DNA from: Bacteriovorax sp.
GTDB lineage: Bacteria > Bdellovibrionota > Bacteriovoracia > Bacteriovoracales > Bacteriovoracaceae
DNA: 64,000 nt
Direction: 5' to 3'
Assembly: GCA_028710485.1 (NCBI GenBank)
Contig: JAQTTZ010000005.1
Coordinates: 1-64,000 of the forward strand
This document shows positions 1 through 64,000 of the stretch, piece after piece. A program made the translations under genes and the position numbers. The notes below the pieces were generated by a model. It saw only the letters and a program-made list of their open reading frames with translations. It did not search any database and was not told the origin of the DNA. Positions within the stretch are counted from its first letter, which is position 1; each line of letters starts with the position of its first letter.

Positions 1-15
1 GTGCTCTTCCGATCT
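1..15. other. Residual Illumina adapter at contig end
   Basis: The first 15 bases, GTGCTCTTCCGATCT, are identical to the 3' end of the Illumina TruSeq index adapter (reverse complement of AGATCGGAAGAGCAC). They sit exactly where the speA reading frame would continue, so they are untrimmed library sequence, not chromosome. Confidence 0.93.
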
Positions 16-1591
16 GTAGAAGATTTTTAGTTTCATTGATATCAATAAACTTAGTGATCTTTCCATCGGAGTCACAAGTGATGTCTACCAGAGTTCCATT
101 ATTATGAGGCTTGATATTTAATTTTGTAATGGGAACGATTGGAAGAAGTTGTCCAATGGCCCAAAGATCTGGAGCTGATTGAAAAATTGAAAAATTGCAA
201 AGATACTGAGGAGCAATTCCTTGTTCAATATCATAAAGATTGTCAGGTATAAATTCCATCTCAGGCAAAAGAGATGTTATTTTTTTAGTAATTTTCCAAA
301 AAAGAGTTTCAAGGCTTGCGCGCTCTTCAAGTTTTAAAATTCCCAAGCGGAAAGCGTTCAAACATTCTTTTTTTGTATCGAGAGCATCATTGTAAATTTC
401 CTGAGCATTTTCGACATCTAAGCTATCAAAAAGTTCTCGCATATTAGACACGAGAGTGTGTTCTCCTGGAATTTTGTTGGTTTCATAATCAGTAAATGAT
501 GTTTCGATTTTATCGAGAACATTAGTTATGACACAAGAATGTCTTGCTGTAATCGCCCGACCAGATTCAGAAACAATATTTGGATGTGGAACGTTTTCGG
601 CATCACAGATTTCTTTTAAAATATAAACAATATCCGAAGCGTAGTCATGAAGTTTGTAGTTCACCGAAGAATCATTAGTCGACTGAGATCCGTCGTAATC
701 GACTCCAAGGCCGCCACCAACGTCGAAGTATTCAAGAGGAGCGCCTAGCTTTGAAAGTTTCGCAAAAATTCTTCCACCTTCACGCATAACTTCTTTGATT
801 GTACGGATATCTGTTACCTGAGAACCAATATGAAAATGGAAAAGTTTAAGTGAGTTTATTGAGCCTTCATCTTTTAATATTTGAACAGCTGTCAGCATTT
901 CAGCAATAGTTAATCCAAACTTTGCTTTTTCTCCACCAGAATCCGACCATTTTCCAGATCCTTTGACTGACATTTTTGCACGAAGGCCAATCATTGGTTC
1001 AATATTCATTTCTCGAGAAAGTTTAAGGAGTTTATGAAGTTCAGAAAACTTTTCAATAACGACGATAACTTTTCTTCCTAGTTTATTTCCAAGAAGAGCA
1101 AGGCGAAGATAATCTTCGTCTTTGTATCCGTTAAGAACAGTCAGTGCATTGATGTTATCATTGAAAGCGAGAACTGAAAGAAGTTCTGGTTTTGATCCGG
1201 CCTCAAGTCCGTAATCATAAGGAGCTCCGGCATCGACGATTTCTTCGACGACTTCGCGCATTTGATTAACTTTAATCGGATAAACGCCTTTATAAAGGCC
1301 ATTATAATTGGCCTCTTTAATGACTGCTCGAAAAGTCTCGTTGATTACTTTTACTTGAGAGCGAAGAATATCGTGGAAACGAACAACAATAGGAAAAGGA
1401 ATATTTTGTGCTTTCATTTCTTCTAGCACTTCAGCGATATCAATCCGCGGTCCATTTTCATCTTGATTAGGAAGAACACAAAGATGTCCTTCATCATTGA
1501 TATCGAAATAACCATCGCCCCAACGACTGATATGATATACATCATCCGCCTCTTCTTTTGACCAAGGTATGTTTACGATTTTTTTACTCAT
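16..1591 (-). CDS. speA: Biosynthetic arginine decarboxylase, 3'-truncated by contig end
   Basis: PLP-dependent decarboxylase converting arginine to agmatine for polyamine synthesis. The ORF track misses it because it runs off the contig, but the minus frame is open from ATG at 1591 for about 525 codons (family length about 630-650, so the C-terminal fifth is missing). The N-terminus reads SRWGDGYF. The PLP-lysine segment GVYPIKVNQ, HFHIGSQ, the glycine loop DVGGGLGVDYDGS and the active-site cysteine segment TCDSDG are all visible in family order. A GAGG lies about 9 nt before the ATG. The last native codons lie at about base 17, after which the frame enters adapter sequence. The neighbouring EEP-fold gene lies downstream in position but upstream in transcription and ends 110 bp before this start. 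Confidence 0.93.
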
Positions 1592-1700
1592 TCTAATTAA
1601 CCTCTATTTTATAGGCAAATCGCTTTGAAAAAGCACTACTAAGATTCCAATTTTGTAAGCGCAAAATGTAGCGTATTTCACCCGACAGTACAAATGGTAA

Positions 1701-2633
1701 TTATAAAAATTCGAGGTTGGCGACGATCGGATAATGGTCAGACGGGAGGGCGTAACGCTGATAGTTTTCTTTGGGGTATGTCAAAGGTACACCAGATTGA
1801 TCGCGGAAAAGATAAATACCTGAATCTTCTTTTTTTACAAGAGGATGAAGCTCTTTTGGGAGCAGAATATAGTCGAGTTGATAGGCTTCACGGTTATTTT
1901 CTTTGCCAAAATAAAAAAATGATAGCCGTCTCTCGTAAGGCTCAGCAATCACCTCTAGGATATCTTCTAGGTCGGTTGAGGCGTAAAGATCGTCAAATTC
2001 CGGCTCTTGCAGGCCTTTTTGAGCGATGCCATTAAGATCCCCTGAAACCACAACTGGAACCTCAAAATTAAATTTGGCACGCAAGCGGTTATAGGTTTTA
2101 ACCAGCGCTTTAAGCTCAGCTTTACGTCGCTCCTTTCCATTAAAGTCTATTCCGTCACGATCCCATTTTGACTTAAGGTGAACTAAAAGAAGAATCATCA
2201 CAACCTGACCGTCTTTCAATATCCTGAGCTCTGAAATATCGCGCGAAAATTTATGAGTCGGGTAGTGCTTCTCTGGAGGAAGTTTTTTATTATCAGCTAG
2301 CTCGAACGGATAATTAAATTCGATAGATTCATGAGCATGGCTGATATGTTGAGTATTTAGTAGAAAATCTTTTTTGACTAAATAGCCCATCTCAATACCG
2401 CGGTCAGAATTTCCTTTGAGCAGGAATGTTGTGTAATCTGAATTTAAATATTTTGTATTAAAAAGATCCAGACTTTCAAGGCCGCCAACTTCACACATCA
2501 TAGTGATATCTGCATTGATATCTTTAATAGTTCGAGCGATCCATTCAATTTTATCGACGGGTTTTTTAAGGCCATCCCCATTGGGACCGCTAAATAGAAA
2601 AAAATTTTCTACATTAAAAAGACATAATTTCAA
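1701..2633 (-). CDS. Endonuclease/exonuclease/phosphatase-fold protein
   Basis: A 310-aa cytoplasmic protein of the EEP (DNase I-like) superfamily, divalent-metal phosphodiesterases or phosphatases. Visible motifs are FNVENFF at the N-terminus (metal-binding Asn), MMCEVGG (catalytic Glu), VHLKSK, SGDLNG (the Asp/Asn pair) and PSDHYPI (the terminal SDH triad), so the catalytic set looks complete. The start is TTG at 2633: its TTGA overlaps the stop of the upstream secreted-protein gene and a GGAG lies 6 nt ahead, so the two genes look translationally coupled. The actual substrate (DNA, phospholipid or nucleotide) cannot be told from the sequence. Lack of a signal peptide argues against a secreted nuclease. 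Confidence 0.82.
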   Translation of the reverse strand: MKLCLFNVENFFLFSGPNGDGLKKPVDKIEWIARTIKDINADITMMCEVGGLESLDLFNTKYLNSDYTTFLLKGNSDRGIEMGYLVKKDFLLNTQHISHAHESIEFNYPFELADNKKLPPEKHYPTHKFSRDISELRILKDGQVVMILLLVHLKSKWDRDGIDFNGKERRKAELKALVKTYNRLRAKFNFEVPVVVSGDLNGIAQKGLQEPEFDDLYASTDLEDILEVIAEPYERRLSFFYFGKENNREAYQLDYILLPKELHPLVKKEDSGIYLFRDQSGVPLTYPKENYQRYALPSDHYPIVANLEFL

Positions 2634-3370
2634 TTACAACTCCAACCCAAAAGCATGGTTTTGTAACTCCGGGTGGTTTTATCCCAGATATCTTTGCAAT
2701 AAGTTCCCTGATAGAAATTAGCGCCAGGAGATTCACGATTAAAAAGTGCTACCTGATCTTTGCTGCACGCTGATTCCTTGGGGGGTTCCGTGCTTGTTTC
2801 ATTTTTAGTAACTTTAAAATGTCCGTCGCGATCAATTAGAAGTCCATAAAAAATACCTTCTTCCTCTCGAAGATAATAAAGACTTCCATCTTTTACAAAA
2901 AGAGGAGCATCTCCTCTTGGAACAATCATAGCGTAGGGTTGGTTGGCACTATCGTTAAGAATGGCCCTTGAAAAAAAGATATTTGGCAATTCTTTCAGCT
3001 CATTTGGAAAAAAGTTTTTTCTAAAAACTTCTGCAATATAATATTTATTGGTAGAGGATCTATGTTGCTTGCACGGGGAGTCCCACATTAAAATATTGGG
3101 CCGCAGACTTGCCTCTTCCTGCCCCCAACCACTTACCGGCAATCCATATTCCGATTGCACAAAAGCATTAAGTTTTTGTTCACTTATTTTTCCGGTAGAA
3201 AAATTTCTTAATTGCTCAATCCATTTTTTTCGATTGCCCCCGGTTTCTTTTTTACAAAAGGCATTTTCCGGACAACCCTCAAACTCGAATTTAGAATACT
3301 CGAGAGCATAGAGATTTTCTCCGACCAAAATAGCAAGAAAACCAATGATAAAAATAAAGTAAAACTTCAT
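2630..3370 (-). CDS. Secreted protein of unknown function
   Basis: I do not recognise this 246-aa protein. The track start at 3442 is probably too early. ATG at 3370 has an AGGG about 9 nt upstream and gives a clean signal peptide, MKFYFIFIIGFLAILVGENLYA, after which the mature chain carries several cysteines (CPENAFC, a central SPCKQ, and C-terminal CSKD, YCKDIW, WSCN) suited to periplasmic disulfides. Its stop overlaps the TTG start of the EEP-fold gene, so the pair is probably co-expressed. An uncleaved membrane-anchored form is possible. Confidence 0.7.
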   Translation of the reverse strand: MKFYFIFIIGFLAILVGENLYALEYSKFEFEGCPENAFCKKETGGNRKKWIEQLRNFSTGKISEQKLNAFVQSEYGLPVSGWGQEEASLRPNILMWDSPCKQHRSSTNKYYIAEVFRKNFFPNELKELPNIFFSRAILNDSANQPYAMIVPRGDAPLFVKDGSLYYLREEEGIFYGLLIDRDGHFKVTKNETSTEPPKESACSKDQVALFNRESPGANFYQGTYCKDIWDKTTRSYKTMLLGWSCN

Positions 3371-3559
3371 GAAAGTAATCCCTAAAATAGATGCTTTATT
3401 TAACAACATTTTCGACAGAATTTCTAAATTTATTTTTGCCATAAAGCCCCAAAGAGGAACAGTCTAAAAGTAGAAATTCTCTTCTGGGCGCTGCGCGATC
3501 CTTCAAGTCTATTTTACCTATCCTCTAGAGAGTTTAGAGGTTTTAAATTCATTCATTTT

Positions 3560-4045
3560 TCAGGTCTTTTTGACGTTCTTTTTTTTCATCTCTTCAATGC
3601 GCGTTTTTCCTTCTGCAAATCGTCTTATTTCCTCTTCTGTCTCGGGAATAACACCACGAACTTTTAGGGGTCTTCCGATATCATCAAGGGCGACGAATGC
3701 CAGATAAGCAGTTGTCGTGTGGCGGGTAATCCCAGTGAAAGGATTTTCAGCGATCACCTTTACTCCGACCAACATAGACGTACTTCCTACGTAATTAATA
3801 CTGGCCTTAATGAGCACATGATCCCCAATTCTAATGGGCGCTTTAAAACTAATATCATCGACATGGACTGTAACGACCGGGCGATTTGAGTGTCTCTCGG
3901 CCACCATTGCTGCGGCCATATCAATCCAAGACATGACCACTCCTCCAAAAATTGAATTTTGCGGATTGGTATGATTGGGCATAACTAGATTGCGCATTTC
4001 AACTGCGCTTTCGCTTGCAGTTTTTGGTTCATTAAGGTTTTGCAT
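3560..4045 (-). CDS. Acyl-CoA thioesterase, hotdog fold (YciA/BACH-like)
   Basis: A 161-aa single-hotdog protein that would hydrolyse acyl-CoA thioesters in the cytoplasm. The segment PNHTNPQNSIFGGVVMSWID followed by MAAAMVAERH is the typical active-site helix of the cytosolic acyl-CoA hydrolase family, with the catalytic Asp in the SWID step. The VTVHVDDISFKAPIRIGD strand and the ITRHTTTAYLAFVALDD strand complete the fold. Length matches single-domain bacterial members, which assemble as hexamers. The Lys-rich tail (KKKNVKKT) is extra. It lies 12 nt after the ABC permease on the same strand, possibly transcribed with the metal importer by read-through. Confidence 0.88.
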   Translation of the reverse strand: MQNLNEPKTASESAVEMRNLVMPNHTNPQNSIFGGVVMSWIDMAAAMVAERHSNRPVVTVHVDDISFKAPIRIGDHVLIKASINYVGSTSMLVGVKVIAENPFTGITRHTTTAYLAFVALDDIGRPLKVRGVIPETEEEIRRFAEGKTRIEEMKKKNVKKT

Positions 4046-4057
4046 AGGGGCCTTTGA

Positions 4058-4909
4058 TTAATGGTTTCTGATCAAAGTATAAATCTTTTTAAAAAGAAGT
4101 GAAAGGACCAAGGCCAAAAAGAGAACGACTGCAAGAGTTGCACCTGAGGGAAGTCCATAGGTATTGGCAATCAGAATTCCAAGAACGGCAAAGAATGTGG
4201 AGAAAAGCACACTGATAATAAAGGTTTGTCTTACATTTGAAGCAAATTTTAGAGCGAAAAATCCTGGAACTAAAAGAAGTGTTTCGATCAGAATTGTCCC
4301 TGCCAATTTAATGCTAGTGACAATTAAAAGTGAGAGTAAAATAAAAAAGAGATAGTGGAAAAATTTTGCATTTACTCCCGAAGTGATGGCGCCTTCTTCG
4401 TCGTAAGTTAAAAAGAGCCATTTCTTAAAAGGGATAATGATTAAAGGTGCAGTGATCGCGAGCAGTCCTACTGATAGCAGCAAATCTTCTTTGGTTAATA
4501 AAAGAATATTTCCAAACAAAAAACTCAGAAGGTCTGTTTTGTTTTTGGCAAAAGCAGAGTGAATAAGTATCCCCATGGCCATGGTTGCAGTATAAAAAAT
4601 ACCAATTAATGAATCAGTTGGAAGTTTTTGGCGATAAGTGGAAAAGGCCAAAAACAGAGTGCATAAAATCGTAATGACTAGAGTTGTTGCAAAAATAGAC
4701 AGAGGGCTTTCGCTTGAAAATAAACTGAGAGCAATGGCAAGGCCTAGCAGTGTCGAATGGGAAATGGCCGAGCCCATAAATGCATTTTTTCGGGCAATCA
4801 AAAGGGGAGAGATCAATCCGCAAGTCATCGACAGAAATACTGTCCCTAAAAGAGCATAGAGCAAAAAATCGTAGTGCAGAAAGTCTTGCAAAGAATTAAT
4901 GAAATTCAT
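4058..4909 (-). CDS. znuB: Zn/Mn-type ABC transporter permease
   Basis: A 283-aa integral membrane subunit of a metal ABC importer (ABC-3/ZnuB family) with about eight hydrophobic segments. Family signatures include the N-terminal LLGTVFLSMTCGLISPLLIARKNAFMGSAISHS region and ATSGVNAK/ILIETLLLVPGFFAL near the ATPase coupling loop. Its ATG overlaps the ATPase stop by 4 nt, so the importer is translated as a coupled set with the binding protein first. Zinc or manganese is likely; the sequence does not decide which, and no metal regulator or operator is obvious in the window. Confidence 0.88.
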   Translation of the reverse strand: MNFINSLQDFLHYDFLLYALLGTVFLSMTCGLISPLLIARKNAFMGSAISHSTLLGLAIALSLFSSESPLSIFATTLVITILCTLFLAFSTYRQKLPTDSLIGIFYTATMAMGILIHSAFAKNKTDLLSFLFGNILLLTKEDLLLSVGLLAITAPLIIIPFKKWLFLTYDEEGAITSGVNAKFFHYLFFILLSLLIVTSIKLAGTILIETLLLVPGFFALKFASNVRQTFIISVLFSTFFAVLGILIANTYGLPSGATLAVVLFLALVLSLLFKKIYTLIRNH

Positions 4910-5754
4910 TTTTTTCCCCGCAAAAGTAAATGAGGATCTGTTTCATTTGAATGGTCATGATCGCAAAATAAATGCTGATCGTTACCCGTTTGTTCAGTGT
5001 TATTTGTTAAATCATTTTCGTGAATCAAAAGATGTTCAAATTCACAGTGGTAAACATCTTCTAAAATATTTTTAGTGAGCATATCTCTATGATTATGCCA
5101 ATGATAAGTGCGATTAAGGCAAAGAATCTTATGACAGTTTTTTATAATCTGGTTGATATTGTGATCGACGATCATGACGGCCGTTTTATCTCTGGTCTTA
5201 ATTTTTTCGATGATCGCTAAAAGTTGATCCTGGCCTTTGCTGTCCAATCCCTTGGTAGGCTCATCTAGTAAAAGTAATTTAGGTCTGTTAATAAGGGCCC
5301 GCGCTAAAAGTACGCGTTGCTTTTCACCACCAGAGAGTTTTGAAATGAGTGAATTTTTCTTGTGAAGAATTCCCACCAAGTCTAGCAGCTCGTCTATATC
5401 AATAGGAGAGTTGTTTTTCTTATAAAGAGATTTTGCAAACTCCATATACTCACTTACTTTTACAGGTAAAATAGTATTGAGGTCGCTATTTTGAGGAACA
5501 TAAGAAAATAATTCAAATGGGTAGTTTTTATATTCAGTGCTTAGTTTCCCTTCGAAGAAAAGTTCCCCCGAATCTGCTTTAAGAAGGCCAACTATGATTT
5601 TCATCAATGTGGTTTTACCACCCCCATTAGGTCCTAAAACCCCCAGACTTTCTCCTGAAAAAAGTGAGAATGAAATATCTTTAAGGGTGGGCGCTTCTCC
5701 ATTATAGCTGAAGCTAATTTTATCTGCCTTTAAAATTGGTACAGGTGAAGTCAT
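4906..5754 (-). CDS. znuC: Zn/Mn-type ABC transporter ATP-binding protein with His-rich tail
   Basis: A 282-aa ATPase subunit that powers the metal importer at the inner membrane. Walker A is GPNGGGKTT (about residue 42), the Q-loop YVPQNSD, the signature LSGGEKQRVLLARAL and Walker B LLLLDEP, followed by the H-loop in VDHN. It ends with an acidic, histidine-rich extension of about 50 residues containing HLFCDHDHSNETDPH, plausibly a metal sensor or buffer. Stops and starts overlap by 4 nt with both neighbours. Length is slightly above the 250 residues common for ZnuC because of this tail. Confidence 0.9.
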   Translation of the reverse strand: MTSPVPILKADKISFSYNGEAPTLKDISFSLFSGESLGVLGPNGGGKTTLMKIIVGLLKADSGELFFEGKLSTEYKNYPFELFSYVPQNSDLNTILPVKVSEYMEFAKSLYKKNNSPIDIDELLDLVGILHKKNSLISKLSGGEKQRVLLARALINRPKLLLLDEPTKGLDSKGQDQLLAIIEKIKTRDKTAVMIVDHNINQIIKNCHKILCLNRTYHWHNHRDMLTKNILEDVYHCEFEHLLIHENDLTNNTEQTGNDQHLFCDHDHSNETDPHLLLRGKK

Positions 5755-6611
5755 GGCAGTTTCTCTGCGTAGGGAGCAAGCTTTTGAGTTAATTTTTTAA
5801 GCACAGAAAAAGCATCATCATCTTTTGAGTTGGCAGTATCAATTTTAATGACGATATCATTTGAACGTATTTTATTAATGATGTTTTGTGGAATATTAAT
5901 TCCCGTCTCTTGAATCCAGATAACTTGAGGAGCGGCCAGGGCATTATACATTTTTTTAATGGATTCTGGATTTGCTTCTTCGTGATGTCCAGAACCTTTG
6001 ATGGCAACAATCGTATGAGTTTTATCTTGGACTAAATTTAAAAATAACGGCAGGAGGGCATCATGAGTGAGGATTATAGGTTTTTTTATTTTTATTAAAA
6101 TAGAACTCAATTGAGTTTCCGGTTTTTTTGAATCACATAGTTTTATTAATTTTAAATCATGACCTAACTTTTTAAAATCAGCTTCCAGTTTACTTTTTAA
6201 TGAACAATAAACTTTCGGATAAAGCCAAAAATGAGAAAGGGCCTCGCCGTTAGCACCTGGATAGGTAAGATAATCTTTTTGATCAAATAAAATTGAAATA
6301 GTTTGCAGGTTTGGAATCTTTGAGCGTTGAAAATTAATTTTCTTAATCCAGGGATTGAGTTCATTTGGGCCAGTGATTAAAATGGGGGCACTAATTAATT
6401 TTTTGATTTCCATTACGCTGGGTTCGTATTCATGTGGATCGCCAGTAATTGAAACTAAACTTTCGGTTTGTATATCGCTTAGATTATTCTCATGAGAAAT
6501 CAAGCGAAACATCCGACACAATTCCGAGTGTGAACAGTAAATAGTATTTCCTGCCAAGGCCTGAATGCTCAGTAAAAATAAGAGGATTATAAGTGCTAAT
6601 TTGTTTTTCAT
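5751..6611 (-). CDS. znuA: Metal ABC transporter substrate-binding protein (ZnuA/TroA-like)
   Basis: A 286-aa cluster-9 solute-binding protein carrying Zn2+ or Mn2+ to the permease. It has a cleavable signal peptide, MKNKLALIILLFLLSIQALA. Three likely histidine ligands are visible in order: GDPHEYEPS, EALSHFWLYP and ILTHDALLPLF, and an acidic C-terminal ligand may lie in KIDTANSKDD. It lacks the long His/Asp-rich loop between ligands found in high-affinity zinc ZnuA proteins; only a short GSGHHEEA occurs. It is first of the three overlapping transporter genes. It ends without a lipobox, so it is soluble periplasmic. Confidence 0.85.
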   Translation of the reverse strand: MKNKLALIILLFLLSIQALAGNTIYCSHSELCRMFRLISHENNLSDIQTESLVSITGDPHEYEPSVMEIKKLISAPILITGPNELNPWIKKINFQRSKIPNLQTISILFDQKDYLTYPGANGEALSHFWLYPKVYCSLKSKLEADFKKLGHDLKLIKLCDSKKPETQLSSILIKIKKPIILTHDALLPLFLNLVQDKTHTIVAIKGSGHHEEANPESIKKMYNALAAPQVIWIQETGINIPQNIINKIRSNDIVIKIDTANSKDDDAFSVLKKLTQKLAPYAEKLP

Positions 6612-6655
6612 GATGAGTAGACATTTAGCATAAAAGGATCCACTTAGAAAATCTA

Positions 6656-9600
6656 TTACTTACAGTAGTAATGGTGATTCCATTTAAATCCGCTGTCAAA
6701 TGGCATTTTTCCAACATTTGGATCGGAAGTTTGGAAGTCGAGGACTGAGTCAACGATGCTTAAAGGGAAAGAATCCTCTAAATTTCCCGTAGTTCCAGCT
6801 AACACCGTATAAGATCCCGAAAAAGGCTCTGGAGGAAAGGCCCCAAAAGCTCCACCCGTTGCCACTTTACCACCGTCACAATAACTACCACCAAGGGCAA
6901 CTAATTTATCGTATGTGGCCCCTCTGAACTTTGGTTCCCCTGTATATGGGTTAAAGTCTATATCAGTGTCCGATCCCTTGATTGTCAATCCGCCACCTGG
7001 TTGATCGTCTCCGACGCCTTCACTTGAAACAAATTTATTAAAATAAACATTCAAGTCTGTGCCTTTAGGCATTTTACAGATAGACGATTTTCCATCAGAG
7101 CTAGTGACGGCATAACCAGTACAACATTTTGCTGCAGAAGTTGCATTTTTTCCAAGTGGAGTACAACAAGTAAAATCTTTGGCAGAAAAGACCGCCGAGT
7201 GATCAAGCTTGTCTTGGTAAGTAAATTTTTTCTCAAAATTTCCGTAACCGCTGGTTGAATCGTATGACTCTGTAGAACCATCAGCATTGTAGCGCTCGAC
7301 TGGATCAGTTATTCCCGTATAGCTAACCGAGGCAGCAGTGAATTGTGCTCTGGTTTGTATATTGGATTTGAAAATTCCTGGGACTAAATTATTTTGATTA
7401 TTATTGCAATAGAGAGGTTCGTAAGTAATTTGTGGGATACCAACTAATTCCATACGTGCCAGTTTACTTAAATAATAAAGAGCATTTCCAGGTTCAGATA
7501 CTTTAGTTCCTTTACTAATTTCGATTGGCTTGAAATCGATAATGATGCCGGCATATGTCCAGTTATTTCCTGCGGCAGTATCGGCCTTGACGTTCATCAC
7601 CGGACGATTTTGAGTTTTTGTATTACTGACAGTACACCAAGTATTATTAGTACTGATGGCACTAATCGGTGCTGCTGGAGGTGGGGAATTGATAACATTT
7701 GCGCATTCAGCGACCGTAGCGATGTTCGCAGTAATATCATAAATTTGTGGAACCTGAGGAGCATCGTAAAAATATTTAATATAAACATTTTTAACAAATG
7801 TTGTATTGGCCGAAGTTCCGTCCCAACCAACATAAGCTGGAAGATACATCTCTACTCCGAAGTCCATCGCTTTACTGGTGAAAAAGTTGTAGGCCTTATT
7901 CGTTCTAAAATCTATATCATAAGGAATTGGAGAAAAATAATATGGCAATGGCATGTAGGGCACATCACTGTTCATATCCTGGGTCCAAGGAGTTGTTCCA
8001 TTAATAGGATCAACAGTCGGAGTAGTACTTAATCGAGTGAATCCGGCAGGAGGAGTGTTGGCGTAAGCCCCAGAAGGTCCACCTGACCAATAGGTATCAA
8101 CCTTAACTTTTAGTGAAGGCTCATAGGGCAGTGGAGAGAGAATGGTGAAGCTGGCAGAATTCTGAAATGGAATTTGTAAACATCCGGCACCATCTGGAGA
8201 CTTACAAAAATACTCGAACTCTCTTTGATAGCTAGCAGCTACCACTTTATCAGCTGTAAAATTGGTGTAACTTGAATCGGCCAAAGGAGAGCGGAAGTTA
8301 AGACAGCTAAAATTATTAGCATCAATGCTCAATCTATTTTTAATTTTCCAATCGTGAGATCCATCAGCGAATTTTCTGATCCATCCACCGCCACAACATG
8401 TGAGAGAGCCTGTTTCATTGACAACTTGCCACTGGTTTGTCGCTGGTTCAGCCGTCGCTGAGACATGTGGAATTTTTGTAATATCATCTTTACCATTTTT
8501 AGAAACAGTGTAACGAGAGTATCTGTATTGAGCAGCGGGACCTTTAACATCATTGGCCTGGCCATTATTACTCGGATCGTAATAAGGAAATTTTGCTGTT
8601 ATTAACTTTTCATTTGTACCAGTATTTTCTGGAACGATGGCCTTTGGTCCTTGTGTGTACATCGTAAAATCTTTTCCGATTTCACGGCAACATCTGTTTT
8701 CACTTAATTTATAATTTAAATAGTCAGTAGTACCCTTCGCTGGAACAGGAGTGCCCTGTCCGCATATAAGAGATTCGCGCCAGTAACTTTGTTCCGCTTC
8801 AGTTTCACCAAAATACTTAATATCAATTGATCCAACAGTATCTTCGTGCATTTTATTTGGACCACAATCTAAATCACTATGGCACACTGAGCCCGCCCTT
8901 CTCAAACAAGCATCTTGGGCAAGGATTGGTTGCGTTATGTTTTGTAAATTAAGAAGTGAGAGACCCTCAATACTTTTGAAAGCAGAAACTAAAGTCGTTG
9001 TGTGTTTTGATTCTCCACCACAAGAGTTTTGAGCTTGCTGGCGGGCCACAGTGTCGGCATCGCTTGGATCCACATAGTTAAGAGTGTCATCAAAGGCCGG
9101 ACAGGTAACGAAACGATTTGCATTGATGGCCGTTGAATTACACGAGCCAATTTGAGAAATATAATCAGTTCTTTTGCTTGCATCCGGATTCATATGAGCA
9201 ACCAAATCATTGCTTGATAGATTTTTTCCTGGACGACAAATACCCATATCATCACTATCACCTGCGCTAAGTCCAATTGCATTAGCAGCATTGTACTTAA
9301 TATTGGTAATAATATCATTTGTTAAAGTTTTTCCGGCCGTTACGTAATTAAGCGGACGACCCAAAATATTTGTATCCATCCCGAAAAGAATATCATCCAG
9401 TTCATTTGGAGAGCGAGCTAGTTCATCGTTAAATTTATTCGCTGATAAAGAAGCACAGTAAAAATTTGGAGCACAAGTTAAGGTTTTTTTAGTGTACTCA
9501 GTTAAAGATGAGTAATCGCGTTTACATGGGGCACCTGCACCACGGTAGATACAACGTTTGCCGTTTGTAGTGCTAATAGTACTTTGTAAAATTTCAAACA

Positions 9601-11869
9601 AAGAACCTGATCTTTCTTGATTGGCGATTTCCGCACCATCGCTATCATACAACGGCCATTTGGTTTTATATTGAGAAATATCGGCACAGGCATATTCCCA
9701 ACCTAACTGCGATACACAATCTGCATCAGTACTACACTGGTGAAACTTTTGGCAAGTGGCAGCTGTATTTTGGCGAGGATCAGTAAGAGCGATATCTGGA
9801 TCGTAATCGTAATCTGCAGCAGTATTAGCTGAAAAATCTGGAATGATATTGACGATGGTATCAGTTTTATCTGCTAAATCTAAAAATGAGGCATTCAAGG
9901 CCAAAAATAATTTTGTACTGGTTGCAGTTGTTCTTCGACCTGTTCCAATTGCAAACCAACTTACTCCGTCGAATGATCCAATCAATGCACCTTTATTAAA
10001 TCCATACCAATCCCGTTGGTATCCGTTGACATAAAAAGCTGCCTGAGTTTTTAAGCGAGTTTGTCTTTGAGTTTGAAGACTCGAATTTTTTTGATGAGAA
10101 AGGGGAAGCATCGTCACAGGTACATAACAAGCGCGACCAAATATTGTATCCTCATAATTACCAAATGTCGTATTGGCCGAATAAGTATCGCGAGAAGTAC
10201 TATAACCTGAAGCCTGAAGACCCATTCCGCGTTGAGAAGTAGGATAGGCCGAAAAAGTTTGGAACCAACTGTCTTTCACGCATTGAGTACAAGGGGTGAA
10301 ATAGCCGTTAGTGGCAGAAAGAATATAAGTTTTGCCTAATTCCACCGTCACTTCTTTTGCTGGCATGGCATGACTTAAGTCGATAGTCATTTTGCCAAGA
10401 ACAGAATTGATATTGAATGATCCATTAACCGGGGCAACTTTATTGTATTCATCTAAATAATAAAAATCGTCTCCTTCTTGAGTTGTGCTGGGAGATTTTG
10501 TTTGAAGACCGGCAATATCATCAAAATTAACACCTGAGCTTGAAAAGAAGCGGTGAGGAGCACTGCGATTGGGAACACTTACATTTAAATTGGTAATCGG
10601 TCCAATTGGATTGGGTGGTATGGGTGTATAGCAAGTAAAGTCTGTAATATTGGCATTCGTTTTCAGGGCCCCTGCAGGATAAACAGGAAGGACTCCCCAG
10701 TCGGGACATTTTATGGACATTTCAGAATCGCTGGCCGTACAGCCACAGGCAACCGCCAGCTTCTTTTTAGTCGCCGCATAATAAGCGTCATTACAGTTAA
10801 CGGTATTATAAAGAGTCGCATTCAGACCGATCAAGCTAGAGACAAAGGTATTATCAACGTTGTTAACGTAGAAGACGTTTGCGCCATTGGCGGTATAGTC
10901 AGTAATACACTTCCAGTCACTCGCATATTGATAAACTCTTTGTTGTGCAGTACTCACAGGAGTGGCGGGGGGAGGAGTAATTGATGTAAGTGATGGAGTG
11001 TGAGAAATATTAGAACAGATATAGAAAATATTAGGATAATTAATAAAGCTTAATGGATTAGCGGCGTAATCAATTTTTGCCTGAGTATATTGAATGTCTA
11101 AGGAAGCATTGGTCTTTTCGCTTGCATCTTTTACACATTGACCAGAGATACAACAGTCAAAGCCCTTGGCCGAACACGAACTATTTGTACAGATACTGCT
11201 TGAATCAGTTGAGTTTGAAGTCAAATCAGCTTTAAGTAGTACTGGAGCTAAATTCAATAAAGTCGCTTCTATTTTTAATAAGCTGGAAGTTTTAGCTTCG
11301 TATAGATTAAGTCCAGTGGTGGTCACTTGACCAGTACAAGTTGGACATATCTCTGGAAGAGAAAAAGCAGCATTCGCAGGAAGAGTTGTATCAATCGTAG
11401 ATAATTTACAAGCGGAAGTATTATCGGTTCCACTTGGAATATCTATTCTCAATAATCTTTCAATGGCCTTGGTTGAAGTCGTCACATAAATTGGGATCGC
11501 TCTCACGCGGACTTGTTTATAAGTGATACTTGAAAAATTTCCCACCATACAATACTGCTTTCGGAAATACTCAGTTCCACTCACGTCTTTTGCATTCAAA
11601 AAATCGTGCACTATTTTTCCGCGAAGATAGACAATGTCCTGAGAATTTTTATTAATGGTTACAGTTCCAGTAATTTTACTAGTGGTAAACCAATACATAT
11701 TTTCATCGGTCGCAAATGTTGGATAAGTCGTTGTGCCTGAAGATGTTCCACCTGTTGAAGTGGCAGACGAAGAAACTGATGCCTTACGGCCATTGCTTGG
11801 GGCCTGGATACAGCCTTGAAGCAATAGAATGGTGAATAGGACTAATGAGCATAAGAGAGTTTTCATCAA
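6656..11869 (-). CDS. Giant cysteine-rich outer lipoprotein of unknown function
   Basis: A 1737-aa secreted protein I cannot assign. The N-terminus is a lipoprotein signal ending in the lipobox LLQGC (Cys 20), followed by a Ser/Thr/Gly linker (SSSATSTGGTSSGTTT). By eye the chain has about fifty cysteines, unusual for a bacterial protein. They cluster in knot-like groups such as CTNSSCSAKGFDCCISGQC, CQKFHQCSTDADC, VCHSDLDCGPN, NRCCRE, LTCCGGG and FTCCTPLG, ending with YYCK. The C..D.DC spacing recalls disulfide-rich Dickkopf-like modules, but this is only a resemblance. It is otherwise Thr/Asn/Ser-rich with no transmembrane segment. Exposure on the outer membrane is inferred. It follows the 670-aa secreted protein, separated by a terminator, and may be a separate unit. 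Confidence 0.85.
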   Translation of the reverse strand: MMKTLLCSLVLFTILLLQGCIQAPSNGRKASVSSSATSTGGTSSGTTTYPTFATDENMYWFTTSKITGTVTINKNSQDIVYLRGKIVHDFLNAKDVSGTEYFRKQYCMVGNFSSITYKQVRVRAIPIYVTTSTKAIERLLRIDIPSGTDNTSACKLSTIDTTLPANAAFSLPEICPTCTGQVTTTGLNLYEAKTSSLLKIEATLLNLAPVLLKADLTSNSTDSSSICTNSSCSAKGFDCCISGQCVKDASEKTNASLDIQYTQAKIDYAANPLSFINYPNIFYICSNISHTPSLTSITPPPATPVSTAQQRVYQYASDWKCITDYTANGANVFYVNNVDNTFVSSLIGLNATLYNTVNCNDAYYAATKKKLAVACGCTASDSEMSIKCPDWGVLPVYPAGALKTNANITDFTCYTPIPPNPIGPITNLNVSVPNRSAPHRFFSSSGVNFDDIAGLQTKSPSTTQEGDDFYYLDEYNKVAPVNGSFNINSVLGKMTIDLSHAMPAKEVTVELGKTYILSATNGYFTPCTQCVKDSWFQTFSAYPTSQRGMGLQASGYSTSRDTYSANTTFGNYEDTIFGRACYVPVTMLPLSHQKNSSLQTQRQTRLKTQAAFYVNGYQRDWYGFNKGALIGSFDGVSWFAIGTGRRTTATSTKLFLALNASFLDLADKTDTIVNIIPDFSANTAADYDYDPDIALTDPRQNTAATCQKFHQCSTDADCVSQLGWEYACADISQYKTKWPLYDSDGAEIANQERSGSLFEILQSTISTTNGKRCIYRGAGAPCKRDYSSLTEYTKKTLTCAPNFYCASLSANKFNDELARSPNELDDILFGMDTNILGRPLNYVTAGKTLTNDIITNIKYNAANAIGLSAGDSDDMGICRPGKNLSSNDLVAHMNPDASKRTDYISQIGSCNSTAINANRFVTCPAFDDTLNYVDPSDADTVARQQAQNSCGGESKHTTTLVSAFKSIEGLSLLNLQNITQPILAQDACLRRAGSVCHSDLDCGPNKMHEDTVGSIDIKYFGETEAEQSYWRESLICGQGTPVPAKGTTDYLNYKLSENRCCREIGKDFTMYTQGPKAIVPENTGTNEKLITAKFPYYDPSNNGQANDVKGPAAQYRYSRYTVSKNGKDDITKIPHVSATAEPATNQWQVVNETGSLTCCGGGWIRKFADGSHDWKIKNRLSIDANNFSCLNFRSPLADSSYTNFTADKVVAASYQREFEYFCKSPDGAGCLQIPFQNSASFTILSPLPYEPSLKVKVDTYWSGGPSGAYANTPPAGFTRLSTTPTVDPINGTTPWTQDMNSDVPYMPLPYYFSPIPYDIDFRTNKAYNFFTSKAMDFGVEMYLPAYVGWDGTSANTTFVKNVYIKYFYDAPQVPQIYDITANIATVAECANVINSPPPAAPISAISTNNTWCTVSNTKTQNRPVMNVKADTAAGNNWTYAGIIIDFKPIEISKGTKVSEPGNALYYLSKLARMELVGIPQITYEPLYCNNNQNNLVPGIFKSNIQTRAQFTAASVSYTGITDPVERYNADGSTESYDSTSGYGNFEKKFTYQDKLDHSAVFSAKDFTCCTPLGKNATSAAKCCTGYAVTSSDGKSSICKMPKGTDLNVYFNKFVSSEGVGDDQPGGGLTIKGSDTDIDFNPYTGEPKFRGATYDKLVALGGSYCDGGKVATGGAFGAFPPEPFSGSYTVLAGTTGNLEDSFPLSIVDSVLDFQTSDPNVGKMPFDSGFKWNHHYYCK

Positions 11870-12038
11870 GTTACTTATCGCCTTCGTTTTAAAACAACTG
11901 AAAAAGAGTTTGGTATATGGGGATCAATAGGAATATTTTACCGCTAATTTTTTGATAAATTGTGGACAAATGTGAAGAACTTGAGTGCGGAAGTAATATA
12001 TTAGAATCATTAATGGACAACGTACCTATGAAATAAAT
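11870..12038. other. Intergenic region upstream of the giant lipoprotein
   Basis: About 170 bp free of plausible genes between the terminator of the coiled-coil gene and the start of the giant lipoprotein. It should hold the lipoprotein promoter on the minus strand, but I could not pick a -35/-10 pair with good spacing. Confidence 0.4.
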
Positions 12039-12077
12039 CTCTATTTTATGAAAACTGCTCAATGCCATAAAATAGAG
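12039..12077 (-). terminator. Hairpin terminator after the 670-aa secreted protein
   Basis: A perfect 12-bp inverted repeat CTCTATTTTATG / CATAAAATAGAG with a 15-nt loop, 10 nt beyond the stop of the minus-strand gene and followed by a T-rich stretch (ATTTATTTC). The stem is AT-rich and the T-run interrupted, so termination may be partial. Confidence 0.6.
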
Positions 12078-12086
12078 GCATCTTAA

Positions 12087-14099
12087 TTATTTTGAAAAGT
12101 TAAAACCATTTGTCGTAGGCATTGAAGTCGCACCAAGGCCAGTGAAAGCTCCTGTCGCTCCAAAATAGTTCCCTTGAAAATAAGGATTATTAAGCATCCA
12201 AGGTGAAGTGGGATTGTTCATATAGTTTAATTGTGACATATAAAGTGCCTGATTAGTCATTGAATCTATCTGGCTCGTTAGTTGAAAGTTTCCAAACCAT
12301 ATAGGAAAAATTTTATTAATATTTTGACTTAATCCTTCTCCTAAAATTCTAGCGTTGCTCTTTTTTTCGTATACTTCATATCCTCTTATAGATGACTTAC
12401 TATTTTCAACCCAGTATTTTTTATTAAAATCATCCCAGTCCTTTGTATCTCTTAGATTTGAAAGCCGGTTATGTTCGTCATTAATATCTCTGCATGTATC
12501 TGTGACAACGGGATCAGGGTTGTTATCTTTGCAGTATTCATTGTAAACATTCATTTCAGGTTTTGAAAAAGCTCCGAGGTCACCTTTGGTTTTTGTAATG
12601 GTATTTCCTTCTTGCATCCTTCCTAAAATACTTGAAAACGAATTGCTTAAATCTTGAATCCCTGTATTTGAATCGCTTCTATTTCCCATATCGCATTTTA
12701 TTGATGATATGTTTGAAATGAGAAAGCCGTTGTCCGAGTCACTCGCTTGAGGACAGCTTCGCATAAATCTTTGAGCAATATACTGTTTTAATTTTTCAAT
12801 TCTCTCTAATTTTGGATTGTGATTTAACAGTTGATCAAGCTTTGCTCTATATTCACTGGTTTGTTCGGCAATTTTATTTTTTTCGCTATCAACTTTTCCA
12901 ACGAGATCCTTGACGTGATCTCCACATACCGCTATTTGATTGTCGAGTACATTTTCGTCTAGGTTATCACTTATAATACAATCTTTTTTGAATTTAAGAT
13001 AATCATCATTGCTAAAGTTAATGGCCGTAAAAGCATTAGGAGTATCACCCGAAGCTGCATTTGGATGGTCTGCCTTGAAAAGTTTTTCACTATAAGTTAA
13101 AACCTGATTTGTTTTTTCGTTGATTATGGTTCTATTCATTTCATTGTTGCTCGCATCCGAAGGATTGTTGTAGCTATTAAGAATTTTAGACAAATCGGTG
13201 GTGTATTTAACACTAATTTGATTTTTCACTTGGGCATAGTGATCCTTTAAGTCAGCTTGGAATTCTTGACTCTCTTTTCCCAAAAGTGCATTTAATTTAG
13301 GTCTATTGGCCGGATCTGAAATAAGATTTTCACAGCTATTACTATTATTATTTAAGCAATTTTCAACTTCAGTTTTGGTTTGGGCATTTGATAAAATTTC
13401 CATAAGATTTGGCGCTTTGTTTGCCAGTACTTCAAGAACAAATTGTGGCCCAATTTTCTGTGGAATCGAGTCAAGAATACCGTTAATCTCCAAAGTCATT
13501 CCTTGCACATCAGAAACTTTATCCATTGTGTTTGAAAAGTTAAGTAGAGTTTTATCAATTGCGGTAATTTCAGTATTTCTCCATTTCTTAACTCCCCAGC
13601 TCAAATTTTTAGGATTGTAGGCCTTGCACATCGCAAGATTCGCATTTGCAGCATCGCTCTCACAAAGACTTTCTATATTGGGAGTAGTAATTTTTGACAG
13701 GAGATTGTTTTTTGTAAGAAGTGAAATAGCATTTAAAGTTGTAGCATTTCTTAATAAACTTTTAAATTTTTCAATACTATTAATTTTAATGTCTTTTTTA
13801 ATTTCAGATTCACCACCAGAAGTGACGGATTCCATCGTGCTTAAATAATCATTGCGAATACTTTTTAGGTCCTCGATAATTTTTTTCTTGGCCTCTAGAT
13901 CATTAATATTTTTTTTTAGAGATTCGATTTCTTTGACATCATCTTGAGTCATTTGGTTTAGTTTTTTTATTCTCTCTTTGGCCTCTTCGCTGCAAAAATC
14001 TTTTCGTCCATAGGCATAGGGAGTTTGCTCATCCGCTGAAGCAAAATTCATACTTAATGAATAAGCTGCCAGAAAAAAAACGCATTTGATGAACTTCAT
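12087..14099 (-). CDS. Secreted coiled-coil protein of unknown function
   Basis: A 670-aa protein with a signal peptide, MKFIKCVFFLAAYSLSMNFASA, and no lipobox. The mature chain is charged and mainly helical. Heptad-like stretches lie around residues 38-80 (KERIKKLNQMTQDDVKEIESLKKNI) and near 400-440, and several cysteines are spread through the chain (LCESDAANANLAMCKA, VENCLNNNSNSCENL, CIISD, SCPQASDS, IKCDMG). The C-terminus is Asn/Met/Gly-rich (MNNPTSPWMLNNPYFQGNYFG), suggesting a flexible tail. I do not recognise a family. The giant lipoprotein gene follows on the same strand, after a hairpin. A periplasmic or surface structural role is possible but unproven. Confidence 0.75.
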   Translation of the reverse strand: MKFIKCVFFLAAYSLSMNFASADEQTPYAYGRKDFCSEEAKERIKKLNQMTQDDVKEIESLKKNINDLEAKKKIIEDLKSIRNDYLSTMESVTSGGESEIKKDIKINSIEKFKSLLRNATTLNAISLLTKNNLLSKITTPNIESLCESDAANANLAMCKAYNPKNLSWGVKKWRNTEITAIDKTLLNFSNTMDKVSDVQGMTLEINGILDSIPQKIGPQFVLEVLANKAPNLMEILSNAQTKTEVENCLNNNSNSCENLISDPANRPKLNALLGKESQEFQADLKDHYAQVKNQISVKYTTDLSKILNSYNNPSDASNNEMNRTIINEKTNQVLTYSEKLFKADHPNAASGDTPNAFTAINFSNDDYLKFKKDCIISDNLDENVLDNQIAVCGDHVKDLVGKVDSEKNKIAEQTSEYRAKLDQLLNHNPKLERIEKLKQYIAQRFMRSCPQASDSDNGFLISNISSIKCDMGNRSDSNTGIQDLSNSFSSILGRMQEGNTITKTKGDLGAFSKPEMNVYNEYCKDNNPDPVVTDTCRDINDEHNRLSNLRDTKDWDDFNKKYWVENSKSSIRGYEVYEKKSNARILGEGLSQNINKIFPIWFGNFQLTSQIDSMTNQALYMSQLNYMNNPTSPWMLNNPYFQGNYFGATGAFTGLGATSMPTTNGFNFSK

Positions 14100-14243
14100 A
14101 AACTAATCCTTAATAAGATTTCATTAATCTTATCGGAATCCTGATCATTTTACTAAAGTAGAGGTCGGCTAAAAATTTGGGGATGTTTAATCGGCATCTT
14201 GTATTTTAAGGAGTTCAAGAAAAGTGCCTCTCTTTGTTGGCAA

Positions 14244-15344
14244 TTACCCATGTCCCGAGGTCATGAAGGATTCGTGATCTTGAAGACGTTTGCGTTTGTC
14301 TTTCAAGCTTGTAAAAAACTCTTCTGATATTTTCATGGTTTCATTGAGATCAGGAGTTTTAAAAATAAGATCGCGGAAATAACTGACGTTATTATATCCG
14401 GCCGCCATCCAAATGATATGTTTGCGAATGGAAATTAAAAGAGTGTGATCGCTATGGGCATAATCTCTAGAGTATTCCACTAATTTTTGGATAACTTCCA
14501 AATGATCTTCCGGAGTAAAAAATAATTCTTCATCCGCTTTTATATAAGGCTCTAGGAATAAAAATGGATTGCGAAGGGGACCACGTCCCAACATCAAAGC
14601 TGAGCACTTTGTGGTAAGCATTTTTTCCCGGACAAAATTAACTGTATGAAGATCTCCGTTGCCAATGATATCAAGAGGAGCTTTATCTCCCAAATGTTCG
14701 AGTAATTCCCAGTTGGCAAGCCCAGTGTATTGCTGCGATCTCGTTCGTCCATGAATGGCCACGAACTCCACACCTTCTTCGTGAGCGATATGAATGACTT
14801 CCATGGCGTTGATTGAATCTTGATCCCAACCAATTCTAATTTTGACGGACAGTGGTATCTGAATGGATTTCTTAATGGTTTCAAAAAAATGACCAAGTGT
14901 GGATGTGTCTTTTAACAGTGATGAGCCCGCACCGGTACCAACAACTTTTTTAACAGGACAACCCATATTGATATCAATAAATTTTGGTCCAAATTCTTCA
15001 GCTACTTTCGCGGCATTGGCCATGGCCTCAGGATTTTCGCCAAATAGTTGCAGCCCAATATTTTTTTCTCTGGGATCGACTTTTAACATATCAGTGGTGC
15101 GAATATTTTTATAATTAATGCCGTGACAGGAGATAAGTTCACTTACAGTGCCACCTGCACCGAGATCCTCCATCAAAAGACGAAATGGCGCCGTTCCAAT
15201 ACTTGACATGGGGGCAAGCAAAAGTGGAGAGTCAAAATGAATGGAGCCTAATTGCACAGCTTTTCTTCTTGCTTTCAAACTATCAATTTTGCTTTGAAGT
15301 TCTGCTGAGAATGGGGCATTATATTTTGTCGTCATTATTGTCAT
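14244..15344 (-). CDS. dus: tRNA-dihydrouridine synthase
   Basis: An FMN-dependent enzyme that reduces uridine to dihydrouridine in the tRNA D-loop. The TIM-barrel family motifs are present: LLLAPMSSIGTAPFR at the N-terminus, DINMGCPVKKVVGTGAGSSLL with the catalytic Cys, VKIRIGWD, IHGRTRSQQYTG, IIGNGDL and MLGRGPLRNPF. From ATG at 15344 the protein is 366 aa. The track start at 15404 would add 20 residues overlapping the divergent gene and has no ribosome site, whereas 15344 has a GAG about 7 nt upstream. A further ATG at 15335 is also possible. The DusA/B/C subclass cannot be settled by eye. Confidence 0.93.
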   Translation of the reverse strand: MTIMTTKYNAPFSAELQSKIDSLKARRKAVQLGSIHFDSPLLLAPMSSIGTAPFRLLMEDLGAGGTVSELISCHGINYKNIRTTDMLKVDPREKNIGLQLFGENPEAMANAAKVAEEFGPKFIDINMGCPVKKVVGTGAGSSLLKDTSTLGHFFETIKKSIQIPLSVKIRIGWDQDSINAMEVIHIAHEEGVEFVAIHGRTRSQQYTGLANWELLEHLGDKAPLDIIGNGDLHTVNFVREKMLTTKCSALMLGRGPLRNPFLFLEPYIKADEELFFTPEDHLEVIQKLVEYSRDYAHSDHTLLISIRKHIIWMAAGYNNVSYFRDLIFKTPDLNETMKISEEFFTSLKDKRKRLQDHESFMTSGHG

Positions 15345-15394
15345 TATCGACTCTGTGTAGCAGATTCTCAAACTTTCAGTCAACGAGTGAATGC

Positions 15395-15877
15395 ATGAAT
15401 CCAATAAAATTAAGGCCCGTAGGGCATATCATTTTTGATCACGATGGGACATTGGTGAATACCGACATATTTCCATACACTTTGTTTATTGGGATCCGAG
15501 AACTCTTAATTGATTTAAAAGCTAGTGGGCTTGAGCTTTATATTTGGACTGCAAGACCTCGCAGATCCGTAATCGAAACAACAAGTCAATTAGAAATTGC
15601 TCATTTTTTCACAGGTATTTTTTGCTACGACGATGGTATTCCTAAACCAAATCCCGAAGGCCTGCAAAAACTTACTGGGGGAATTGATAAAAAAGAAATT
15701 CTCCATATTGGTGACAGCTTGACTGATCTTGAGGGCGCCCACGCCTACGGAATTGAAGTGGTTGCGGCTTGCTGGAATAGTCCAGATCAGGTAGATAAAT
15801 ATGTAGATATAGCTGATTATACCGCGCTTGATTTGAATCAGTGCCGCGAGATCATAAAAGGAAAATTTAATGTTTGA
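15395..15877 (+). CDS. HAD-superfamily phosphatase
   Basis: A 160-aa cytoplasmic haloacid-dehalogenase-like hydrolase. Motif I is IIFDHDGTLVNTD near the N-terminus (the nucleophile pair DHD), motif II the Thr in YIWTARP, motif III the Lys of GIPKPNPEG, and motif IV HIGDSLTDLEGA. It lacks a large cap domain. The track start at 15185 runs through the divergent dus gene; ATG at 15395 puts motif I at the usual position. It overlaps ffh by 8 nt, so it is translated with the SRP gene. Phosphoglycolate phosphatase-like activity is a guess; the substrate is unknown. Confidence 0.85.
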   Translation: MNPIKLRPVGHIIFDHDGTLVNTDIFPYTLFIGIRELLIDLKASGLELYIWTARPRRSVIETTSQLEIAHFFTGIFCYDDGIPKPNPEGLQKLTGGIDKKEILHIGDSLTDLEGAHAYGIEVVAACWNSPDQVDKYVDIADYTALDLNQCREIIKGKFNV

Positions 15878-17318
15878 TACTCTTAGTGAAAAATTTTCGA
15901 ATGCCTTTAAATATGTTCAGGGAAAATCAAAAATTTCTGAAGATAATATTGAAGAAACTTTAAAAGAAGTTCGCACTGCTTTACTTGAAGCCGATGTAAA
16001 TTTTAAAGTTGTTAAAGAGTTTATCGCCGCCGTCAAAGAAAAAGCGATTGGAGAAAAAGTCATCAAGGGAGTTAATCCCGGTGAGCAATTTGTTAAAATC
16101 ATGCATGATGAACTCGCCAAAATCATGGGGGATGCCAATGAAGAACTCAATCTTGACAGGCCTGGAATTGTTCCTATTCTAGTTGTCGGTTTAAACGGAC
16201 AAGGTAAAACAACTTTCTCCGGTAAACTTGCTCTTCACTTAAAAAATAAGAAGAAAAAAGATGTTCTCTTGGTTCCTGCCGATACATTTCGCCCGGCCGC
16301 CAAGGCCCAATTGGAAACTCTCGCAAAACAAATCGATGTAGAATGTTATGATTCTGATTTAAGTCTACATCCTAAAGAAATTGTATTGAAGGCTATCGAA
16401 TACGCTCAGAAACATCATAAAAATGTTGTAATCATCGATACAGCGGGTCGCTTGCACGTCGATGAAGAATTGATGGGGCAACTTAAAGAAGTCAAAGCTG
16501 CACTTGATTCTTTTAAGCCAGAAGTTTTAATGGTTGCAGACGCAATGACAGGTCAAGAGGCCGTGAATGTTTCAAAAACTTTTCACGAAGCTATTGGCGT
16601 GACAGGAATTGTTCTTTCTAAAATGGACTCTGATGCCAAAGGTGGAGCCGCTCTTTCCATTCGCCACGTAACCGGTGTGCCGATTCGATATGTGTCTATG
16701 GGCGAAAAGATGAAGGACTTAGAGCTCTTTCACCCAGACAGACTGGCAAAAAGAATTCTCGATATGGGGGACGTTCTCTCCCTCGTCGAAAAGGCCCAAG
16801 AAAATATTAATGAAAGTGATGCCGAATCAATGATGCAAAATTTCCAGAAAGGGAAATTTACTGTTGACGATTTTTTAAAACAAATGGAAATGATGAGTTC
16901 AATGGGCTCGATGACTTCAATCTTGAAGATGATTCCTGGAATGGGAGGCATGCTGCGCCAACTTGGAGATTTAAGTCCTGCTGAAAATGAAATGAAGAAA
17001 ATGAAAGTTATAATCTCTTCCATGACAAAAGATGAGCGCCAAAATTATAAAGTGATTAAAGAGTCTAGGTTAAAACGTATTGCCAGTGGTTCAGGTAGCA
17101 CTGAAGAGGCCGTGAAGGACTTTCTAGGCAAGTTTAAGCAGATGGAGCAAATGATGGGAGGACTCTCTTCCATGATGAAAGGTGGCGGCATGGGAGGCTT
17201 CCCAGGAATGGGCCCCCAAAAAGGATTTCGCCAAGAAGCTGGCGCCATGCCTCAATTGCCTGGTGAAAAGCAAAAGAAAAAAGGGACAAAGGGCCCATGG
17301 GGAAAAGGTTATTTTTAG
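15870..17318 (+). CDS. ffh: Signal recognition particle protein Ffh
   Basis: A 482-aa SRP GTPase that binds signal sequences of nascent membrane proteins together with 4.5S RNA and delivers ribosomes to FtsY. The N domain contains the ALLEADVNFKVVKEF helix. The G domain has GLNGQGKTTFSGKLA (G1; Gln replaces the more usual Ser/Val-type residue), the DTFRPAA insertion, DTAGRLHVDE (G3), the TGQEAVN loop and SKMDSDAKGGAALS (G4/G5). The Met-rich M domain holds MEMMSSMGSMTSILKMIPGMGGM and IASGSG. The tail is Gly/Met-rich and basic. It is followed by rpsP and khpA on the same strand, though a promoter appears to precede rpsP. Confidence 0.97.
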   Translation: MFDTLSEKFSNAFKYVQGKSKISEDNIEETLKEVRTALLEADVNFKVVKEFIAAVKEKAIGEKVIKGVNPGEQFVKIMHDELAKIMGDANEELNLDRPGIVPILVVGLNGQGKTTFSGKLALHLKNKKKKDVLLVPADTFRPAAKAQLETLAKQIDVECYDSDLSLHPKEIVLKAIEYAQKHHKNVVIIDTAGRLHVDEELMGQLKEVKAALDSFKPEVLMVADAMTGQEAVNVSKTFHEAIGVTGIVLSKMDSDAKGGAALSIRHVTGVPIRYVSMGEKMKDLELFHPDRLAKRILDMGDVLSLVEKAQENINESDAESMMQNFQKGKFTVDDFLKQMEMMSSMGSMTSILKMIPGMGGMLRQLGDLSPAENEMKKMKVIISSMTKDERQNYKVIKESRLKRIASGSGSTEEAVKDFLGKFKQMEQMMGGLSSMMKGGGMGGFPGMGPQKGFRQEAGAMPQLPGEKQKKKGTKGPWGKGYF

Positions 17319-17384
17319 ATCCAGGATGGATTGAATGCACGTGTGAGGCAGGGGCCGAAGCGGCAAATCAGCGTAACTTTTGCG

Positions 17385-17413
17385 TTGACTAATTAAGCCG
17401 TTTGTTTTATTTA
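17385..17413 (+). promoter_or_regulatory. Putative sigma70-type promoter for rpsP-khpA
   Basis: TTGACT (17385-17390), a 17-nt spacer, then TATTTA (17408-17413), about 60 bp before the rpsP start. The -35 is good and the -10 weak. It would let the ribosomal gene be expressed independently of ffh. Confidence 0.45.
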
Positions 17414-17478
17414 CTTTAATCTGTTTTTTTATTTTAAGAATTAGTTAAATCATAAGTGATACATTTTAGGAGATTTAG

Positions 17479-17724
17479 ATGTTAACTGTTAGACTCTCAC
17501 GCGGTGGAAGAAAAAATGATCCTGTTTATACAATTGTCGTAACTGATTCTCGTAAATCACGAGACGGTGGTTTCCTAGAAAAACTAGGTCAATACAATCC
17601 CAAAGACGCAGCTGCATTAAAAAATGTAAAAGTTGATCGCCTTAAGGTCCTTATGTCTAAGGGGGCTACTATTTCTGATACTGTTAGAACACTTTTAAAA
17701 AACCAAAAAATCGCTCTTAACTAA
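17479..17724 (+). CDS. rpsP: 30S ribosomal protein S16
   Basis: An 81-aa small-subunit protein needed for 30S assembly. The N-terminus MLTVRLSRGGRKNDPVYTIVVTDSRKSRDGGFLEKLGQYNP is the conserved S16 signature, and the length is normal. GGAG lies about 8 nt before ATG. In many bacteria rpsP is followed by khpA, rimM, trmD and rplS; here only khpA follows before a terminator. Confidence 0.97.
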   Translation: MLTVRLSRGGRKNDPVYTIVVTDSRKSRDGGFLEKLGQYNPKDAAALKNVKVDRLKVLMSKGATISDTVRTLLKNQKIALN

Positions 17725-17755
17725 TTTTTAGTTTTTAGTTTTTTTGGAGGACTCT

Positions 17756-17995
17756 ATGAGTGAATTAAAAGACCTAATTGCTTACGTAAGTAAAGCGTTG
17801 GTTGATATGCCAGAAGCAGTTTCAGTCAACGAGATCGTTGGCGAGCAAACTACGGTAATTGAACTTAAGGTTGATAAGACAGACTTAGGTAAGATCATCG
17901 GAAAACAAGGGCGTACGGCTCGTTCACTTAGAACAATCCTGAACGCAGCTTCTACTAAGCTTAAAAAAAGGTCAGTTTTAGAGATCATTGAGTAA
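17756..17995 (+). CDS. khpA: KH-domain RNA-binding protein KhpA
   Basis: A 79-aa single type-II KH domain protein that binds RNA, usually as a KhpA/KhpB complex. The core [18 protein letters not shown] carries the GxxG loop. The start chosen is ATG at 17756 ([11 protein letters not shown]), which has a strong GGAGG 5 nt upstream; the track start at 17744 is a TTG inside that ribosome site. It lies 31 bp after rpsP and is closed by a hairpin terminator. Confidence 0.94.
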
Positions 17996-18043
17996 TCTTT
18001 TCAATACTTTAATTCATGCCACGCCCAAAAATTATGTCATATT

Positions 18044-18071
18044 CAGGAGGGGACCACCCTCCTGTTTTTTC
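18044..18071 (+). terminator. Strong intrinsic terminator after khpA
   Basis: Perfect 8-bp GC-rich stem CAGGAGGG / CCCTCCTG with a 5-nt loop (GACCA), followed directly by TTTTTTCTT. It closes the rpsP-khpA transcript. Confidence 0.93.
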
Positions 18072-18168
18072 TTAACTATCTAATTTTAAATATTTATATT
18101 AAATAAAAATAAAATCGACTATCTTAGATTAATCATACGATTAAGTATTACAAATTTTGGAGAGTCTA

Positions 18169-18543
18169 TTGAGTGATGAAAAGATTCCTATTTTAATTGT
18201 CGACGACGAAAAAGAGCTATTGGAAATGTACCGAGAATTCTTTGAAATGGATGGTTTTGACGTCACGACGGCATCTTCTGCGCCCGAAGGGCTTGAAGCC
18301 TACAAAAATAATTTAAATATTCGTTTAATTATCTCAGATGCTAATATGGGTAAAATGTCAGGTATCGAGTTTTTAAAAGCACTCAAGTCAACTTATAAAA
18401 CAATTCCTATCTTCTATCTTTCGACGGGGGCCTTGGAGCAGTCGGAAGAATATATAAAATCGTTAGGAGGACACAGCCTTCTCTTGAAACCATTTGATCT
18501 TGATGAAATACTAATGAAGATAAAAAAAGATTTAAATCTTTAG
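18169..18543 (+). CDS. Single-domain response regulator (CheY-like)
   Basis: A 124-aa receiver domain with no output domain. The acidic pair is in LIVDDEKE, the phospho-acceptor Asp in LIISDANMGKMSG, the switch Ser/Thr in FYLSTG and the conserved Lys in LLLKPFD. The chosen start is TTG at 18169, with GGAGAG about 5 nt upstream; the track start at 18157 lies in that site. It would pass phosphorylation from a sensor kinase to a partner protein, perhaps in motility or phosphorelay control. No kinase is adjacent. It is 26 bp upstream of the SIS-domain gene. Confidence 0.9.
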   Translation: MSDEKIPILIVDDEKELLEMYREFFEMDGFDVTTASSAPEGLEAYKNNLNIRLIISDANMGKMSGIEFLKALKSTYKTIPIFYLSTGALEQSEEYIKSLGGHSLLLKPFDLDEILMKIKKDLNL

Positions 18544-18569
18544 ATTTTTAAACACTCATGGGTGAGTAT

Positions 18570-20123
18570 ATGGATCAAGCAAAACAGGCCCGCGTCTGGG
18601 CTTCAGAATTTTTAGAAATTTCTCGTCAATTTCGGCTAGGAAGCCTTCCAACAGAATCACCTCATCCCAAAACTCTAAGGCTCTCAGAAGATGCCAAGCA
18701 TAATTTAAACCGCGCGATTGAAACGATTCAAGACATTGACCTGGATGTGTTTATCCGTCTCCAAGACTCCTTAGATGAATTAAAAATTCTTCAAGCAGAA
18801 ATTAAAACCACTATCGAGGGTGGAGGACGAATTTTTCTTTGTGGCTGCGGCGCTACTGGAAGATTGTCGTTGGCGCTGGAAACCATTTGGAGAGAGCAGC
18901 ACAGTAATAATAAATTACTTCAAGAGAGGATTGTAAGTTTTATGGCCGGTGGTGATGTCGCACTTATTCATTCCGTAGAAAAATTTGAAGACTTTCCGGA
19001 ATTTGGTGAAAGACAACTTCTGGAATTAGGTTTTAGAGAAGGGGATATGATCATCTCCTGCACTGAAGGTGGAGAAACACCCTTTGTTATCGGAGCAACT
19101 GAAGCCGCCTCTGTGCTCAGTTCCCGTCCTCCCTATTTTCTCTACTGCAATCCGGATAATATTTTAATTCAAACTGCGGAGCGCTCCAAACGCGTGATTG
19201 AGAATTCTCAAATAAAAAAAATTAATTTAACCGTTGGGCCTATGGCCTTAACTGGTAGTACCAGAATGCAAGCGACTACTATCTTAATGTATGCTGCCGG
19301 ATTGTGTTTATGGTTTTTTGATAAAGATTTCATTGAGTTAGAAAAAGAATTATCCCGTCTTACTAAATTTGTTCGCGATCTGAATCTTGGTTTTTTAAAA
19401 AGTTTTATTGAATGTGAAACTGAACTGTATAAAAAAGGTGAGTACCTATTTTATGAAACAGATGGAAAGTTGGGAATTAGTATTTTAACTGATACAACGG
19501 AGCGCTCTCCAACTTTTAGCCTTTATCCTTTTGAGAATCAGAACGATTTAGAAAAAAAACCATCGTTGTCGTATTTGCTTTTTCCGGATTCACCAGACAA
19601 TGTTTCAGCTTGGCACGATCTTCTTGGACGTTCGCCTCGTTGCTTTCATTGGCCAGAAGTGACGGCACAGACCAGCTCTGAGAGATTGATGGGGTTTGAT
19701 TTTAGCCAGCAGCTCACCTCGCACCGACCTAAGTACCTAAGTGCTATTCACTCCAATTTTAAGATACTATTTGATGGAAATATTAATGCTCTCAATTTTT
19801 CCTTGAAAGAGAATACCCACCAATTAGATCTTGGGGAGTTGAATTTTTTATCAGCTCATCTTATTTTAAAAATTGTTCTTAATAATTTATCAACTCTAGT
19901 AATGGGGAGAATGGATCGTTACGAATCTAATTTGATGACTTGGGTTCGCGCCAGCAATAACAAATTAGTGGATCGTGCGGTTAGGTATGTAGATACGCTT
20001 TTAAGACAGAAGGACATTACTGTCTCTTATGAGGAATTAGTTCAGGCTTGTTTTAGGCTTAAGGACCAGATTCCCAGAGATCAATCACTGGTCCTTACAA
20101 TGGTTCGTGAATTTAGTCCTTAA
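18570..20123 (+). CDS. SIS-domain protein, MurNAc-6-P etherase/GKRP-like
   Basis: A 517-aa cytoplasmic protein with sugar-phosphate isomerase (SIS) fold. Residues about 80-110 contain GGRIFLCGCGATGRLSLALE, and a later CTEGGETPFVIGATEAA and NLTVGPMALTGSTRMQATT give the phospho-sugar binding loops. The order resembles MurQ (which cleaves the lactyl ether of MurNAc-6-P in peptidoglycan recycling) and its double-length relative GKRP, but at about 517 aa it is much longer than MurQ (about 300). A second SIS unit is likely in the C-terminal half. The start is uncertain: ATG 18570 has GGTGAG just upstream, ATG 18558 has none. Its stop overlaps the convergent tatA stop by 3 nt. Confidence 0.75.
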   Translation: MDQAKQARVWASEFLEISRQFRLGSLPTESPHPKTLRLSEDAKHNLNRAIETIQDIDLDVFIRLQDSLDELKILQAEIKTTIEGGGRIFLCGCGATGRLSLALETIWREQHSNNKLLQERIVSFMAGGDVALIHSVEKFEDFPEFGERQLLELGFREGDMIISCTEGGETPFVIGATEAASVLSSRPPYFLYCNPDNILIQTAERSKRVIENSQIKKINLTVGPMALTGSTRMQATTILMYAAGLCLWFFDKDFIELEKELSRLTKFVRDLNLGFLKSFIECETELYKKGEYLFYETDGKLGISILTDTTERSPTFSLYPFENQNDLEKKPSLSYLLFPDSPDNVSAWHDLLGRSPRCFHWPEVTAQTSSERLMGFDFSQQLTSHRPKYLSAIHSNFKILFDGNINALNFSLKENTHQLDLGELNFLSAHLILKIVLNNLSTLVMGRMDRYESNLMTWVRASNNKLVDRAVRYVDTLLRQKDITVSYEELVQACFRLKDQIPRDQSLVLTMVREFSP

Positions 20124-20302
20124 GATTTTTTATTGTCGCGAGTTTTATCTTCTTCTTTTTCTTTTTGATCTGTTTTCATGCCTTCTTTGAACCCTCTAAT
20201 GGATTCCCCCAGAGTTTTTCCTAGTTGAGGGATTTTCTTTCCACCAAAAAAGAAAATGACTATGGCCGCGATCAGTACTCCTTCCGTTAAACCAATTCCC
20301 AT
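20120..20302 (-). CDS. tatA: Twin-arginine translocase subunit TatA/E (copy 2)
   Basis: A 60-aa membrane protein that oligomerises to let folded Tat substrates cross the inner membrane. It has one N-terminal hydrophobic segment (EGVLIAAIVIFFFG), the hinge FGGKKIPQLGKTLG, an amphipathic helix (SIRGFKEGM) and a charged Lys/Glu tail. It is nearly parallel to the next gene, copy 1, so the pair is a tandem duplication. No tatC is in the window. Its stop overlaps the stop of the convergent SIS gene. Confidence 0.93.
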   Translation of the reverse strand: MGIGLTEGVLIAAIVIFFFGGKKIPQLGKTLGESIRGFKEGMKTDQKEKEEDKTRDNKKS

Positions 20303-20325
20303 AAAAATGTCCTTTATTAATTATT

Positions 20326-20508
20326 TTATTTCGCCACTTTTTTGTCTTTCTTATCTGAATCATTTGTTTTTTCTTCTTCCTTCATACCTTCTTTAAAGCC
20401 ACGAATAGAAGAGCCTAATGTTTTTCCTAATTCTGGAATTTTTTTTCCACCAAAAAAGAATACGACTAATCCTGTAATTAAAAGACCTTCGCCTAAGTTG
20501 ATACCCAT
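20326..20508 (-). CDS. tatA: Twin-arginine translocase subunit TatA/E (copy 1)
   Basis: A 60-aa TatA/E protein with the same layout as copy 2: hydrophobic segment EGLLITGLVVFFFG, hinge FGGKKIPELGKTLG, amphipathic SIRGFKEGMK and a charged tail. It has an AGGAGAAGTTTATG ribosome site and lies 23 bp after queF and 23 bp before copy 2. The most divergent parts are the transmembrane segment and the tail. Confidence 0.93.
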   Translation of the reverse strand: MGINLGEGLLITGLVVFFFGGKKIPELGKTLGSSIRGFKEGMKEEEKTNDSDKKDKKVAK

Positions 20509-20530
20509 AAACTTCTCCTGTTTTTAATTA

Positions 20531-21073
20531 TTAATAAAGTCTTGCAAGTTCCATAGAATATTTTCCCGGAGCGTAATTCATAAAACGATTGTCTTTTAGT
20601 TCTTGAAATTTTTTATTGCTTCCAGCGTATGAAGCGAAAGGGAAAATCGCAATTCCTCCACGGGGGGTGAATTCACCAATGACTTCGATATAATGTGGCT
20701 TAATCAAAGCGGCCATGTCATTACACATTTTTTGAACACAGTCTTCATGGAAGTCGCCATGATTTCTAAAACTAAAAAGATAAAGTTTAAGAGATTTTGA
20801 TTCAACCATTTTTTTATCAGCAATATAATTAATAAATATTTTAGCAAAATCCGGCTGACCTGTTTTTGGACAAAGGGATGTAAATTCAGTGCAAACAAAA
20901 GTTGTCCATGCCGTATTTTGCGGATGCTTATTATCGAAAGCTTCTAATAATTCAGGAGAGTATGTGCTCGTGTACTCAGTGTGAGATTCACCGAGTTTGA
21001 AATTTTTCAATTCTTTGGCATTTCTGCCAAGCTTAGCTTGTATAATTTTTTTCTCAGCTGTTTTTTTGGCCAT
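20531..21073 (-). CDS. queF: NADPH-dependent preQ0 reductase QueF
   Basis: A 180-aa enzyme of the unimodular (YkvM-type) QueF family that reduces preQ0 to preQ1 in queuosine biosynthesis, in the cytoplasm. The motif TSLCPKTGQPDF holds the catalytic cysteine, ESKSLKLY is the NADPH-binding QueF motif and FRNHGDFHED contains the catalytic Asp and His. The N-terminal 25 residues are Lys-rich and slightly longer than usual. It is separated by 85 bp from the divergent ferrochelatase-MFS gene. Confidence 0.95.
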   Translation of the reverse strand: MAKKTAEKKIIQAKLGRNAKELKNFKLGESHTEYTSTYSPELLEAFDNKHPQNTAWTTFVCTEFTSLCPKTGQPDFAKIFINYIADKKMVESKSLKLYLFSFRNHGDFHEDCVQKMCNDMAALIKPHYIEVIGEFTPRGGIAIFPFASYAGSNKKFQELKDNRFMNYAPGKYSMELARLY

Positions 21074-21158
21074 AAGCTAACTTGCGCCCCTATAAATGTA
21101 GTTAAATCGTGCCCTATTTGATATTACTTATATCATTTAAAATCAGAGGAATAAAGCC

Positions 21159-23579
21159 GTGAGTGAAGGAAAAACTAAAGTAGTGTTTGTTCAGTTAGGT
21201 TCTCCTAAAAGCCCGAAAGTATCTGATGTTAGGGCCTTTCTAAGAGAATTTTTAGCGGATCCGAGAGTAGTGGATATTAATCCTTTGCTCTGGAAGCTCA
21301 TTCTAAATCTTTTTGTATTGCCATTTCGCCCTAAGCGCTCGGCCTTTTTATACTCTCGTATTTGGGATGGTAATAGCTTTCCCCTGATCACCATCACAAA
21401 AGCATTTACTGAGCGGGTTCGAGGTTTCTTGACTTCGGGGAAAGTAGAAGTTAACCACGCTTTTTTACTTTCTTCCCCTCGAGTGAGCGATGTTTGGGAC
21501 GAATGGGAAAAAGATCCTAACCCGGCCGCTAAACTAAAAATTATTCAGATGTTTCCGCAATTTTCAGAAGCGACTATTGCCTCAGGGTTCGATGCCCTAG
21601 GAAGTGAAATAAAAAAAAGAGTGATGATCCCCGAAATCAGTTTGGTTACCGATTTTCATACTTCAAAAGCATTTATCGACAATAGCATTCTCCAGATTGA
21701 AACTTTTTTAGCAAGTTTTAAAGAGAAAGGTATTAAAATTGATAAACTTCTTTTGACCTTTCATGGAATTCAAAAAAGGCGCATTAACGATAAAGGCGAT
21801 GTTTATTACCTCCATTGCTATGAAACATTTTTTCTTATTAGATCGCGTTTAAAGGGCATAGAAGCAAATAATATCATCATGACTTTTCAATCGCGTTTTG
21901 GAAGTGAGGAGTGGCTTACTCCATATACTGAAAATACAGTGATTGATTTGGTGAAACTCAATCAAAGAAACTTGGCGGTTTATTCACCTAGTTTTGTCGC
22001 AGATTGTTTAGAGACTCAAGATGAACTGGGTGTTGAATTAAAAGAAACCGCCAAGAAATATGGCGGGGATATTCATTTTATTCCGTGTTTAAATGACAAT
22101 GAAGCGTGGTGTCGTGATTTTGCAAAATATGTGGAGAATCAATGCTTGGCTTCTGAGGAAGTTCGCTCAGAAGATTTTTATGAACTAGAAAAAAATAATT
22201 ATCGGGAGTTCGAAATAATGTCAGCTAAAGAATTAAAACAAAAATCTACACCTTTAAGCAAAGAAGCCAAATCTTCAATTCTGATTGTCGCCTTGACCAT
22301 CTTTTTAGACTTAGTAGGTTTTTCTATTATTTTTCCTTTGTTTCCAACGCTGGCGAAATATTATTTAACAGTTGATGCTGATAATATTTTTCTCAAAACA
22401 ATTTTTGGAACAATTCAAAATATTTCTAACTACACGGCAAGCACAACTTCTGTCTTTTCTAGTATTGTTCTATTTGGTGGTATGTTAGGTGCCATTTATT
22501 CTTCACTGCAATTTATAGCAGCACCTCTTTGGGGAGCTTGGTCTGATCGCATTGGACGAAAACCAGTACTAGTTCGTTCAATGGCCGGAATGGCAGTGGG
22601 CTATGTCATTTGGGTATTCTCTGGATCATTCACACTTCTTATTATTTCTCGGATCATTGACGGAATCATGGGGGGAAATATTTCAACAGCGACTGCCGTT
22701 GTTGCAGATGTGACTACTAAAGAAAATCGTTCCAAAGGAATGGCAATTATCGGAGTGGCCTTTGCTTTAGGTTTTGTCGTAGGGCCTGCGTTCGGTGGAC
22801 TATTATCGTTAATTGATTTAACTAAAATGTATCCAAACTTAGTTCAGTACGGGATCAATCCCTTCTCTGTGCCAGCGGTCTTTGCTCTTTGTCTTTCTCT
22901 CTTTAATACATTTTGGGTAATGACTAAGTTTAAAGAAAGTTTACCTCTTGAAAAACGTGGTGCTGTGACAACTGAGCGCAGTGCAAATATTTTCAAACTC
23001 TTCAAACCACTTCCTCATCCCGAAATCAACATTATCAATATGTCATATTTTCTTTTTCTTGCTGCATTTTCAGGAATGGAATTCACCCTGACATTTCTAG
23101 CAGCCGAAAGACTTAACTACACCTCAATGCAAAATGCTTATATCTTTATCTATATCGGTTTCATTATTGCCTTTGTTCAAGGCGGAATTGTGAGGAGAAA
23201 AGCGGCGAGTGTTGGTGAAAAGAAAATGGCGATGATTGGAATGATTTCTCTTATTCCTGGTCTGCTTCTTATTTCTGCTGCCTATTCAAATGCCATGCTT
23301 TATAGCGGATTATTTTTTCTGGCAGTTGGTTCATCAATGATTATGCCGTGCCTGACTTCTTTAGTAACAATCTATACGCCAAGCGCCGAGCAGGGGAGAA
23401 GTGTAGGGATTTTTAGATCAATGGGAGCATTGGCGCGAGTTGTTGGTCCAATATTATCTGCTATTGCTTATTACAAATATGGAGCTTGGGCACCGTATGT
23501 TTTTGGATCAGCATTTTTGTTGATGCCCATTTTGATGTTGACTCAACTTCCAAACAAACCGGCAGAAGCTGTCGGCTAA
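21159..23579 (+). CDS. hemH: Ferrochelatase fused to an MFS transporter
   Basis: A single 806-aa open frame. Residues 1 to about 345 are a ferrochelatase, inserting Fe2+ into porphyrin: LGSPKSPKVSDVRAFLREFL at the start, LLTFHGIQKR with the catalytic His, MTFQSRFGSEEWLTPYTE, and YSPSFVADCLETQDELG with the catalytic Glu. From about residue 375 a 12-helix major facilitator follows: LTIFLDLVGFSIIFPLFPTL and the motif-A loop GAWSDRIGRKPVL, as in TetA-type exporters. Start is GTG with AGAGGAA about 8 nt upstream. At 22218 an internal ATG (MSAKELKQK) is preceded by GGGAG, so the transporter could also be made alone. I know of no characterised protein with this layout. Coupled heme synthesis and export or import is a guess. 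Confidence 0.9.
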   Translation: MSEGKTKVVFVQLGSPKSPKVSDVRAFLREFLADPRVVDINPLLWKLILNLFVLPFRPKRSAFLYSRIWDGNSFPLITITKAFTERVRGFLTSGKVEVNHAFLLSSPRVSDVWDEWEKDPNPAAKLKIIQMFPQFSEATIASGFDALGSEIKKRVMIPEISLVTDFHTSKAFIDNSILQIETFLASFKEKGIKIDKLLLTFHGIQKRRINDKGDVYYLHCYETFFLIRSRLKGIEANNIIMTFQSRFGSEEWLTPYTENTVIDLVKLNQRNLAVYSPSFVADCLETQDELGVELKETAKKYGGDIHFIPCLNDNEAWCRDFAKYVENQCLASEEVRSEDFYELEKNNYREFEIMSAKELKQKSTPLSKEAKSSILIVALTIFLDLVGFSIIFPLFPTLAKYYLTVDADNIFLKTIFGTIQNISNYTASTTSVFSSIVLFGGMLGAIYSSLQFIAAPLWGAWSDRIGRKPVLVRSMAGMAVGYVIWVFSGSFTLLIISRIIDGIMGGNISTATAVVADVTTKENRSKGMAIIGVAFALGFVVGPAFGGLLSLIDLTKMYPNLVQYGINPFSVPAVFALCLSLFNTFWVMTKFKESLPLEKRGAVTTERSANIFKLFKPLPHPEINIINMSYFLFLAAFSGMEFTLTFLAAERLNYTSMQNAYIFIYIGFIIAFVQGGIVRRKAASVGEKKMAMIGMISLIPGLLLISAAYSNAMLYSGLFFLAVGSSMIMPCLTSLVTIYTPSAEQGRSVGIFRSMGALARVVGPILSAIAYYKYGAWAPYVFGSAFLLMPILMLTQLPNKPAEAVG

Positions 23580-23609
23580 TCCAGGAAGTAGGCGGAAGTT
23601 ATTGCTGGT

Positions 23610-24275
23610 TTAACGAAGAAATGGATTTGATTTCTTTTCTTGATAAATGACAGTCGCTGGTCCGTGACCTGTGATTACTTTAGTTTCATCTGGTAAAACC
23701 AAAAGCCGTTCCTTAATTGACTTAATAATAAGTCTACTATCACCACCTGGTAAATCTGTTCTTCCAATCGATTGTTGAAAAAGAGTATCGCCTGCAAATA
23801 ATTGAGGGATTTCAAAATAATCGCTATAAAAGCAACAAGAACCAGGAGTGTGTCCAGGAGTGTGAAGGGTGGTTAGAAATGTATTGATCTCGGGATCTGT
23901 AAAAGAAAAGATTTCACCATCAAAAAGATAAGCATCCAGCGGTTTTGGAGTTCCTACTTTTTGACCGAAAAAAAGTCCTTGCTGTGGGAGCATATCATAG
24001 AGGAATTGGTCTCCCTTATGAAGATGCATAGTAGCTCCTGTTGCAATACTAACTTCAGAGGATCTTCCGATATGATCGAAATGGGCGTGGGTATGCAAAA
24101 GTTTTTTAACGTTGATATTAAGGTCTTTAATCTTTTTTAAAATAAAGTCGAGGTCATTTCCTGGATCGATAATAATCGCTTCTCGAGTGCTATCAGAATA
24201 TAGGATCGAGCAATTACAAGCGTAACTGCCTACGGGGAAACTGACTAAATTGAGAGAATTTTTTTTTAAGTTAAT
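23610..24275 (-). CDS. Metallo-beta-lactamase-fold hydrolase (glyoxalase II-like), apparent AUU start
   Basis: A cytoplasmic MBL-fold hydrolase of about 221 aa, likely acting on a thioester or similar metabolite. The zinc ligands are all present: HTHAHFDHIG (about residues 61-70), HTPGHTPGS, FAGDTLFQ and ITGHGPAT. The track begins at 24098, inside the first metal motif, because the 59 upstream codons contain no ATG, GTG or TTG. Those codons encode the normal family N-terminus, LVSFPVGSYACNCSILY...AIIIDPG. AAAGGA lies 6 nt before an ATT codon at 24275, the best start by position. ATT as start is rare (infC is the classic case). A sequencing error or re-initiation from the upstream ATP-grasp gene is the alternative. 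Confidence 0.82.
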   Translation of the reverse strand: MNLKKNSLNLVSFPVGSYACNCSILYSDSTREAIIIDPGNDLDFILKKIKDLNINVKKLLHTHAHFDHIGRSSEVSIATGATMHLHKGDQFLYDMLPQQGLFFGQKVGTPKPLDAYLFDGEIFSFTDPEINTFLTTLHTPGHTPGSCCFYSDYFEIPQLFAGDTLFQQSIGRTDLPGGDSRLIIKSIKERLLVLPDETKVITGHGPATVIYQEKKSNPFLR

Positions 24276-24310
24276 ATAAAATCCTTTATTTTTAGGGTTA
24301 TTAGCAAAAT

Positions 24311-25183
24311 TTATAATTTAGTGATGAGTTCGCGGGCAATATTTAAGCCCGTGAGCTTTTCCATTTGCTCAAACCCGGGAACAGGATTAAATTCTAAAAA
24401 ATAAAAATTATTTCCATCATCAATAATATCCACTCCACAATAATCCATTCCACTGAGACTTACTCCCCGCAGTGCTTCGTTTTGGATCTCAGTTGAGATT
24501 TTTTTAATGATTTTTCCCAAAGAACGCTTTGAGTTTCCTCGGAAATCTTCAATTATGGGCCGACGTTCTACGATTCCTATGATTTCATTTTTCAGAATAA
24601 AAATTCGCCATTCCTTTTTGTGTTCAATAAAAGGTTGAATAATGAATTTTTGATCTTTGATGGCATTAAAAGTTTCAAGAAGACTCTTCAATGATTGAAG
24701 ACCATTTACCAAGTTTACTCCGATTCCCTGATTACCACGAACCATTTTTATAATAAATTTCTGGCCGGGGGAGAGGGTCGAAATGCTTTCCCAATAATTT
24801 TCATTCAGCTCTCCGCGGTAGCTAATTGATTCAATGCTGGAAAGTTTGTTCTGGCCAAAGAAAAGCATTTGCCTGTCTTTACTTCTAAAAGTCTCCAGCG
24901 AATGGAGGGGATTGGTTATCTTATACCCCAAATCACTGTGGTGCTGTGAAACGATCAAGTCAAAATCGTCATAGCGGATGCCTGTCGTTCGGTGGAAATA
25001 GAGGTCAGGGCGCTCTTTTTTAGCCGAGGGAAGAATATTGGTAGAGATTAAAAACTGGTAGGGGTTCAGCCAACTATTACCGTATTTAAGTTTATTGGCC
25101 TCTGTAAGCAAGCGTTTTGTAGTGTAAAGGTCGGGAGATTCGCTTGCTACAATAATATTTCTTTTATCTTTTTTAAGACCCAT
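24311..25183 (-). CDS. RimK-like ATP-grasp ligase
   Basis: A 290-aa cytoplasmic protein of the ATP-grasp superfamily. Residues about 135-150 read KFIIKMVRGNQGIGVNLV (nucleotide-binding strand and Gly loop), FIIQPFIEHKKEWRIFIL and a C-terminal GMDYCGVDIIDDGNNFYFLEFNPVPGFEQ giving the metal-binding Asp/Glu/Asn set. This is the RimK group, which joins amino acids to a carboxylate, for example glutamate to ribosomal protein S6. The N-terminal third (NIIVASESPDLYTTKRLLTEANK) is the usual RimK lid. No substrate is visible. It is divergent from an M14 peptidase with 68 bp between them, and just upstream of the MBL-fold gene. Confidence 0.85.
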   Translation of the reverse strand: MGLKKDKRNIIVASESPDLYTTKRLLTEANKLKYGNSWLNPYQFLISTNILPSAKKERPDLYFHRTTGIRYDDFDLIVSQHHSDLGYKITNPLHSLETFRSKDRQMLFFGQNKLSSIESISYRGELNENYWESISTLSPGQKFIIKMVRGNQGIGVNLVNGLQSLKSLLETFNAIKDQKFIIQPFIEHKKEWRIFILKNEIIGIVERRPIIEDFRGNSKRSLGKIIKKISTEIQNEALRGVSLSGMDYCGVDIIDDGNNFYFLEFNPVPGFEQMEKLTGLNIARELITKL

Positions 25184-25251
25184 AATTATTACCAGAGGAA
25201 GGAATTCTTATGCTTGAATTCTTAGTTTGTTAATAGTTATAATATCACATT

Positions 25252-26346
25252 ATGAAATCCCGTCATTCCAAAATTGTCTTCTTATCACTGGTCTTGGTCA
25301 TTCTGTTTTCCAATTCTTTAAGTTTTGCTGAAACTCCTCAATTAACTCCGGCCCTTAGTAGTTTTTGTAAAAAGATGGACATTCAATTTAAAAAATATGG
25401 TTGGGATAGAAGTGAATGTGAAAAATATGAATGGATCCATGTTCGTAATTCGGTCGTTGGTGATCCTTTAACCTGGACTGTCTTTGGGGACACCAGTGAT
25501 GAGGAGAAGCCAAGTTTTAAGCAAAAAGATGTTTCAATCATTATGTGTGGAGTTCACGGTGATGAAATTACACCAATAAAATTTTGCTTTGATATAATGT
25601 CTTATTTAAAGACAGTATATGCAGATCCAGAAATTTTTAAAAAAGATTTTTCTAATAAAATTGTTATTGTCGCTCCCTTGGTTAATCCGGATGCTTTTTT
25701 TAAAGTTCGTCCTTCGAGAGTTAATGCCCATGGTGTAGATGTAAACCGCAACTTCCCTACAAAAGATTGGGCACGGGATGCTAGAAGATTATGGATTTCA
25801 AATTTAAGAAAAGATAAAAGACGCAACCCTGGTCTGAAGTCTAATAGCGAACCGGAAGTTGTTTTCCAAATGAATCTGATAAAGCGTTATGCTCCAGATA
25901 AAATTATCTCTGTCCATTCACCATTGACCATGTTGGATTACGACGGACCAAATACGGTTGTCACAGGTCTGGTTGACGGGAACCGCGCCCACGAACTTTT
26001 AATTCAAATGAGTAAGGATGCTTCAGATTATAAGATCGAAAACTATCCTTTTTTTCCGGGCTCTCTAGGCAATTGGGCCGGTAAAGAAAGAGATATTCCA
26101 ACATACACTTTAGAGCTTCCAACTTCCGATCCCGCCAGATCTGGTCAATACTGGAAATTGTTTAAGTCGGCCATTCATAATGCTGTTGCTCATGACCTTA
26201 AAGAAAAGAGCAATGTGAAGAGTGCAGAAAAGGGCGACGAAAAATCAGAAGTTAAAACAGATGGCATTCCCGTCGGCACTACTGCAAAAATTGAAGACCA
26301 AAAATCGGCCGAAGTAAAACCAGCAAAAACTGAATTAGTCGACTAG
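25252..26346 (+). CDS. Secreted M14-family zinc carboxypeptidase, MpaA-like
   Basis: A 364-aa periplasmic metallopeptidase with a signal peptide (LVLVILFSNSLSFA). Zinc ligands are the His and Glu of MCGVHGDEITP and the His of ISVHSPL; RPSRVNAHGVDVNRNFPT is the substrate-carboxylate (Arg/Asn-Arg) region, and YTLELPT carries the general-base Glu. Such enzymes trim peptidoglycan tripeptides (MpaA, gamma-D-Glu-DAP amidase) or C-terminal amino acids. The last 50 residues are a Lys/Glu/Ala-rich tail (KSNVKSAEKGDEKSEVKTDG) of low complexity, not typical of the catalytic fold. A role in cell-wall turnover or prey digestion is inference. Confidence 0.88.
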   Translation: MKSRHSKIVFLSLVLVILFSNSLSFAETPQLTPALSSFCKKMDIQFKKYGWDRSECEKYEWIHVRNSVVGDPLTWTVFGDTSDEEKPSFKQKDVSIIMCGVHGDEITPIKFCFDIMSYLKTVYADPEIFKKDFSNKIVIVAPLVNPDAFFKVRPSRVNAHGVDVNRNFPTKDWARDARRLWISNLRKDKRRNPGLKSNSEPEVVFQMNLIKRYAPDKIISVHSPLTMLDYDGPNTVVTGLVDGNRAHELLIQMSKDASDYKIENYPFFPGSLGNWAGKERDIPTYTLELPTSDPARSGQYWKLFKSAIHNAVAHDLKEKSNVKSAEKGDEKSEVKTDGIPVGTTAKIEDQKSAEVKPAKTELVD

Positions 26347-26478
26347 AACTCTACAACCTCCAGATCCTTGAAAATACTTATTAGCAAATTATTGTTGGCA
26401 TTAATAGCTCAAGTTTTTGGGCAATGTATTCGATGAGACATATGAGAATAGTTATCCCTTCTCGTAAGGAGTCTTTAT

Positions 26479-28449
26479 ATGTTGGCCAGCTTTTCTGAGT
26501 TTAAGTTCTATCAGTCATTCAGAATTCCTGTAGAAGAAGCCGATGATCTAAGGTTTCTAGTTCAAATAGAAAGAGGAAAGGGGTCCAACGAATACATCAA
26601 TGATGCGAAGTTGATTGATATCAGTTTGACTGGTTTTGGTTTTGCTACAGCAGAGCGAATTTCGGTTGGAAAAGAACTCTTGATTTCACTTCAATATAAA
26701 AAATATCATATTGATTTAACGGGAAGGATAGTGCGCGCATTTTCTCAGACCCTGGATGATCAAAAGATTATTTATGGAATCGAAATTGATGAAGATAAGG
26801 CCATTTCAAAATTTCTTGAACACTATATTATGGGGTTCTCTTCAGAACGTTTAAAAGATTGTTTAATCGATTCTGCGATCAAAGAGAGATACACCAAGGC
26901 CACTGATGGTTTTGAAGTCTTCTCGCTCCTATTATCGCTCTTTAAAGACATTACGCATTTTGGAGATAAAGAAGGATTTATCGAATCAATGCTGGAAGAA
27001 GTTATTCGTATTTTGAACGCTCAAAGAGCATCTCTCTTTTTAATTAATCCAGAAACAAATGAGCTCGAGGCCGTTTGCGCGCTTGGAATTAGAAAAGAAC
27101 AATTAAAATTTGATTATCGAGTAGGAATCGCAGGTTCCGTTTTTACTACCGGAGTTGCCCTTAACATCGACACAGTTCACGATAGCACTCGCTTCAATGA
27201 AGCTTTCGATAAAAAATTGGGTTTTGAAACTCGTTCAATAATTTGTCATCCAATTCATAATGGAGAAGATAAAATTATCGGTGTTATCGAAGTTTTAAAT
27301 AAACGTAACGAAGATCGTTTTACAATTGAAGATGAAAAGATTATGAAAGTCCTGTCTCTCATTTTCTCTTCCGTGTTTTATAATTTTACTCCTATGTCTG
27401 AGAAGTCTACAATCAGAAGATTTTCTGGCCCATTTGATAGAAAGAACGCTTTGATTGGTAGAGTTCCTCATGTCGCTTCTTTACGAAGCACAATTATGAA
27501 ATTAAAAGATATTGAGGCCCCCGTTTTAATCTACGGAGAAAAAGGTGTTGGAAAATCGCTCTATGCAAAAATTCTACACGTTGAAGGTCAACGTGGATTG
27601 AAACCTTTTGAAGTGATTTATTGTGAGGATAAAGATCAAGAGGCAGTTGAAAAACTTCTTTTTGGACCTGAAGAAGCTGAATGTAGATTAATTGCTTGCA
27701 AGGGAGGAACGGTTCACCTTCATGAAATCTGGGCGCTTTCTATTAAAAGCCAAAGAAAGTTTCTGACTATTTTAAGAGACCGCCATATTCCAGATACTAA
27801 ATTTAGTCTGGATGTCAGAATTGTTGCAACGACTACCAGAGACCTTGGTGTATTAGTAGCTAGTGGAGAGTTTGACCGCGATCTTTATGAGTTCCTGTCA
27901 AAGGCCACGGTTTTCATAGAGCCACTAAGAAGACGAGGAGATGATTTTGAACTACTCGTTGATTATTTCTTGAAAGTTGAATGTAAAAAACAGGGTCTTC
28001 TTCTTAAGTCTTTTGCTCCAAAATTAATGGAGAAATTAAAGAAGTACGATTGGCCAGGAAATATTAAAGAACTTAAGCAATCTGTTGAGCGCGCTGTTCT
28101 TTATAATCCTAAGGCCCATGTGATCACTGATATTGATATTCAAGATTCAGCGTCACCACTGGTCGATATTTCTGAGAAGAAAAGAATGTTTGGCGATCTA
28201 CCATTTGTAAGTGATCACAATATTGCGCTAAAAGACCGTCTGGCCTTAGTGGAACGAGAAATGATCCACGCTGAGATCAGAAGAAGTAACGGGAATAAAT
28301 CAAAAGCTGCAAAAGAAATGGGAATCAGCCGAGAGGCCCTTAGGAAAAAACTTTTGATGAGTACCGACATTTTAAAATCTCTCAATCTCTCTGAAGATGA
28401 GCGTTTGAGAATTCAAAAAGAGGACGACGAGTTTGCTTGTGCTGCTTAG
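26479..28449 (+). CDS. PilZ-GAF-AAA-Fis regulator with degenerate sigma54-activator core
   Basis: A 656-aa regulator. Residues 15-115 form a PilZ domain with DISLTGFG (the DxSxxG motif) but no clear RxxxR; 150-310 a GAF domain; 330-560 an AAA+ domain like NtrC; 600-640 a Fis-type helix-turn-helix (NGNKSKAAKEMGISREALRKKLL). The AAA+ part keeps Walker A GEKGVGKS, but lacks GAFTGA, has HEI instead of DEI in Walker B (GGTVHLHEIW), and an altered finger (FDRDLYEFLS for FREDLYYRL). It probably does not activate sigma54. Start ATG has AAGGAG 8 nt upstream. It is followed 36 bp later by cdaA, suggesting one operon. Confidence 0.9.
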   Translation: MLASFSEFKFYQSFRIPVEEADDLRFLVQIERGKGSNEYINDAKLIDISLTGFGFATAERISVGKELLISLQYKKYHIDLTGRIVRAFSQTLDDQKIIYGIEIDEDKAISKFLEHYIMGFSSERLKDCLIDSAIKERYTKATDGFEVFSLLLSLFKDITHFGDKEGFIESMLEEVIRILNAQRASLFLINPETNELEAVCALGIRKEQLKFDYRVGIAGSVFTTGVALNIDTVHDSTRFNEAFDKKLGFETRSIICHPIHNGEDKIIGVIEVLNKRNEDRFTIEDEKIMKVLSLIFSSVFYNFTPMSEKSTIRRFSGPFDRKNALIGRVPHVASLRSTIMKLKDIEAPVLIYGEKGVGKSLYAKILHVEGQRGLKPFEVIYCEDKDQEAVEKLLFGPEEAECRLIACKGGTVHLHEIWALSIKSQRKFLTILRDRHIPDTKFSLDVRIVATTTRDLGVLVASGEFDRDLYEFLSKATVFIEPLRRRGDDFELLVDYFLKVECKKQGLLLKSFAPKLMEKLKKYDWPGNIKELKQSVERAVLYNPKAHVITDIDIQDSASPLVDISEKKRMFGDLPFVSDHNIALKDRLALVEREMIHAEIRRSNGNKSKAAKEMGISREALRKKLLMSTDILKSLNLSEDERLRIQKEDDEFACAA

Positions 28450-28485
28450 TGGAGAATCTATTGAAGAATCGACTGGAGTCTCTGG

Positions 28486-29301
28486 GTGACCTTTTTAACG
28501 ACATTTTTATCACATCTTAATTTTAAGGATCTAATCGATATTTTTATCGTGACGATCCTTATTTACCAATTATTATTAATTGTTCGTGGAACTAAAGCTG
28601 CTCAGATGATCGTGGGTCTTGGGGTCCTGTTTGGTCTTTTCTGGCTCGGTATTACCTTTAAGCTTTACTCACTCAATTGGGTGCTGGCCCATTTCTTCGA
28701 TTCATTTTTTATTATCGTCATTGTGCTTTTTCAGGATCAATTCAGAAGTGCACTTGCCTCTGTTGGGACTAGTCGAAATCTTATTACGGTATTTGCTAAA
28801 GACGAATATGATTTTGAAATAGATGAAGTGGTTGAAGCTTCGGGGGCCCTTTCAAGAGAAAAAATTGGTGCCTTGATTGTTATTGAGAGAACTCATGGCC
28901 TTCTCAATTTCGTTAATACTGGTACTCGTTTGGATTGCCGTATTCATTCAGATATTATTTACTCTATTTTCGAATCGAGTTCGTCACTGCACGACGGAGC
29001 GATCATTATCCAAAATGGAAAGATATCTGCAGCGGGATGTTTTCTACCGCTTTCAAAAAACTTTGACATAGAACGCCACCTTGGGACTCGTCACCGGGCA
29101 GCTTTGGGGCTATCAGAAGTAACGGATGCATTAGTTGTTACAGTTTCTGAAGAAACAGGTAAGATTAATCTATGTGTTGAAGGAATTTTTTATCTTTGTA
29201 AAACTGAAAAAGAATTAGGCCAGTATTTGCGTCACATTTGGAGCAATGAAAGTTTAGACGGCACGCTCCGAGCGATTAAAACGAAAGATATGGTCCGTTA
29301 A
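28486..29301 (+). CDS. cdaA: Diadenylate cyclase CdaA
   Basis: A 271-aa membrane enzyme making c-di-AMP from two ATP. The first 80 residues hold three hydrophobic segments (LIDIFIVTILIYQLLLIV, MIVGLGVLFGLFWLGI, FFDSFFIIVIVLF). The DAC domain follows with DGAIIIQNGKISAAGCFLPLS (DGA motif) and RHLGTRHRAALGLSE (RHR motif). The start is GTG at 28486 with GGAG 7 nt upstream. It precedes cdaR and glmM, the standard c-di-AMP module, and follows the PilZ regulator. Confidence 0.95.
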   Translation: MTFLTTFLSHLNFKDLIDIFIVTILIYQLLLIVRGTKAAQMIVGLGVLFGLFWLGITFKLYSLNWVLAHFFDSFFIIVIVLFQDQFRSALASVGTSRNLITVFAKDEYDFEIDEVVEASGALSREKIGALIVIERTHGLLNFVNTGTRLDCRIHSDIIYSIFESSSSLHDGAIIIQNGKISAAGCFLPLSKNFDIERHLGTRHRAALGLSEVTDALVVTVSEETGKINLCVEGIFYLCKTEKELGQYLRHIWSNESLDGTLRAIKTKDMVR

Positions 29302-29326
29302 AATAATGTAAAAATGATTAAATTAA

Positions 29327-30013
29327 ATGAAACGTGAAACTGCACAACGACATTCACTGAAAATCATCGCCATCTTTTTTGCTGTGTCATTATGGTTTTA
29401 TGTATTAAACAGCGAACCTATCCAAATAGAGAGAAAACTGGCCATTAATTATATCGTGCCAAAAGGTTTTGCCATTGCGAGTTTAAGCGAAAAAGAAGTC
29501 ACGCTAAAAATTAAAGGTTCAAAGGCGTTCATTCAGAATATTTTTTCAAATAAAGAAAAACTTAATGTTGACCTGAATCCTTACTTTGCATCTTCTGGAA
29601 AATCTTTTAAAGTAAAATTCTATGCAAGCGATGTGACTATCCCTTTTGGCGTAGAAATTCTAGATATCTCACCTAAAGAAACCTCTATCGAGCTAGACCG
29701 TAATGTCATAATGGAAATGCCCATTAAAGTTCTCTATATTGGCGATGCTCCAAAAGATCGAAAAATTAAAGAAGTTGTCATTGAGCCTCAAAGCCTGATG
29801 ATCTCCGGACCGATTGAGATTTTAAAATCTGTGTCAAGACTTGAAACTGCTCCCGTTAATCTAGCCTTGTTTAATAAAGACGAAGGCAGTACAACAGTGT
29901 CCCTAAGTGAGCTTGACCCACGTTTAAAATTTGAAGAGGGCCGCAAAGTAAGACTTAATTACAAGACACAACTATTGAATCCAAAACGTGCCATAAAAAA
30001 TAATTTACAATAA
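29327..30013 (+). CDS. cdaR: YbbR-domain protein CdaR
   Basis: A 228-aa protein with one N-terminal anchor (SLKIIAIFFAVSLWFYVLN) and two YbbR beta repeats facing the periplasm. Visible are the FAIASLSEKEVTLKIKGSKAFIQNI and KEVVIEPQSLMISGPIEILKSVSRLETAPV segments. It regulates CdaA in bacteria with this operon. It lies between cdaA and glmM. It is shorter than Firmicute CdaR (three or four repeats). Confidence 0.9.
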   Translation: MKRETAQRHSLKIIAIFFAVSLWFYVLNSEPIQIERKLAINYIVPKGFAIASLSEKEVTLKIKGSKAFIQNIFSNKEKLNVDLNPYFASSGKSFKVKFYASDVTIPFGVEILDISPKETSIELDRNVIMEMPIKVLYIGDAPKDRKIKEVVIEPQSLMISGPIEILKSVSRLETAPVNLALFNKDEGSTTVSLSELDPRLKFEEGRKVRLNYKTQLLNPKRAIKNNLQ

Positions 30014-30070
30014 AAACGAATATCAAAAAGTGATTTGATAAATATAGAAGAATGTTCAAAGGATTTTAAA

Positions 30071-31435
30071 ATGTCGGAAAGAAAATTATTTGGAACGGAT
30101 GGCATCAGAGGAAAGGCCAACGTCTATCCAATGACAGCAGAGATTGCAACTGCTTTAGGGCGAGCAGTAACTCATTATTTTCAATCAACCAATCCCACTA
30201 ATACCAAACCCCTTATTATTGTCGGAAAAGATACAAGACTCAGTTGCTATATGTTAGAGATGGCCTTTGCCTCAGGGGTTTGCTCGCAAGGTGGAGAGGT
30301 AATTTTAACTGGTCCACTTCCCACTCCAGGGATTGCCTTCGTAACACACTCAATGCGTGCTGATGCCGGTGTTATGATTTCTGCTTCACACAATCATTTT
30401 CAAGATAACGGAATCAAAATTTTTGATGGGAAAGGATTTAAACTTCCAGACTCAGTTGAATTGGAACTTGAGCGCTTAGTTCTCAATTCAGATTCAATGC
30501 CAATTAAAACAGGATCTCAATTAGGGAATGCAGAGAGATTAAAAGAAGTTTATGGACGATACATCGTTCATGTTAAGTCTGCTCTTGCTTACGATTATGA
30601 TTTGGATGGAATGAGAATTGTTCTCGATTGCGCCAATGGTGCTGGTTATAAAGTTACTCCAATGATGTTTCATGAATTAGGAGCAGAGGTTTTTCCACTT
30701 GGTATTTCTCCCAACGGTGAAAACATTAATAAGAATTGTGGATCTCTTCACCCTGAAGCCGCGCGTGCCGAAGTTTTAAAATACCGTGCTGATATCGGTG
30801 TTTGTATTGATGGTGATGGAGATAGAGTGACCGTCATTGATGAAGAAGGTACCATTATTGATGGGGATAAGCTTATTGGTCTCTTTGCTAAACTACTTTT
30901 ATCACGCGGAGAACTCAAAAAAGGCGATACTGTAGTTGGTACAGTCATGTCCAATTTAGGTCTGGAACTTTACATAAAGTCTTTAGGGTTAAATTTTGTC
31001 CGCACCAAAGTTGGAGATCGTTACATCATTGAGTATATGCGATCTAATGGCTGTATCCTAGGCGGAGAGCCTTCAGGGCATATTATTTTTATTAAACATT
31101 CAACGACAGGTGACGGTGCCCTTGGGGCACTAAAAGTTATTGAATCGATGAAATACTTTAATCTTCCTCTTAAAGATTTAGTTGCAGAAATAGAACTTTT
31201 CCCTCAATTTATTAAAAATGTTATAGTGAAAAATAAACCGCCTCTTGAGTCTGTCGCCAGCATTCAAGAGGGAATTAAAAAAGCCGAAGAAAGATTACTT
31301 GGGAAAGGGCGAGTGCTTCTGCGCTATTCTGGAACTGAGTCACTATTGCGAGTAATGGTTGAAGGCAATATTGCCGAAACAGTCGAAGAAGAGTGCCAGC
31401 GCTTAATTGATATCGTAACAAAAGAAATTGGATAA
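30071..31435 (+). CDS. glmM: Phosphoglucosamine mutase GlmM
   Basis: A 454-aa phosphohexomutase converting glucosamine-6-P to glucosamine-1-P for peptidoglycan and LPS. Features: N-terminal KLFGTDGIRGKAN, the phosphoserine loop MISASHNHFQDNGIKIFDG, the Mg-binding DGDGDR, GGEPSGHI (sugar recognition) and the phosphate-binding RYSGTESLLRVMVEG. The start used is ATG at 30071 (MSERKLFG) with AAAGGA upstream; the track start at 30035 is a TTG that adds 12 unrelated residues. CdaA, CdaR and GlmM are known to interact in other bacteria. Confidence 0.96.
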   Translation: MSERKLFGTDGIRGKANVYPMTAEIATALGRAVTHYFQSTNPTNTKPLIIVGKDTRLSCYMLEMAFASGVCSQGGEVILTGPLPTPGIAFVTHSMRADAGVMISASHNHFQDNGIKIFDGKGFKLPDSVELELERLVLNSDSMPIKTGSQLGNAERLKEVYGRYIVHVKSALAYDYDLDGMRIVLDCANGAGYKVTPMMFHELGAEVFPLGISPNGENINKNCGSLHPEAARAEVLKYRADIGVCIDGDGDRVTVIDEEGTIIDGDKLIGLFAKLLLSRGELKKGDTVVGTVMSNLGLELYIKSLGLNFVRTKVGDRYIIEYMRSNGCILGGEPSGHIIFIKHSTTGDGALGALKVIESMKYFNLPLKDLVAEIELFPQFIKNVIVKNKPPLESVASIQEGIKKAEERLLGKGRVLLRYSGTESLLRVMVEGNIAETVEEECQRLIDIVTKEIG

Positions 31436-31458
31436 ATATATCTAGCTTAGGAGCATCT

Positions 31459-32223
31459 ATGAATTCTGGGATTCCTCGTTTGGGAATAAATATCGATCAC
31501 GTGGCAACCCTTCGGCAAGCTCGTGGTGAAGAGTATCCAAGTGTCGTTGATGCTGCTCAAGTTTCTCTTTTAAATGGAGCAGATCAGATTACAATTCATT
31601 TAAGAGAAGACCGCAGACATATTCAAGACTATGACGTCGAAGCCGTTAGGTTAGTGACTAAACGATTTGGAAAACCTCTCAATTTAGAAATGGGAGTTAA
31701 TCCCGAGATTGTTGAAATAGCTATTGCCTCAACTCCAGAATGGATTTGTATCGTGCCTGAAAAGCGCGAAGAAAAAACAACTGAAGGTGGTTTGGACTTA
31801 TTAGATGATAATAATTTTATTCGTATTGAAGATGCCGTAAAAAAATTAAAGGCTTCTATTAAAGATGTAAAAATCTCGCTTTTTCTTGAAGCAAAAATGG
31901 AAACACTCGCGCGCGCAGTGGAGCTTCCCATTGACGCAGTGGAAATTCACACCGGAGAATTTGCTAAAGTTTTTGCCAATGGAGATGATACTTCTCAATT
32001 TATTGAGCAATATAAAAGTGCTCATGAATTTCTAAAAAGCCATAAGGTTGCCTGCCACGCGGGTCATGGCCTGACAGATGAAAGCGTAGTGCCTCTTTTA
32101 GAAAGTAACATTTTTGAAGAGTACAATATTGGACATTGGATAATTTGCCAATCACTTTTCAAAGGCCTTGCTGACACCGTTAAAAATTTGAAGGCGACCT
32201 TCGACGCTCATCCTATAAAATAA
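31459..32223 (+). CDS. pdxJ: Pyridoxine 5'-phosphate synthase
   Basis: A 254-aa TIM-barrel enzyme condensing 1-deoxyxylulose-5-P with 3-amino-2-oxopropyl phosphate, the last ring-closing step of DXP-dependent vitamin B6 synthesis. The start GINIDHVATLRQARG, ITIHLREDRRHIQD, the Glu-rich EIVEIAI and the terminal EYNIGHWIICQSLFKGL are all conserved. TAGGAG sits 6 nt before ATG. It follows glmM by 23 bp and is in the same transcription direction. PLP made here serves the nearby cysteine desulfurase and speA as cofactor, although that is only a shared need. Confidence 0.96.
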   Translation: MNSGIPRLGINIDHVATLRQARGEEYPSVVDAAQVSLLNGADQITIHLREDRRHIQDYDVEAVRLVTKRFGKPLNLEMGVNPEIVEIAIASTPEWICIVPEKREEKTTEGGLDLLDDNNFIRIEDAVKKLKASIKDVKISLFLEAKMETLARAVELPIDAVEIHTGEFAKVFANGDDTSQFIEQYKSAHEFLKSHKVACHAGHGLTDESVVPLLESNIFEEYNIGHWIICQSLFKGLADTVKNLKATFDAHPIK

Positions 32224-32239
32224 AAACAGAAGGCCTACT

Positions 32240-32665
32240 ATGAGTTCAATTCGCGAATGGAAAAAAGTTTTAGAATCTGATCTTGCCAATATAGCAACAG
32301 AGTTAAAAGAAGTGGTTCAGCCTCCTTGCGTGATCATTCTCGAAGGCCCTGTAGGTGCCGGCAAAACTACATTTACCAGAGCGTTCATTGAGCGCGATAA
32401 AGCCGCAAGCCCGACTTATTCACTAATCAATGAAATTGATAATATCGTTCACGCTGATCTTTATCGCATTGAAAAAAAAGAAGAGCTAATTCATTTAGAA
32501 ATACCCATGTATCTTGAAGAGAAAGATTATTTTTTAATCGAGTGGGGCATGCCTTACCTTTATGAACTTCAACGAATTATCGGTGATGAGTTTAAGTTTT
32601 ATCAATTGAAAATTGAGATCAATGAACAGAAAAGTCGGAACTTTTACCTTAATAAAATTTCCTAA
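32240..32665 (+). CDS. tsaE: tRNA threonylcarbamoyladenosine ATPase TsaE
   Basis: A 141-aa P-loop ATPase that assists TsaB/TsaD in making the t6A modification at tRNA position 37. It contains Walker A LEGPVGAGKTTFTRAF, ASPTYSLINEI, VHADLYRIEKKEE and the Walker B-like FLIEWG. Length is normal. It begins 16 bp after pdxJ, with AGAAGG before ATG, and ends a plus-strand run. TsaB and TsaD are not in the window. Confidence 0.95.
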   Translation: MSSIREWKKVLESDLANIATELKEVVQPPCVIILEGPVGAGKTTFTRAFIERDKAASPTYSLINEIDNIVHADLYRIEKKEELIHLEIPMYLEEKDYFLIEWGMPYLYELQRIIGDEFKFYQLKIEINEQKSRNFYLNKIS

Positions 32666-32781
32666 AATATAATTACCAGTGGGCAAAAAATACCGACAAA
32701 AACACTTTTGTATATTTATTTTTAGGCAATAATAGGCGATGAATCAAGTGACCTAATTCATCGGTTTTATTGGGGAAAATC

Positions 32782-32847
32782 ATGATTACGACGCTTAAGA
32801 CTACCTTAATTTCAACACCTTACAGCGTAAAGACAGTAATTTGTTGA
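32782..32847 (+). CDS. Possible 21-aa leader ORF
   Basis: ATG at 32782, preceded by a TTGGGGAAAATC ribosome-like site, encodes MITTLKTTLISTPYSVKTVIC and a stop. It sits just before the promoter-like element of rrf2, so it is not obviously on the rrf2 transcript. Support is a start with a good site only, so it may be chance. Confidence 0.25.
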   Translation: MITTLKTTLISTPYSVKTVIC

Positions 32848-32877
32848 TTGACTTCGAATCCTTTTACTTGTCATACT
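32848..32877 (+). promoter_or_regulatory. Putative promoter of rrf2
   Basis: TTGACT (32848-32853), an 18-nt spacer and CATACT (32872-32877). It would give a leader of about 140 nt before the Rrf2 start. Confidence 0.4.
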
Positions 32878-32880
32878 ATT

Positions 32881-32997
32881 CTAGGTAGAAACGATTCTGA
32901 AGGAATTTAGAATTAGTTTAATGGGAGAAAGCAAGGATTGGCTTTCTCAAGTAGACGCACACATTTTCTAAAGAATTTTATCTAGACAGCTACCTAG
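32881..32997 (+). promoter_or_regulatory. Leader inverted repeat CTAGGTAG / CTACCTAG with internal hairpin
   Basis: CTAGGTAG at 32881-32888 and its exact complement CTACCTAG at 32990-32997 bracket a perfect 8-bp hairpin GAGAAAGC / GCTTTCTC (32925-32932, 32941-32948; loop AAGGATTG). The arms could be an autoregulator half-site pair or an RNA fold. Function is inferred. Confidence 0.3.
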
Positions 32998-33025
32998 CAA
33001 TTGGATTTTTTATGGAGGAAGACCA

Positions 33026-33544
33026 ATGAGACTTACATCTAAAGGACGTTACGCAGTTAGAGCAATGTTAGACCTTACCAGCCATTCAAATGGTAATCCG
33101 GTAAGATTACAAGAAATCTCAACAAGACAAAACATTAGTTTGCACTATTTAGAGCAACTTTTCAGAAAGCTAAGAAATGGCCAAGCTGTTAAGTCGGTTC
33201 GTGGACCAGGTGGTGGATATGTTCTTGCGAGAAACATGGACCAAATCACAATTAAAGACGTTCTAGAATGTGTTGGGGAAAACATCAATCCAGCTAGAGA
33301 CATCGTAGGATCAGAAGCAGAAACTGCGAATTCACTTGAATTCCATCTTTCTAAAAACTACTTCATGAACCTTGGTATTATCATGAAAGAATACTTAGCA
33401 ACGACTTCTCTTGGCGATCTTGTTAGAAAGTCAAAAGAAACTGAAATTGAAGCAGGGATTGGTCAAAACAATTCTGAAACACACGCTCAGTCGGGAATTA
33501 TGACTTCTTCGATTAGAAATCCAATCGGAGAGATCAATCAGTAG
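33026..33544 (+). CDS. Rrf2-family transcriptional regulator lacking cluster cysteines
   Basis: A 172-aa winged-helix protein: MRLTSKGRYAVRAMLDL, ISLHYLEQLFRKLRNGQAVKSVRGPGGGYVLAR and the dimer helix ending in TTSLGDLV are typical of IscR. Where IscR has three cysteines for its [2Fe-2S] cluster, this protein has GENINPARDIVGSEAETAN with none; the only nearby Cys is in LECVGE. It probably senses something else or acts cluster-free. Thirty C-terminal residues after the core are extra. Its end overlaps the apparent start of a cysteine desulfurase, the usual IscR partner. GGAGGAAGACC precedes ATG. Confidence 0.92.
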   Translation: MRLTSKGRYAVRAMLDLTSHSNGNPVRLQEISTRQNISLHYLEQLFRKLRNGQAVKSVRGPGGGYVLARNMDQITIKDVLECVGENINPARDIVGSEAETANSLEFHLSKNYFMNLGIIMKEYLATTSLGDLVRKSKETEIEAGIGQNNSETHAQSGIMTSSIRNPIGEINQ

Positions 33545-34706
33545 TCGATACTATTTTGATTATAATGCAACCTCCCCACTTTCGAAGAAGGTCATAGGCT
33601 TTCTTCAAGGTGGGGAGTTTTTATTTGGAAACCCCTCTTCTCTTCATCAAACCGGAAAAAAATCTCGTAAATATATCAATGAGACAACTGATTATTTATT
33701 CCAAACATTTTCCTTAGACCCAAAAGACTTTAATCTTTTTTATCATTCTGGGGCCACGGAGGGGATCAATACCTTTTTTAAAGGAGTGGCCCTAAAATAT
33801 TTTAAAGAAAAAAAAGTCGCGAGTTTTTTCTTCTCAACTGTAGACCATGCGTGCGTGGTGCTATTAAAAGACGACTTAGAAGCACTTGGGCATCATGTTT
33901 TCTTTTTTGAGGTAAACCGTGAAGGACTATTCGATACGCAAGAATTAATAACTAAAATTAATCATCAACAGCATCTAGGCCATGAATCCTTCATAAACTT
34001 TACCTATATAAATAATGAAACTGGAATCGTTTGGCCTCTCTCGCTGGCCTTAAAGATAAAAGAAGAAACCAATGCCTTCTTGCATGTAGATGCAGTTCAG
34101 TTAGTCGGAAAAATCTCCAACTGGAACCATCTTTCTCCCGTGCTTGATGCTTATACTTTTTCTGGTCATAAATTTGGTGCATTAAAAGGAGTTGGATTTT
34201 CTTTTGTAAAAAATGACTTGAAATTCTCTCCCTTGCTTGTTGGTGGTAATCAACAACTCGGTCTGAGACCTGGCACAGAAAATGTCATTGGCATTTATTC
34301 ATTAAAACTTGCTTTGGAAGATATTAAAGAGCATTTCTCGGCGACAGAGCTGTTGGAAGCGAAAAATGAGATTGAATCTAAATTGATTAATCTCATTGGC
34401 ACAAAAGGTGAGGTTGTTGGATTTCATTCACCAGAAAGAAACCTCAATACTATTTTTTTGGTTTTACATGGCCAAAAAGCAGAAATTTTAAGTGCCAAAT
34501 TTGATCTTCAGAAAGTTGATCTCTCGACAGGATCGGCCTGCTCTTCTGGTATTATTAAAGAAAACCGTATTCTCATGAGTATGGGGTATAGTTTTGATGA
34601 CTCTCGTTCATCACTTCGTTTTTCTTTTTCACCTTTGATGAAAAAATCAGAGGCCCAAAAATATTTTGAAAAAATAGAAAGTGTTTTTAAGGGTATTCTT
34701 CATTAG
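33537..34706 (+). CDS. iscS: Cysteine desulfurase (IscS/NifS type), apparent AUC start
   Basis: A PLP-dependent enzyme mobilising sulfur from cysteine for Fe-S clusters and thio-modifications. The track begins at GTG 33786, inside the protein. Upstream codons in the same frame encode the true family N-terminus: YFDYNATSPLSKKV, FGNPSSLHQTGKKSR and FYHSGATEGIN. Further on are HVDAVQLVGK, the PLP lysine in FSGHKFGALKGVG, GLRPGTEN and the loop STGSACSSG with the catalytic Cys (about residue 335). No ATG, GTG or TTG exists between the previous in-frame stop and this N-terminus. ATC at 33537, 4 nt after GGAGAG and overlapping the rrf2 stop, is the best start (389 aa). Confidence 0.85.
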   Translation: MSSRYYFDYNATSPLSKKVIGFLQGGEFLFGNPSSLHQTGKKSRKYINETTDYLFQTFSLDPKDFNLFYHSGATEGINTFFKGVALKYFKEKKVASFFFSTVDHACVVLLKDDLEALGHHVFFFEVNREGLFDTQELITKINHQQHLGHESFINFTYINNETGIVWPLSLALKIKEETNAFLHVDAVQLVGKISNWNHLSPVLDAYTFSGHKFGALKGVGFSFVKNDLKFSPLLVGGNQQLGLRPGTENVIGIYSLKLALEDIKEHFSATELLEAKNEIESKLINLIGTKGEVVGFHSPERNLNTIFLVLHGQKAEILSAKFDLQKVDLSTGSACSSGIIKENRILMSMGYSFDDSRSSLRFSFSPLMKKSEAQKYFEKIESVFKGILH

Positions 34707-34739
34707 ATGGTAAGCGAACTACAAATAAACAGACCTATA

Positions 34740-34770
34740 TATATAAGGGGTGATTTACACCCCTTATATA
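34740..34770. terminator. Bidirectional terminator between iscS and the BI-1 gene
   Basis: Perfect 13-bp stem TATATAAGGGGTG / CACCCCTTATATA with a 5-nt loop ATTTA, placed between convergent genes (34706 and 34793), flanked by AT-rich runs. Confidence 0.8.
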
Positions 34771-34792
34771 ATTAATCTTAAATTATCTTCAT

Positions 34793-35509
34793 CTATCTTC
34801 TGCGATCGCCACTTAAGCGTAAAATCATCATGAAAAGGTTAATGAAATCTAAATAAAGAGTAAGTGCTCCAAGAATAGTTGCTCTTCCTTTATCTTCTTC
34901 ATTAAAAGTCTGACGGCCAATCATTTTAATTTTTTGCGTATCATAAGCTGTGAGTCCAGCGAATACTAATAGACCGATTAAGCTATAGGCTAAACCTGCT
35001 GCACCACCCATCATGCTCGGAAAGAACATTGAGAGCAGAGAAAAACCAATCATTCCAAAAAGACCCATCATACAAAAAGATCCAACAGGGCCCAGATCTT
35101 TCTTAGTGAAATAACCAAAAGCTGTAAGGCCTCCAAAACCAATTGCTGTGGTAAAAAATGCAGATTGAATACTTGCAGCTGTGTAGATCGCAAAGATTAC
35201 TGAGAAAGTTACACCGGTAAGTGCAGAGTAAAGAAGAAACAGTGCTGTTGCAGTAAGAACACTCATGCGATTGATTAAACCGCTGATTGAAAGAACTAAA
35301 CCGAACTGAGCAATTATAACTACCCAGAAAAGGGCGCGGTTTTGCATTATTGTTTGGACTAAACTTTCGTTAGTTCCAATAAATGAAGCCACGAATCCGG
35401 TAATCAATACTCCGATCGACATCCATTGATAAACTCTTGTCATGAATGCAGCGTTTTCTTTTGCGACTACATCACCTTCTGTAAAAAACTGGCCATTTTG
35501 GTTTGCCAT
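34793..35509 (-). CDS. Bax inhibitor-1/YccA family membrane protein
   Basis: A 238-aa inner membrane protein of the BI-1 family, with seven hydrophobic segments and the characteristic stretch GLTAYDTQKIKMIGR near the C-terminus, ending LYLDFINLFMMILRLSGDRRR. YccA-type members modulate FtsH or move ions in other bacteria. The start used is ATG at 35509 (MANQNGQFF) with AGGGG about 8 nt upstream; the track's earlier start adds seven unlikely residues. Convergent with iscS through the shared terminator. Confidence 0.92.
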   Translation of the reverse strand: MANQNGQFFTEGDVVAKENAAFMTRVYQWMSIGVLITGFVASFIGTNESLVQTIMQNRALFWVVIIAQFGLVLSISGLINRMSVLTATALFLLYSALTGVTFSVIFAIYTAASIQSAFFTTAIGFGGLTAFGYFTKKDLGPVGSFCMMGLFGMIGFSLLSMFFPSMMGGAAGLAYSLIGLLVFAGLTAYDTQKIKMIGRQTFNEEDKGRATILGALTLYLDFINLFMMILRLSGDRRR

Positions 35510-35601
35510 ATAAAAACACCCCTGGTTCAAATAAGCTTGAATAGCTTGATTATACTCTTAAAATTTAAAAAATTAAGCTTTTTTAGATCATCAGTTATGG
35601 C

Positions 35602-36261
35602 CTAAAGAGCACCTTTTAGCGCCGGAAGAATTTCTTTAATGCCTGCAGCAATCATTTCAATAGACATTGATAATAGAATCAGACCCATTATACGAGTCAT
35701 GACATTCAGTCCTATTTGCCCTAGACGCTCACCAATATTTTCGGCGTAACTTAAAATAATTTTGATCAGTACTCCAATCAGAATCACCATGATAATAGCG
35801 ACTACCCAGTGGGCGGTTGTCGTAAAGTTTTTAGCGTGAATGATGGACGTTGAAATAGCACCCGGCCCCGAGAGTAAGGGGATGGCCAAGGGAATAATTC
35901 CAATTTCTCTTTCAAAATCAAATGAGCGAATTTCTTCAGTATTAATTTTGGTCGTTGATTGATGGCCCGAAATCATACTGAAGGCCATGGTAAATAGAAG
36001 AAAGCCGCCACCAATAGTAAATGAGGCAACAGAGATGCCAAAAAAATTGAGAAGCAGCTGACCAAATAATAAACTAACTAAAATTGTAATGGTGCAAGCG
36101 GTTGCACAAGTATTAGTTACATTTTTGATATTGAGATTTTTATGATTTTTGGTGAAACCTAAGAAAACAGGAATCGCTCCCAGTGGATTGATAATTGAAA
36201 TTAAAGTTATTGAAAATTTTACGACATCACTAAAAGCTTGATTCATTCTTATCATTTCCAT
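35602..36261 (-). CDS. marC: MarC-family integral membrane protein
   Basis: A 219-aa protein with about six transmembrane segments. SIINPLGAIPVFLGFT at the N-terminus and GIIPLAIPLLSGPGAISTSI are the two conserved MarC repeats, and LLLSMSIEMIAAGIKEIL ends the protein. Function of the family is not settled (the old link with multidrug resistance is not supported). It starts directly after murJ with 0 nt between; ATG 36261 or ATG 36246 could be the true start. Confidence 0.9.
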   Translation of the reverse strand: MEMIRMNQAFSDVVKFSITLISIINPLGAIPVFLGFTKNHKNLNIKNVTNTCATACTITILVSLLFGQLLLNFFGISVASFTIGGGFLLFTMAFSMISGHQSTTKINTEEIRSFDFEREIGIIPLAIPLLSGPGAISTSIIHAKNFTTTAHWVVAIIMVILIGVLIKIILSYAENIGERLGQIGLNVMTRIMGLILLSMSIEMIAAGIKEILPALKGAL

Positions 36262-37872
36262 TTATTTTCTCAGTCCTTTTAATTTAGATAGTACTTTGTC
36301 GATGGTTCTTTTTGATTCTTCAATTTTTAGAAAATATGAAGCTGTAAAATAGCTTACACCAAAAAAAGAAAATATGATTATTGCTGAAAATACAGGTTGC
36401 ATATGAGTAAAGTGTTTTACCGCCAGACCAACTGCTGAAGCGATAATGGCACATACCCATAAAGAAATTTGATAAGTAATTTTTAAACCAGTGTCGCCAA
36501 TTTTTTTATTAAGTGCACGTCTAAGTAAATAAAACTCAACCCACCCTGATAGGCCAGCTGAAGCTGTAAGACCGGCAGTTCCAAAGCTTGCATCAAGGCC
36601 TAAAAGGCGAGGCAAGGGGAAGGCAAATAAATAACCTAGGGACGTGGTTAGAAAAACGCGGATAAAAGCAAACTTCAATGGAGTTTTGGTATCTTTAATC
36701 GAATAAAATGTTGATGAATAGAGCCGCCCCATTGTTGAAGCTAAGAGACCTATTGTCGAGCCAATTAAAACCATCCATACATAATTTACATCATCGAGTT
36801 TAAATTTTCCCGACTGGAGAATGGCCGCAACCAAAATATTACCAAGAAAAATAAAAGCGCAAACTGAAGGAATAATAAAAAAAGCAATCTTTTTAAGACC
36901 GGCCTCAAGTCGTGATCGCAGATAAATATTAATTTCTTCAACAGTTCCTTTTATAGAGGACATAGCAGGGAGTTCAGAGGCTGAGATACTCATGCCAAAA
37001 AGAGAAATGGGTAAAAGATAAAGGGTTTGGGCATAAGCAAGTGTGGAAACTGCTCCCATTGGAAGTAGACTTGCAAGCATGCTATCGATATAGGCAGAAA
37101 GTTGAATGACCCCGCGAGAAATAACCACCGGAAAAAAATTTCTGATAATAATTCTGACATTGGCAATTTTTGTATTGAGTGAAGGTTTAAAATATTTAAG
37201 TAATTTTAAGGCCGAGGGCATCTGAACGGCCAATTGCAAAAAGCTTCCTGCAACCAAACCATAGGCTAATATTTCGGCGAGATTATATTGAGTATTGCCT
37301 GATCCAAAAATGAATAAGGTGACAATCATCGTTGCGTTCCAGACAACTGGAGCAACATACGAAAGAAAAAATTTACGATGACTATTAAGAATTCCTAGAC
37401 ACCAGGCACACATGACTAAAAGTCCAGTTCCTGGAAAAATAATCTGCACGATTTTGATTGTTAGTATTCTTTTTTCGTCCTTAAATCCAGGGGCCACTAC
37501 ATCAATGATAAATGGCGTCGCAATAATTCCCATCAAAACAATAAGCGAAATAATAATAAACAAAAGACTTCCAATAATTGAAGCTACACGAGCTGCTTCA
37601 AGATGATTTTCCTGATTCTTTTTTTCATTATGACTATCGGCAATTAAATTGGCATAGACTGGAATGAATGAAGCGGAAAGAACGCCTTCTCCAAAAAGGT
37701 TTTGTAAAAAATTAGGTATTTTTAGGGCGGCATTGAAAGCGTCCCCGGCATCTGAGTTACCAAAGTAATGGGCAAAAACTCGAACTCGAATTAAACCGGA
37801 AATACGGCTTAAAAATATTCCAAGACCTACTAGGAAGGCTCCACTTCTTTCATTTTCTTTTTTTTGAGTCAT
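36262..37872 (-). CDS. murJ: Lipid II flippase MurJ (MviN)
   Basis: A 536-aa polytopic protein that flips lipid II across the inner membrane for peptidoglycan synthesis. GIFLSRISGLIRVRVFAHYFG and NLFGEGVLSASFIPVYANLI are the conserved first helices, and later RGVIQLSAYIDSMLASLLPMGAVSTLAYAQTLYLLP carries the family's charged cavity segment. About 14 transmembrane helices fit. It lies upstream of marC in the same direction; the rest of the region has no cell-wall partners. Confidence 0.95.
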   Translation of the reverse strand: MTQKKENERSGAFLVGLGIFLSRISGLIRVRVFAHYFGNSDAGDAFNAALKIPNFLQNLFGEGVLSASFIPVYANLIADSHNEKKNQENHLEAARVASIIGSLLFIIISLIVLMGIIATPFIIDVVAPGFKDEKRILTIKIVQIIFPGTGLLVMCAWCLGILNSHRKFFLSYVAPVVWNATMIVTLFIFGSGNTQYNLAEILAYGLVAGSFLQLAVQMPSALKLLKYFKPSLNTKIANVRIIIRNFFPVVISRGVIQLSAYIDSMLASLLPMGAVSTLAYAQTLYLLPISLFGMSISASELPAMSSIKGTVEEINIYLRSRLEAGLKKIAFFIIPSVCAFIFLGNILVAAILQSGKFKLDDVNYVWMVLIGSTIGLLASTMGRLYSSTFYSIKDTKTPLKFAFIRVFLTTSLGYLFAFPLPRLLGLDASFGTAGLTASAGLSGWVEFYLLRRALNKKIGDTGLKITYQISLWVCAIIASAVGLAVKHFTHMQPVFSAIIIFSFFGVSYFTASYFLKIEESKRTIDKVLSKLKGLRK

Positions 37873-37921
37873 ACCTAATTAAAGTCAGAATCACTTAAAA
37901 ATTCAACAACTTTCTGATTAC

Positions 37922-38701
37922 TTAAAGATTAAGCACGAAAGCTGAGACTTTCATTTTTAAGGCGATATTTTTTTGGTACTCAGGAATGGGCGCCACATTC
38001 CACCACCATTCTTTTATGGGGACTGGAAAAGAGAAGTTGATATAAGGAGTTTCACTTTCTATAACTCGCCCTTGTTTATCTTGCAGAACAGTTTCAGTAT
38101 CTGTGATCAAAATGACAGGACAGGAAAACTTTTGAAGATAGAGAAAATGATCGAAAGTTACTTGATTGGCAAAAAGATCGAGCTCTTCTGCAGACAGCTT
38201 CGGTCTTGCCTTCTTCTCTAAAAAATTCCTGAGATGATAGGAGAGTTGAGAAAGAATATTGGCCGAAATGACCAGATCATAGTTTTGGTCCAAAAATTGA
38301 GAAGGCATTTTATTAACCACTTTTCTGCTTTTTAATAATTCACTTTCGAGTTCCGTAATATCGGCTTCAATAAAATGCACATTTTTGTGCTGAGAGTATC
38401 GTTCTTTGGTAGATTTTAAATGAACCACATCGATCAGATCAACTTTTTCAAATGACCTCGCTAATAGCTCGAGAGGAATTTCATGAAGGGGACCCGAACC
38501 CAAAACTAAAACAGAAGATTTTCCAGAGCACTTGTTCATATTTTCAGTTATAAAGTTTTTGCATAACGTTCTATGACTAAGCCAGTAAGATCGACAGCGT
38601 TTTTCTCTTTCAATTAAAGCGATTGATTCATAAAGATGGCCAAAGACCCGAGCTTCGCGGGTTTTATAAGAATTGAAATAGGCGATAAGTTCACATATCA
38701 A
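37922..38701 (-). CDS. Putative SAM-dependent methyltransferase-like protein
   Basis: A 259-aa cytoplasmic protein with a Rossmann-type motif, SSVLVLGSGPLHEIPLELLA (motif I), followed by DLIDVVH at the acidic ribose-binding strand and YDLVISANILSQLS at motif IV. It resembles a class I methyltransferase, but the catalytic part is not one I can name. No target is known. It lies 37 bp after the small 86-aa gene and 50 bp before murJ, all minus strand. Confidence 0.7.
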   Translation of the reverse strand: MICELIAYFNSYKTREARVFGHLYESIALIEREKRCRSYWLSHRTLCKNFITENMNKCSGKSSVLVLGSGPLHEIPLELLARSFEKVDLIDVVHLKSTKERYSQHKNVHFIEADITELESELLKSRKVVNKMPSQFLDQNYDLVISANILSQLSYHLRNFLEKKARPKLSAEELDLFANQVTFDHFLYLQKFSCPVILITDTETVLQDKQGRVIESETPYINFSFPVPIKEWWWNVAPIPEYQKNIALKMKVSAFVLNL

Positions 38702-38738
38702 AAAGACTCCCTTCTTTTTTGATTGTTATTGAAATTCA

Positions 38739-38999
38739 CTAAGCCACTTTTTTACCCGATACTTTGAAATTGATATAATTGACGTAAGAGGGGATGCGGG
38801 CCTGAATTAAATCCCATAAAATTTTTTCATCGAATCCGTCTATCTTAGCACTTTTAACTAATTGTGAGATTTTTTGATCGAGAATTTCATAGTCTATCGT
38901 CAGTCGGTAGACGTGTTCGCTTTCAACCAGGGCCTCTTCAATTTCATCTTTGTATTGAGCAATTAAAGTTTCTAGAAATCCTTCTTTGGTCATACTCAT
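38739..38999 (-). CDS. Small conserved-looking protein of unknown function
   Basis: An 86-aa, mostly helical protein (KEGFLETLIAQYKDEIEEALVESEHV...) without motifs I recognise. The reading frame has good length for its size, a plausible start (ATG) and sits 74 bp after motB on the same strand. It ends in a Lys-rich tail FKVSGKKVA. It could be a motor- or methyltransferase-associated protein, but nothing shows this. Confidence 0.6.
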   Translation of the reverse strand: MSMTKEGFLETLIAQYKDEIEEALVESEHVYRLTIDYEILDQKISQLVKSAKIDGFDEKILWDLIQARIPSYVNYINFKVSGKKVA

Positions 39000-39072
39000 A
39001 AATTTCCTTTAAGCAAATATACTTATCTGAGTATTCTTGTCGGAAACTAGGATCATAAACTTTAGTTAGAAA

Positions 39073-39837
39073 TTAAAGATTTTTATGGCGCAGAATAAAT
39101 TCAACCCTGCGATTAACATTTATACCCTTGGATTCCTCTTCAGAAGAACTGACGGTGCTTGATTCAGCAGAAGGTACCAGTTGATCAGGGCGCACTCTAA
39201 AGTCTTTGATGAGAGAATTACGAATGGACATGGCCCGTTTAAATGCGAGCTCCCAATTGGCCTGGTCAGTGTCGCCTTCGCCTTTTTCAGTATGGCCAAT
39301 AATAGAGACACTTCCTTCGTAATTTTTAAATACGTCGGCAAGCTTCGCTAAATATTTTTTTCCTTCATAGGAAATTTCAGTAGAGCCAAATTGAAAAAGA
39401 ATATTTCCAGGGATCGCAAATTTTAAATACTCTGCTGTGAAGTCTTCACTAAAAGCATTGCCATCAAAGAGTTCAGTGACAAGTTTACTTAATACTTTAT
39501 GCTCTTGAAGAAAGACTGGTTTCGGACGAGCAGGTTCAGCGATTTCTTTTTCATCGAATTGACCTTCCCCACCGCTTAAGACCGAGTTGTTTGAATTGGG
39601 AGTATTACCAGTTTTCCCAAGAGAGTCACTTCCACCTTTAAAAATTGTAACAGTGGTGAAATAATTGGCAATCGCTTTTTTAGTTTCTTCATCAGCACCC
39701 ATTAGCCACATAACAAGGAAAAAACACATCATGGCGGTCATGAAGTCCGCAAAAGCAACTTTCCAAGCACCACCGTGAGCACCGGCGTGACCTTTATTAA
39801 TTCTCTTGATGATTATGGGCGCTTTTTCATCGGCCAT
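39073..39837 (-). CDS. motB: Flagellar stator protein MotB
   Basis: A 254-aa stator subunit anchoring the motor to peptidoglycan. The membrane helix VAFADFMTAMMCFFLVMWLMG carries the proton-binding Asp (in FADF), and the periplasmic OmpA-like domain has SIIGHTEKGEGDTDQANWELAFKRAMSIRN and VNRRVEFILRH. The start ATG at 39837 (MADEKAPIII) is preferred over the track start three codons upstream. It follows motA with 29 bp between. Confidence 0.95.
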   Translation of the reverse strand: MADEKAPIIIKRINKGHAGAHGGAWKVAFADFMTAMMCFFLVMWLMGADEETKKAIANYFTTVTIFKGGSDSLGKTGNTPNSNNSVLSGGEGQFDEKEIAEPARPKPVFLQEHKVLSKLVTELFDGNAFSEDFTAEYLKFAIPGNILFQFGSTEISYEGKKYLAKLADVFKNYEGSVSIIGHTEKGEGDTDQANWELAFKRAMSIRNSLIKDFRVRPDQLVPSAESSTVSSSEEESKGINVNRRVEFILRHKNL

Positions 39838-39866
39838 TATGAACAATCCTCATTATTTCGATAAAA

Positions 39867-40724
39867 TTATTTTTTACCCGCATTCGCTGTAGCTTCATCG
39901 ACTTCTTTAAAAGTTGGTCTAAATTCAAGGGGGATTGAACGGCGACCAAATTCGGCACAAACTTTTGCGTTTACTCCTTTAGCATAAGCGAGAAGACAGA
40001 TTTTTGCCGTATTAACAAATTTTGCCTCTTCCCCCATGATTGTTTCAATTTTAGCGACCATTGGTTGGATAAATCCATAGGCAATTAAAATCCCTAAAAG
40101 TGTACCAACCAGGGCCGAACCAACCGAGTGACCGATAACTTCTTTACCTTGATCCAGTTTACCCATGGTGATAACAACCCCAAGAACGGCAGCAACGATC
40201 CCCAGACCTGGGAAAGCGTCCCCTGTGCGATTGAGAGTCGCAACCAGGTGATGGTCGGCTTCATGAACAGCATCTAAATCGGAATTCATTAGATCTTCGA
40301 GATCATATGGAGAGAGTGAAGAAGCAATCTGAACTTTTAAAGTGTCACAGATAAATTCGATAGCATGATGATTATGTAAAACGGCCGGGTAGCGTTTGAA
40401 AATTTCTGATGTTTCAGGATTTTCAACATGAGGTTCGATCGATATAGGATTGGCCGATGCCATCTTTATTAATTCAAACATACATTGAATCATTTCAATA
40501 TAAGATTTCTTGCTGACTCCACTTCCTTTTAAAAGTTGCAATATTCGTTGAACGATTTCTTTGAACATGTGCGGGCTCCCGCATATGATCAGTGTTCCAA
40601 GTGCAGATCCGCCAATGATGAGTAGTTCAAGTGGCTGAACTAAAGCGGCAATATTACCACCTTCAAGTACAAATCCCATGATCACACAGATAAGAATAAA
40701 AACACCACCAACAATTGACATCAT
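39867..40724 (-). CDS. motA: Flagellar stator protein MotA
   Basis: A 285-aa four-helix stator subunit conducting ions (H+ or Na+) with MotB. Conserved parts are the start MSIVGGVFILICVIMGFVLEGG, the cytoplasmic loop with charged residues, and DAFPGLGIVAAVLGVVITMG and GSALVGTLLGILIAYGFIQPM in the last two helices. The start is ATG at 40724 or 40721, 8 nt after GGAGG; the track start at 40739 lies within the ribosome site. No other flagellar genes are in the window, so the pair is separate from the main cluster. Confidence 0.95.
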   Translation of the reverse strand: MMSIVGGVFILICVIMGFVLEGGNIAALVQPLELLIIGGSALGTLIICGSPHMFKEIVQRILQLLKGSGVSKKSYIEMIQCMFELIKMASANPISIEPHVENPETSEIFKRYPAVLHNHHAIEFICDTLKVQIASSLSPYDLEDLMNSDLDAVHEADHHLVATLNRTGDAFPGLGIVAAVLGVVITMGKLDQGKEVIGHSVGSALVGTLLGILIAYGFIQPMVAKIETIMGEEAKFVNTAKICLLAYAKGVNAKVCAEFGRRSIPLEFRPTFKEVDEATANAGKK

Positions 40725-40904
40725 AAAACATTCCTCCAAAGAATTACCTACTTATCGGAGGTGAAAAGTTAAAGCTTTAAAATAAGAACAAGGGTTTACC
40801 ATTTCGGATGAAAGTGAAAAAGCATGAGTGATCGACTCGGTCATTAAAACGAGGAAAAGCTATTCTGGTGGACTTTTAGGTAATTCAAAACAAAAATATT
40901 TCTT

Positions 40905-41681
40905 ATGAAATCAAAATTATCATTTTCGCGGCGGCTTCAGAACTTTCCTTTAATAGGCGCATTTTTCGCTCAGATAATTAGTTTGATTTTGATAAAAATT
41001 GGTATTCAAACCTTCCACTATCATTTGCCAATAGTCGCGTTTGCTTTTTTTCAAGCAATGCTTTCAACAATTATTACGCAGGCAATTTTTAAATTACCAA
41101 AATGGTTTTTTATTATTTCATTTTTATTTCCCATTTTTTTGATTTTGGGCCCTCAGTATTTTCAGATTTCTCGCGGGATTTATGGGGCCCTCTTTTTATT
41201 ATTGGCCCTTACTTTTTCACACACTTTAAAAGAGCGTGTGCCACTTTATTTAACAAATCAAAAAACTCATGATGCATTAAAAAAAATTGTAGATGATACC
41301 AGTGCAAAAGCTTTTCTCGATTTAGGATCGGGATTAGGCGGAGTGGTCCGAGCAATTGCTGAGAAAAAGGTGACTTCTGTGGGAGTTGAAACAGCACCTC
41401 TTTTATGGGTCCTTTCATCGCTTGCCTCCATTTTAACTTTTAAAGGAAATATTTTGCGTCAAAATATTTGGAATACTAAACTTCATGAATATGATGTGGT
41501 TTATGCTTTTTTATCGCCGGCCATCATGAGCAAGTTATTCTATAAAGTGAAAACAGAAATGAAAGCTGGCAGTTTATTTGTTTCAAACAGTTTTGAAGTT
41601 GTAGGGACCGAGCCCGATGAGATCTGGCAATTAGACGATGTCAGACAAACGGTGCTTTATTTTTATCGAATAAAAAAATAG
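40905..41681 (+). CDS. Membrane-anchored class I methyltransferase-like protein
   Basis: A 258-aa protein with four hydrophobic segments in its first 105 residues (GAFFAQIISLILIKIGIQ, LPIVAFAFFQAMLSTII, FFIISFLFPIFLILG, ALFLLLALTF), followed by a Rossmann domain beginning AKAFLDLGSGLGGVVRAIAE (motif I) and VVYAFLSPAIMSKL (motif IV). This is a membrane-attached SAM-binding methyltransferase whose substrate is unknown. It is divergent from motA (180 bp between) and convergent with the next gene. Confidence 0.75.
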   Translation: MKSKLSFSRRLQNFPLIGAFFAQIISLILIKIGIQTFHYHLPIVAFAFFQAMLSTIITQAIFKLPKWFFIISFLFPIFLILGPQYFQISRGIYGALFLLLALTFSHTLKERVPLYLTNQKTHDALKKIVDDTSAKAFLDLGSGLGGVVRAIAEKKVTSVGVETAPLLWVLSSLASILTFKGNILRQNIWNTKLHEYDVVYAFLSPAIMSKLFYKVKTEMKAGSLFVSNSFEVVGTEPDEIWQLDDVRQTVLYFYRIKK

Positions 41682-41700
41682 TTTAGTAAGCTCTTGGTTT

Positions 41701-42321
41701 CTAATCCTCAATCCACTCCACGTCGTCATGGATAGTCACTCCTGAGACAGTGCGTTCTTTTTCTTTTTTAATAAAAGGAAAATTTACCTGTGTTGTACCC
41801 TCAAAAGTTTCTTCGAAGGCGATTGTGATGGTTCGAGGGGCACTTTCCATCAGAGTTTTTAAGTATTGCCCATTTTTTATTGTGTCTGGAAATGAAGTTT
41901 CATCAACTTCTTCCCTTTCAATTTCCATCATAGGGCGTGAGGAAGTATTTTTAACGACTAACGCCGCCTGGATTTTGTCCCTTGGAATTTCACTGGTCAT
42001 ATTCCATGATCCCATATGGAAATAGTCTAAATAGAAAACCGATTTTTCATATTTTAATTTTCTTGGGATCAAAAGAGACTGCATAAATTTTCTAGTAGAG
42101 GGATCCTTGGCCTTTTTTGCCAATTTTTCAGCCAAATGGCCGTCTTCTACCCGAATAATATAGGCACCAGGGTTTTTAGTGGACTGAAATAAGAGGTATT
42201 GAAACCCTATGCTAAAGAGAGTGAAGAGTTTTTGCTGAGGAAGATGGACATGGACTGCATCTGTTTCGATGAGAGTTTTGACACCTTCGTAAAGATCCTG
42301 TTTGCTCAGATCGTTGCTCAT
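41701..42321 (-). CDS. Protein of unknown function
   Basis: A 206-aa soluble protein, no signal peptide, no transmembrane helix. It alternates strands and acidic patches (MMEIEREEVDETSFPDTI) and ends IHDDVEWIED. Parts such as VHVHLPQQKLFTLFSIGFQYLLFQ look like a beta-rich fold, reminiscent of PilZ-like proteins but without clear RxxxR or DxSxxG motifs, so I leave it unassigned. Convergent with the methyltransferase gene, 20 bp away. Confidence 0.65.
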   Translation of the reverse strand: MSNDLSKQDLYEGVKTLIETDAVHVHLPQQKLFTLFSIGFQYLLFQSTKNPGAYIIRVEDGHLAEKLAKKAKDPSTRKFMQSLLIPRKLKYEKSVFYLDYFHMGSWNMTSEIPRDKIQAALVVKNTSSRPMMEIEREEVDETSFPDTIKNGQYLKTLMESAPRTITIAFEETFEGTTQVNFPFIKKEKERTVSGVTIHDDVEWIED

Positions 42322-42616
42322 AGAAAGTATTACCTTTTTAGAAAAATTAATGTTGTCGGCCTTTTGTCCAAAATTCGGACGAGAAAAAATTTTTAGTAAG
42401 TTTTGATGGTCTTGTCAATTTGTTTGTAATGCTTTGAGTTCATAATTAGGCCGATAGTTTTCTTAATTTTTCTGGGGTAGGTAATGCGTTCTTCATTGAC
42501 TCATCTCTCTAAATTACCTATGATCCGAGCTTAAAAACAATTTTTTAAAAGACTATTTTAAATAAATTTTACGTAAATTTTTATAACCATTCTTGGTTTA
42601 ATTTTGGAGAATAATT
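42322..42616. other. 295-bp intergenic region upstream of EF-G
   Basis: Holds the promoter of fusA (see next entry) and an AT-rich leader of about 85 nt. I see no gene, tRNA or riboswitch signature. Confidence 0.5.
42496..42524 (+). promoter_or_regulatory. Sigma70-type promoter of the EF-G gene
   Basis: TTGACT (42496-42501), a 17-nt spacer and TATGAT (42519-42524): near-consensus -35 and -10 with ideal spacing. Transcription would start about 85 nt before the fusA ATG. Confidence 0.75.
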
Positions 42617-44776
42617 ATGAAACTAATGGCAAGAACCAGAAACATTGGGATCTCTGCGCACATCGACTCAGGAAAGACGACTCTTACAGAGCGTATCCTT
42701 TTTTACTGTGACAAGATTCACAAGATTGAAGACGTTCGCGGTGGTGGTGCTGGGGCAACTATGGACCACATGGAACTTGAAAAAGAAAAAGGGATCACGA
42801 TCACGTCAGCAGCTACAACTGTTTACTGGAAAGGGATTGCGGAAAAAGGAATTACATACGCAGACGGTGTAGATAAAGAATGCCGAATCAATATTATCGA
42901 TACTCCGGGCCACGTTGACTTTACAGTTGAAGTTGAGCGCTCACTTCGCGTTCTAGACGGAGCGATTCTTGTTCTTTGTTCTGTTGCTGGTGTTCAGTCT
43001 CAATCAATTACTGTTGACCGTCAGATGAAACGTTACTCTGTTCCTCGTATGGCCTTCTTAAATAAGATGGACCGTATGGGAGCTAATCCTCATAAAGGTG
43101 TTGCTGCTCTAAGAGAAAAACTTTACCACAATGCAGTTCTTATGCAGCTTCCAATTGGAGCTGAAGAAAATTTCATTGGGGTTGTCGATCTAATTACAAG
43201 AGAAGCTTACTATTTTGACGGGGAAAACGGAGAGAAAGTTAGGGCCGAAGCAATTCCAGCAGGAATGGAAGCTGAGGTAGAAGAGTACAGAGAAAAACTT
43301 CTTGATGCTGCTTCAAACTTTGACGATGCAATGGTTGAGAAAATTCTTGAAGGCGGAGATATTTCTGAAGAAGAAATCCACAATGCTATTAAAATTGGTA
43401 CACAGTCTTTAAAGTTAACGCCAGTTTTCATGGGATCAGCTTTTAAGAACAAAGGGGTTCAACTTCTTCTTAACGCTGTGTCAAGATATTTGCCATCTCC
43501 ACTTGTTTGTAAAAAACCAATCGCTATCGATAACGATACAAAAGAAAAAATTGAACTTATTCCAGATGGGAGTAAGCCACTTGTTTGTATGGCGTTCAAG
43601 ATTACTGACGAGCAATTCGGACAGTTAACTTATACTCGTATTTACCAAGGGACTTTAAATAAAGGTGACACGATCACTAACACACGTACTAAGAAAAGAG
43701 TGCGAGTAGGTCGTCTTGTTCGTATGAATGCGAACGCTCGTGAAAACATCGAGACAGTAGGACCTGGTGACATCATTGCAATCATCGGTATCGACTGTGC
43801 TTCAGGGGATACTTTTGTTGGTGACGAGAAGCTAGATCATATTTCTTGCGAAGGGATGCATATTGCAGCAGCTGTTATCGAATTATCGATTTCAGTTAAA
43901 GATAAAGATCAACAAACTCGTCTTTCAAAAGGTCTTCAAAGATTCATGAAAGAAGATCCAACTTTCCATGTTTTTACAGATGAAGAATCTGCTGAAACTC
44001 GTATTGCTGGTATGGGGGAGCTTCACTTAGAGATTTACGTAGAAAGATTAAAACGTGAATACAACTGTGATGTTCAAGTTGGTGCACCTCAAGTTAACTA
44101 CCGTGAAACTATCAGAACTGAAGCTAAGTTTGACTACCTTCATAAGAAGCAAACTGGTGGATCTGGTCAATTCGGACAAGTTGTTGGGATGATCAAGCCA
44201 TTATTAGAAGAAAATAAAGAAGACGAAAAACAGGTCTTTAAATTCTATAACGAAATTAAAGGGGGATCTATCCCTAACGAATTTATTGCTTCATGTGAAA
44301 AAGGATTCAACGACGTTATGGACAAAGGTCCACTCGGAGCATTCCCTTTAATCAACGTTGAAGTTTATCTTCAAGATGGTCGTTACCATGATGTCGATTC
44401 ATCTGACTTGGCGTTCAGAATTGCTTCAAGAATGGCAATGAGACAAGCGGTTAAAGCTGCATCTCCCGTTATCCTTGAGCCAATCATGAAAGTAGAAGTT
44501 GAAACTCCAGATGAATATCAAGGGGGCGTAATTGGTGACCTTTCTTCTAGAAGAGGGATCATTCAAGCTTCTGAATCAAATGATACTGGAGAAGTTACAA
44601 TCAACGCTCTGATCCCGTTATCAGAAATGTTTGGTTACTCTACTGTTCTTCGTTCGATGTCAGCTGGTAAAGCGTCGTACACAATGGAATTCGCAAAATA
44701 TGCTGAATGTCCAAATAACGTAGCTGAAAAAGTTATTGCAGAAAGAAAAGATAAGCTAGCTGCTCAAGCAGAATAG
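42617..44776 (+). CDS. fusA: Elongation factor G, mitochondrial-like (spd) type
   Basis: A 719-aa translational GTPase that moves tRNAs and mRNA on the ribosome. G1 is [15 protein letters not shown]3 [10 protein letters not shown]4 NKMDRMGA; domain IV carries [15 protein letters not shown]. The switch region [32 protein letters not shown], with AHIDSGKTT instead of AHIDAGKTT, resembles mitochondrial EF-G1 and the spirochaete-planctomycete-deltaproteobacterial EF-Gs more than E. coli FusA. It is alone, with its own promoter, GGAGA ribosome site 7 nt upstream and terminator; there are no rpsL, rpsG or tuf neighbours. Whether it is the only EF-G in the cell is unknown. Confidence 0.93.
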
Positions 44777-44784
44777 TTTTAAAG

Positions 44785-44811
44785 GCCTCCCCTTGCGGGA
44801 GGCTTTTTTTT
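44785..44811 (+). terminator. Strong intrinsic terminator after fusA
   Basis: Perfect 7-bp stem GCCTCCC / GGGAGGC, loop CTTGC, then an eight-T run. It isolates the EF-G gene from the LysR operon. Confidence 0.95.
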
Positions 44812-44898
44812 GTCTTATTTTGTCCTGTCCTTTAGGCCCCACCTTTTTTTATTGAGAAGACATGATAGAATGACCTAATACTTCTAGTAGAGGGGCTT

Positions 44899-45804
44899 AT
44901 GATAGAAACGTCTCAACTTCAAACCTTAGTGGCCGTGACCCGCGCAAAAAGTTTTTCCAAAGCGGCCGAAAATCTCGGAGTTACTCAGTCGGCCATTAGT
45001 CAGAGTATCAAAAATCTCGAAAGCAAATTAGAAATCAAAATTTTTAAACGCTCTGGTAAAAATGTAGTCCTTACTCCTGAAGGGGAGAGACTTTATCAAT
45101 TCGGAGCACATTTTATCTCTGAGATGAAGGATACTCTTGATGATCTGCAAAGTGATAAAGATACCATGCGGGGAAAAGTTCGAATTGGAACACTAACAGG
45201 TATTGGAAAAAGTTGGCTGGCCCATGAAATCGTCGAATACGCCAAAGAGAATCCGGACCTAAGATTGAGTGTGCGAATGGGACACCAGGAAGAGTTGCTT
45301 GCTGATTTTGAAAACAATCTATTGGATATTTTAGTGCTTCCTGAGGATGAACTTCCTACTCATGGAGAGCGTGAGTTTTTCCTAGAAGAGAAGTCGACTT
45401 TAGTTTTTCCTAAAGATCATGACGATTTTAATTTTAAAACCAAGCTTACTTTAGCAAGGCTTGAAGAGTTACCAACTGTTTTATTTGAAAAAGATGACCA
45501 TCTTTTTTTTAAGTGGTGCCGCTCTAAATTCAAATCTACGCCTAAAAAAATAAATGTCCGTTTTACGGTTAACTCTCACGGGCATATGCTTCAAGCGGTC
45601 TATGAAGGATTAGGGATTGCCGTGGTTCCTAATCATGTTTTAAATCGTTCATATTTTAAAGATAAGGTTTCAACTCTCGGGGGAGAGTTTGAAATTCCTA
45701 GCGGAAAACTTTATATTGTTTATCAGAAAGAGTCTGAAAATCTGCTCCGTATAAAAAATACGATAGACCGCCTTCTTTCACACCGTGATACTTTTAAGAT
45801 ATGA
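44899..45804 (+). CDS. LysR-family transcriptional regulator
   Basis: A 301-aa DNA-binding regulator. The N-terminal winged helix reads QLQTLVAVTRAKSFSKAAENLGVTQSAISQSIKNLESKLEIKIFKRSGKNVVLTPEG, a full LTTR signature; the rest is the periplasmic-binding-like effector domain. Start ATG has AGAGGGG about 6 nt upstream. Its stop overlaps the start of the nucleotidyltransferase gene by 4 nt, so the two are coupled; the effector is unknown. Confidence 0.92.
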   Translation: MIETSQLQTLVAVTRAKSFSKAAENLGVTQSAISQSIKNLESKLEIKIFKRSGKNVVLTPEGERLYQFGAHFISEMKDTLDDLQSDKDTMRGKVRIGTLTGIGKSWLAHEIVEYAKENPDLRLSVRMGHQEELLADFENNLLDILVLPEDELPTHGEREFFLEEKSTLVFPKDHDDFNFKTKLTLARLEELPTVLFEKDDHLFFKWCRSKFKSTPKKINVRFTVNSHGHMLQAVYEGLGIAVVPNHVLNRSYFKDKVSTLGGEFEIPSGKLYIVYQKESENLLRIKNTIDRLLSHRDTFKI

Positions 45805-46997
45805 TTACAAAACTTTTGTCTTCTGAAATTCGCTTATTTTTAGAAGACATAGAGAATCTTGGTTTTTCATTGTGTTTAGTTGGTGGGATTACCAGAGATT
45901 ATTTTTTAACTAATAAATTGGGCGTTGATTTAGATTTAGAAATTCGATCAGCTCCGGGCCTTGATATTTCTGTGGATACCTGGCCTTCCTATTATAAAAA
46001 ACTTCACCGTTATTTAATTGAAAAGAATATACGTTATACCGAATTGCCTTACTTGATCACTCGAGTTTGTTTTGCGGAAAAAAATTTTGAGTTCTCCTCG
46101 CCCAGAGAAGAAGTTGATCTTCCTGGAAATTATACTCATCATCATTTCCAGGCGATACTCGATCCCAAATTATCTTATGATCTTTCTTTTAAAAGACGGG
46201 ATTTTACAATTAATGCGATCGGAATTGAGTTGCATTTAAAATCTCCTCTATCTGAAAAACTTATTGATCCTTTTAATGGTCTAGATGATTTAAAAAATGG
46301 AATTTTGAGAAATATAACCGAAGAATTTTTTCTTGATTCAGTTCGCTTTTTACGCCTGATTCGTTTTAAGTTAAAATTCGAAAATTTTGTCATCGAAGAT
46401 AAACTTTTTTCAAAAATTAATTTTTTCAATCTCTCAGCACTTTCAATTCATCATTTTAAAGAAGAGCTTTTTAAATCTCTCCCTGGCAAATTTTTAAACT
46501 TATTTTCTCATTTAGTGCTGTCAAAAAAATTAGTGATCCCTGAAGATTTTAAGTTTTTTACAAAATATACTTTTCCTGACTCCCTCTCGACTAAAGAGGA
46601 ATTATTGGCCTATGTCTTTTTACAAAATGAAGACGACGCTGGTAAAGTTTCATCTTTTTTTTCAATGCCCGAAAAAAAGTTAAAGGACTTAAAATCTTTT
46701 ACTACTTCCTTTGATGCGATCCAACAAATGCATAAAGAAGATTTTCTCAGTATATTAAAACTGCCAACGGAAGAAGCACTTAAGCATGAATTATTCAAAG
46801 ACTTAAAAAATTTAGATGAAAAAAGAGAATGGCAGTTTATTTTAAATTTGGGATTAGAGGGAAATGCAATATTAATTGATTGGAATAATTGGAAAAATAT
46901 CAAAGTAAGTACAACTGAACTTAGTTTACTTGCCCCCTCCCTGCGTTCATATTATCAATATTATAAAACATTAAAAAAGGTTTTATTAAATGATTGA
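45801..46997 (+). CDS. CCA-adding enzyme / poly(A) polymerase-type nucleotidyltransferase
   Basis: A 398-aa nucleotidyltransferase of the class II CCA/PcnB superfamily, adding nucleotides to tRNA or other RNA 3' ends. The head motif is LVGGITRDYFL (GG-x-TRD), the catalytic acids DLDLEI, and the neck motif RRDFTINAIG is followed by DPFNGLDDLKNGILRNI and DSVRFLRLIRFKLKFE. The C-terminal half is AT-rich and poorly conserved. It may be the tRNA-CCA enzyme or a polyadenylase; the sequence does not decide. Overlaps the LysR gene and the following GNAT gene. Confidence 0.88.
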   Translation: MITKLLSSEIRLFLEDIENLGFSLCLVGGITRDYFLTNKLGVDLDLEIRSAPGLDISVDTWPSYYKKLHRYLIEKNIRYTELPYLITRVCFAEKNFEFSSPREEVDLPGNYTHHHFQAILDPKLSYDLSFKRRDFTINAIGIELHLKSPLSEKLIDPFNGLDDLKNGILRNITEEFFLDSVRFLRLIRFKLKFENFVIEDKLFSKINFFNLSALSIHHFKEELFKSLPGKFLNLFSHLVLSKKLVIPEDFKFFTKYTFPDSLSTKEELLAYVFLQNEDDAGKVSSFFSMPEKKLKDLKSFTTSFDAIQQMHKEDFLSILKLPTEEALKHELFKDLKNLDEKREWQFILNLGLEGNAILIDWNNWKNIKVSTTELSLLAPSLRSYYQYYKTLKKVLLND

Positions 46998-47529
46998 GAT
47001 TTCAAAAATAAATACTATTGAAGATAAAATGGAATTTGAAGACATTGTTTTTCAAGTTAAGTCTATTTTTTATGCCTCTTCTTCACTGAAAGAATTTTCC
47101 TCACCGGAGAGGAAAGAAGCATTCTTTAAAAGATGGTGTGGTGATTATATTTCGCTTTTTCCTGAACAATTTACGCTCATGACTGAAGACAAAAAAGTTT
47201 TAGGATATTTGAGCGGATGTATGGACTCTTCATCGGCCATCTCAGTTCTTGAAGTGCCGGGTTTTAATCTTTTTAGCGATCTTTTCAGATCTTATCCTGC
47301 CCATTTTCATATAAATTTTCGTCCGGATTGCCGAGGACGAGGCCTGGGTAGTCAATTGGTTGAAGGTTATTGCGAAGATTTAAGAGAACAAGGAATTACG
47401 GGAGTTCACTTAGTGACTTCTCCTGGCGCCGCAAATATCATTTTTTATCAACGCTTAAGTTTTAGACATGAAGTTAAAAGAGAATTTAATCAAATGTGTC
47501 TACTTTTGATGGGGCGTTTACTGGAGTAA
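46990..47529 (+). CDS. GNAT-family acetyltransferase
   Basis: A 179-aa acetyl-CoA-dependent acyltransferase. The acetyl-CoA loop is HINFRPDCRGRGLGSQLVEGY (motif A, RGRGLG), and GVHLVTSPGAANIIFYQRLSF is the C-terminal half. The substrate (protein N-terminus, small amine or other) is unknown. It overlaps the nucleotidyltransferase gene by 8 nt, so translation is coupled. Confidence 0.88.
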   Translation: MIEISKINTIEDKMEFEDIVFQVKSIFYASSSLKEFSSPERKEAFFKRWCGDYISLFPEQFTLMTEDKKVLGYLSGCMDSSSAISVLEVPGFNLFSDLFRSYPAHFHINFRPDCRGRGLGSQLVEGYCEDLREQGITGVHLVTSPGAANIIFYQRLSFRHEVKREFNQMCLLLMGRLLE

Positions 47530-47599
47530 TAAAGGCCATTATTAACCTCAGTAGAATTCAATTTAGTTTTGTGGTATGCTAGCTATAGAGGTTAGTTTT

Positions 47600-48028
47600 A
47601 TGGTCGATTTACAATCTATTCTGGCCGAACATCGCTCCAAAAAAAAAGGGGATAGCTCTCACAATAAAGGTGGAGTCGGAACCGTACTGAAACCTACATC
47701 CTCAGAAATTCCAGATATTTTCTTTGATAAAATCATTGTCGATTATAAGTTAAGTCGCATCGAAATTTTGGTTCTTATGTATATCTATCGCCGAGTATGG
47801 TGCTTTCCCAATCTCCATCGTTCACATGGGATTTCACAAATGATGTCCCATACTGAGATGGCAAAGAATATAAGCGTTGCTATTGAGGATGTCTATTCGG
47901 CCCTCAGAAAGCTGGAAGAGTACGATATGATACGTACGATAAGGGCCGGTCAATATTTTTCACGTCGCTTTTTTTCTAAAGAAATGGATGAATTGTTTGA
48001 ACAAATGTATGACGATTTCGAACTCTAA
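47600..48028 (+). CDS. Probable winged-helix DNA-binding protein
   Basis: A 142-aa protein from ATG at 47600 (AGAGG about 8 nt upstream; the track start at 47576 is eight codons further up). A basic, disordered N-terminus (EHRSKKKGDSSHNKGG) precedes KLSRIEILVLMYIYRRVWC, SHTEMAKNISVAIEDVYSALRKLEEYDMIRTIRAGQYF, which looks like a MarR-like helix-turn-helix with wing. No ligand or target can be inferred. Confidence 0.65.
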   Translation: MVDLQSILAEHRSKKKGDSSHNKGGVGTVLKPTSSEIPDIFFDKIIVDYKLSRIEILVLMYIYRRVWCFPNLHRSHGISQMMSHTEMAKNISVAIEDVYSALRKLEEYDMIRTIRAGQYFSRRFFSKEMDELFEQMYDDFEL

Positions 48029-48105
48029 ATTCGAATTCTTTACTTCCAAAATAATTCATGATCTCCTTATTTTAAATTATGAAACTGTTATGTAAGGGGA
48101 CTATT

Positions 48106-48852
48106 TTGAACTCAATCACAAACCACCCAGAGCTTCTTGCTCTTCACAAATCCATTTCTGAACACTCTATGTACAACAAAATTTTAACCGTCAGTGATTT
48201 AAAAATTATGATGGAAACCCATATCTTTGCTGTTTGGGATTTTATGTCTCTTTTAAAGCGCCTGCAAAGAGAGATAACTTGTGTGGAGCTTCCTTGGAAG
48301 CCGAGTCCTTATCCTGGTAAAATAGTTCGTTTAATTAATGAAATTGTTCTTGGTGAAGAAAGTGATCTTGATCAAAATGGTGAGGCCATCGATCATTTCA
48401 GCCTCTATTTAAAAGCAATGAATGAAATTGGAGCAAAGACTTCACATCTTAAAAATTTTATTGCAGACCAAGATTTTTCTAAGCTTACCAATGCTCAAAG
48501 AAACTTTGTTCAATTCCATCTAAATCTGGCAAATGCTGGCCTTATTCATGAAGTTGCGGCTTCATTTTTCTTTGGCCGGGAAAAATTAATTCCCGACATG
48601 TTTACTTCTATAATTACTGATTTGGAAAAAAATATTGAGGAGAGAGATCAAGATCTTTTTCCCAATTTAAAATATTATCTTCTTCGTCACATAGAAATTG
48701 ATGGTACTAAGCACGGCTCTCAAGCTGAAGAGTGTCTCGCAATAATCTGTGGAAATGATGAGAAAAAATGGGAAGAAGCGAGACTTTCAGGTGTAAAATC
48801 TTTGAAGCTGCGAATCGCTCTTTGGGATGAAGTCGAGAGCAGCTTAATATAA
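48106..48852 (+). CDS. DUF3050-family protein (heme oxygenase-like fold)
   Basis: A 248-aa protein resembling DUF3050 proteins. Typical parts are HPELLALHKSISEHSMYNKI, METHIFAVWDFMSLLKRLQREITCV and NLKYYLLRHIEIDGTKHGSQAEECL. Several conserved His residues (ETHIFAVWD, RHIEIDGTKHG) suggest a metal or heme site in the helical heme-oxygenase-like fold. The function is not known. The TTG at 48106 has AAGGGG about 7 nt upstream, better than the ATG at 48079, which has none. Confidence 0.72.
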   Translation: MNSITNHPELLALHKSISEHSMYNKILTVSDLKIMMETHIFAVWDFMSLLKRLQREITCVELPWKPSPYPGKIVRLINEIVLGEESDLDQNGEAIDHFSLYLKAMNEIGAKTSHLKNFIADQDFSKLTNAQRNFVQFHLNLANAGLIHEVAASFFFGREKLIPDMFTSIITDLEKNIEERDQDLFPNLKYYLLRHIEIDGTKHGSQAEECLAIICGNDEKKWEEARLSGVKSLKLRIALWDEVESSLI

Positions 48853-48899
48853 TTTAAAAATATATTCTAAAATTCAAAAATTATATTTTCTTACATTCC

Positions 48900-48927
48900 T
48901 TTGAATTCAATCAAAGTTCTCTATACT
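48900..48927 (+). promoter_or_regulatory. Putative promoter of the 414-aa secreted protein gene
   Basis: TTTGAA (48900-48905), a 16-nt spacer and TATACT (48922-48927), about 32 nt before a strong AAGGAGG ribosome site and ATG at 48960. Confidence 0.45.
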
Positions 48928-48959
48928 CAATTTAGAAGTTATTTTTCAAGGAGGAAAAT

Positions 48960-50204
48960 ATGAGAACACTTTCATTACTGGTAGGTTTTCTGTGTTTGTT
49001 TACAGTTAATACCCAAGCCGCTCAAGCTAAATCGGCAGATGCATTTTTTAAACGCTTTCAAGTTGTAAGATCAGCAGACGGAAAATTAGTTGGTATAAGA
49101 GATAGAACTCTTCCAGTGAATTTTTCGGTTGCTCCCTATGTAAAACTTATTAGATCTCAATTATTAGCTGAGCAATCTCTAATGAGTCCACAAAATTTAG
49201 CAAGCGGAGAATACGACTCTGAAATTAAGAGCGTGATCGCTGAAGGTATGGATCAAAATCTTTCCGGTGATCAGGCCAAATTTGATGAAAATGTTCAAGT
49301 TGTTGTTGATTCACTAAAAAAATTAGCAGTTTTGAATATTGATTTTATTTTTTCTCATGAGATTTTCCAAAATGTTGTGAACAAGTATCAAGGAAAGATG
49401 ACTGATGCTATTATGCTACTAGATCCTACAATGATCGCGAATGTTAATGATTCATCTTATTTTTATAAGAAGAATGTGACTTACAAAGCTGTGACTTGGG
49501 CATTAGATTTTGCTAGCAAGAGTATGTCTAATATTCCAATGTTGAATACAGTTAGCTACGTAATCGTTCAAGTGGAAAAACTAATCACTGAAAGAAGACA
49601 GTTTCACCAAAATATGCTTCTTCATTACTTAGAAAACTTCAAAGAAGAAGAGTTGGGATTAACTCATGATGAAGTAAATCTTATCTGGTCTTCGATCTAT
49701 GAATCGCGTATTCAATGGTATGCATTTTGGGAATCAAACGCAGCTAAAAATGACTGGGCCAAATACGGCGTGAATAATTTTTACCTGAACTTCAGAGCTG
49801 GGACGACTAATCTAAAAAATGCACAAAGTATTTATTCAGAAGTTAGCGATCGTATGAACTATGCTTTTCAAAAAGTTACATTTAATAATGAAAAAGTTAT
49901 TGTAAACCTTTTTGATAAAGAAAGTATGTTTCAAAATAGACCAGCAATTGCTTTCAACTATGATCGTCCAACACAAATAGTTCGTAAGCGTGTTGTTTTA
50001 AATCTTGCTCAACTTGGATTAAGTTTTGTTCCAATGAGTGCCACGATTAAAGATTATGTCAGCTCTTTTATCAAGTCATTCTATGAGCAACAAAAAATTA
50101 CTGAAGGTGCTCTTTATGGTTACTTCGAATCTAATGGTGATTCAAAAGGCCAAGAGCAAGTTCATGCTCAGTACTTAAATCCATTTGATGGCCTCGTTCT
50201 TTAA
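48960..50204 (+). CDS. Secreted protein of unknown function
   Basis: A 414-aa protein with signal peptide MRTLSLLVGFLCLFTVNTQA and no lipobox. The mature chain is alpha-helical in appearance, without cysteines and with many aromatic residues (SYFYKKNVTYKAVTWALDFA, ESRIQWYAFWESNAAKNDW, SFIKSFYEQQ). No domain recognised. It has its own promoter-like sequence, a strong AAGGAGG ribosome site and a downstream terminator, so it is likely a separately and well expressed periplasmic or surface protein. Confidence 0.78.
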   Translation: MRTLSLLVGFLCLFTVNTQAAQAKSADAFFKRFQVVRSADGKLVGIRDRTLPVNFSVAPYVKLIRSQLLAEQSLMSPQNLASGEYDSEIKSVIAEGMDQNLSGDQAKFDENVQVVVDSLKKLAVLNIDFIFSHEIFQNVVNKYQGKMTDAIMLLDPTMIANVNDSSYFYKKNVTYKAVTWALDFASKSMSNIPMLNTVSYVIVQVEKLITERRQFHQNMLLHYLENFKEEELGLTHDEVNLIWSSIYESRIQWYAFWESNAAKNDWAKYGVNNFYLNFRAGTTNLKNAQSIYSEVSDRMNYAFQKVTFNNEKVIVNLFDKESMFQNRPAIAFNYDRPTQIVRKRVVLNLAQLGLSFVPMSATIKDYVSSFIKSFYEQQKITEGALYGYFESNGDSKGQEQVHAQYLNPFDGLVL

Positions 50205-50228
50205 TTTTTTCATTTCTCCTCCCTTAAG

Positions 50229-50262
50229 GGTAGTGGTCATAATTTTGACCACTACCTTTTTT
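50229..50262 (+). terminator. Intrinsic terminator after the 414-aa secreted protein
   Basis: Perfect 11-bp stem GGTAGTGGTCA / TGACCACTACC with a six-nt loop, followed by TTTTTT. Confidence 0.95.
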
Positions 50263-50391
50263 AAAATCTAAAATTCGTAAAAGCTTCGGCCAATAATTCT
50301 TAACGTCTAAAGTATGTAAAAAGTACAAAGTTTCCTGGTTTATTGGTTAAAAATGATAGGATCTGCACTGAAATTTTTCCTAGGAAAATTA

Positions 50392-51291
50392 ATGGTACAG
50401 ATCCTTTTTATTGCTTTTGTTTTGGTTCAGGCAGCTCGCGCGGGTCTAATTCCATCGAATGACAGTCTAGATGCCATTTATGGCAAAGATGATAGAAGTT
50501 TTGTCGACAAAAAATCCAGTCCTAAAATTAATGAACTTTCTAAATCAATTGCTCTGATTATCTCTAAAGATATTGTTGAAAAAAAGTTTTTTTATTCAGA
50601 TATTAATGCCAAATTATTAAGCGACTCTGATGGTATTAATTTATGCCTTGATGAAAAATTTTCCACTCACCATACTGTTAATTCTTGCACTGGTTTTTTG
50701 ATTGGTGAAGATCTTGTGGCCAGTGCTGGACATTGTTTTTTTAGCGTTTCAGATTGTGAGAGCAAGTTGATAGCTTTTAACGTCCAAACAAAAAACGAGA
50801 TCAAAGAAGGTTATCGTGTTTTAAATCAAAATATTTATGAATGCAGTGAGATTGTCAGCAATGTTTTTGATGTTGAGGGATTTCAAGATTATGCCGTGAT
50901 TCGTTTAAAGAAAAAAGTTTTTGGTGCAAAACCATTGAAGCTTAGAAGCACAGGATCAATAACCGCTAATGATCAGGTCTTCATGATTGGGCATCCAATG
51001 GGACTTCCCCTTGTCTCAACGAATAAGGCATTGGTTAATGATATTAGTAATCCTCATTTTTTTAGGGCAACACTCGATTCATTTGAGGGGAACTCCGGAT
51101 CTCCGGTTTTTAATAGTAAAACTTTGGAAGTGGAAGGAATTTTAGTTAGTGGTCAAGAGGATTTTCTTCAAGATCAGTCTCTTCAATGTTATCGTGATCA
51201 GGTATACGATCAGGGCACAAAGAAGTCGCCAACACTAAAAGGCGAAGGAGTTACTCGAATCAGAGATATCCAACCTTCTGTTGTACGCTAA
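50392..51291 (+). CDS. Secreted trypsin-like serine protease (S1 family)
   Basis: A 299-aa periplasmic or extracellular protease. The catalytic triad is visible: His in LVASAGHCFF, Asp in QDYAVIRLKK, Ser in EGNSGSPVFN, with cysteines SCTGF/GHCF in disulfide positions. The start at ATG 50392 (AGGA about 7 nt upstream) gives the short signal peptide MVQILFIAFVLVQAARA. The track start at 50353 adds 13 residues. V8/glutamyl-endopeptidase-like rather than digestive trypsin is suggested by the length. It may process exported proteins; the substrate is unknown. Confidence 0.88.
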   Translation: MVQILFIAFVLVQAARAGLIPSNDSLDAIYGKDDRSFVDKKSSPKINELSKSIALIISKDIVEKKFFYSDINAKLLSDSDGINLCLDEKFSTHHTVNSCTGFLIGEDLVASAGHCFFSVSDCESKLIAFNVQTKNEIKEGYRVLNQNIYECSEIVSNVFDVEGFQDYAVIRLKKKVFGAKPLKLRSTGSITANDQVFMIGHPMGLPLVSTNKALVNDISNPHFFRATLDSFEGNSGSPVFNSKTLEVEGILVSGQEDFLQDQSLQCYRDQVYDQGTKKSPTLKGEGVTRIRDIQPSVVR

Positions 51292-51320
51292 ATGCTAATT
51301 AATGATCGTGAAAGGATTGT

Positions 51321-52604
51321 ATGGGACAAGTTGGATTTGGAAGTTACCGTATTAGCATTCGTTCAGTTGAGCATAGATTGGCGCTTACCACGGCCCTTAA
51401 GTTAGGTTGTCCATTAATTGATACCTCCGCTAACTACACCAACGGAGAATCAGAAGAATTGATCGGTGCTGTGTTAAGTGAAAATCCAGACTTCAGGCCA
51501 ATCCTAGTTACGAAGGCCGGCTATATTCAAGGTCAAAATTTAAGGATTATTGAAGAATTAAATTCAAAAGGATTGGCGATTGAAGACTTGGTCGATTTGA
51601 GTGCTGATCTCAAACATTCTATCCATCCTGATTTTTTAAAAAACCAATTAGATAATTCTCTTAAAAGATTGCAAAAAAATTCAATCGATATATTCTTACT
51701 TCATAATCCCGAATATTATTTTAAATCTGTTGGGGCCAGCCAGGAAGAGTATTACCGTCGTATTGAAAAGGCCTTTCGGTATTTGGAAGAAGAAGTTCAA
51801 TTAGGGAGAATTAAATCTTACGGTATCAGTTCAAATAATTTTGTTTTACCTATCACTGATAGTGATGTGACAAACCTCGTGCGAGTTTTAGAAGTGGCCA
51901 AAAATATTTCTATTACAAACCATTTTACCACTATCCAGTTTCCATTTAATCTCATTGAAATTGGGGCACTTGAAAAATTTGGAGAATACGGAGATCATAG
52001 TTTGTTGGAGCTGGCCCAAATGAATGGTCTAACGACTATGATCAATCGACCTCTCAATGCCTTCACTAATAATCAATTAGTGCGTCTGGCGACCTATGAA
52101 TTTTTGACTGACAATTTTGATGAGAATAAAGCTAAAGAAGATTTTGAATCTGCCATGAAAATTATTGAAGAAAAGTGGAAGGCCACGTCCGTTGATGATG
52201 AGATGGCCCATGATTCAGATATTAACGAAGTGGGCCTTATAAAGCAGTTTAAAGAGTTGTGGAACACACTCCCGACTCCAGATGCTGTAGACCAAGTTTA
52301 CCATGCTCATTTTTTTCCATTTCTCGCAGGAATTTGGGGGGCAGGTGGTTTAACTCCTATAGAAGCTGCTCCATTTTATAAATTATTTGAACACTCTCAA
52401 ATGTTTGCCAGAAAAAATATGTCTAAAAAGGCCCTCGAGTTTAAAGCTCAGGCCGCAAATATTGGACTTATCCCCAAGGAAATCAGTAGGCCATTTGCGG
52501 TCGAAGTAATAGAAACCTATCTTAACTATGGCTTTGATTTTGTTCTTTTAGGCATGAGAAAAGTTGAATATGTTAATCAAGTTAGTCATCTCTTCCATTT
52601 ATAA
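51321..52604 (+). CDS. Aldo/keto reductase-family protein with long C-terminal half
   Basis: A 427-aa TIM-barrel NAD(P)H oxidoreductase. The N-terminus has PLIDTSANYTNGESEELIG (catalytic Asp and Tyr), PILVTKAGY (catalytic Lys) and IDIFLLHNPEYY (catalytic His). It lacks the large insertion of classical AKRs but extends about 100 residues past their usual 320 (helical, AKEDFESAMKIIEEKWKA). It starts 29 bp after the protease with AAAGGA before ATG, so co-expression is likely. The substrate is unknown. Confidence 0.85.
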   Translation: MGQVGFGSYRISIRSVEHRLALTTALKLGCPLIDTSANYTNGESEELIGAVLSENPDFRPILVTKAGYIQGQNLRIIEELNSKGLAIEDLVDLSADLKHSIHPDFLKNQLDNSLKRLQKNSIDIFLLHNPEYYFKSVGASQEEYYRRIEKAFRYLEEEVQLGRIKSYGISSNNFVLPITDSDVTNLVRVLEVAKNISITNHFTTIQFPFNLIEIGALEKFGEYGDHSLLELAQMNGLTTMINRPLNAFTNNQLVRLATYEFLTDNFDENKAKEDFESAMKIIEEKWKATSVDDEMAHDSDINEVGLIKQFKELWNTLPTPDAVDQVYHAHFFPFLAGIWGAGGLTPIEAAPFYKLFEHSQMFARKNMSKKALEFKAQAANIGLIPKEISRPFAVEVIETYLNYGFDFVLLGMRKVEYVNQVSHLFHL

Positions 52605-52674
52605 ATATTTATAAAATTACTCTTTAGGCAAAGATTGCCGACAAGTCTCCATCTACTATTTGATGGGGGTTTTT

Positions 52675-53175
52675 GTGCGAACACGTTTTGTAATACCAGT
52701 GGTTTTATTCTTTTCATTTGCCATTAGTGCAATGGCAAATGAAAAAGTTCTTTGTGTTGTCTCTAGTGATATCGATTCGGATATAGCAAAAATTAGCGTT
52801 GAGATGGATCAAGACAATCGTGGAATTGCGCATCTCTATCAAGATAGCTATCACAATTCAAAATTAACAGCGAGAATCGAGCTCGCGGCCGAAGGTCTTA
52901 AAGAAGGTATAGTTCTCAATAGAAGAGATAAATATATCACGGTTCGTATGCATAGTGATAACTTCGATCCTGAGCGAGGAGGAGTGCTTTATCTGGATAC
53001 GCTTTACAGCGGGATAAGTGGAGAGAGAAGAGAGTATGAAATGGATCTCGCAACAGATAAGACTGGACCAGTACTCATTCAAAATAAACAAAATTTTAGC
53101 AAAATAAATTTCGTCGCCAAAAGATCAAAAGTTTTTGGAGTGATTGGAATAGAAAAAGTTGTATTTGGAAATTAA
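52675..53175 (+). CDS. Small secreted protein of unknown function
   Basis: A 166-aa protein. The start GTG at 52675, five nt after GGGGG, gives a good signal peptide, MRTRFVIPVVLFFSFAISAMA; the track start at 52660 is inside the ribosome site. The mature part is a beta-rich domain (GIVLNRRDKYITVRMHSDNF, INFVAKRSKVFGVIGIEKVVFGN) with one cysteine. No family recognised. It ends at a bidirectional terminator. Confidence 0.7.
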   Translation: MRTRFVIPVVLFFSFAISAMANEKVLCVVSSDIDSDIAKISVEMDQDNRGIAHLYQDSYHNSKLTARIELAAEGLKEGIVLNRRDKYITVRMHSDNFDPERGGVLYLDTLYSGISGERREYEMDLATDKTGPVLIQNKQNFSKINFVAKRSKVFGVIGIEKVVFGN

Positions 53176-53187
53176 GTTAAAAATAAG

Positions 53188-53224
53188 CTAAAAAGTGAGC
53201 AATTAATCTTTGCTCACTTTTTAG
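53188..53224. terminator. Bidirectional terminator between small secreted gene and ccsA
   Basis: Perfect 14-bp stem CTAAAAAGTGAGCA / TGCTCACTTTTTAG with a nine-nt loop between convergent genes. The A- and T-runs inside the stem suit both directions. Confidence 0.85.
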
Positions 53225-53236
53225 ATTTAATAGTCA

Positions 53237-54805
53237 TTAGGCTTCGGCTTCGAGTGCTTTGTTCGAATCATTTTTGTTATTTACGGAAGTCAAAATTAAG
53301 ACAATCGTTTGAATTAAAAAGAAAGACCCTAAGAAAATGGCCCCACCTTCACTAAATCCATAAGAGTGAAGTCCTGTCGCTAGAATATAATTAACTCCAA
53401 ACCACGCCATCATAACACTCATGAAGGCCCCGGCAGTAATGGTGATGAAGCGATCAGGTTTAATCCAGCTGGTATTACGTCCATGGAGAATCACCATATA
53501 AGTCATAAGAACAATTAAGCTCCAAGTCTCTTTTGGATCCCATCCCCAGAATCTTCCCCAAGAATAATCGGCCCAAACACCGCCCAGAATAACTCCACCA
53601 GCGAGCATGGTCGTTCCCCATTTTAAGGTGGTGTAGATAATTTCTGCAAAATTTAATTCTTCTTTTTTAGTGATCTTTCCCCATTTGCGTTTGAAGAGAA
53701 CTGTATTGGCGAGAATCCAGCTAAGTGCCAAGGCCCCGTAAGAAAGAATAACCATTGTTACGTGAGTTGAAAGCCAGAAGTTATCGCGAAGAACTGGCAC
53801 TAATGGAGAAATGGTTGCCGTTAGCATTCCGTTGGCAAAATTAAGCATCATCAATGTACAAACATTATAGGCAAGTCCCATATAGACAAAAAGTTTTTCT
53901 TTTTTTAAGTGGCCTAAAATTAAGGCCAGAGTGAGAGATCCAAATCCAGAAAAGAGAACAGTTTCATACATATTGGTAATGGGCGCACGTCCAGAAATAA
54001 TGACTCTAAGGGCGATCAAGATTAATTGAACAACGGCCGAAACAGAGGCAAGTCCTAAGGCGATATTAAAATTTTTAAAAAGTACCAGCGCCGCGAGAGC
54101 AAGAATCGTAAGAGTTAATGCCCAAGTTGCAAGACCTGCTTTGGCATAATAAAGCTCAAGTTCATATTTTTGGTTACCATTCACAAGATCAAACTCAGTC
54201 TTAGTTTTAAGTAGCACAGGAAGAAATGGATCATTTGGAGAGATGGCCTTTTGTGCGATAACTTTATCTTCAGTTAAATAAACGATTAATGGCCGCCATT
54301 CAATATGATTATTAATATTATCGGCCAACAGCCAATTTTCTCCTGACTTAATTTCTTTATAAAGAAAAATGCTGTCGTAGAGTTTTCCAATCGCTTTTTT
54401 ATAAGAAGCATTGTCTTTAATCATTCGTGCTTCAGACTTGATCGCTTCTTCTCGCGGAAGCAGGTCTTCATACAAGATTGTGTGTTGGTCCTTAGCAAGG
54501 CCTAAAAATTTCATCAAATCAACGTGGTCAATTCGAGCTTCTAATTTTAATTCGCTTGGAAGTCCCATGCCATTTAAAGACAGAAGGCAATATGCTTCAA
54601 CGGCACTGAGGTCGTTGAGTTTTGATTTCCCCGTTAATGTCTTTATTACTTCAGAGGCATGGACATAAAGTGGTTTAACTCGTCCACCTTGAAGAATAGG
54701 AAGTACTTCCAGGTCTTTTTTACAAAAATAAGTTTCAGCAAAAAGAGTTGTGCTTATAGTGCTCAGTAAAAGAAAAAGCATAGGAAGAATAATTATTTTT
54801 TTCAT
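53237..54805 (-). CDS. ccsA: System II cytochrome c biogenesis protein CcsA (ResC)
   Basis: A 522-aa heme-handling membrane protein that delivers heme to apocytochrome c together with CcsB. The N-terminus is signal-like (IILPMLFLLLSTISTTLFA) followed by an extra-cytoplasmic domain, then about eight helices. The WWD-type motif is WADYSWGRFWGWDPKETWSL, with conserved histidines in STHVTM and VILHGR. The extra N-terminal domain (residues 20-210) makes it longer than plant or Bacillus CcsA (300-400 aa). It overlaps ccsB by 4 nt. Confidence 0.93.
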   Translation of the reverse strand: MKKIIILPMLFLLLSTISTTLFAETYFCKKDLEVLPILQGGRVKPLYVHASEVIKTLTGKSKLNDLSAVEAYCLLSLNGMGLPSELKLEARIDHVDLMKFLGLAKDQHTILYEDLLPREEAIKSEARMIKDNASYKKAIGKLYDSIFLYKEIKSGENWLLADNINNHIEWRPLIVYLTEDKVIAQKAISPNDPFLPVLLKTKTEFDLVNGNQKYELELYYAKAGLATWALTLTILALAALVLFKNFNIALGLASVSAVVQLILIALRVIISGRAPITNMYETVLFSGFGSLTLALILGHLKKEKLFVYMGLAYNVCTLMMLNFANGMLTATISPLVPVLRDNFWLSTHVTMVILSYGALALSWILANTVLFKRKWGKITKKEELNFAEIIYTTLKWGTTMLAGGVILGGVWADYSWGRFWGWDPKETWSLIVLMTYMVILHGRNTSWIKPDRFITITAGAFMSVMMAWFGVNYILATGLHSYGFSEGGAIFLGSFFLIQTIVLILTSVNNKNDSNKALEAEA

Positions 54806-56445
54806 GCCGAAGCTCCTGGGTCTTTTTTGTTTTTGTTTTTGTTTTTACTATTTAAGTTATAGTGCCAAATTGCTCCAAATACTAACATCAACGATCCCAA
54901 GTATTTCATGGTTCGCCCTTGATCGACGTTTACAGCAAGAGTCGTATTGTACTGGCCTTGATTATCTTGAGAGTAAGAGGCTTGATAAAAAGTATATCCT
55001 GACTTTTTCATGGGATTATTCATAAAAACATGATGGTTGCTGCTTTTGCCATCGGAGAATAATTTTACAAAAGATTCATAGCTGGCAGGATTATTAGTTC
55101 CAGGGTCCTTATCCATTTTAAATTCAGTCAGGGCCAATTCAAAAGGAAGAGTTAGAGATTCTTTAGTGACCTCAATCACAACTTTTTTGCCCTGAATGAG
55201 GAGTGAGAGTGGAGAGTAGTTGGTGACCCAGTACTCTTTTCCTAAAATTTCCAAACGTACAGCGCGTAAGTCACCTTTTATTAAGGCACCATTTTTTTGA
55301 ATGGGAATGGTTGAAATAGGAATATTAAAAGGAACCAAGCGGTCCTGGTGATCAGTTAAAGTTATCTCTGCCTTCATCCATGGAAGAATTGTAGGGGGTC
55401 CTTTTACTTCCAGGTCGGCCATGACCCATTTAGCTTCTGACTTCGAATACCATGATGCTTTTTTACCAAATAAAAAGAGATTTGGTTTTTCTTCAAAAAG
55501 TTTTTTTGAAAATGCGCGGATAACAGATTTCTCATCCGTTTGAAGTTTTGTATCCATCGGGAAAGGAGAGAAGTCAGGAAAAAAAGTGATGAAAGAATTA
55601 TTATAAGGAAGAACAACAAAACGATTATTTGCTCCAGTCGATTTTATTGGAATATGACGCTCTTCAGGGGTGAAACATTCAGCAGTCACTGAGTTCCAGA
55701 TGATAATCTTTGACGGATTATTCTGAGCAAAGCAACGAGCGAGCGTTTCTGGGTAATAATTAAAAGAAAGAGGACCCATGGTGACGGTCGATTGAAATTC
55801 TTGTCCCGCCTCAGGATGAATCGACAGGGTCAAATCTTGTTCAGCAAAAGCATTCTTAAAATGATATTTTGAAGAATGAACTTGAGCGTCTGCCGGGTAC
55901 TTATTAATTGGATCGCTCCAAGTAAACTTTCCTTCAGCAAAAGGTATATATTCTTTGATGGCGATATTATCGTAACTCTCATCGATGTCTGTTTTAAAAG
56001 CTGAAAAAGGCAGAAAACTTGTGACTTGTTTTCCTTCTGTAGGGTAAGTAATTTTTAAAATATCTTTTGTGAGAATGACCTGTCGATTTGGTTCATTTGG
56101 CGCCAGAGTGATCTGACCATCAACGCCTGCCACATAAGTAATCAATGATCCCATTCCAATAATAATTAGACCTGAGTGAATGGTGTAAAAACCATAAAGC
56201 CTTTTTTTAGGAGGCAGTCTTAAAATGGCCGCAAAAATAATAGAGAGAAGAATACCAAATTGCACCATCATAAACGCTGGTGTTTTATAAACAGCGCGGT
56301 TTGCGAAGTCGGTGCCGTAATAACTTTCGAGAAAAGTTCCTACGATCATTCCAATAGTAAAAAGACTAATAACAATGACGGCGAATTTTAAGCTTCCAAT
56401 GAAGCGCTCGATTTTGTTCCAATCGATTTTTGGTAACATTTTCAT
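54802..56445 (-). CDS. ccsB: System II cytochrome c biogenesis protein CcsB (ResB)
   Basis: A 547-aa membrane protein that partners CcsA. Hydrophobic helices appear at the N-terminus (KFAVIVISLFTIGMIVGTFLE, MVQFGILLSIIFAAIL, IHSGLIIIGMGSLITYVAGV), followed by a large periplasmic domain (residues 120-500) and a last helix. ResB-type IHSGLIII and VFMNNPMKKSGYTFYQASY are visible. The start at ATG 56445 has AGGA about 6 nt upstream; the track start adds 16 residues. The C-terminal tail is Lys/Asn-rich. Confidence 0.9.
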   Translation of the reverse strand: MKMLPKIDWNKIERFIGSLKFAVIVISLFTIGMIVGTFLESYYGTDFANRAVYKTPAFMMVQFGILLSIIFAAILRLPPKKRLYGFYTIHSGLIIIGMGSLITYVAGVDGQITLAPNEPNRQVILTKDILKITYPTEGKQVTSFLPFSAFKTDIDESYDNIAIKEYIPFAEGKFTWSDPINKYPADAQVHSSKYHFKNAFAEQDLTLSIHPEAGQEFQSTVTMGPLSFNYYPETLARCFAQNNPSKIIIWNSVTAECFTPEERHIPIKSTGANNRFVVLPYNNSFITFFPDFSPFPMDTKLQTDEKSVIRAFSKKLFEEKPNLFLFGKKASWYSKSEAKWVMADLEVKGPPTILPWMKAEITLTDHQDRLVPFNIPISTIPIQKNGALIKGDLRAVRLEILGKEYWVTNYSPLSLLIQGKKVVIEVTKESLTLPFELALTEFKMDKDPGTNNPASYESFVKLFSDGKSSNHHVFMNNPMKKSGYTFYQASYSQDNQGQYNTTLAVNVDQGRTMKYLGSLMLVFGAIWHYNLNSKNKNKNKKDPGASA

Positions 56446-56531
56446 GGGAGTTCCTAATGGTTCTACATGTTCAAGTGAGAAATTTATACCCACTTTATAT
56501 CATGGCCTCCATCGCCCTAGAAACGTTTAAG

Positions 56532-57218
56532 TTATTTTATAAATTGCCGGAAGAGATAAACGGCCCCAAACAAAATTGGCTGATGGATCAAATAAATAAA
56601 AAGGGAGTGTCTGCCTAAAAAGTTCAGAGATCTAACTAGGCGATTATCTGGAATGCCCAAGAGATATATTCCCTTATGCACGGCAAATATACCGAGTAAG
56701 CTAGCGCCAAGCCAAGGAAAAGGTGCAATATAATCCCATGACGAATGCGGTAATGAAAACCATGGAATGTTTTTATCAAAGAAGATTGAAGGAATAAAAA
56801 GTAGCAGAGCTAAGGCCAACGAGAGATTTGGTTTTTTTAAAAATGGTAAAGTCATAATTGAGATCAGCGCTATAGCATGCAGAGTCCCAAAATAAATCCA
56901 GTTGTCGGGGAATAATATATAGGTCACGAGACTTATAAGGAGAGCAAAGGCCGAAATTTTTAAAAAACGTTTCCAAAATGCTTGCCAGTTTATTTTATCT
57001 TGATGGGCCAACGTCAGCGACATTCCTACGGCAAAAAGAAAAAGAAAAACGATAAGCCTTGGAAGAGCATACCAAAAAGGCTCGCGAATAATATCTATTT
57101 TTAAAAAGCCAAAGTTATAAAGATCGAAACTAAAGTGAAAAAAAATCATTAAAATGATTGTTAGTCCTCTAATGGCATCAATAACTCGACTTCGAGAATT
57201 GAATTTTGCTATTTTCAT
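56532..57218 (-). CDS. DUF1624 / heparan-alpha-glucosaminide N-acetyltransferase-like membrane protein
   Basis: A 228-aa polytopic protein. RSRVIDAIRGLTIILMIFFHFSFDLYNFGF carries the conserved first helix of the DUF1624/YeiB-type acyltransferase family, with the putative catalytic His in IFFHF; YALPRLIVFLFLFAVGMSLT and GRHSLFIYLIHQPILFG follow. Such proteins may acetylate a surface sugar. Starts at ATG 57218 and alternatives 57230 and 57233 overlap with the divergent gene's start, so the promoters of both genes must overlap coding sequence. Confidence 0.8.
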   Translation of the reverse strand: MKIAKFNSRSRVIDAIRGLTIILMIFFHFSFDLYNFGFLKIDIIREPFWYALPRLIVFLFLFAVGMSLTLAHQDKINWQAFWKRFLKISAFALLISLVTYILFPDNWIYFGTLHAIALISIMTLPFLKKPNLSLALALLLFIPSIFFDKNIPWFSLPHSSWDYIAPFPWLGASLLGIFAVHKGIYLLGIPDNRLVRSLNFLGRHSLFIYLIHQPILFGAVYLFRQFIK

Positions 57219-57233
57219 CTCTATTATCATCAC

Positions 57234-59657
57234 ATGGAATACTTAACTCGCAAAAAAAAATCTTTCAAGAACTGGATCATTGGGTCTTTGGTCGTATTAA
57301 TATGTGTCATTCTTTACGCTCTTTATTTTGTTAAAAGCTCTCTTGCCCCAATGGATGGTGAGCTGCAACTAAAGAACTTGACCTCTCCGGTTTCTGTGAT
57401 CCGTGATCAATTTGGAATACCTCATATAAAGGCTAAAAATAACAAAGATGCATTCCGCGCATTGGGATTTGTGGTGGCCAGTGAACGCCTTTTCCAAATG
57501 GAGATGGAACGCCGAATGGCCAATGGAGAGTTGGCTGAAATATTTGGAAAACGAATGCTTGCCACTGATAAATTGTTTCGCACATTAAGTTTGCGACAAA
57601 GCATGAGTTCAATGCTGGATCATAAAATTAGAACTAATACCCTCGACCCCAAAATGTGGAATGAACTTGAATCTTTTTATGATGGAGTCAATCAATTCCA
57701 ATACAATGAAAAACTTCCTCTGGAATTCAGTCTATTAGGTATTAAGCCTCGTCCGTTTAGCGCCCTTGATGGTTATGCTTTTATTGGATTGATGAGTTTT
57801 AGTTTTGGAGTGGCCACGAGTGAAGAGCCTCTAATGACAAAACTGCGAATCCGTTTGGGGTCTGAGTTATCCAATGAATTGCGCAATGAAATGACTCCTT
57901 ATGAAGTCCATGAAATTGAAAAAGAGAAAAATGCGGCCCTGAAAAGCAAAAGAGTCGTTGAGGCCCGTGATCATTATCCAGTGATGAAAATTCTGGTCGA
58001 TTTGGAGCAGGGGTTTCCATTATTTGAAGGATCAAATGGATGGGTCATTTCCGGAAAAAGATCTGTTACAGGTTTTCCAATTTTGGCCAATGATCCCCAT
58101 ATTGCTTACTCTAATCCAGGTGTATGGTTTGAAGCTCATATAGAAACTCCCGATTATGAAAGTTACGGTCATTTCTTATCAATTTTGCCTTTCCCCGTTT
58201 TATCTCATAATAAAGAACGCGGCTGGGGACTCACAATGAGTTTAATTGATGATATGGATTTATACCGAGAAAAACTAAATCCCAAATTTAAGTCTTATCA
58301 ATTTAAAAATCTTGAAATTCCCTATCAAGAAAGATTGGAAGTCATAAAGGTTAAGGGGGAAAAAGCCTATGAAATGTTGGTGCTCACCACTCAGCATGGA
58401 CCGATTATGGATGAAGTTTTCACCAATCCTGAAGACAAGTCACTTGCTTTAAAATGGGCCTTTCATGGAATCGAAAATGATCCGCTGCTGGCACTTTATA
58501 AAATGGGTAGCGCACAAAGTATGGAAGAATTTAAGTCTGCCGTGTCCTTGGGAAGAGCTCCAGGTTTGAATATTCTATATGCTGATAAAAAAAATATTGG
58601 TTGGTGGATGTTTGGGGAAATTGCTAAAAAGTCACCTCATTCTCCCACCGATTTTATTTTAGATGGAAGTTCAGGTCTCGATGAATATGAAGGTCTTTTG
58701 AGTTTTGATCAAAAACCACATCTTGAAAACCCAACATCAGGATTGATTGTATCGGCCAATTCACGTCCCGAAGGAAGCCCTTTAATTCCTGATAATATGA
58801 GAGGGGATTGGCAACCTGATGACCGATATAAATCTCTTCTTACCATTCTTTCTAAAAAAGAGAAATGGTCAGTTCCTGAATTAAAAGAAGTTCAAACATT
58901 GAGTTTAAATTTGGAAAACAAATTGATTCTGGATGAATTATTAAAGACCGTGGCCTTCCAAAATATTTGGAAAAAAGAAAGGGCCGCAAATTATCTTCAA
59001 ATATTAAAAAAATGGAATTTTGAATCAAGCGTCCACTCCATTGCACCTTCGCTTTATTATACCTGGTGTCGGGAAATTACTAAAATTCTCTTAAAAGATT
59101 TAAGCCCTGAAGAATTTGAAACTTTCACAAAATTGCCGAATAATTGGAATTTTTTAAAACGTGTTGTGCTCAGCCCTGATTCAGTTTGGTGGAAAAAATT
59201 TGACCGCCAAAAAGTATTTACCACTGGATTTAACAATACCATTGAGTCATTAAGAGAAGCATTAGGTGAAGATTCGGCCGGCTGGGCATGGGGTCATCTA
59301 CATACTGTCGAATATGTCCATCCAATCGGAAGGGTTAGGCCCTTTAATAAAATTTTTAATATTGGACCCATCGAAATAAATGGAGCTTACAATGAGATTA
59401 ATAATCAAAAGCCATCTGGATATTCTGATGGCTTTAATGTTAAGGCCGGTCCATCTACGAGGCGAATAATTAGTTTCGATCACCCCGAGATCGGCTGGGG
59501 CATTCTTCCCTCTGGAAACTCTGGTCATTTGCTTTCCCCATTTTACAAAGATCAGGTGGAACTTTTCGCCAAAGGTCTTTATAGAGAAGAGTGGCTAGAT
59601 GATAAGGACATTTTTGCCCATCAAACTCACGAGTTAAATTTAGTACCTGCAAAATAA
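57234..59657 (+). CDS. Penicillin acylase-family N-terminal-nucleophile hydrolase
   Basis: An 807-aa precursor anchored or exported by an N-terminal helix (WIIGSLVVLICVILYALYFV). SVIRDQFGIPHIKAKNNKDAFRALGFVVASERLFQMEMERR is the conserved alpha-chain start; GSNGWVISGKRSVTGFPILANDPH contains the nucleophile Ser after autoproteolysis (…EG|SNGW). Residues of the beta-chain oxyanion region follow. The family cleaves amide bonds in penicillins, cephalosporins or N-acyl-homoserine lactones. No lactone synthase is nearby, so quorum quenching or peptidoglycan-related roles remain open. Divergent from the DUF1624 gene. Confidence 0.92.
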   Translation: MEYLTRKKKSFKNWIIGSLVVLICVILYALYFVKSSLAPMDGELQLKNLTSPVSVIRDQFGIPHIKAKNNKDAFRALGFVVASERLFQMEMERRMANGELAEIFGKRMLATDKLFRTLSLRQSMSSMLDHKIRTNTLDPKMWNELESFYDGVNQFQYNEKLPLEFSLLGIKPRPFSALDGYAFIGLMSFSFGVATSEEPLMTKLRIRLGSELSNELRNEMTPYEVHEIEKEKNAALKSKRVVEARDHYPVMKILVDLEQGFPLFEGSNGWVISGKRSVTGFPILANDPHIAYSNPGVWFEAHIETPDYESYGHFLSILPFPVLSHNKERGWGLTMSLIDDMDLYREKLNPKFKSYQFKNLEIPYQERLEVIKVKGEKAYEMLVLTTQHGPIMDEVFTNPEDKSLALKWAFHGIENDPLLALYKMGSAQSMEEFKSAVSLGRAPGLNILYADKKNIGWWMFGEIAKKSPHSPTDFILDGSSGLDEYEGLLSFDQKPHLENPTSGLIVSANSRPEGSPLIPDNMRGDWQPDDRYKSLLTILSKKEKWSVPELKEVQTLSLNLENKLILDELLKTVAFQNIWKKERAANYLQILKKWNFESSVHSIAPSLYYTWCREITKILLKDLSPEEFETFTKLPNNWNFLKRVVLSPDSVWWKKFDRQKVFTTGFNNTIESLREALGEDSAGWAWGHLHTVEYVHPIGRVRPFNKIFNIGPIEINGAYNEINNQKPSGYSDGFNVKAGPSTRRIISFDHPEIGWGILPSGNSGHLLSPFYKDQVELFAKGLYREEWLDDKDIFAHQTHELNLVPAK

Positions 59658-59824
59658 ATTAATACTGGCCTGATAGATTCTATTTGCATTTTTCCGCGTG
59701 ACTGATTGCTAAGCGGCCCAAAAATTAAAAGGCGAGTCTGATGGGGAAAATATTTTATAAGATGAACTTTCAAAGTTGGCATGATAGTTTTTTGTAGGTC
59801 ATTTTTACGAAGGTAGCAAGTCAA

Positions 59825-60517
59825 TTGAAAGAAAATAGCAGCGCAATACTTATTCAGACATTCTCTAAAAGAGCACAAGATTTTTTATCCACACCTTGTC
59901 ACGCTTTAACAAAAGTTGCTATTGAATCAGCCAACAAAAAATGGTTCTGGGATTTTACGCTTGAAAAGATTGAACAAAATAACTTTCAAAGTGACAAGAT
60001 TTTGACACTTTATTATTTTAACAAATCCGGCAGTGTTCTTGACTCACTTTTCTTAGAGGCCTTGTCCCGTATGGCAATTGGCAGAGACATAGGTTTTTTG
60101 CGGCAATTGAGTTTCAGAGAGCTCGAAAATTTTTTGCGTGATGAAAATCACCTTCCTGTTTTTAACATTTCAGGCGTAATCTCCCCTGAACAAAGCTTTA
60201 AAGTGGTAAAAAATTCTCTTTTGGCGGACCTTCTGATTAAAGAAATTGAAAAAAAAGCAGGGACTTCAACTCAATTAAAAGGATGGATCCAACTTACTTT
60301 AGTCGAAAAAAACCAAAGAGTTCGTGCATTCATAAAGATCCTAAATAATCTCTTTTCTCAAGCGAAACCGCTTGAATTGGCACTTGCCGAAGCAGGAGAA
60401 ATTGCCATCGTTATGAATGATTTTCCAGTTGGGGGCGAGGTTCTCGAGGTGCTCATCCACGAATCAATTGGGATTACGGAAGAGATTTCTTCTCTCAAAG
60501 TGGTTGCCGTCCAATAA
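59825..60517 (+). CDS. Protein of unknown function
   Basis: A 230-aa cytoplasmic protein starting at TTG 59825 with AAGG about 11 nt upstream. N-terminal TFSKRAQDFLSTPCHALTKVAIESANKKWFWDF is followed by RDIGFLRQLSFRELENFLRDENHLPVFN and a hydrophobic-rich end. The middle looks helical; no catalytic motif is visible. It stands alone between the acylase and the cytochrome gene. A NifU/IscU-like scaffold crossed my mind because of a single Cys followed by a helix, but the other scaffold cysteines are absent. Confidence 0.65.
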   Translation: MKENSSAILIQTFSKRAQDFLSTPCHALTKVAIESANKKWFWDFTLEKIEQNNFQSDKILTLYYFNKSGSVLDSLFLEALSRMAIGRDIGFLRQLSFRELENFLRDENHLPVFNISGVISPEQSFKVVKNSLLADLLIKEIEKKAGTSTQLKGWIQLTLVEKNQRVRAFIKILNNLFSQAKPLELALAEAGEIAIVMNDFPVGGEVLEVLIHESIGITEEISSLKVVAVQ

Positions 60518-60598
60518 GTTCTTAGAGTAAAATCCAAATTGTTTCAAAGCTATTAACACTCAAAAACTGTTTAAAAGTTAAAATCAAAGGTCGGTATA

Positions 60599-60913
60599 AT
60601 GAATTCAGCAAAGTTTTTTCTTATTACTTTAACGATTGCCACTTGTTCTTTTTCAGCTATCACAAATGCTCAAGATGCTGCCCGCGGCGCTGAACTCTTT
60701 AAGCAATGTATTGCTTGCCATGGCGAGAAAGGGGACGGTGTCCCCGCTCAGAAGGCCCCTCGCATCGCCGGTCAATTCGACTGGTATATCTTAAAACAAC
60801 TTCAAGATATCAAGGCCGGTGTAACTAGAAAAAATCCAGTAATGGTTCCTTTTGTAAGCAAATTAAGTGAGCAGGACTTTAAAGACCTCGCGGCGTATAT
60901 CTCTAAATTTTAA
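60599..60913 (+). CDS. Small periplasmic cytochrome c (class I, c553-like)
   Basis: A 104-aa electron carrier. Signal peptide SAKFFLITLTIATCSFSAITNA; single heme motif QCIACHGEKGDGVP (CxxCH), and the distal Met in KNPVMVPFV. Its maturation needs CcsA/CcsB found in the window. It is a generic respiratory carrier. Confidence 0.92.
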   Translation: MNSAKFFLITLTIATCSFSAITNAQDAARGAELFKQCIACHGEKGDGVPAQKAPRIAGQFDWYILKQLQDIKAGVTRKNPVMVPFVSKLSEQDFKDLAAYISKF

Positions 60914-60946
60914 ATCGTACAAGTTGCCTAAACGCAAAGGATTGCC

Positions 60947-61390
60947 ATGAAAGTGAACTTCAAAAAAGCTAAAAATGAAAAAGATATCAAGGCCATTCTG
61001 GACTATAATATTGATGCCTTTTCTGATTCCCCGGACTTCAAATGGACATTTGAAGAGATTAAGAAGGAAGTAGCCGACGGGTGGGAACTTTTTTCATTGA
61101 TGTTGGAAGGAGAAATTATCGCAGCTGTCTTTTATAAAGTTGAAGACGACTCTCTCCTCACTAAAAATACTGCCATCAAGATTACTCATCAAGGGAGTGG
61201 TTTTTCTCACACTATAAAGGAATTCTTTGAAAAAGTGGCACGTGAAAAAGGTCTGAAAAGGATTTTTCACTACTGTCGTATTGATAATTTTAGAATGTAT
61301 TCATTAAATGAGAGTCATCAATACAAGAAGACGCCTAGGAAGTTAGGTCCAGAAGGATTAGTCGTAGAGTGGGTAAAAATTCTCAAATAG
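60947..61390 (+). CDS. Small GNAT-like protein
   Basis: A 147-aa protein with the pattern of the acetyltransferase fold: AAVFYKVEDDSLLTKNTAIKITHQGSGFSHTIKEFFEKVAREKGLKRIFHYCRIDN. The acetyl-CoA loop HQGSGFSH is a weak match to the usual RGxGxG. AAAGGA precedes ATG. It may be an amino-acid or peptide acetyltransferase, or an inactive relative. Confidence 0.65.
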   Translation: MKVNFKKAKNEKDIKAILDYNIDAFSDSPDFKWTFEEIKKEVADGWELFSLMLEGEIIAAVFYKVEDDSLLTKNTAIKITHQGSGFSHTIKEFFEKVAREKGLKRIFHYCRIDNFRMYSLNESHQYKKTPRKLGPEGLVVEWVKILK

Positions 61391-61688
61391 TCAGTTCTCC
61401 CTAGAGGTTTTTAGTAACTTCCTAGTGAGTCCCAATGAAGAAAAAATAAAAAAAATGATTTTTCCTATAGACATGATGAAAACTTTAAAGCAATAATTTA
61501 TATACAAGAGAGTTTTACTAGGGAAAAGAGAAAAAAATTTCGATATCTCCTCAATAGAAACTCCGAATGAAGCTACTAAAGAACATTGAAGCTTAGATGA
61601 AAACCAAAGCTACGATATATAAATTTTCTTTTTCATTAACAACTTTAGACTCGACAACAACAGTCTAATTTTAACGGAGGATCCTCGA
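61391..61688. other. 298-bp leader/intergenic region upstream of the H1-SWIB gene
   Basis: No gene seen. It holds an AT-rich promoter zone, an inverted repeat TAGACT / AGTCTA (61646-61667), and the ribosome site GGAGG inside the 10-bp palindrome GAGGATCCTC (61677-61686). The long leader suggests regulated expression of an abundant nucleoid protein. Confidence 0.4.
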
Positions 61689-62174
61689 ATGGCAGTAAAG
61701 AAAAAAGTTGCAAAAAAAGCAGCACCAAAAGCTACAAAAAAAGCAGCTCCAAAAGCTACTAAAAAAGTTGCAGCTCCAAAAAAAGCAGTAGCTAAAAAAG
61801 CAGCAGCTCCAAAAGCTACTAAAAAAGTTGCAGCTCCAAAAGCAGCAAAAGCTACTAAAAAAGTTGCAGCTCCAAAAGCAGCAAAAGCTACTAAAAAAGT
61901 TGCAGCTCCAAAAGTTAAAACTGCTAGAAAGCCAAATGCAGCTTTCATGAAAGCTTTACAACCTTCAGCTATCCTTGCTGAAATCGTTGGAAGCAAACCT
62001 CTTCCAAGAACTCAAGTAGTTTCTAAAATTTGGGAATACATCAAGAAGCACAACCTTCAAAACCCAAAAAACAAAAGAAACATTCTTGCTGACGAAAAAC
62101 TAGCTAAACTTTTTGGAAAAAAAGAAGTAACTATGTTCGAACTTGCAGGAATCGTTGGAAAACACCTTTCTTAA
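61689..62174 (+). CDS. Histone H1-like/SWIB-domain DNA-binding protein
   Basis: A 161-aa protein in two parts. Residues 1-80 are Lys/Ala/Pro repeats (AVKKKVAKKAAPKATKKAAPKATKK..., unit ATKKVAAPKAAK), like the DNA-binding tail of eukaryotic histone H1 and bacterial HC1/HC2. Residues 81-161 form a SWIB/MDM2-type domain: NAAFMKALQPSAILAEIVGSKPLPRTQVVSKIWEYIKKHNLQNPKNKRNILADEKLAKLFGKKEVTMFELAGIVGKHLS. SWIB domains in bacteria occur in Chlamydia and a few others. Likely a nucleoid-organising protein binding DNA with the tail and a partner with the SWIB part. Ribosome site GGAGG, own terminator. Confidence 0.92.
   Translation: MAVKKKVAKKAAPKATKKAAPKATKKVAAPKKAVAKKAAAPKATKKVAAPKAAKATKKVAAPKAAKATKKVAAPKVKTARKPNAAFMKALQPSAILAEIVGSKPLPRTQVVSKIWEYIKKHNLQNPKNKRNILADEKLAKLFGKKEVTMFELAGIVGKHLS
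61815..61916 (+). repeat. 36-nt tandem repeat inside the H1-like tail
   Basis: Two exact copies of a 36-nt unit (GCTACTAAAAAAGTTGCAGC... at 61815 and 61851) plus a partial third (61887-61916), encoding ATKKVAAPKAAK. Such repeats change copy number easily, so tail length may vary between strains. Confidence 0.95.
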
Positions 62175-62204
62175 TTAATACTCGAAAGAGCTTTAATACA
62201 ATAG

Positions 62205-62230
62205 GCCCACTTGAAAGAGTGGGCTTTTTT
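62205..62230 (+). terminator. Intrinsic terminator after the H1-SWIB gene
   Basis: Stem GCCCACT / AGTGGGC (7 bp) with a six-nt loop (TGAAAG), followed by TTTTTT, 30 nt beyond the stop. Confidence 0.93.
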
Positions 62231-62323
62231 ATGCCCAGGACAGGCCGTATGCACGCGAAGGCAGGATTCTAGAGCGGGCAATCTTGTTCAAGACTACAAA
62301 CTTCATCTTAATAAATGTTTAAT

Positions 62324-63535
62324 TTATTTCCTAAGCCCCGAATACTGGCCCTCAACAGAATCACTAACCCATGGGGTACTCAGTCCCTTATCTTCTTTTT
62401 TAATCGTCTGAGCGGCCTTTAGGAACTCATTACATTGATAACTTGAACTGACATTCAAGGGCACTGTTCCAGTATTTGCAATGTATTTGATGCAAGTCGA
62501 TCCATAATAGTTAAGATATTCAGGAAAATTTTTGGCAAAAAGATTAATGATAGCTTTATGTCGTGGAAGATTGGGATCTTTAAAAATTTTGTCTGGGATA
62601 ATAGGAAGCTTTTCGATTTGCTCCAGAAGCTTTTGTCTTTTTGGATAATTCTCGCTAAGTGCCTCAACTTTTTTCCAGGCGATATTCATCTTATCACCAA
62701 CTACTGGTCCATCTAGCAAAAAGAGAACCGCGTAGAGGTCAAGTTCATCTTTTGTAAGGAGCCCCTTGGCCTCTAAAATACTAAGGGCTATTTCTTTTTC
62801 CAGACCGTTACTTGTCACAGAAGTAAGCGCTTCTTTTAAATTGGGGATCATTTCGTTAAAACAGTTCTCCGGAACGATTCTATTGACTAAGGTTTTATAA
62901 TTACCATTAAACTCAAGTGAATAAGTTTCCTCATAAAGTTTATTCATGACAGCTTGTTGGACTGCTGGTTTTTTACAGTAAAAGTTTGAAATAGAGTCTT
63001 TTATCGCCGGAGCAAAAAAGGGCCAAAGTTTTAATGAGGAGTTATTGCTTTCTAAGATAGCAGCTAAATCCAGTCCCATATCTGGATCTTTTTTGGAAAA
63101 AAACCAAAAAGAACTCAATTCAGTAACGCATAGATTTTTTTCTTCATCTTTTTTTAGAGATTCAATCATCAAAGAGGCTTTGCGGAAACATTCAGAAAAA
63201 TATTTTTTGGCAAAGACAGAGCGCTTTACTTGAAAGAATTCATCAGTATTCATCGCAGATGAACGACCAAGTTGTTCAATTTGCCTAAAAGTTTCGAGTG
63301 AAAAATCGTGTGTTTTGATTTTGTAATCCACCAGTCCCATGGCCATATTTTGGAACATCTCTCTCCAATGGCGAGCGCGTTCACTGGGGCGGATATCGTT
63401 GACGTGCAGTAGAAATTCTTCAAAATTCTTTTCTCGCTCAAGCACTTCAAGGTCTTTTAGATCATAGAAAACCGGGCTGCTCGCGCTTAAATTTATTGAT
63501 TGAAAAAATATGATAAGCAATGAAGAAATGGTCAT
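62324..63535 (-). CDS. Secreted protein of unknown function, helical repeat-like
   Basis: A 403-aa protein exported by a signal peptide, MTISSLLIIFFQSINLSA, from ATG 63535. The mature chain is all-helical with cysteines (SECFRKASLM, NLCVTELSSFWFF, FYCKKPAVQ, ENCFNEM, STCIKYIANTG, SSYQCNEF) that could pair. No family recognised. A 12-residue longer start (TTG 63571) is in the track but unsupported; a GGAG lies 17 nt before ATG 63535 and 8 nt before an in-frame ATT at 63544, so the start is uncertain. Divergent from the partial gene at 63678. Confidence 0.7.
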   Translation of the reverse strand: MTISSLLIIFFQSINLSASSPVFYDLKDLEVLEREKNFEEFLLHVNDIRPSERARHWREMFQNMAMGLVDYKIKTHDFSLETFRQIEQLGRSSAMNTDEFFQVKRSVFAKKYFSECFRKASLMIESLKKDEEKNLCVTELSSFWFFSKKDPDMGLDLAAILESNNSSLKLWPFFAPAIKDSISNFYCKKPAVQQAVMNKLYEETYSLEFNGNYKTLVNRIVPENCFNEMIPNLKEALTSVTSNGLEKEIALSILEAKGLLTKDELDLYAVLFLLDGPVVGDKMNIAWKKVEALSENYPKRQKLLEQIEKLPIIPDKIFKDPNLPRHKAIINLFAKNFPEYLNYYGSTCIKYIANTGTVPLNVSSSYQCNEFLKAAQTIKKEDKGLSTPWVSDSVEGQYSGLRK

Positions 63536-63574
63536 AATAAAAATTCTATGAACTCCAAATGGTTTAGTCAAATT

Positions 63575-63601
63575 TTGAAAGTTTTTTTAGTATAATATAA
63601 T
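63575..63601 (+). promoter_or_regulatory. Putative promoter of the partial end gene
   Basis: TTGAAA (63575-63580), a 15-nt spacer and TATAAT (63596-63601, an overlapping second TATAAT at 63591). The -10 is a perfect match; the spacing is short. Confidence 0.45.
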
Positions 63602-63628
63602 GCGTTTTACGACTAGTGCTTTCAAGTG

Positions 63629-63655
63629 ATTTGCGATACTTTGTATACCGCAAAT
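63629..63655. promoter_or_regulatory. Dyad symmetric element, possible operator
   Basis: ATTTGCG / CGCAAAT (7-bp perfect arms, 63629-63635 and 63649-63655) around the near-palindromic spacer ATACTTTGTATAC, lying in the leader of the downstream plus-strand gene, 22 bp before its start. Size and symmetry are those of a dimeric repressor site. Confidence 0.4.
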
Positions 63656-63677
63656 GACTAATTTTTTGGGGGCATAA

Positions 63678-64000
63678 ATGTTGAAGGTTTTACCTACAAA
63701 GCCAGAAGACTTTCTTTTATCACTTCAGTCGACAGAACAGTCTGAATGGAAAATTTACTTTTATAAAGATTTTTCTTCGCTTATAATTGATTCAAATAAA
63801 AACTTAAATTCTGACGTCTGGAGCGCTTTGGCGCCCTACTTAAAGCTATCTTCGACGGATTTTAGAGTCCAATTAACTATCCGTTCAACTCTCTTTTTAG
63901 TCGGGTTCTTTTTTAAAAATAAAGAAATTCGTTTTTTTACACCCAAACTTTCCCAAGAACTTTTTCTTCTTCAGCAAAGTGAGATTCTCGATCTCAACCT
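63678..64000 (+). CDS. Partial gene at window end, unknown function
   Basis: The frame is open from ATG 63678 to the window end (107 codons, no stop). GGGGGC lies 6 nt before the ATG. The N-terminus reads MLKVLPTKPEDFLLSLQSTEQSEWKIYFYKDF, followed by SDVWSALAPYLKLSSTDFRVQL and SQELFLLQQSEILDLN. No family is recognisable from this fragment. Its promoter and possible operator lie just upstream. Confidence 0.75.
   Translation, partial: MLKVLPTKPEDFLLSLQSTEQSEWKIYFYKDFSSLIIDSNKNLNSDVWSALAPYLKLSSTDFRVQLTIRSTLFLVGFFFKNKEIRFFTPKLSQELFLLQQSEILDLN

Follow-up and report, generated by a model that had tools for sequence, protein, structure and literature searches.

Results

The window, by which we mean the whole 64,000-nt stretch of DNA analyzed here, belongs to a Bacteriovorax-like draft genome and carries on its plus strand an rrf2/iscR-like regulator gene that runs directly into a gene for an iscS-like cysteine desulfurase. 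The regulator gene (positions 33026 to 33544, plus strand; 172 amino acids) begins at an ATG with GGAGGA upstream and ends with the TAG at 33542 to 33544, the protein closing with IRNPIGEINQ. Its product scored above the cutoff of the NCBIfam rrf2 superfamily model (113.6 versus 73.3 bits) and below that of the NCBIfam IscR model (138.2 versus 207.55). IscR of Escherichia coli, a 2Fe-2S regulator, binds its cluster through a three-cysteine ligand motif; since the regulator in the window has a single cysteine among its 172 residues, it is an IscR-like Rrf2 protein without that motif. The C-terminal tail of the regulator, G-E-[IV]-N-Q followed by the stop, is kept across the family, including at several loci where iscS does not overlap.

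The iscS-like frame is open from 33504 to 34706, behind a TGA at 33501 to 33503 (plus strand) that is its last upstream in-frame stop, and it contains no ATG, GTG, or TTG until the GTG at 33786 to 33788. The codons after the TGA read CTT CTT CGA TTA GAA ATC CAA TCG GAG AGA TCA ATC AGT AGT CGA TAC TAT TTT GAT TAT AAT GCA ACC, and the N terminus of the enzyme is coded from 33549 on. The original prediction, that an IscS N terminus lies upstream of the first normal start with only nonstandard codons between it and the preceding stop, was therefore accurate on both counts. A Shine-Dalgarno (SD)-like GGAGAG (33527 to 33532, plus strand), lying inside the final Gly-Glu codon pair of rrf2, stands 4 nt ahead of the proposed start codon, ATC (AUC) at 33537 to 33539 on the plus strand, the spacing that had been proposed. 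The earlier description of this ATC as itself overlapping the rrf2 TAG needs amending: it is the two reading frames that overlap, by 8 nt (ATCAGTAG, 33537 to 33544, plus strand). The genes thus lie on the same strand with stop and start a few nucleotides apart, the arrangement of a termination-reinitiation pair.

Read from this AUC, the gene (33537 to 34706, plus strand) would encode 389 amino acids, with matches to the NifS profile (2.4e-58) and to cysteine desulfurases in the PDB (3e-37). The segments holding the pyridoxal phosphate lysine (SGHK) and the catalytic cysteine (STGSACSSG) align with 9wep and 5wt2, which places the protein among the group I (NifS/IscS) cysteine desulfurases, with every score under the NCBIfam equivalog cutoffs. 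The protein predicted from ATC 33537 begins ISSRYYFDYNATSPLSKKV, and the N-terminal peptide expected for an AUC start is (M)SSRYYFDYNATSPL. Position 2 of the NCBIfam NifS profile aligns at frame residue 17. With ATC 33537 counted as residue 1, residue 3 aligns with residue 3 of the Helicobacter pylori IscS (PDB 5wt2, which we take to be the H. pylori cysteine desulfurase), so that the AUC falls at the first residue of that enzyme.

Given the internal codon use of this genome, 94 codons without ATG, GTG, or TTG would occur by chance in about 1.2% of cases, so the gap by itself is weak evidence; by the sequence, the weight lies on the conserved N terminus inside the start-free gap and not on the length of the gap. 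The next gene downstream of iscS is a convergent Bax1-I family gene, so no iscU follows. Elsewhere in the same genome, two more NifS/IscS-like paralogues (L002 and L003, on contigs C180 and C148 of G000), about 30% identical, each have an ATG near the N-terminal motif.

Conservation of the junction among relatives

The orthologue survey returned matches from 112 genomes of the family, and junction sequences were taken from most of these. At 53 loci of this one family, 13 to 19 nt separate the rrf2 stop from the conserved Asp downstream, with iscS in the +1 frame, the overlapped layout seen in the window. In most of the 53, the rrf2 tail contains a standard start codon in the iscS frame, either TTG (arising within CCA ATT GGx) or GTG (within GGT GAA); a TTG behind AGGA is likely to be the start in several genera. 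Eight loci have no ATG, GTG, or TTG in the 60 nt (20 codons) upstream of the conserved Asp, and all eight have an ATC 5 nt before the rrf2 stop with GGAG ahead of it. Seven of these belong to the genus of the window and one (L081) to another genus. Six have no standard start in the whole open stretch (L001, L005, L007, L014, and L015 in the genus, and L081), while in L006 and L008 a TTG occurs well inside rrf2, some 100 nt upstream. The junction recurs in 12 species of the window's genus, with the iscS frame intact in all 12.

Where the two genes do not overlap, iscS mostly has a TTG, GTG, or ATG 12 to 27 nt before the Asp, and relatives with separate genes (L027, L097, L099, and L108) have TTG or ATG at the same distance as the AUC. 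The proposed start is therefore an AUH codon behind an SD, at a position homologous to known starts. The TTG at position D-33, counted from the conserved Asp, was tried as a start for the whole group and rejected, TTG and GTG both being absent from the eight loci; behind AGGA it is probably the start in many relatives. In genus g1, the AGG codon that provides the TTG-facing SD is AGA in all 12 species compared. The species of the genus that have no standard start are related, which leaves few independent origins, namely genus g1, L081, and L107, the last with ATA. At L107 (G125), iscS seems to begin at an ATA that overlaps the rrf2 TAA (CAATAAGC), where many relatives have GTG.

Loci whose only SD is the GGA-derived one, which faces the codon at the AUC position, have ATC there in 15 of 15 cases, versus 21 ATC and 17 ACC at the others (Fisher P = 0.001, not corrected for ancestry), and because the window's genus is one clade on the tree, few independent events lie behind this association. 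Restricted to loci with versus without a standard start, the test gave P = 0.044. A TTG or GTG lies upstream at every ACC locus.

Codon choice in the rrf2 tail points the same way. The Gly codon GGA, which contributes to the SD, and the codons ATC (Ile), AAT (Asn), and CAG (Gln) show no variation across the 12 species of the genus, and GAG (Glu) is found in 11 of 12. In the rest of the rrf2 gene, none of 12 conserved Gly columns and none of 7 conserved Ile columns is codon invariant, and Asn is written AAC 82 times versus AAT 56 times. An amino-acid-matched synonymous test over the last ten rrf2 codons gave P = 0.066; over the five codons from SD to start, none of 200,000 resamplings matched the observed invariance, for a region set from the mechanism after the first result was known.

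Alternative explanations

We consider initiation of iscS at AUC 33537, placed by the SD, probably coupled to rrf2 termination, and expected to be under restraint by initiation factor IF3, to be the best explanation of these sequences, with a probability of roughly 0.8. Its closest competitor, which we regard as unlikely, is initiation in the same frame at another nonstandard codon, most plausibly the ATC at 33519, which lies six codons farther upstream, or a CTG in loci that have one. An equivalent of ATC 33519 does occur at all eight loci that lack a near standard start, and four loci (L007, L008, L014, and L015) have a CTG at D-51. However, no SD precedes 33519, and at every such locus the GGAG faces 33537; the codon equivalent to 33519 is ACC in L010 and something other than ATC in L013, both of which have the TTG at D-33; and the CTG is missing from L001, L005, L006, and L081. 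A start at 33519 would also make the predicted N terminus six residues longer than that of the H. pylori enzyme. Somewhat less probable still is programmed +1 frameshifting at the end of rrf2, which would yield a regulator-enzyme fusion and leave iscS with no need of a start codon. Such a mechanism would suit the constant +1 frame of iscS relative to rrf2 at the 53 loci, where TAA or TAG stands directly at the junction. The last sense codon of rrf2, however, is CAG or CAA, which does not permit re-pairing one base on (AGU/AAU), unlike the CUU-U slip of the prfB frameshift, where re-pairing works. At L027, L028, L029, L101, L124, and others, moreover, the genes are in other frames or apart and iscS has its own TTG, GTG, or ATG start, and frameshifting leaves unexplained why the ATC tracks the SD.

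That the true start is GTG 33786, or that the gene is a decaying copy, is very improbable. The GTG (plus strand) is the first standard start codon of the frame, but the closest species shares 84 of the 94 residues coded upstream of it and has no stop there. The same region holds the FDYNAT and SGATEGIN segments, which align with cysteine desulfurases of solved structure and which a start at 33786 would cut off, and the iscS frame is unbroken throughout the 12 species. With protein sequence this highly conserved ahead of it, 33786 is rejected as the start; the original prediction had named protein evidence for a start there, along with a sequencing indel, as what would refute its reading. An assembly or sequencing artifact is the least credible possibility of all: the genome assembly consists of 234 contigs and its contamination is estimated at 8%, yet the junction recurs in many genomes that were assembled independently, at protein identities as low as about 40%, and a sequencing slip is excluded because 53 orthologues of the family share the Rrf2/IscS junction and its +1 placement of iscS. 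The AUC start proposed from the window alone thus gained from the orthologue comparison, in which ATC and GGAG occur together wherever a near standard start is lacking.

An altered initiator tRNA and an absent or odd IF3 were considered and set aside. In the window's genome, a pattern allowing any anticodon matched only a normal initiator tRNA of the GGG-CTCATAA-CCC type, the pattern fixing part of the T loop so that variant initiator tRNAs could be missed. The gene for IF3 is present, starts at ATT, and can be aligned with IF3 sequences from across the phylum. Given the ordinary initiator tRNA, we assume that fMet-tRNA initiates on AUC with the help of an SD, as for infC.

Discussion

The comparison shows the absence of a standard start, the conservation of the junction, the N-terminal register, and the joint occurrence of SD and ATC. 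Building on these features, we propose a model for initiation of iscS. GGAGAG, within the Gly-Glu codons near the end of rrf2, would place the 30S subunit, and the ordinary initiator tRNA with its CAU anticodon would pair with the first two positions of AUC. Most initiations would probably come, by termination-reinitiation, from ribosomes finishing translation at the rrf2 TAG, 5 nt downstream; such translational coupling of rrf2 and iscS fits the 8-nt overlap. Use of the AUC itself we infer from the aligned sequences, and control by IF3 from analogy with infC and sigR: IF3 would be expected to keep the iscS start low, so that little enzyme would be made per regulator.

Starts of this kind are already known, though very rare; what appears to be new, as far as our searches show, is the gene concerned, the overlap with its regulator, and the genus-wide conservation. 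A literature search on start codons in Bacteriovorax found no paper on this topic, the matches concerning Bdellovibrio, and a search for an AUC start codon in bacteria returned only an engineered mutation. In proteobacterial isc operons, iscR, encoding an Rrf2 regulator, directly precedes iscS, encoding a group I cysteine desulfurase. The locus described here shares that order, but no iscU follows iscS and the regulator is without the three-cysteine ligand motif of E. coli.

The infC gene, encoding IF3, starts at ATT in E. coli and at ATC in Streptomyces, and IF3 represses nonstandard starts of this type, including a conserved GTC in Streptomyces sigR (PMC5472188). Like iscS as proposed here, infC combines an AUH start with an ordinary initiator tRNA, and it is ATT-started in this genus as well; infC autoregulates through IF3, whereas iscS is not known to be linked to IF3 and overlaps with the stop of the regulator gene that precedes it. 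The sigR case resembles ours in its genus-conserved nonstandard start, its conserved SD, and its membership in a regulator/partner pair, but it concerns another codon and another gene, sigR is the first gene of its pair, and its control by IF3 was shown by experiment (PMC5472188). Coupling of overlapping genes by termination-reinitiation is likewise known, a short overlap of stop and start favoring reuse of the terminating ribosome (Huber et al. 2019, PMC6728339); the overlaps named there are ATGA and TGATG with standard starts, whereas that of iscS would be 8 nt long and involve AUC.

Gene finders limited to ATG, GTG, and TTG would either shorten the enzyme in the window by 83 residues or annotate it as partial; they would also misplace the iscS start across part of the clade. 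The comparison also shows how synonymous changes in an upstream gene, by moving the SD, can shift a start from TTG to AUC.

Other probable AUH starts in the genus

A metallo-beta-lactamase (MBL)-fold gene on the minus strand of the window (23610 to 24275; Pfam Lactamase_B, 3.8e-23) had been put forward as a second AUH-start gene, and for it the case is stronger than for iscS. Its open frame spans 24317 to 23610, with the first standard start at codon 74 and the MBL domain beginning at residue 33; the proposed start is ATT at 24275 to 24273, with AAGGA at 24286 to 24282 ahead of it. At the homologous position, six sister loci have ATG (L135 to L139 and L141), while ATT is found in the window, G002, G005, and G012 and ATC in G006; ATT or ATC thus occurs in five species and ATG in most sisters. 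G005 and G006 have a stop two codons upstream of the ATT or ATC, and G002 has a GTG and an ATG far upstream, still in the open frame. The gene therefore offers a natural AUG/AUU/AUC series for testing start-codon choice.

Among genus members (L249 to L262), infC begins at ATT wherever the hit is full length (12 of 12), as it does through most of the sampled phylum; in many genomes this ATT is the first codon after TAA. Comparison of stretches (not whole genomes) from the genus gave 339 ortholog clusters, 278 of them without a window member. Outside the window and leaving infC aside, 1 of 277 ortholog groups looked AUH-started, a figure with a wide error; because the window was picked for having two AUH cases and is unfit for a rate, it is the less biased one. 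Several flagged clusters were set aside, their upstream conservation reflecting noncoding DNA (e.g., the rrf2 leader) or antisense frames.

The suggestion that AUH starts are a feature of this organism's translation thus holds in part. The AUG/AUU/AUC exchange in the MBL gene and one more probable gene, from a sample picked without regard to such starts, speak for it, and by sequence AUH starts do recur in the genus; they are nevertheless a small minority, and the initiator tRNA and infC are ordinary. It is a speculative and rather doubtful extension that AUH, and occasionally CUG, might form a regular minor class of starts in the genus, perhaps in tens of genes per genome, with iscS, the MBL gene, and infC jointly controlled by the level of IF3. 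Apart from infC, the one cluster outside the window with a likely AUH start encodes a signal-peptide protein, whose apparent start is ATA in G006 (C108, about 54 kb; L294) and ATC in G012 (C139, about 17 kb; L300), where G003 has ATG. In G011 (C120, about 22.3 kb; L200), cdaA, encoding diadenylate cyclase, has CTG where sister species have GTG or ATG.
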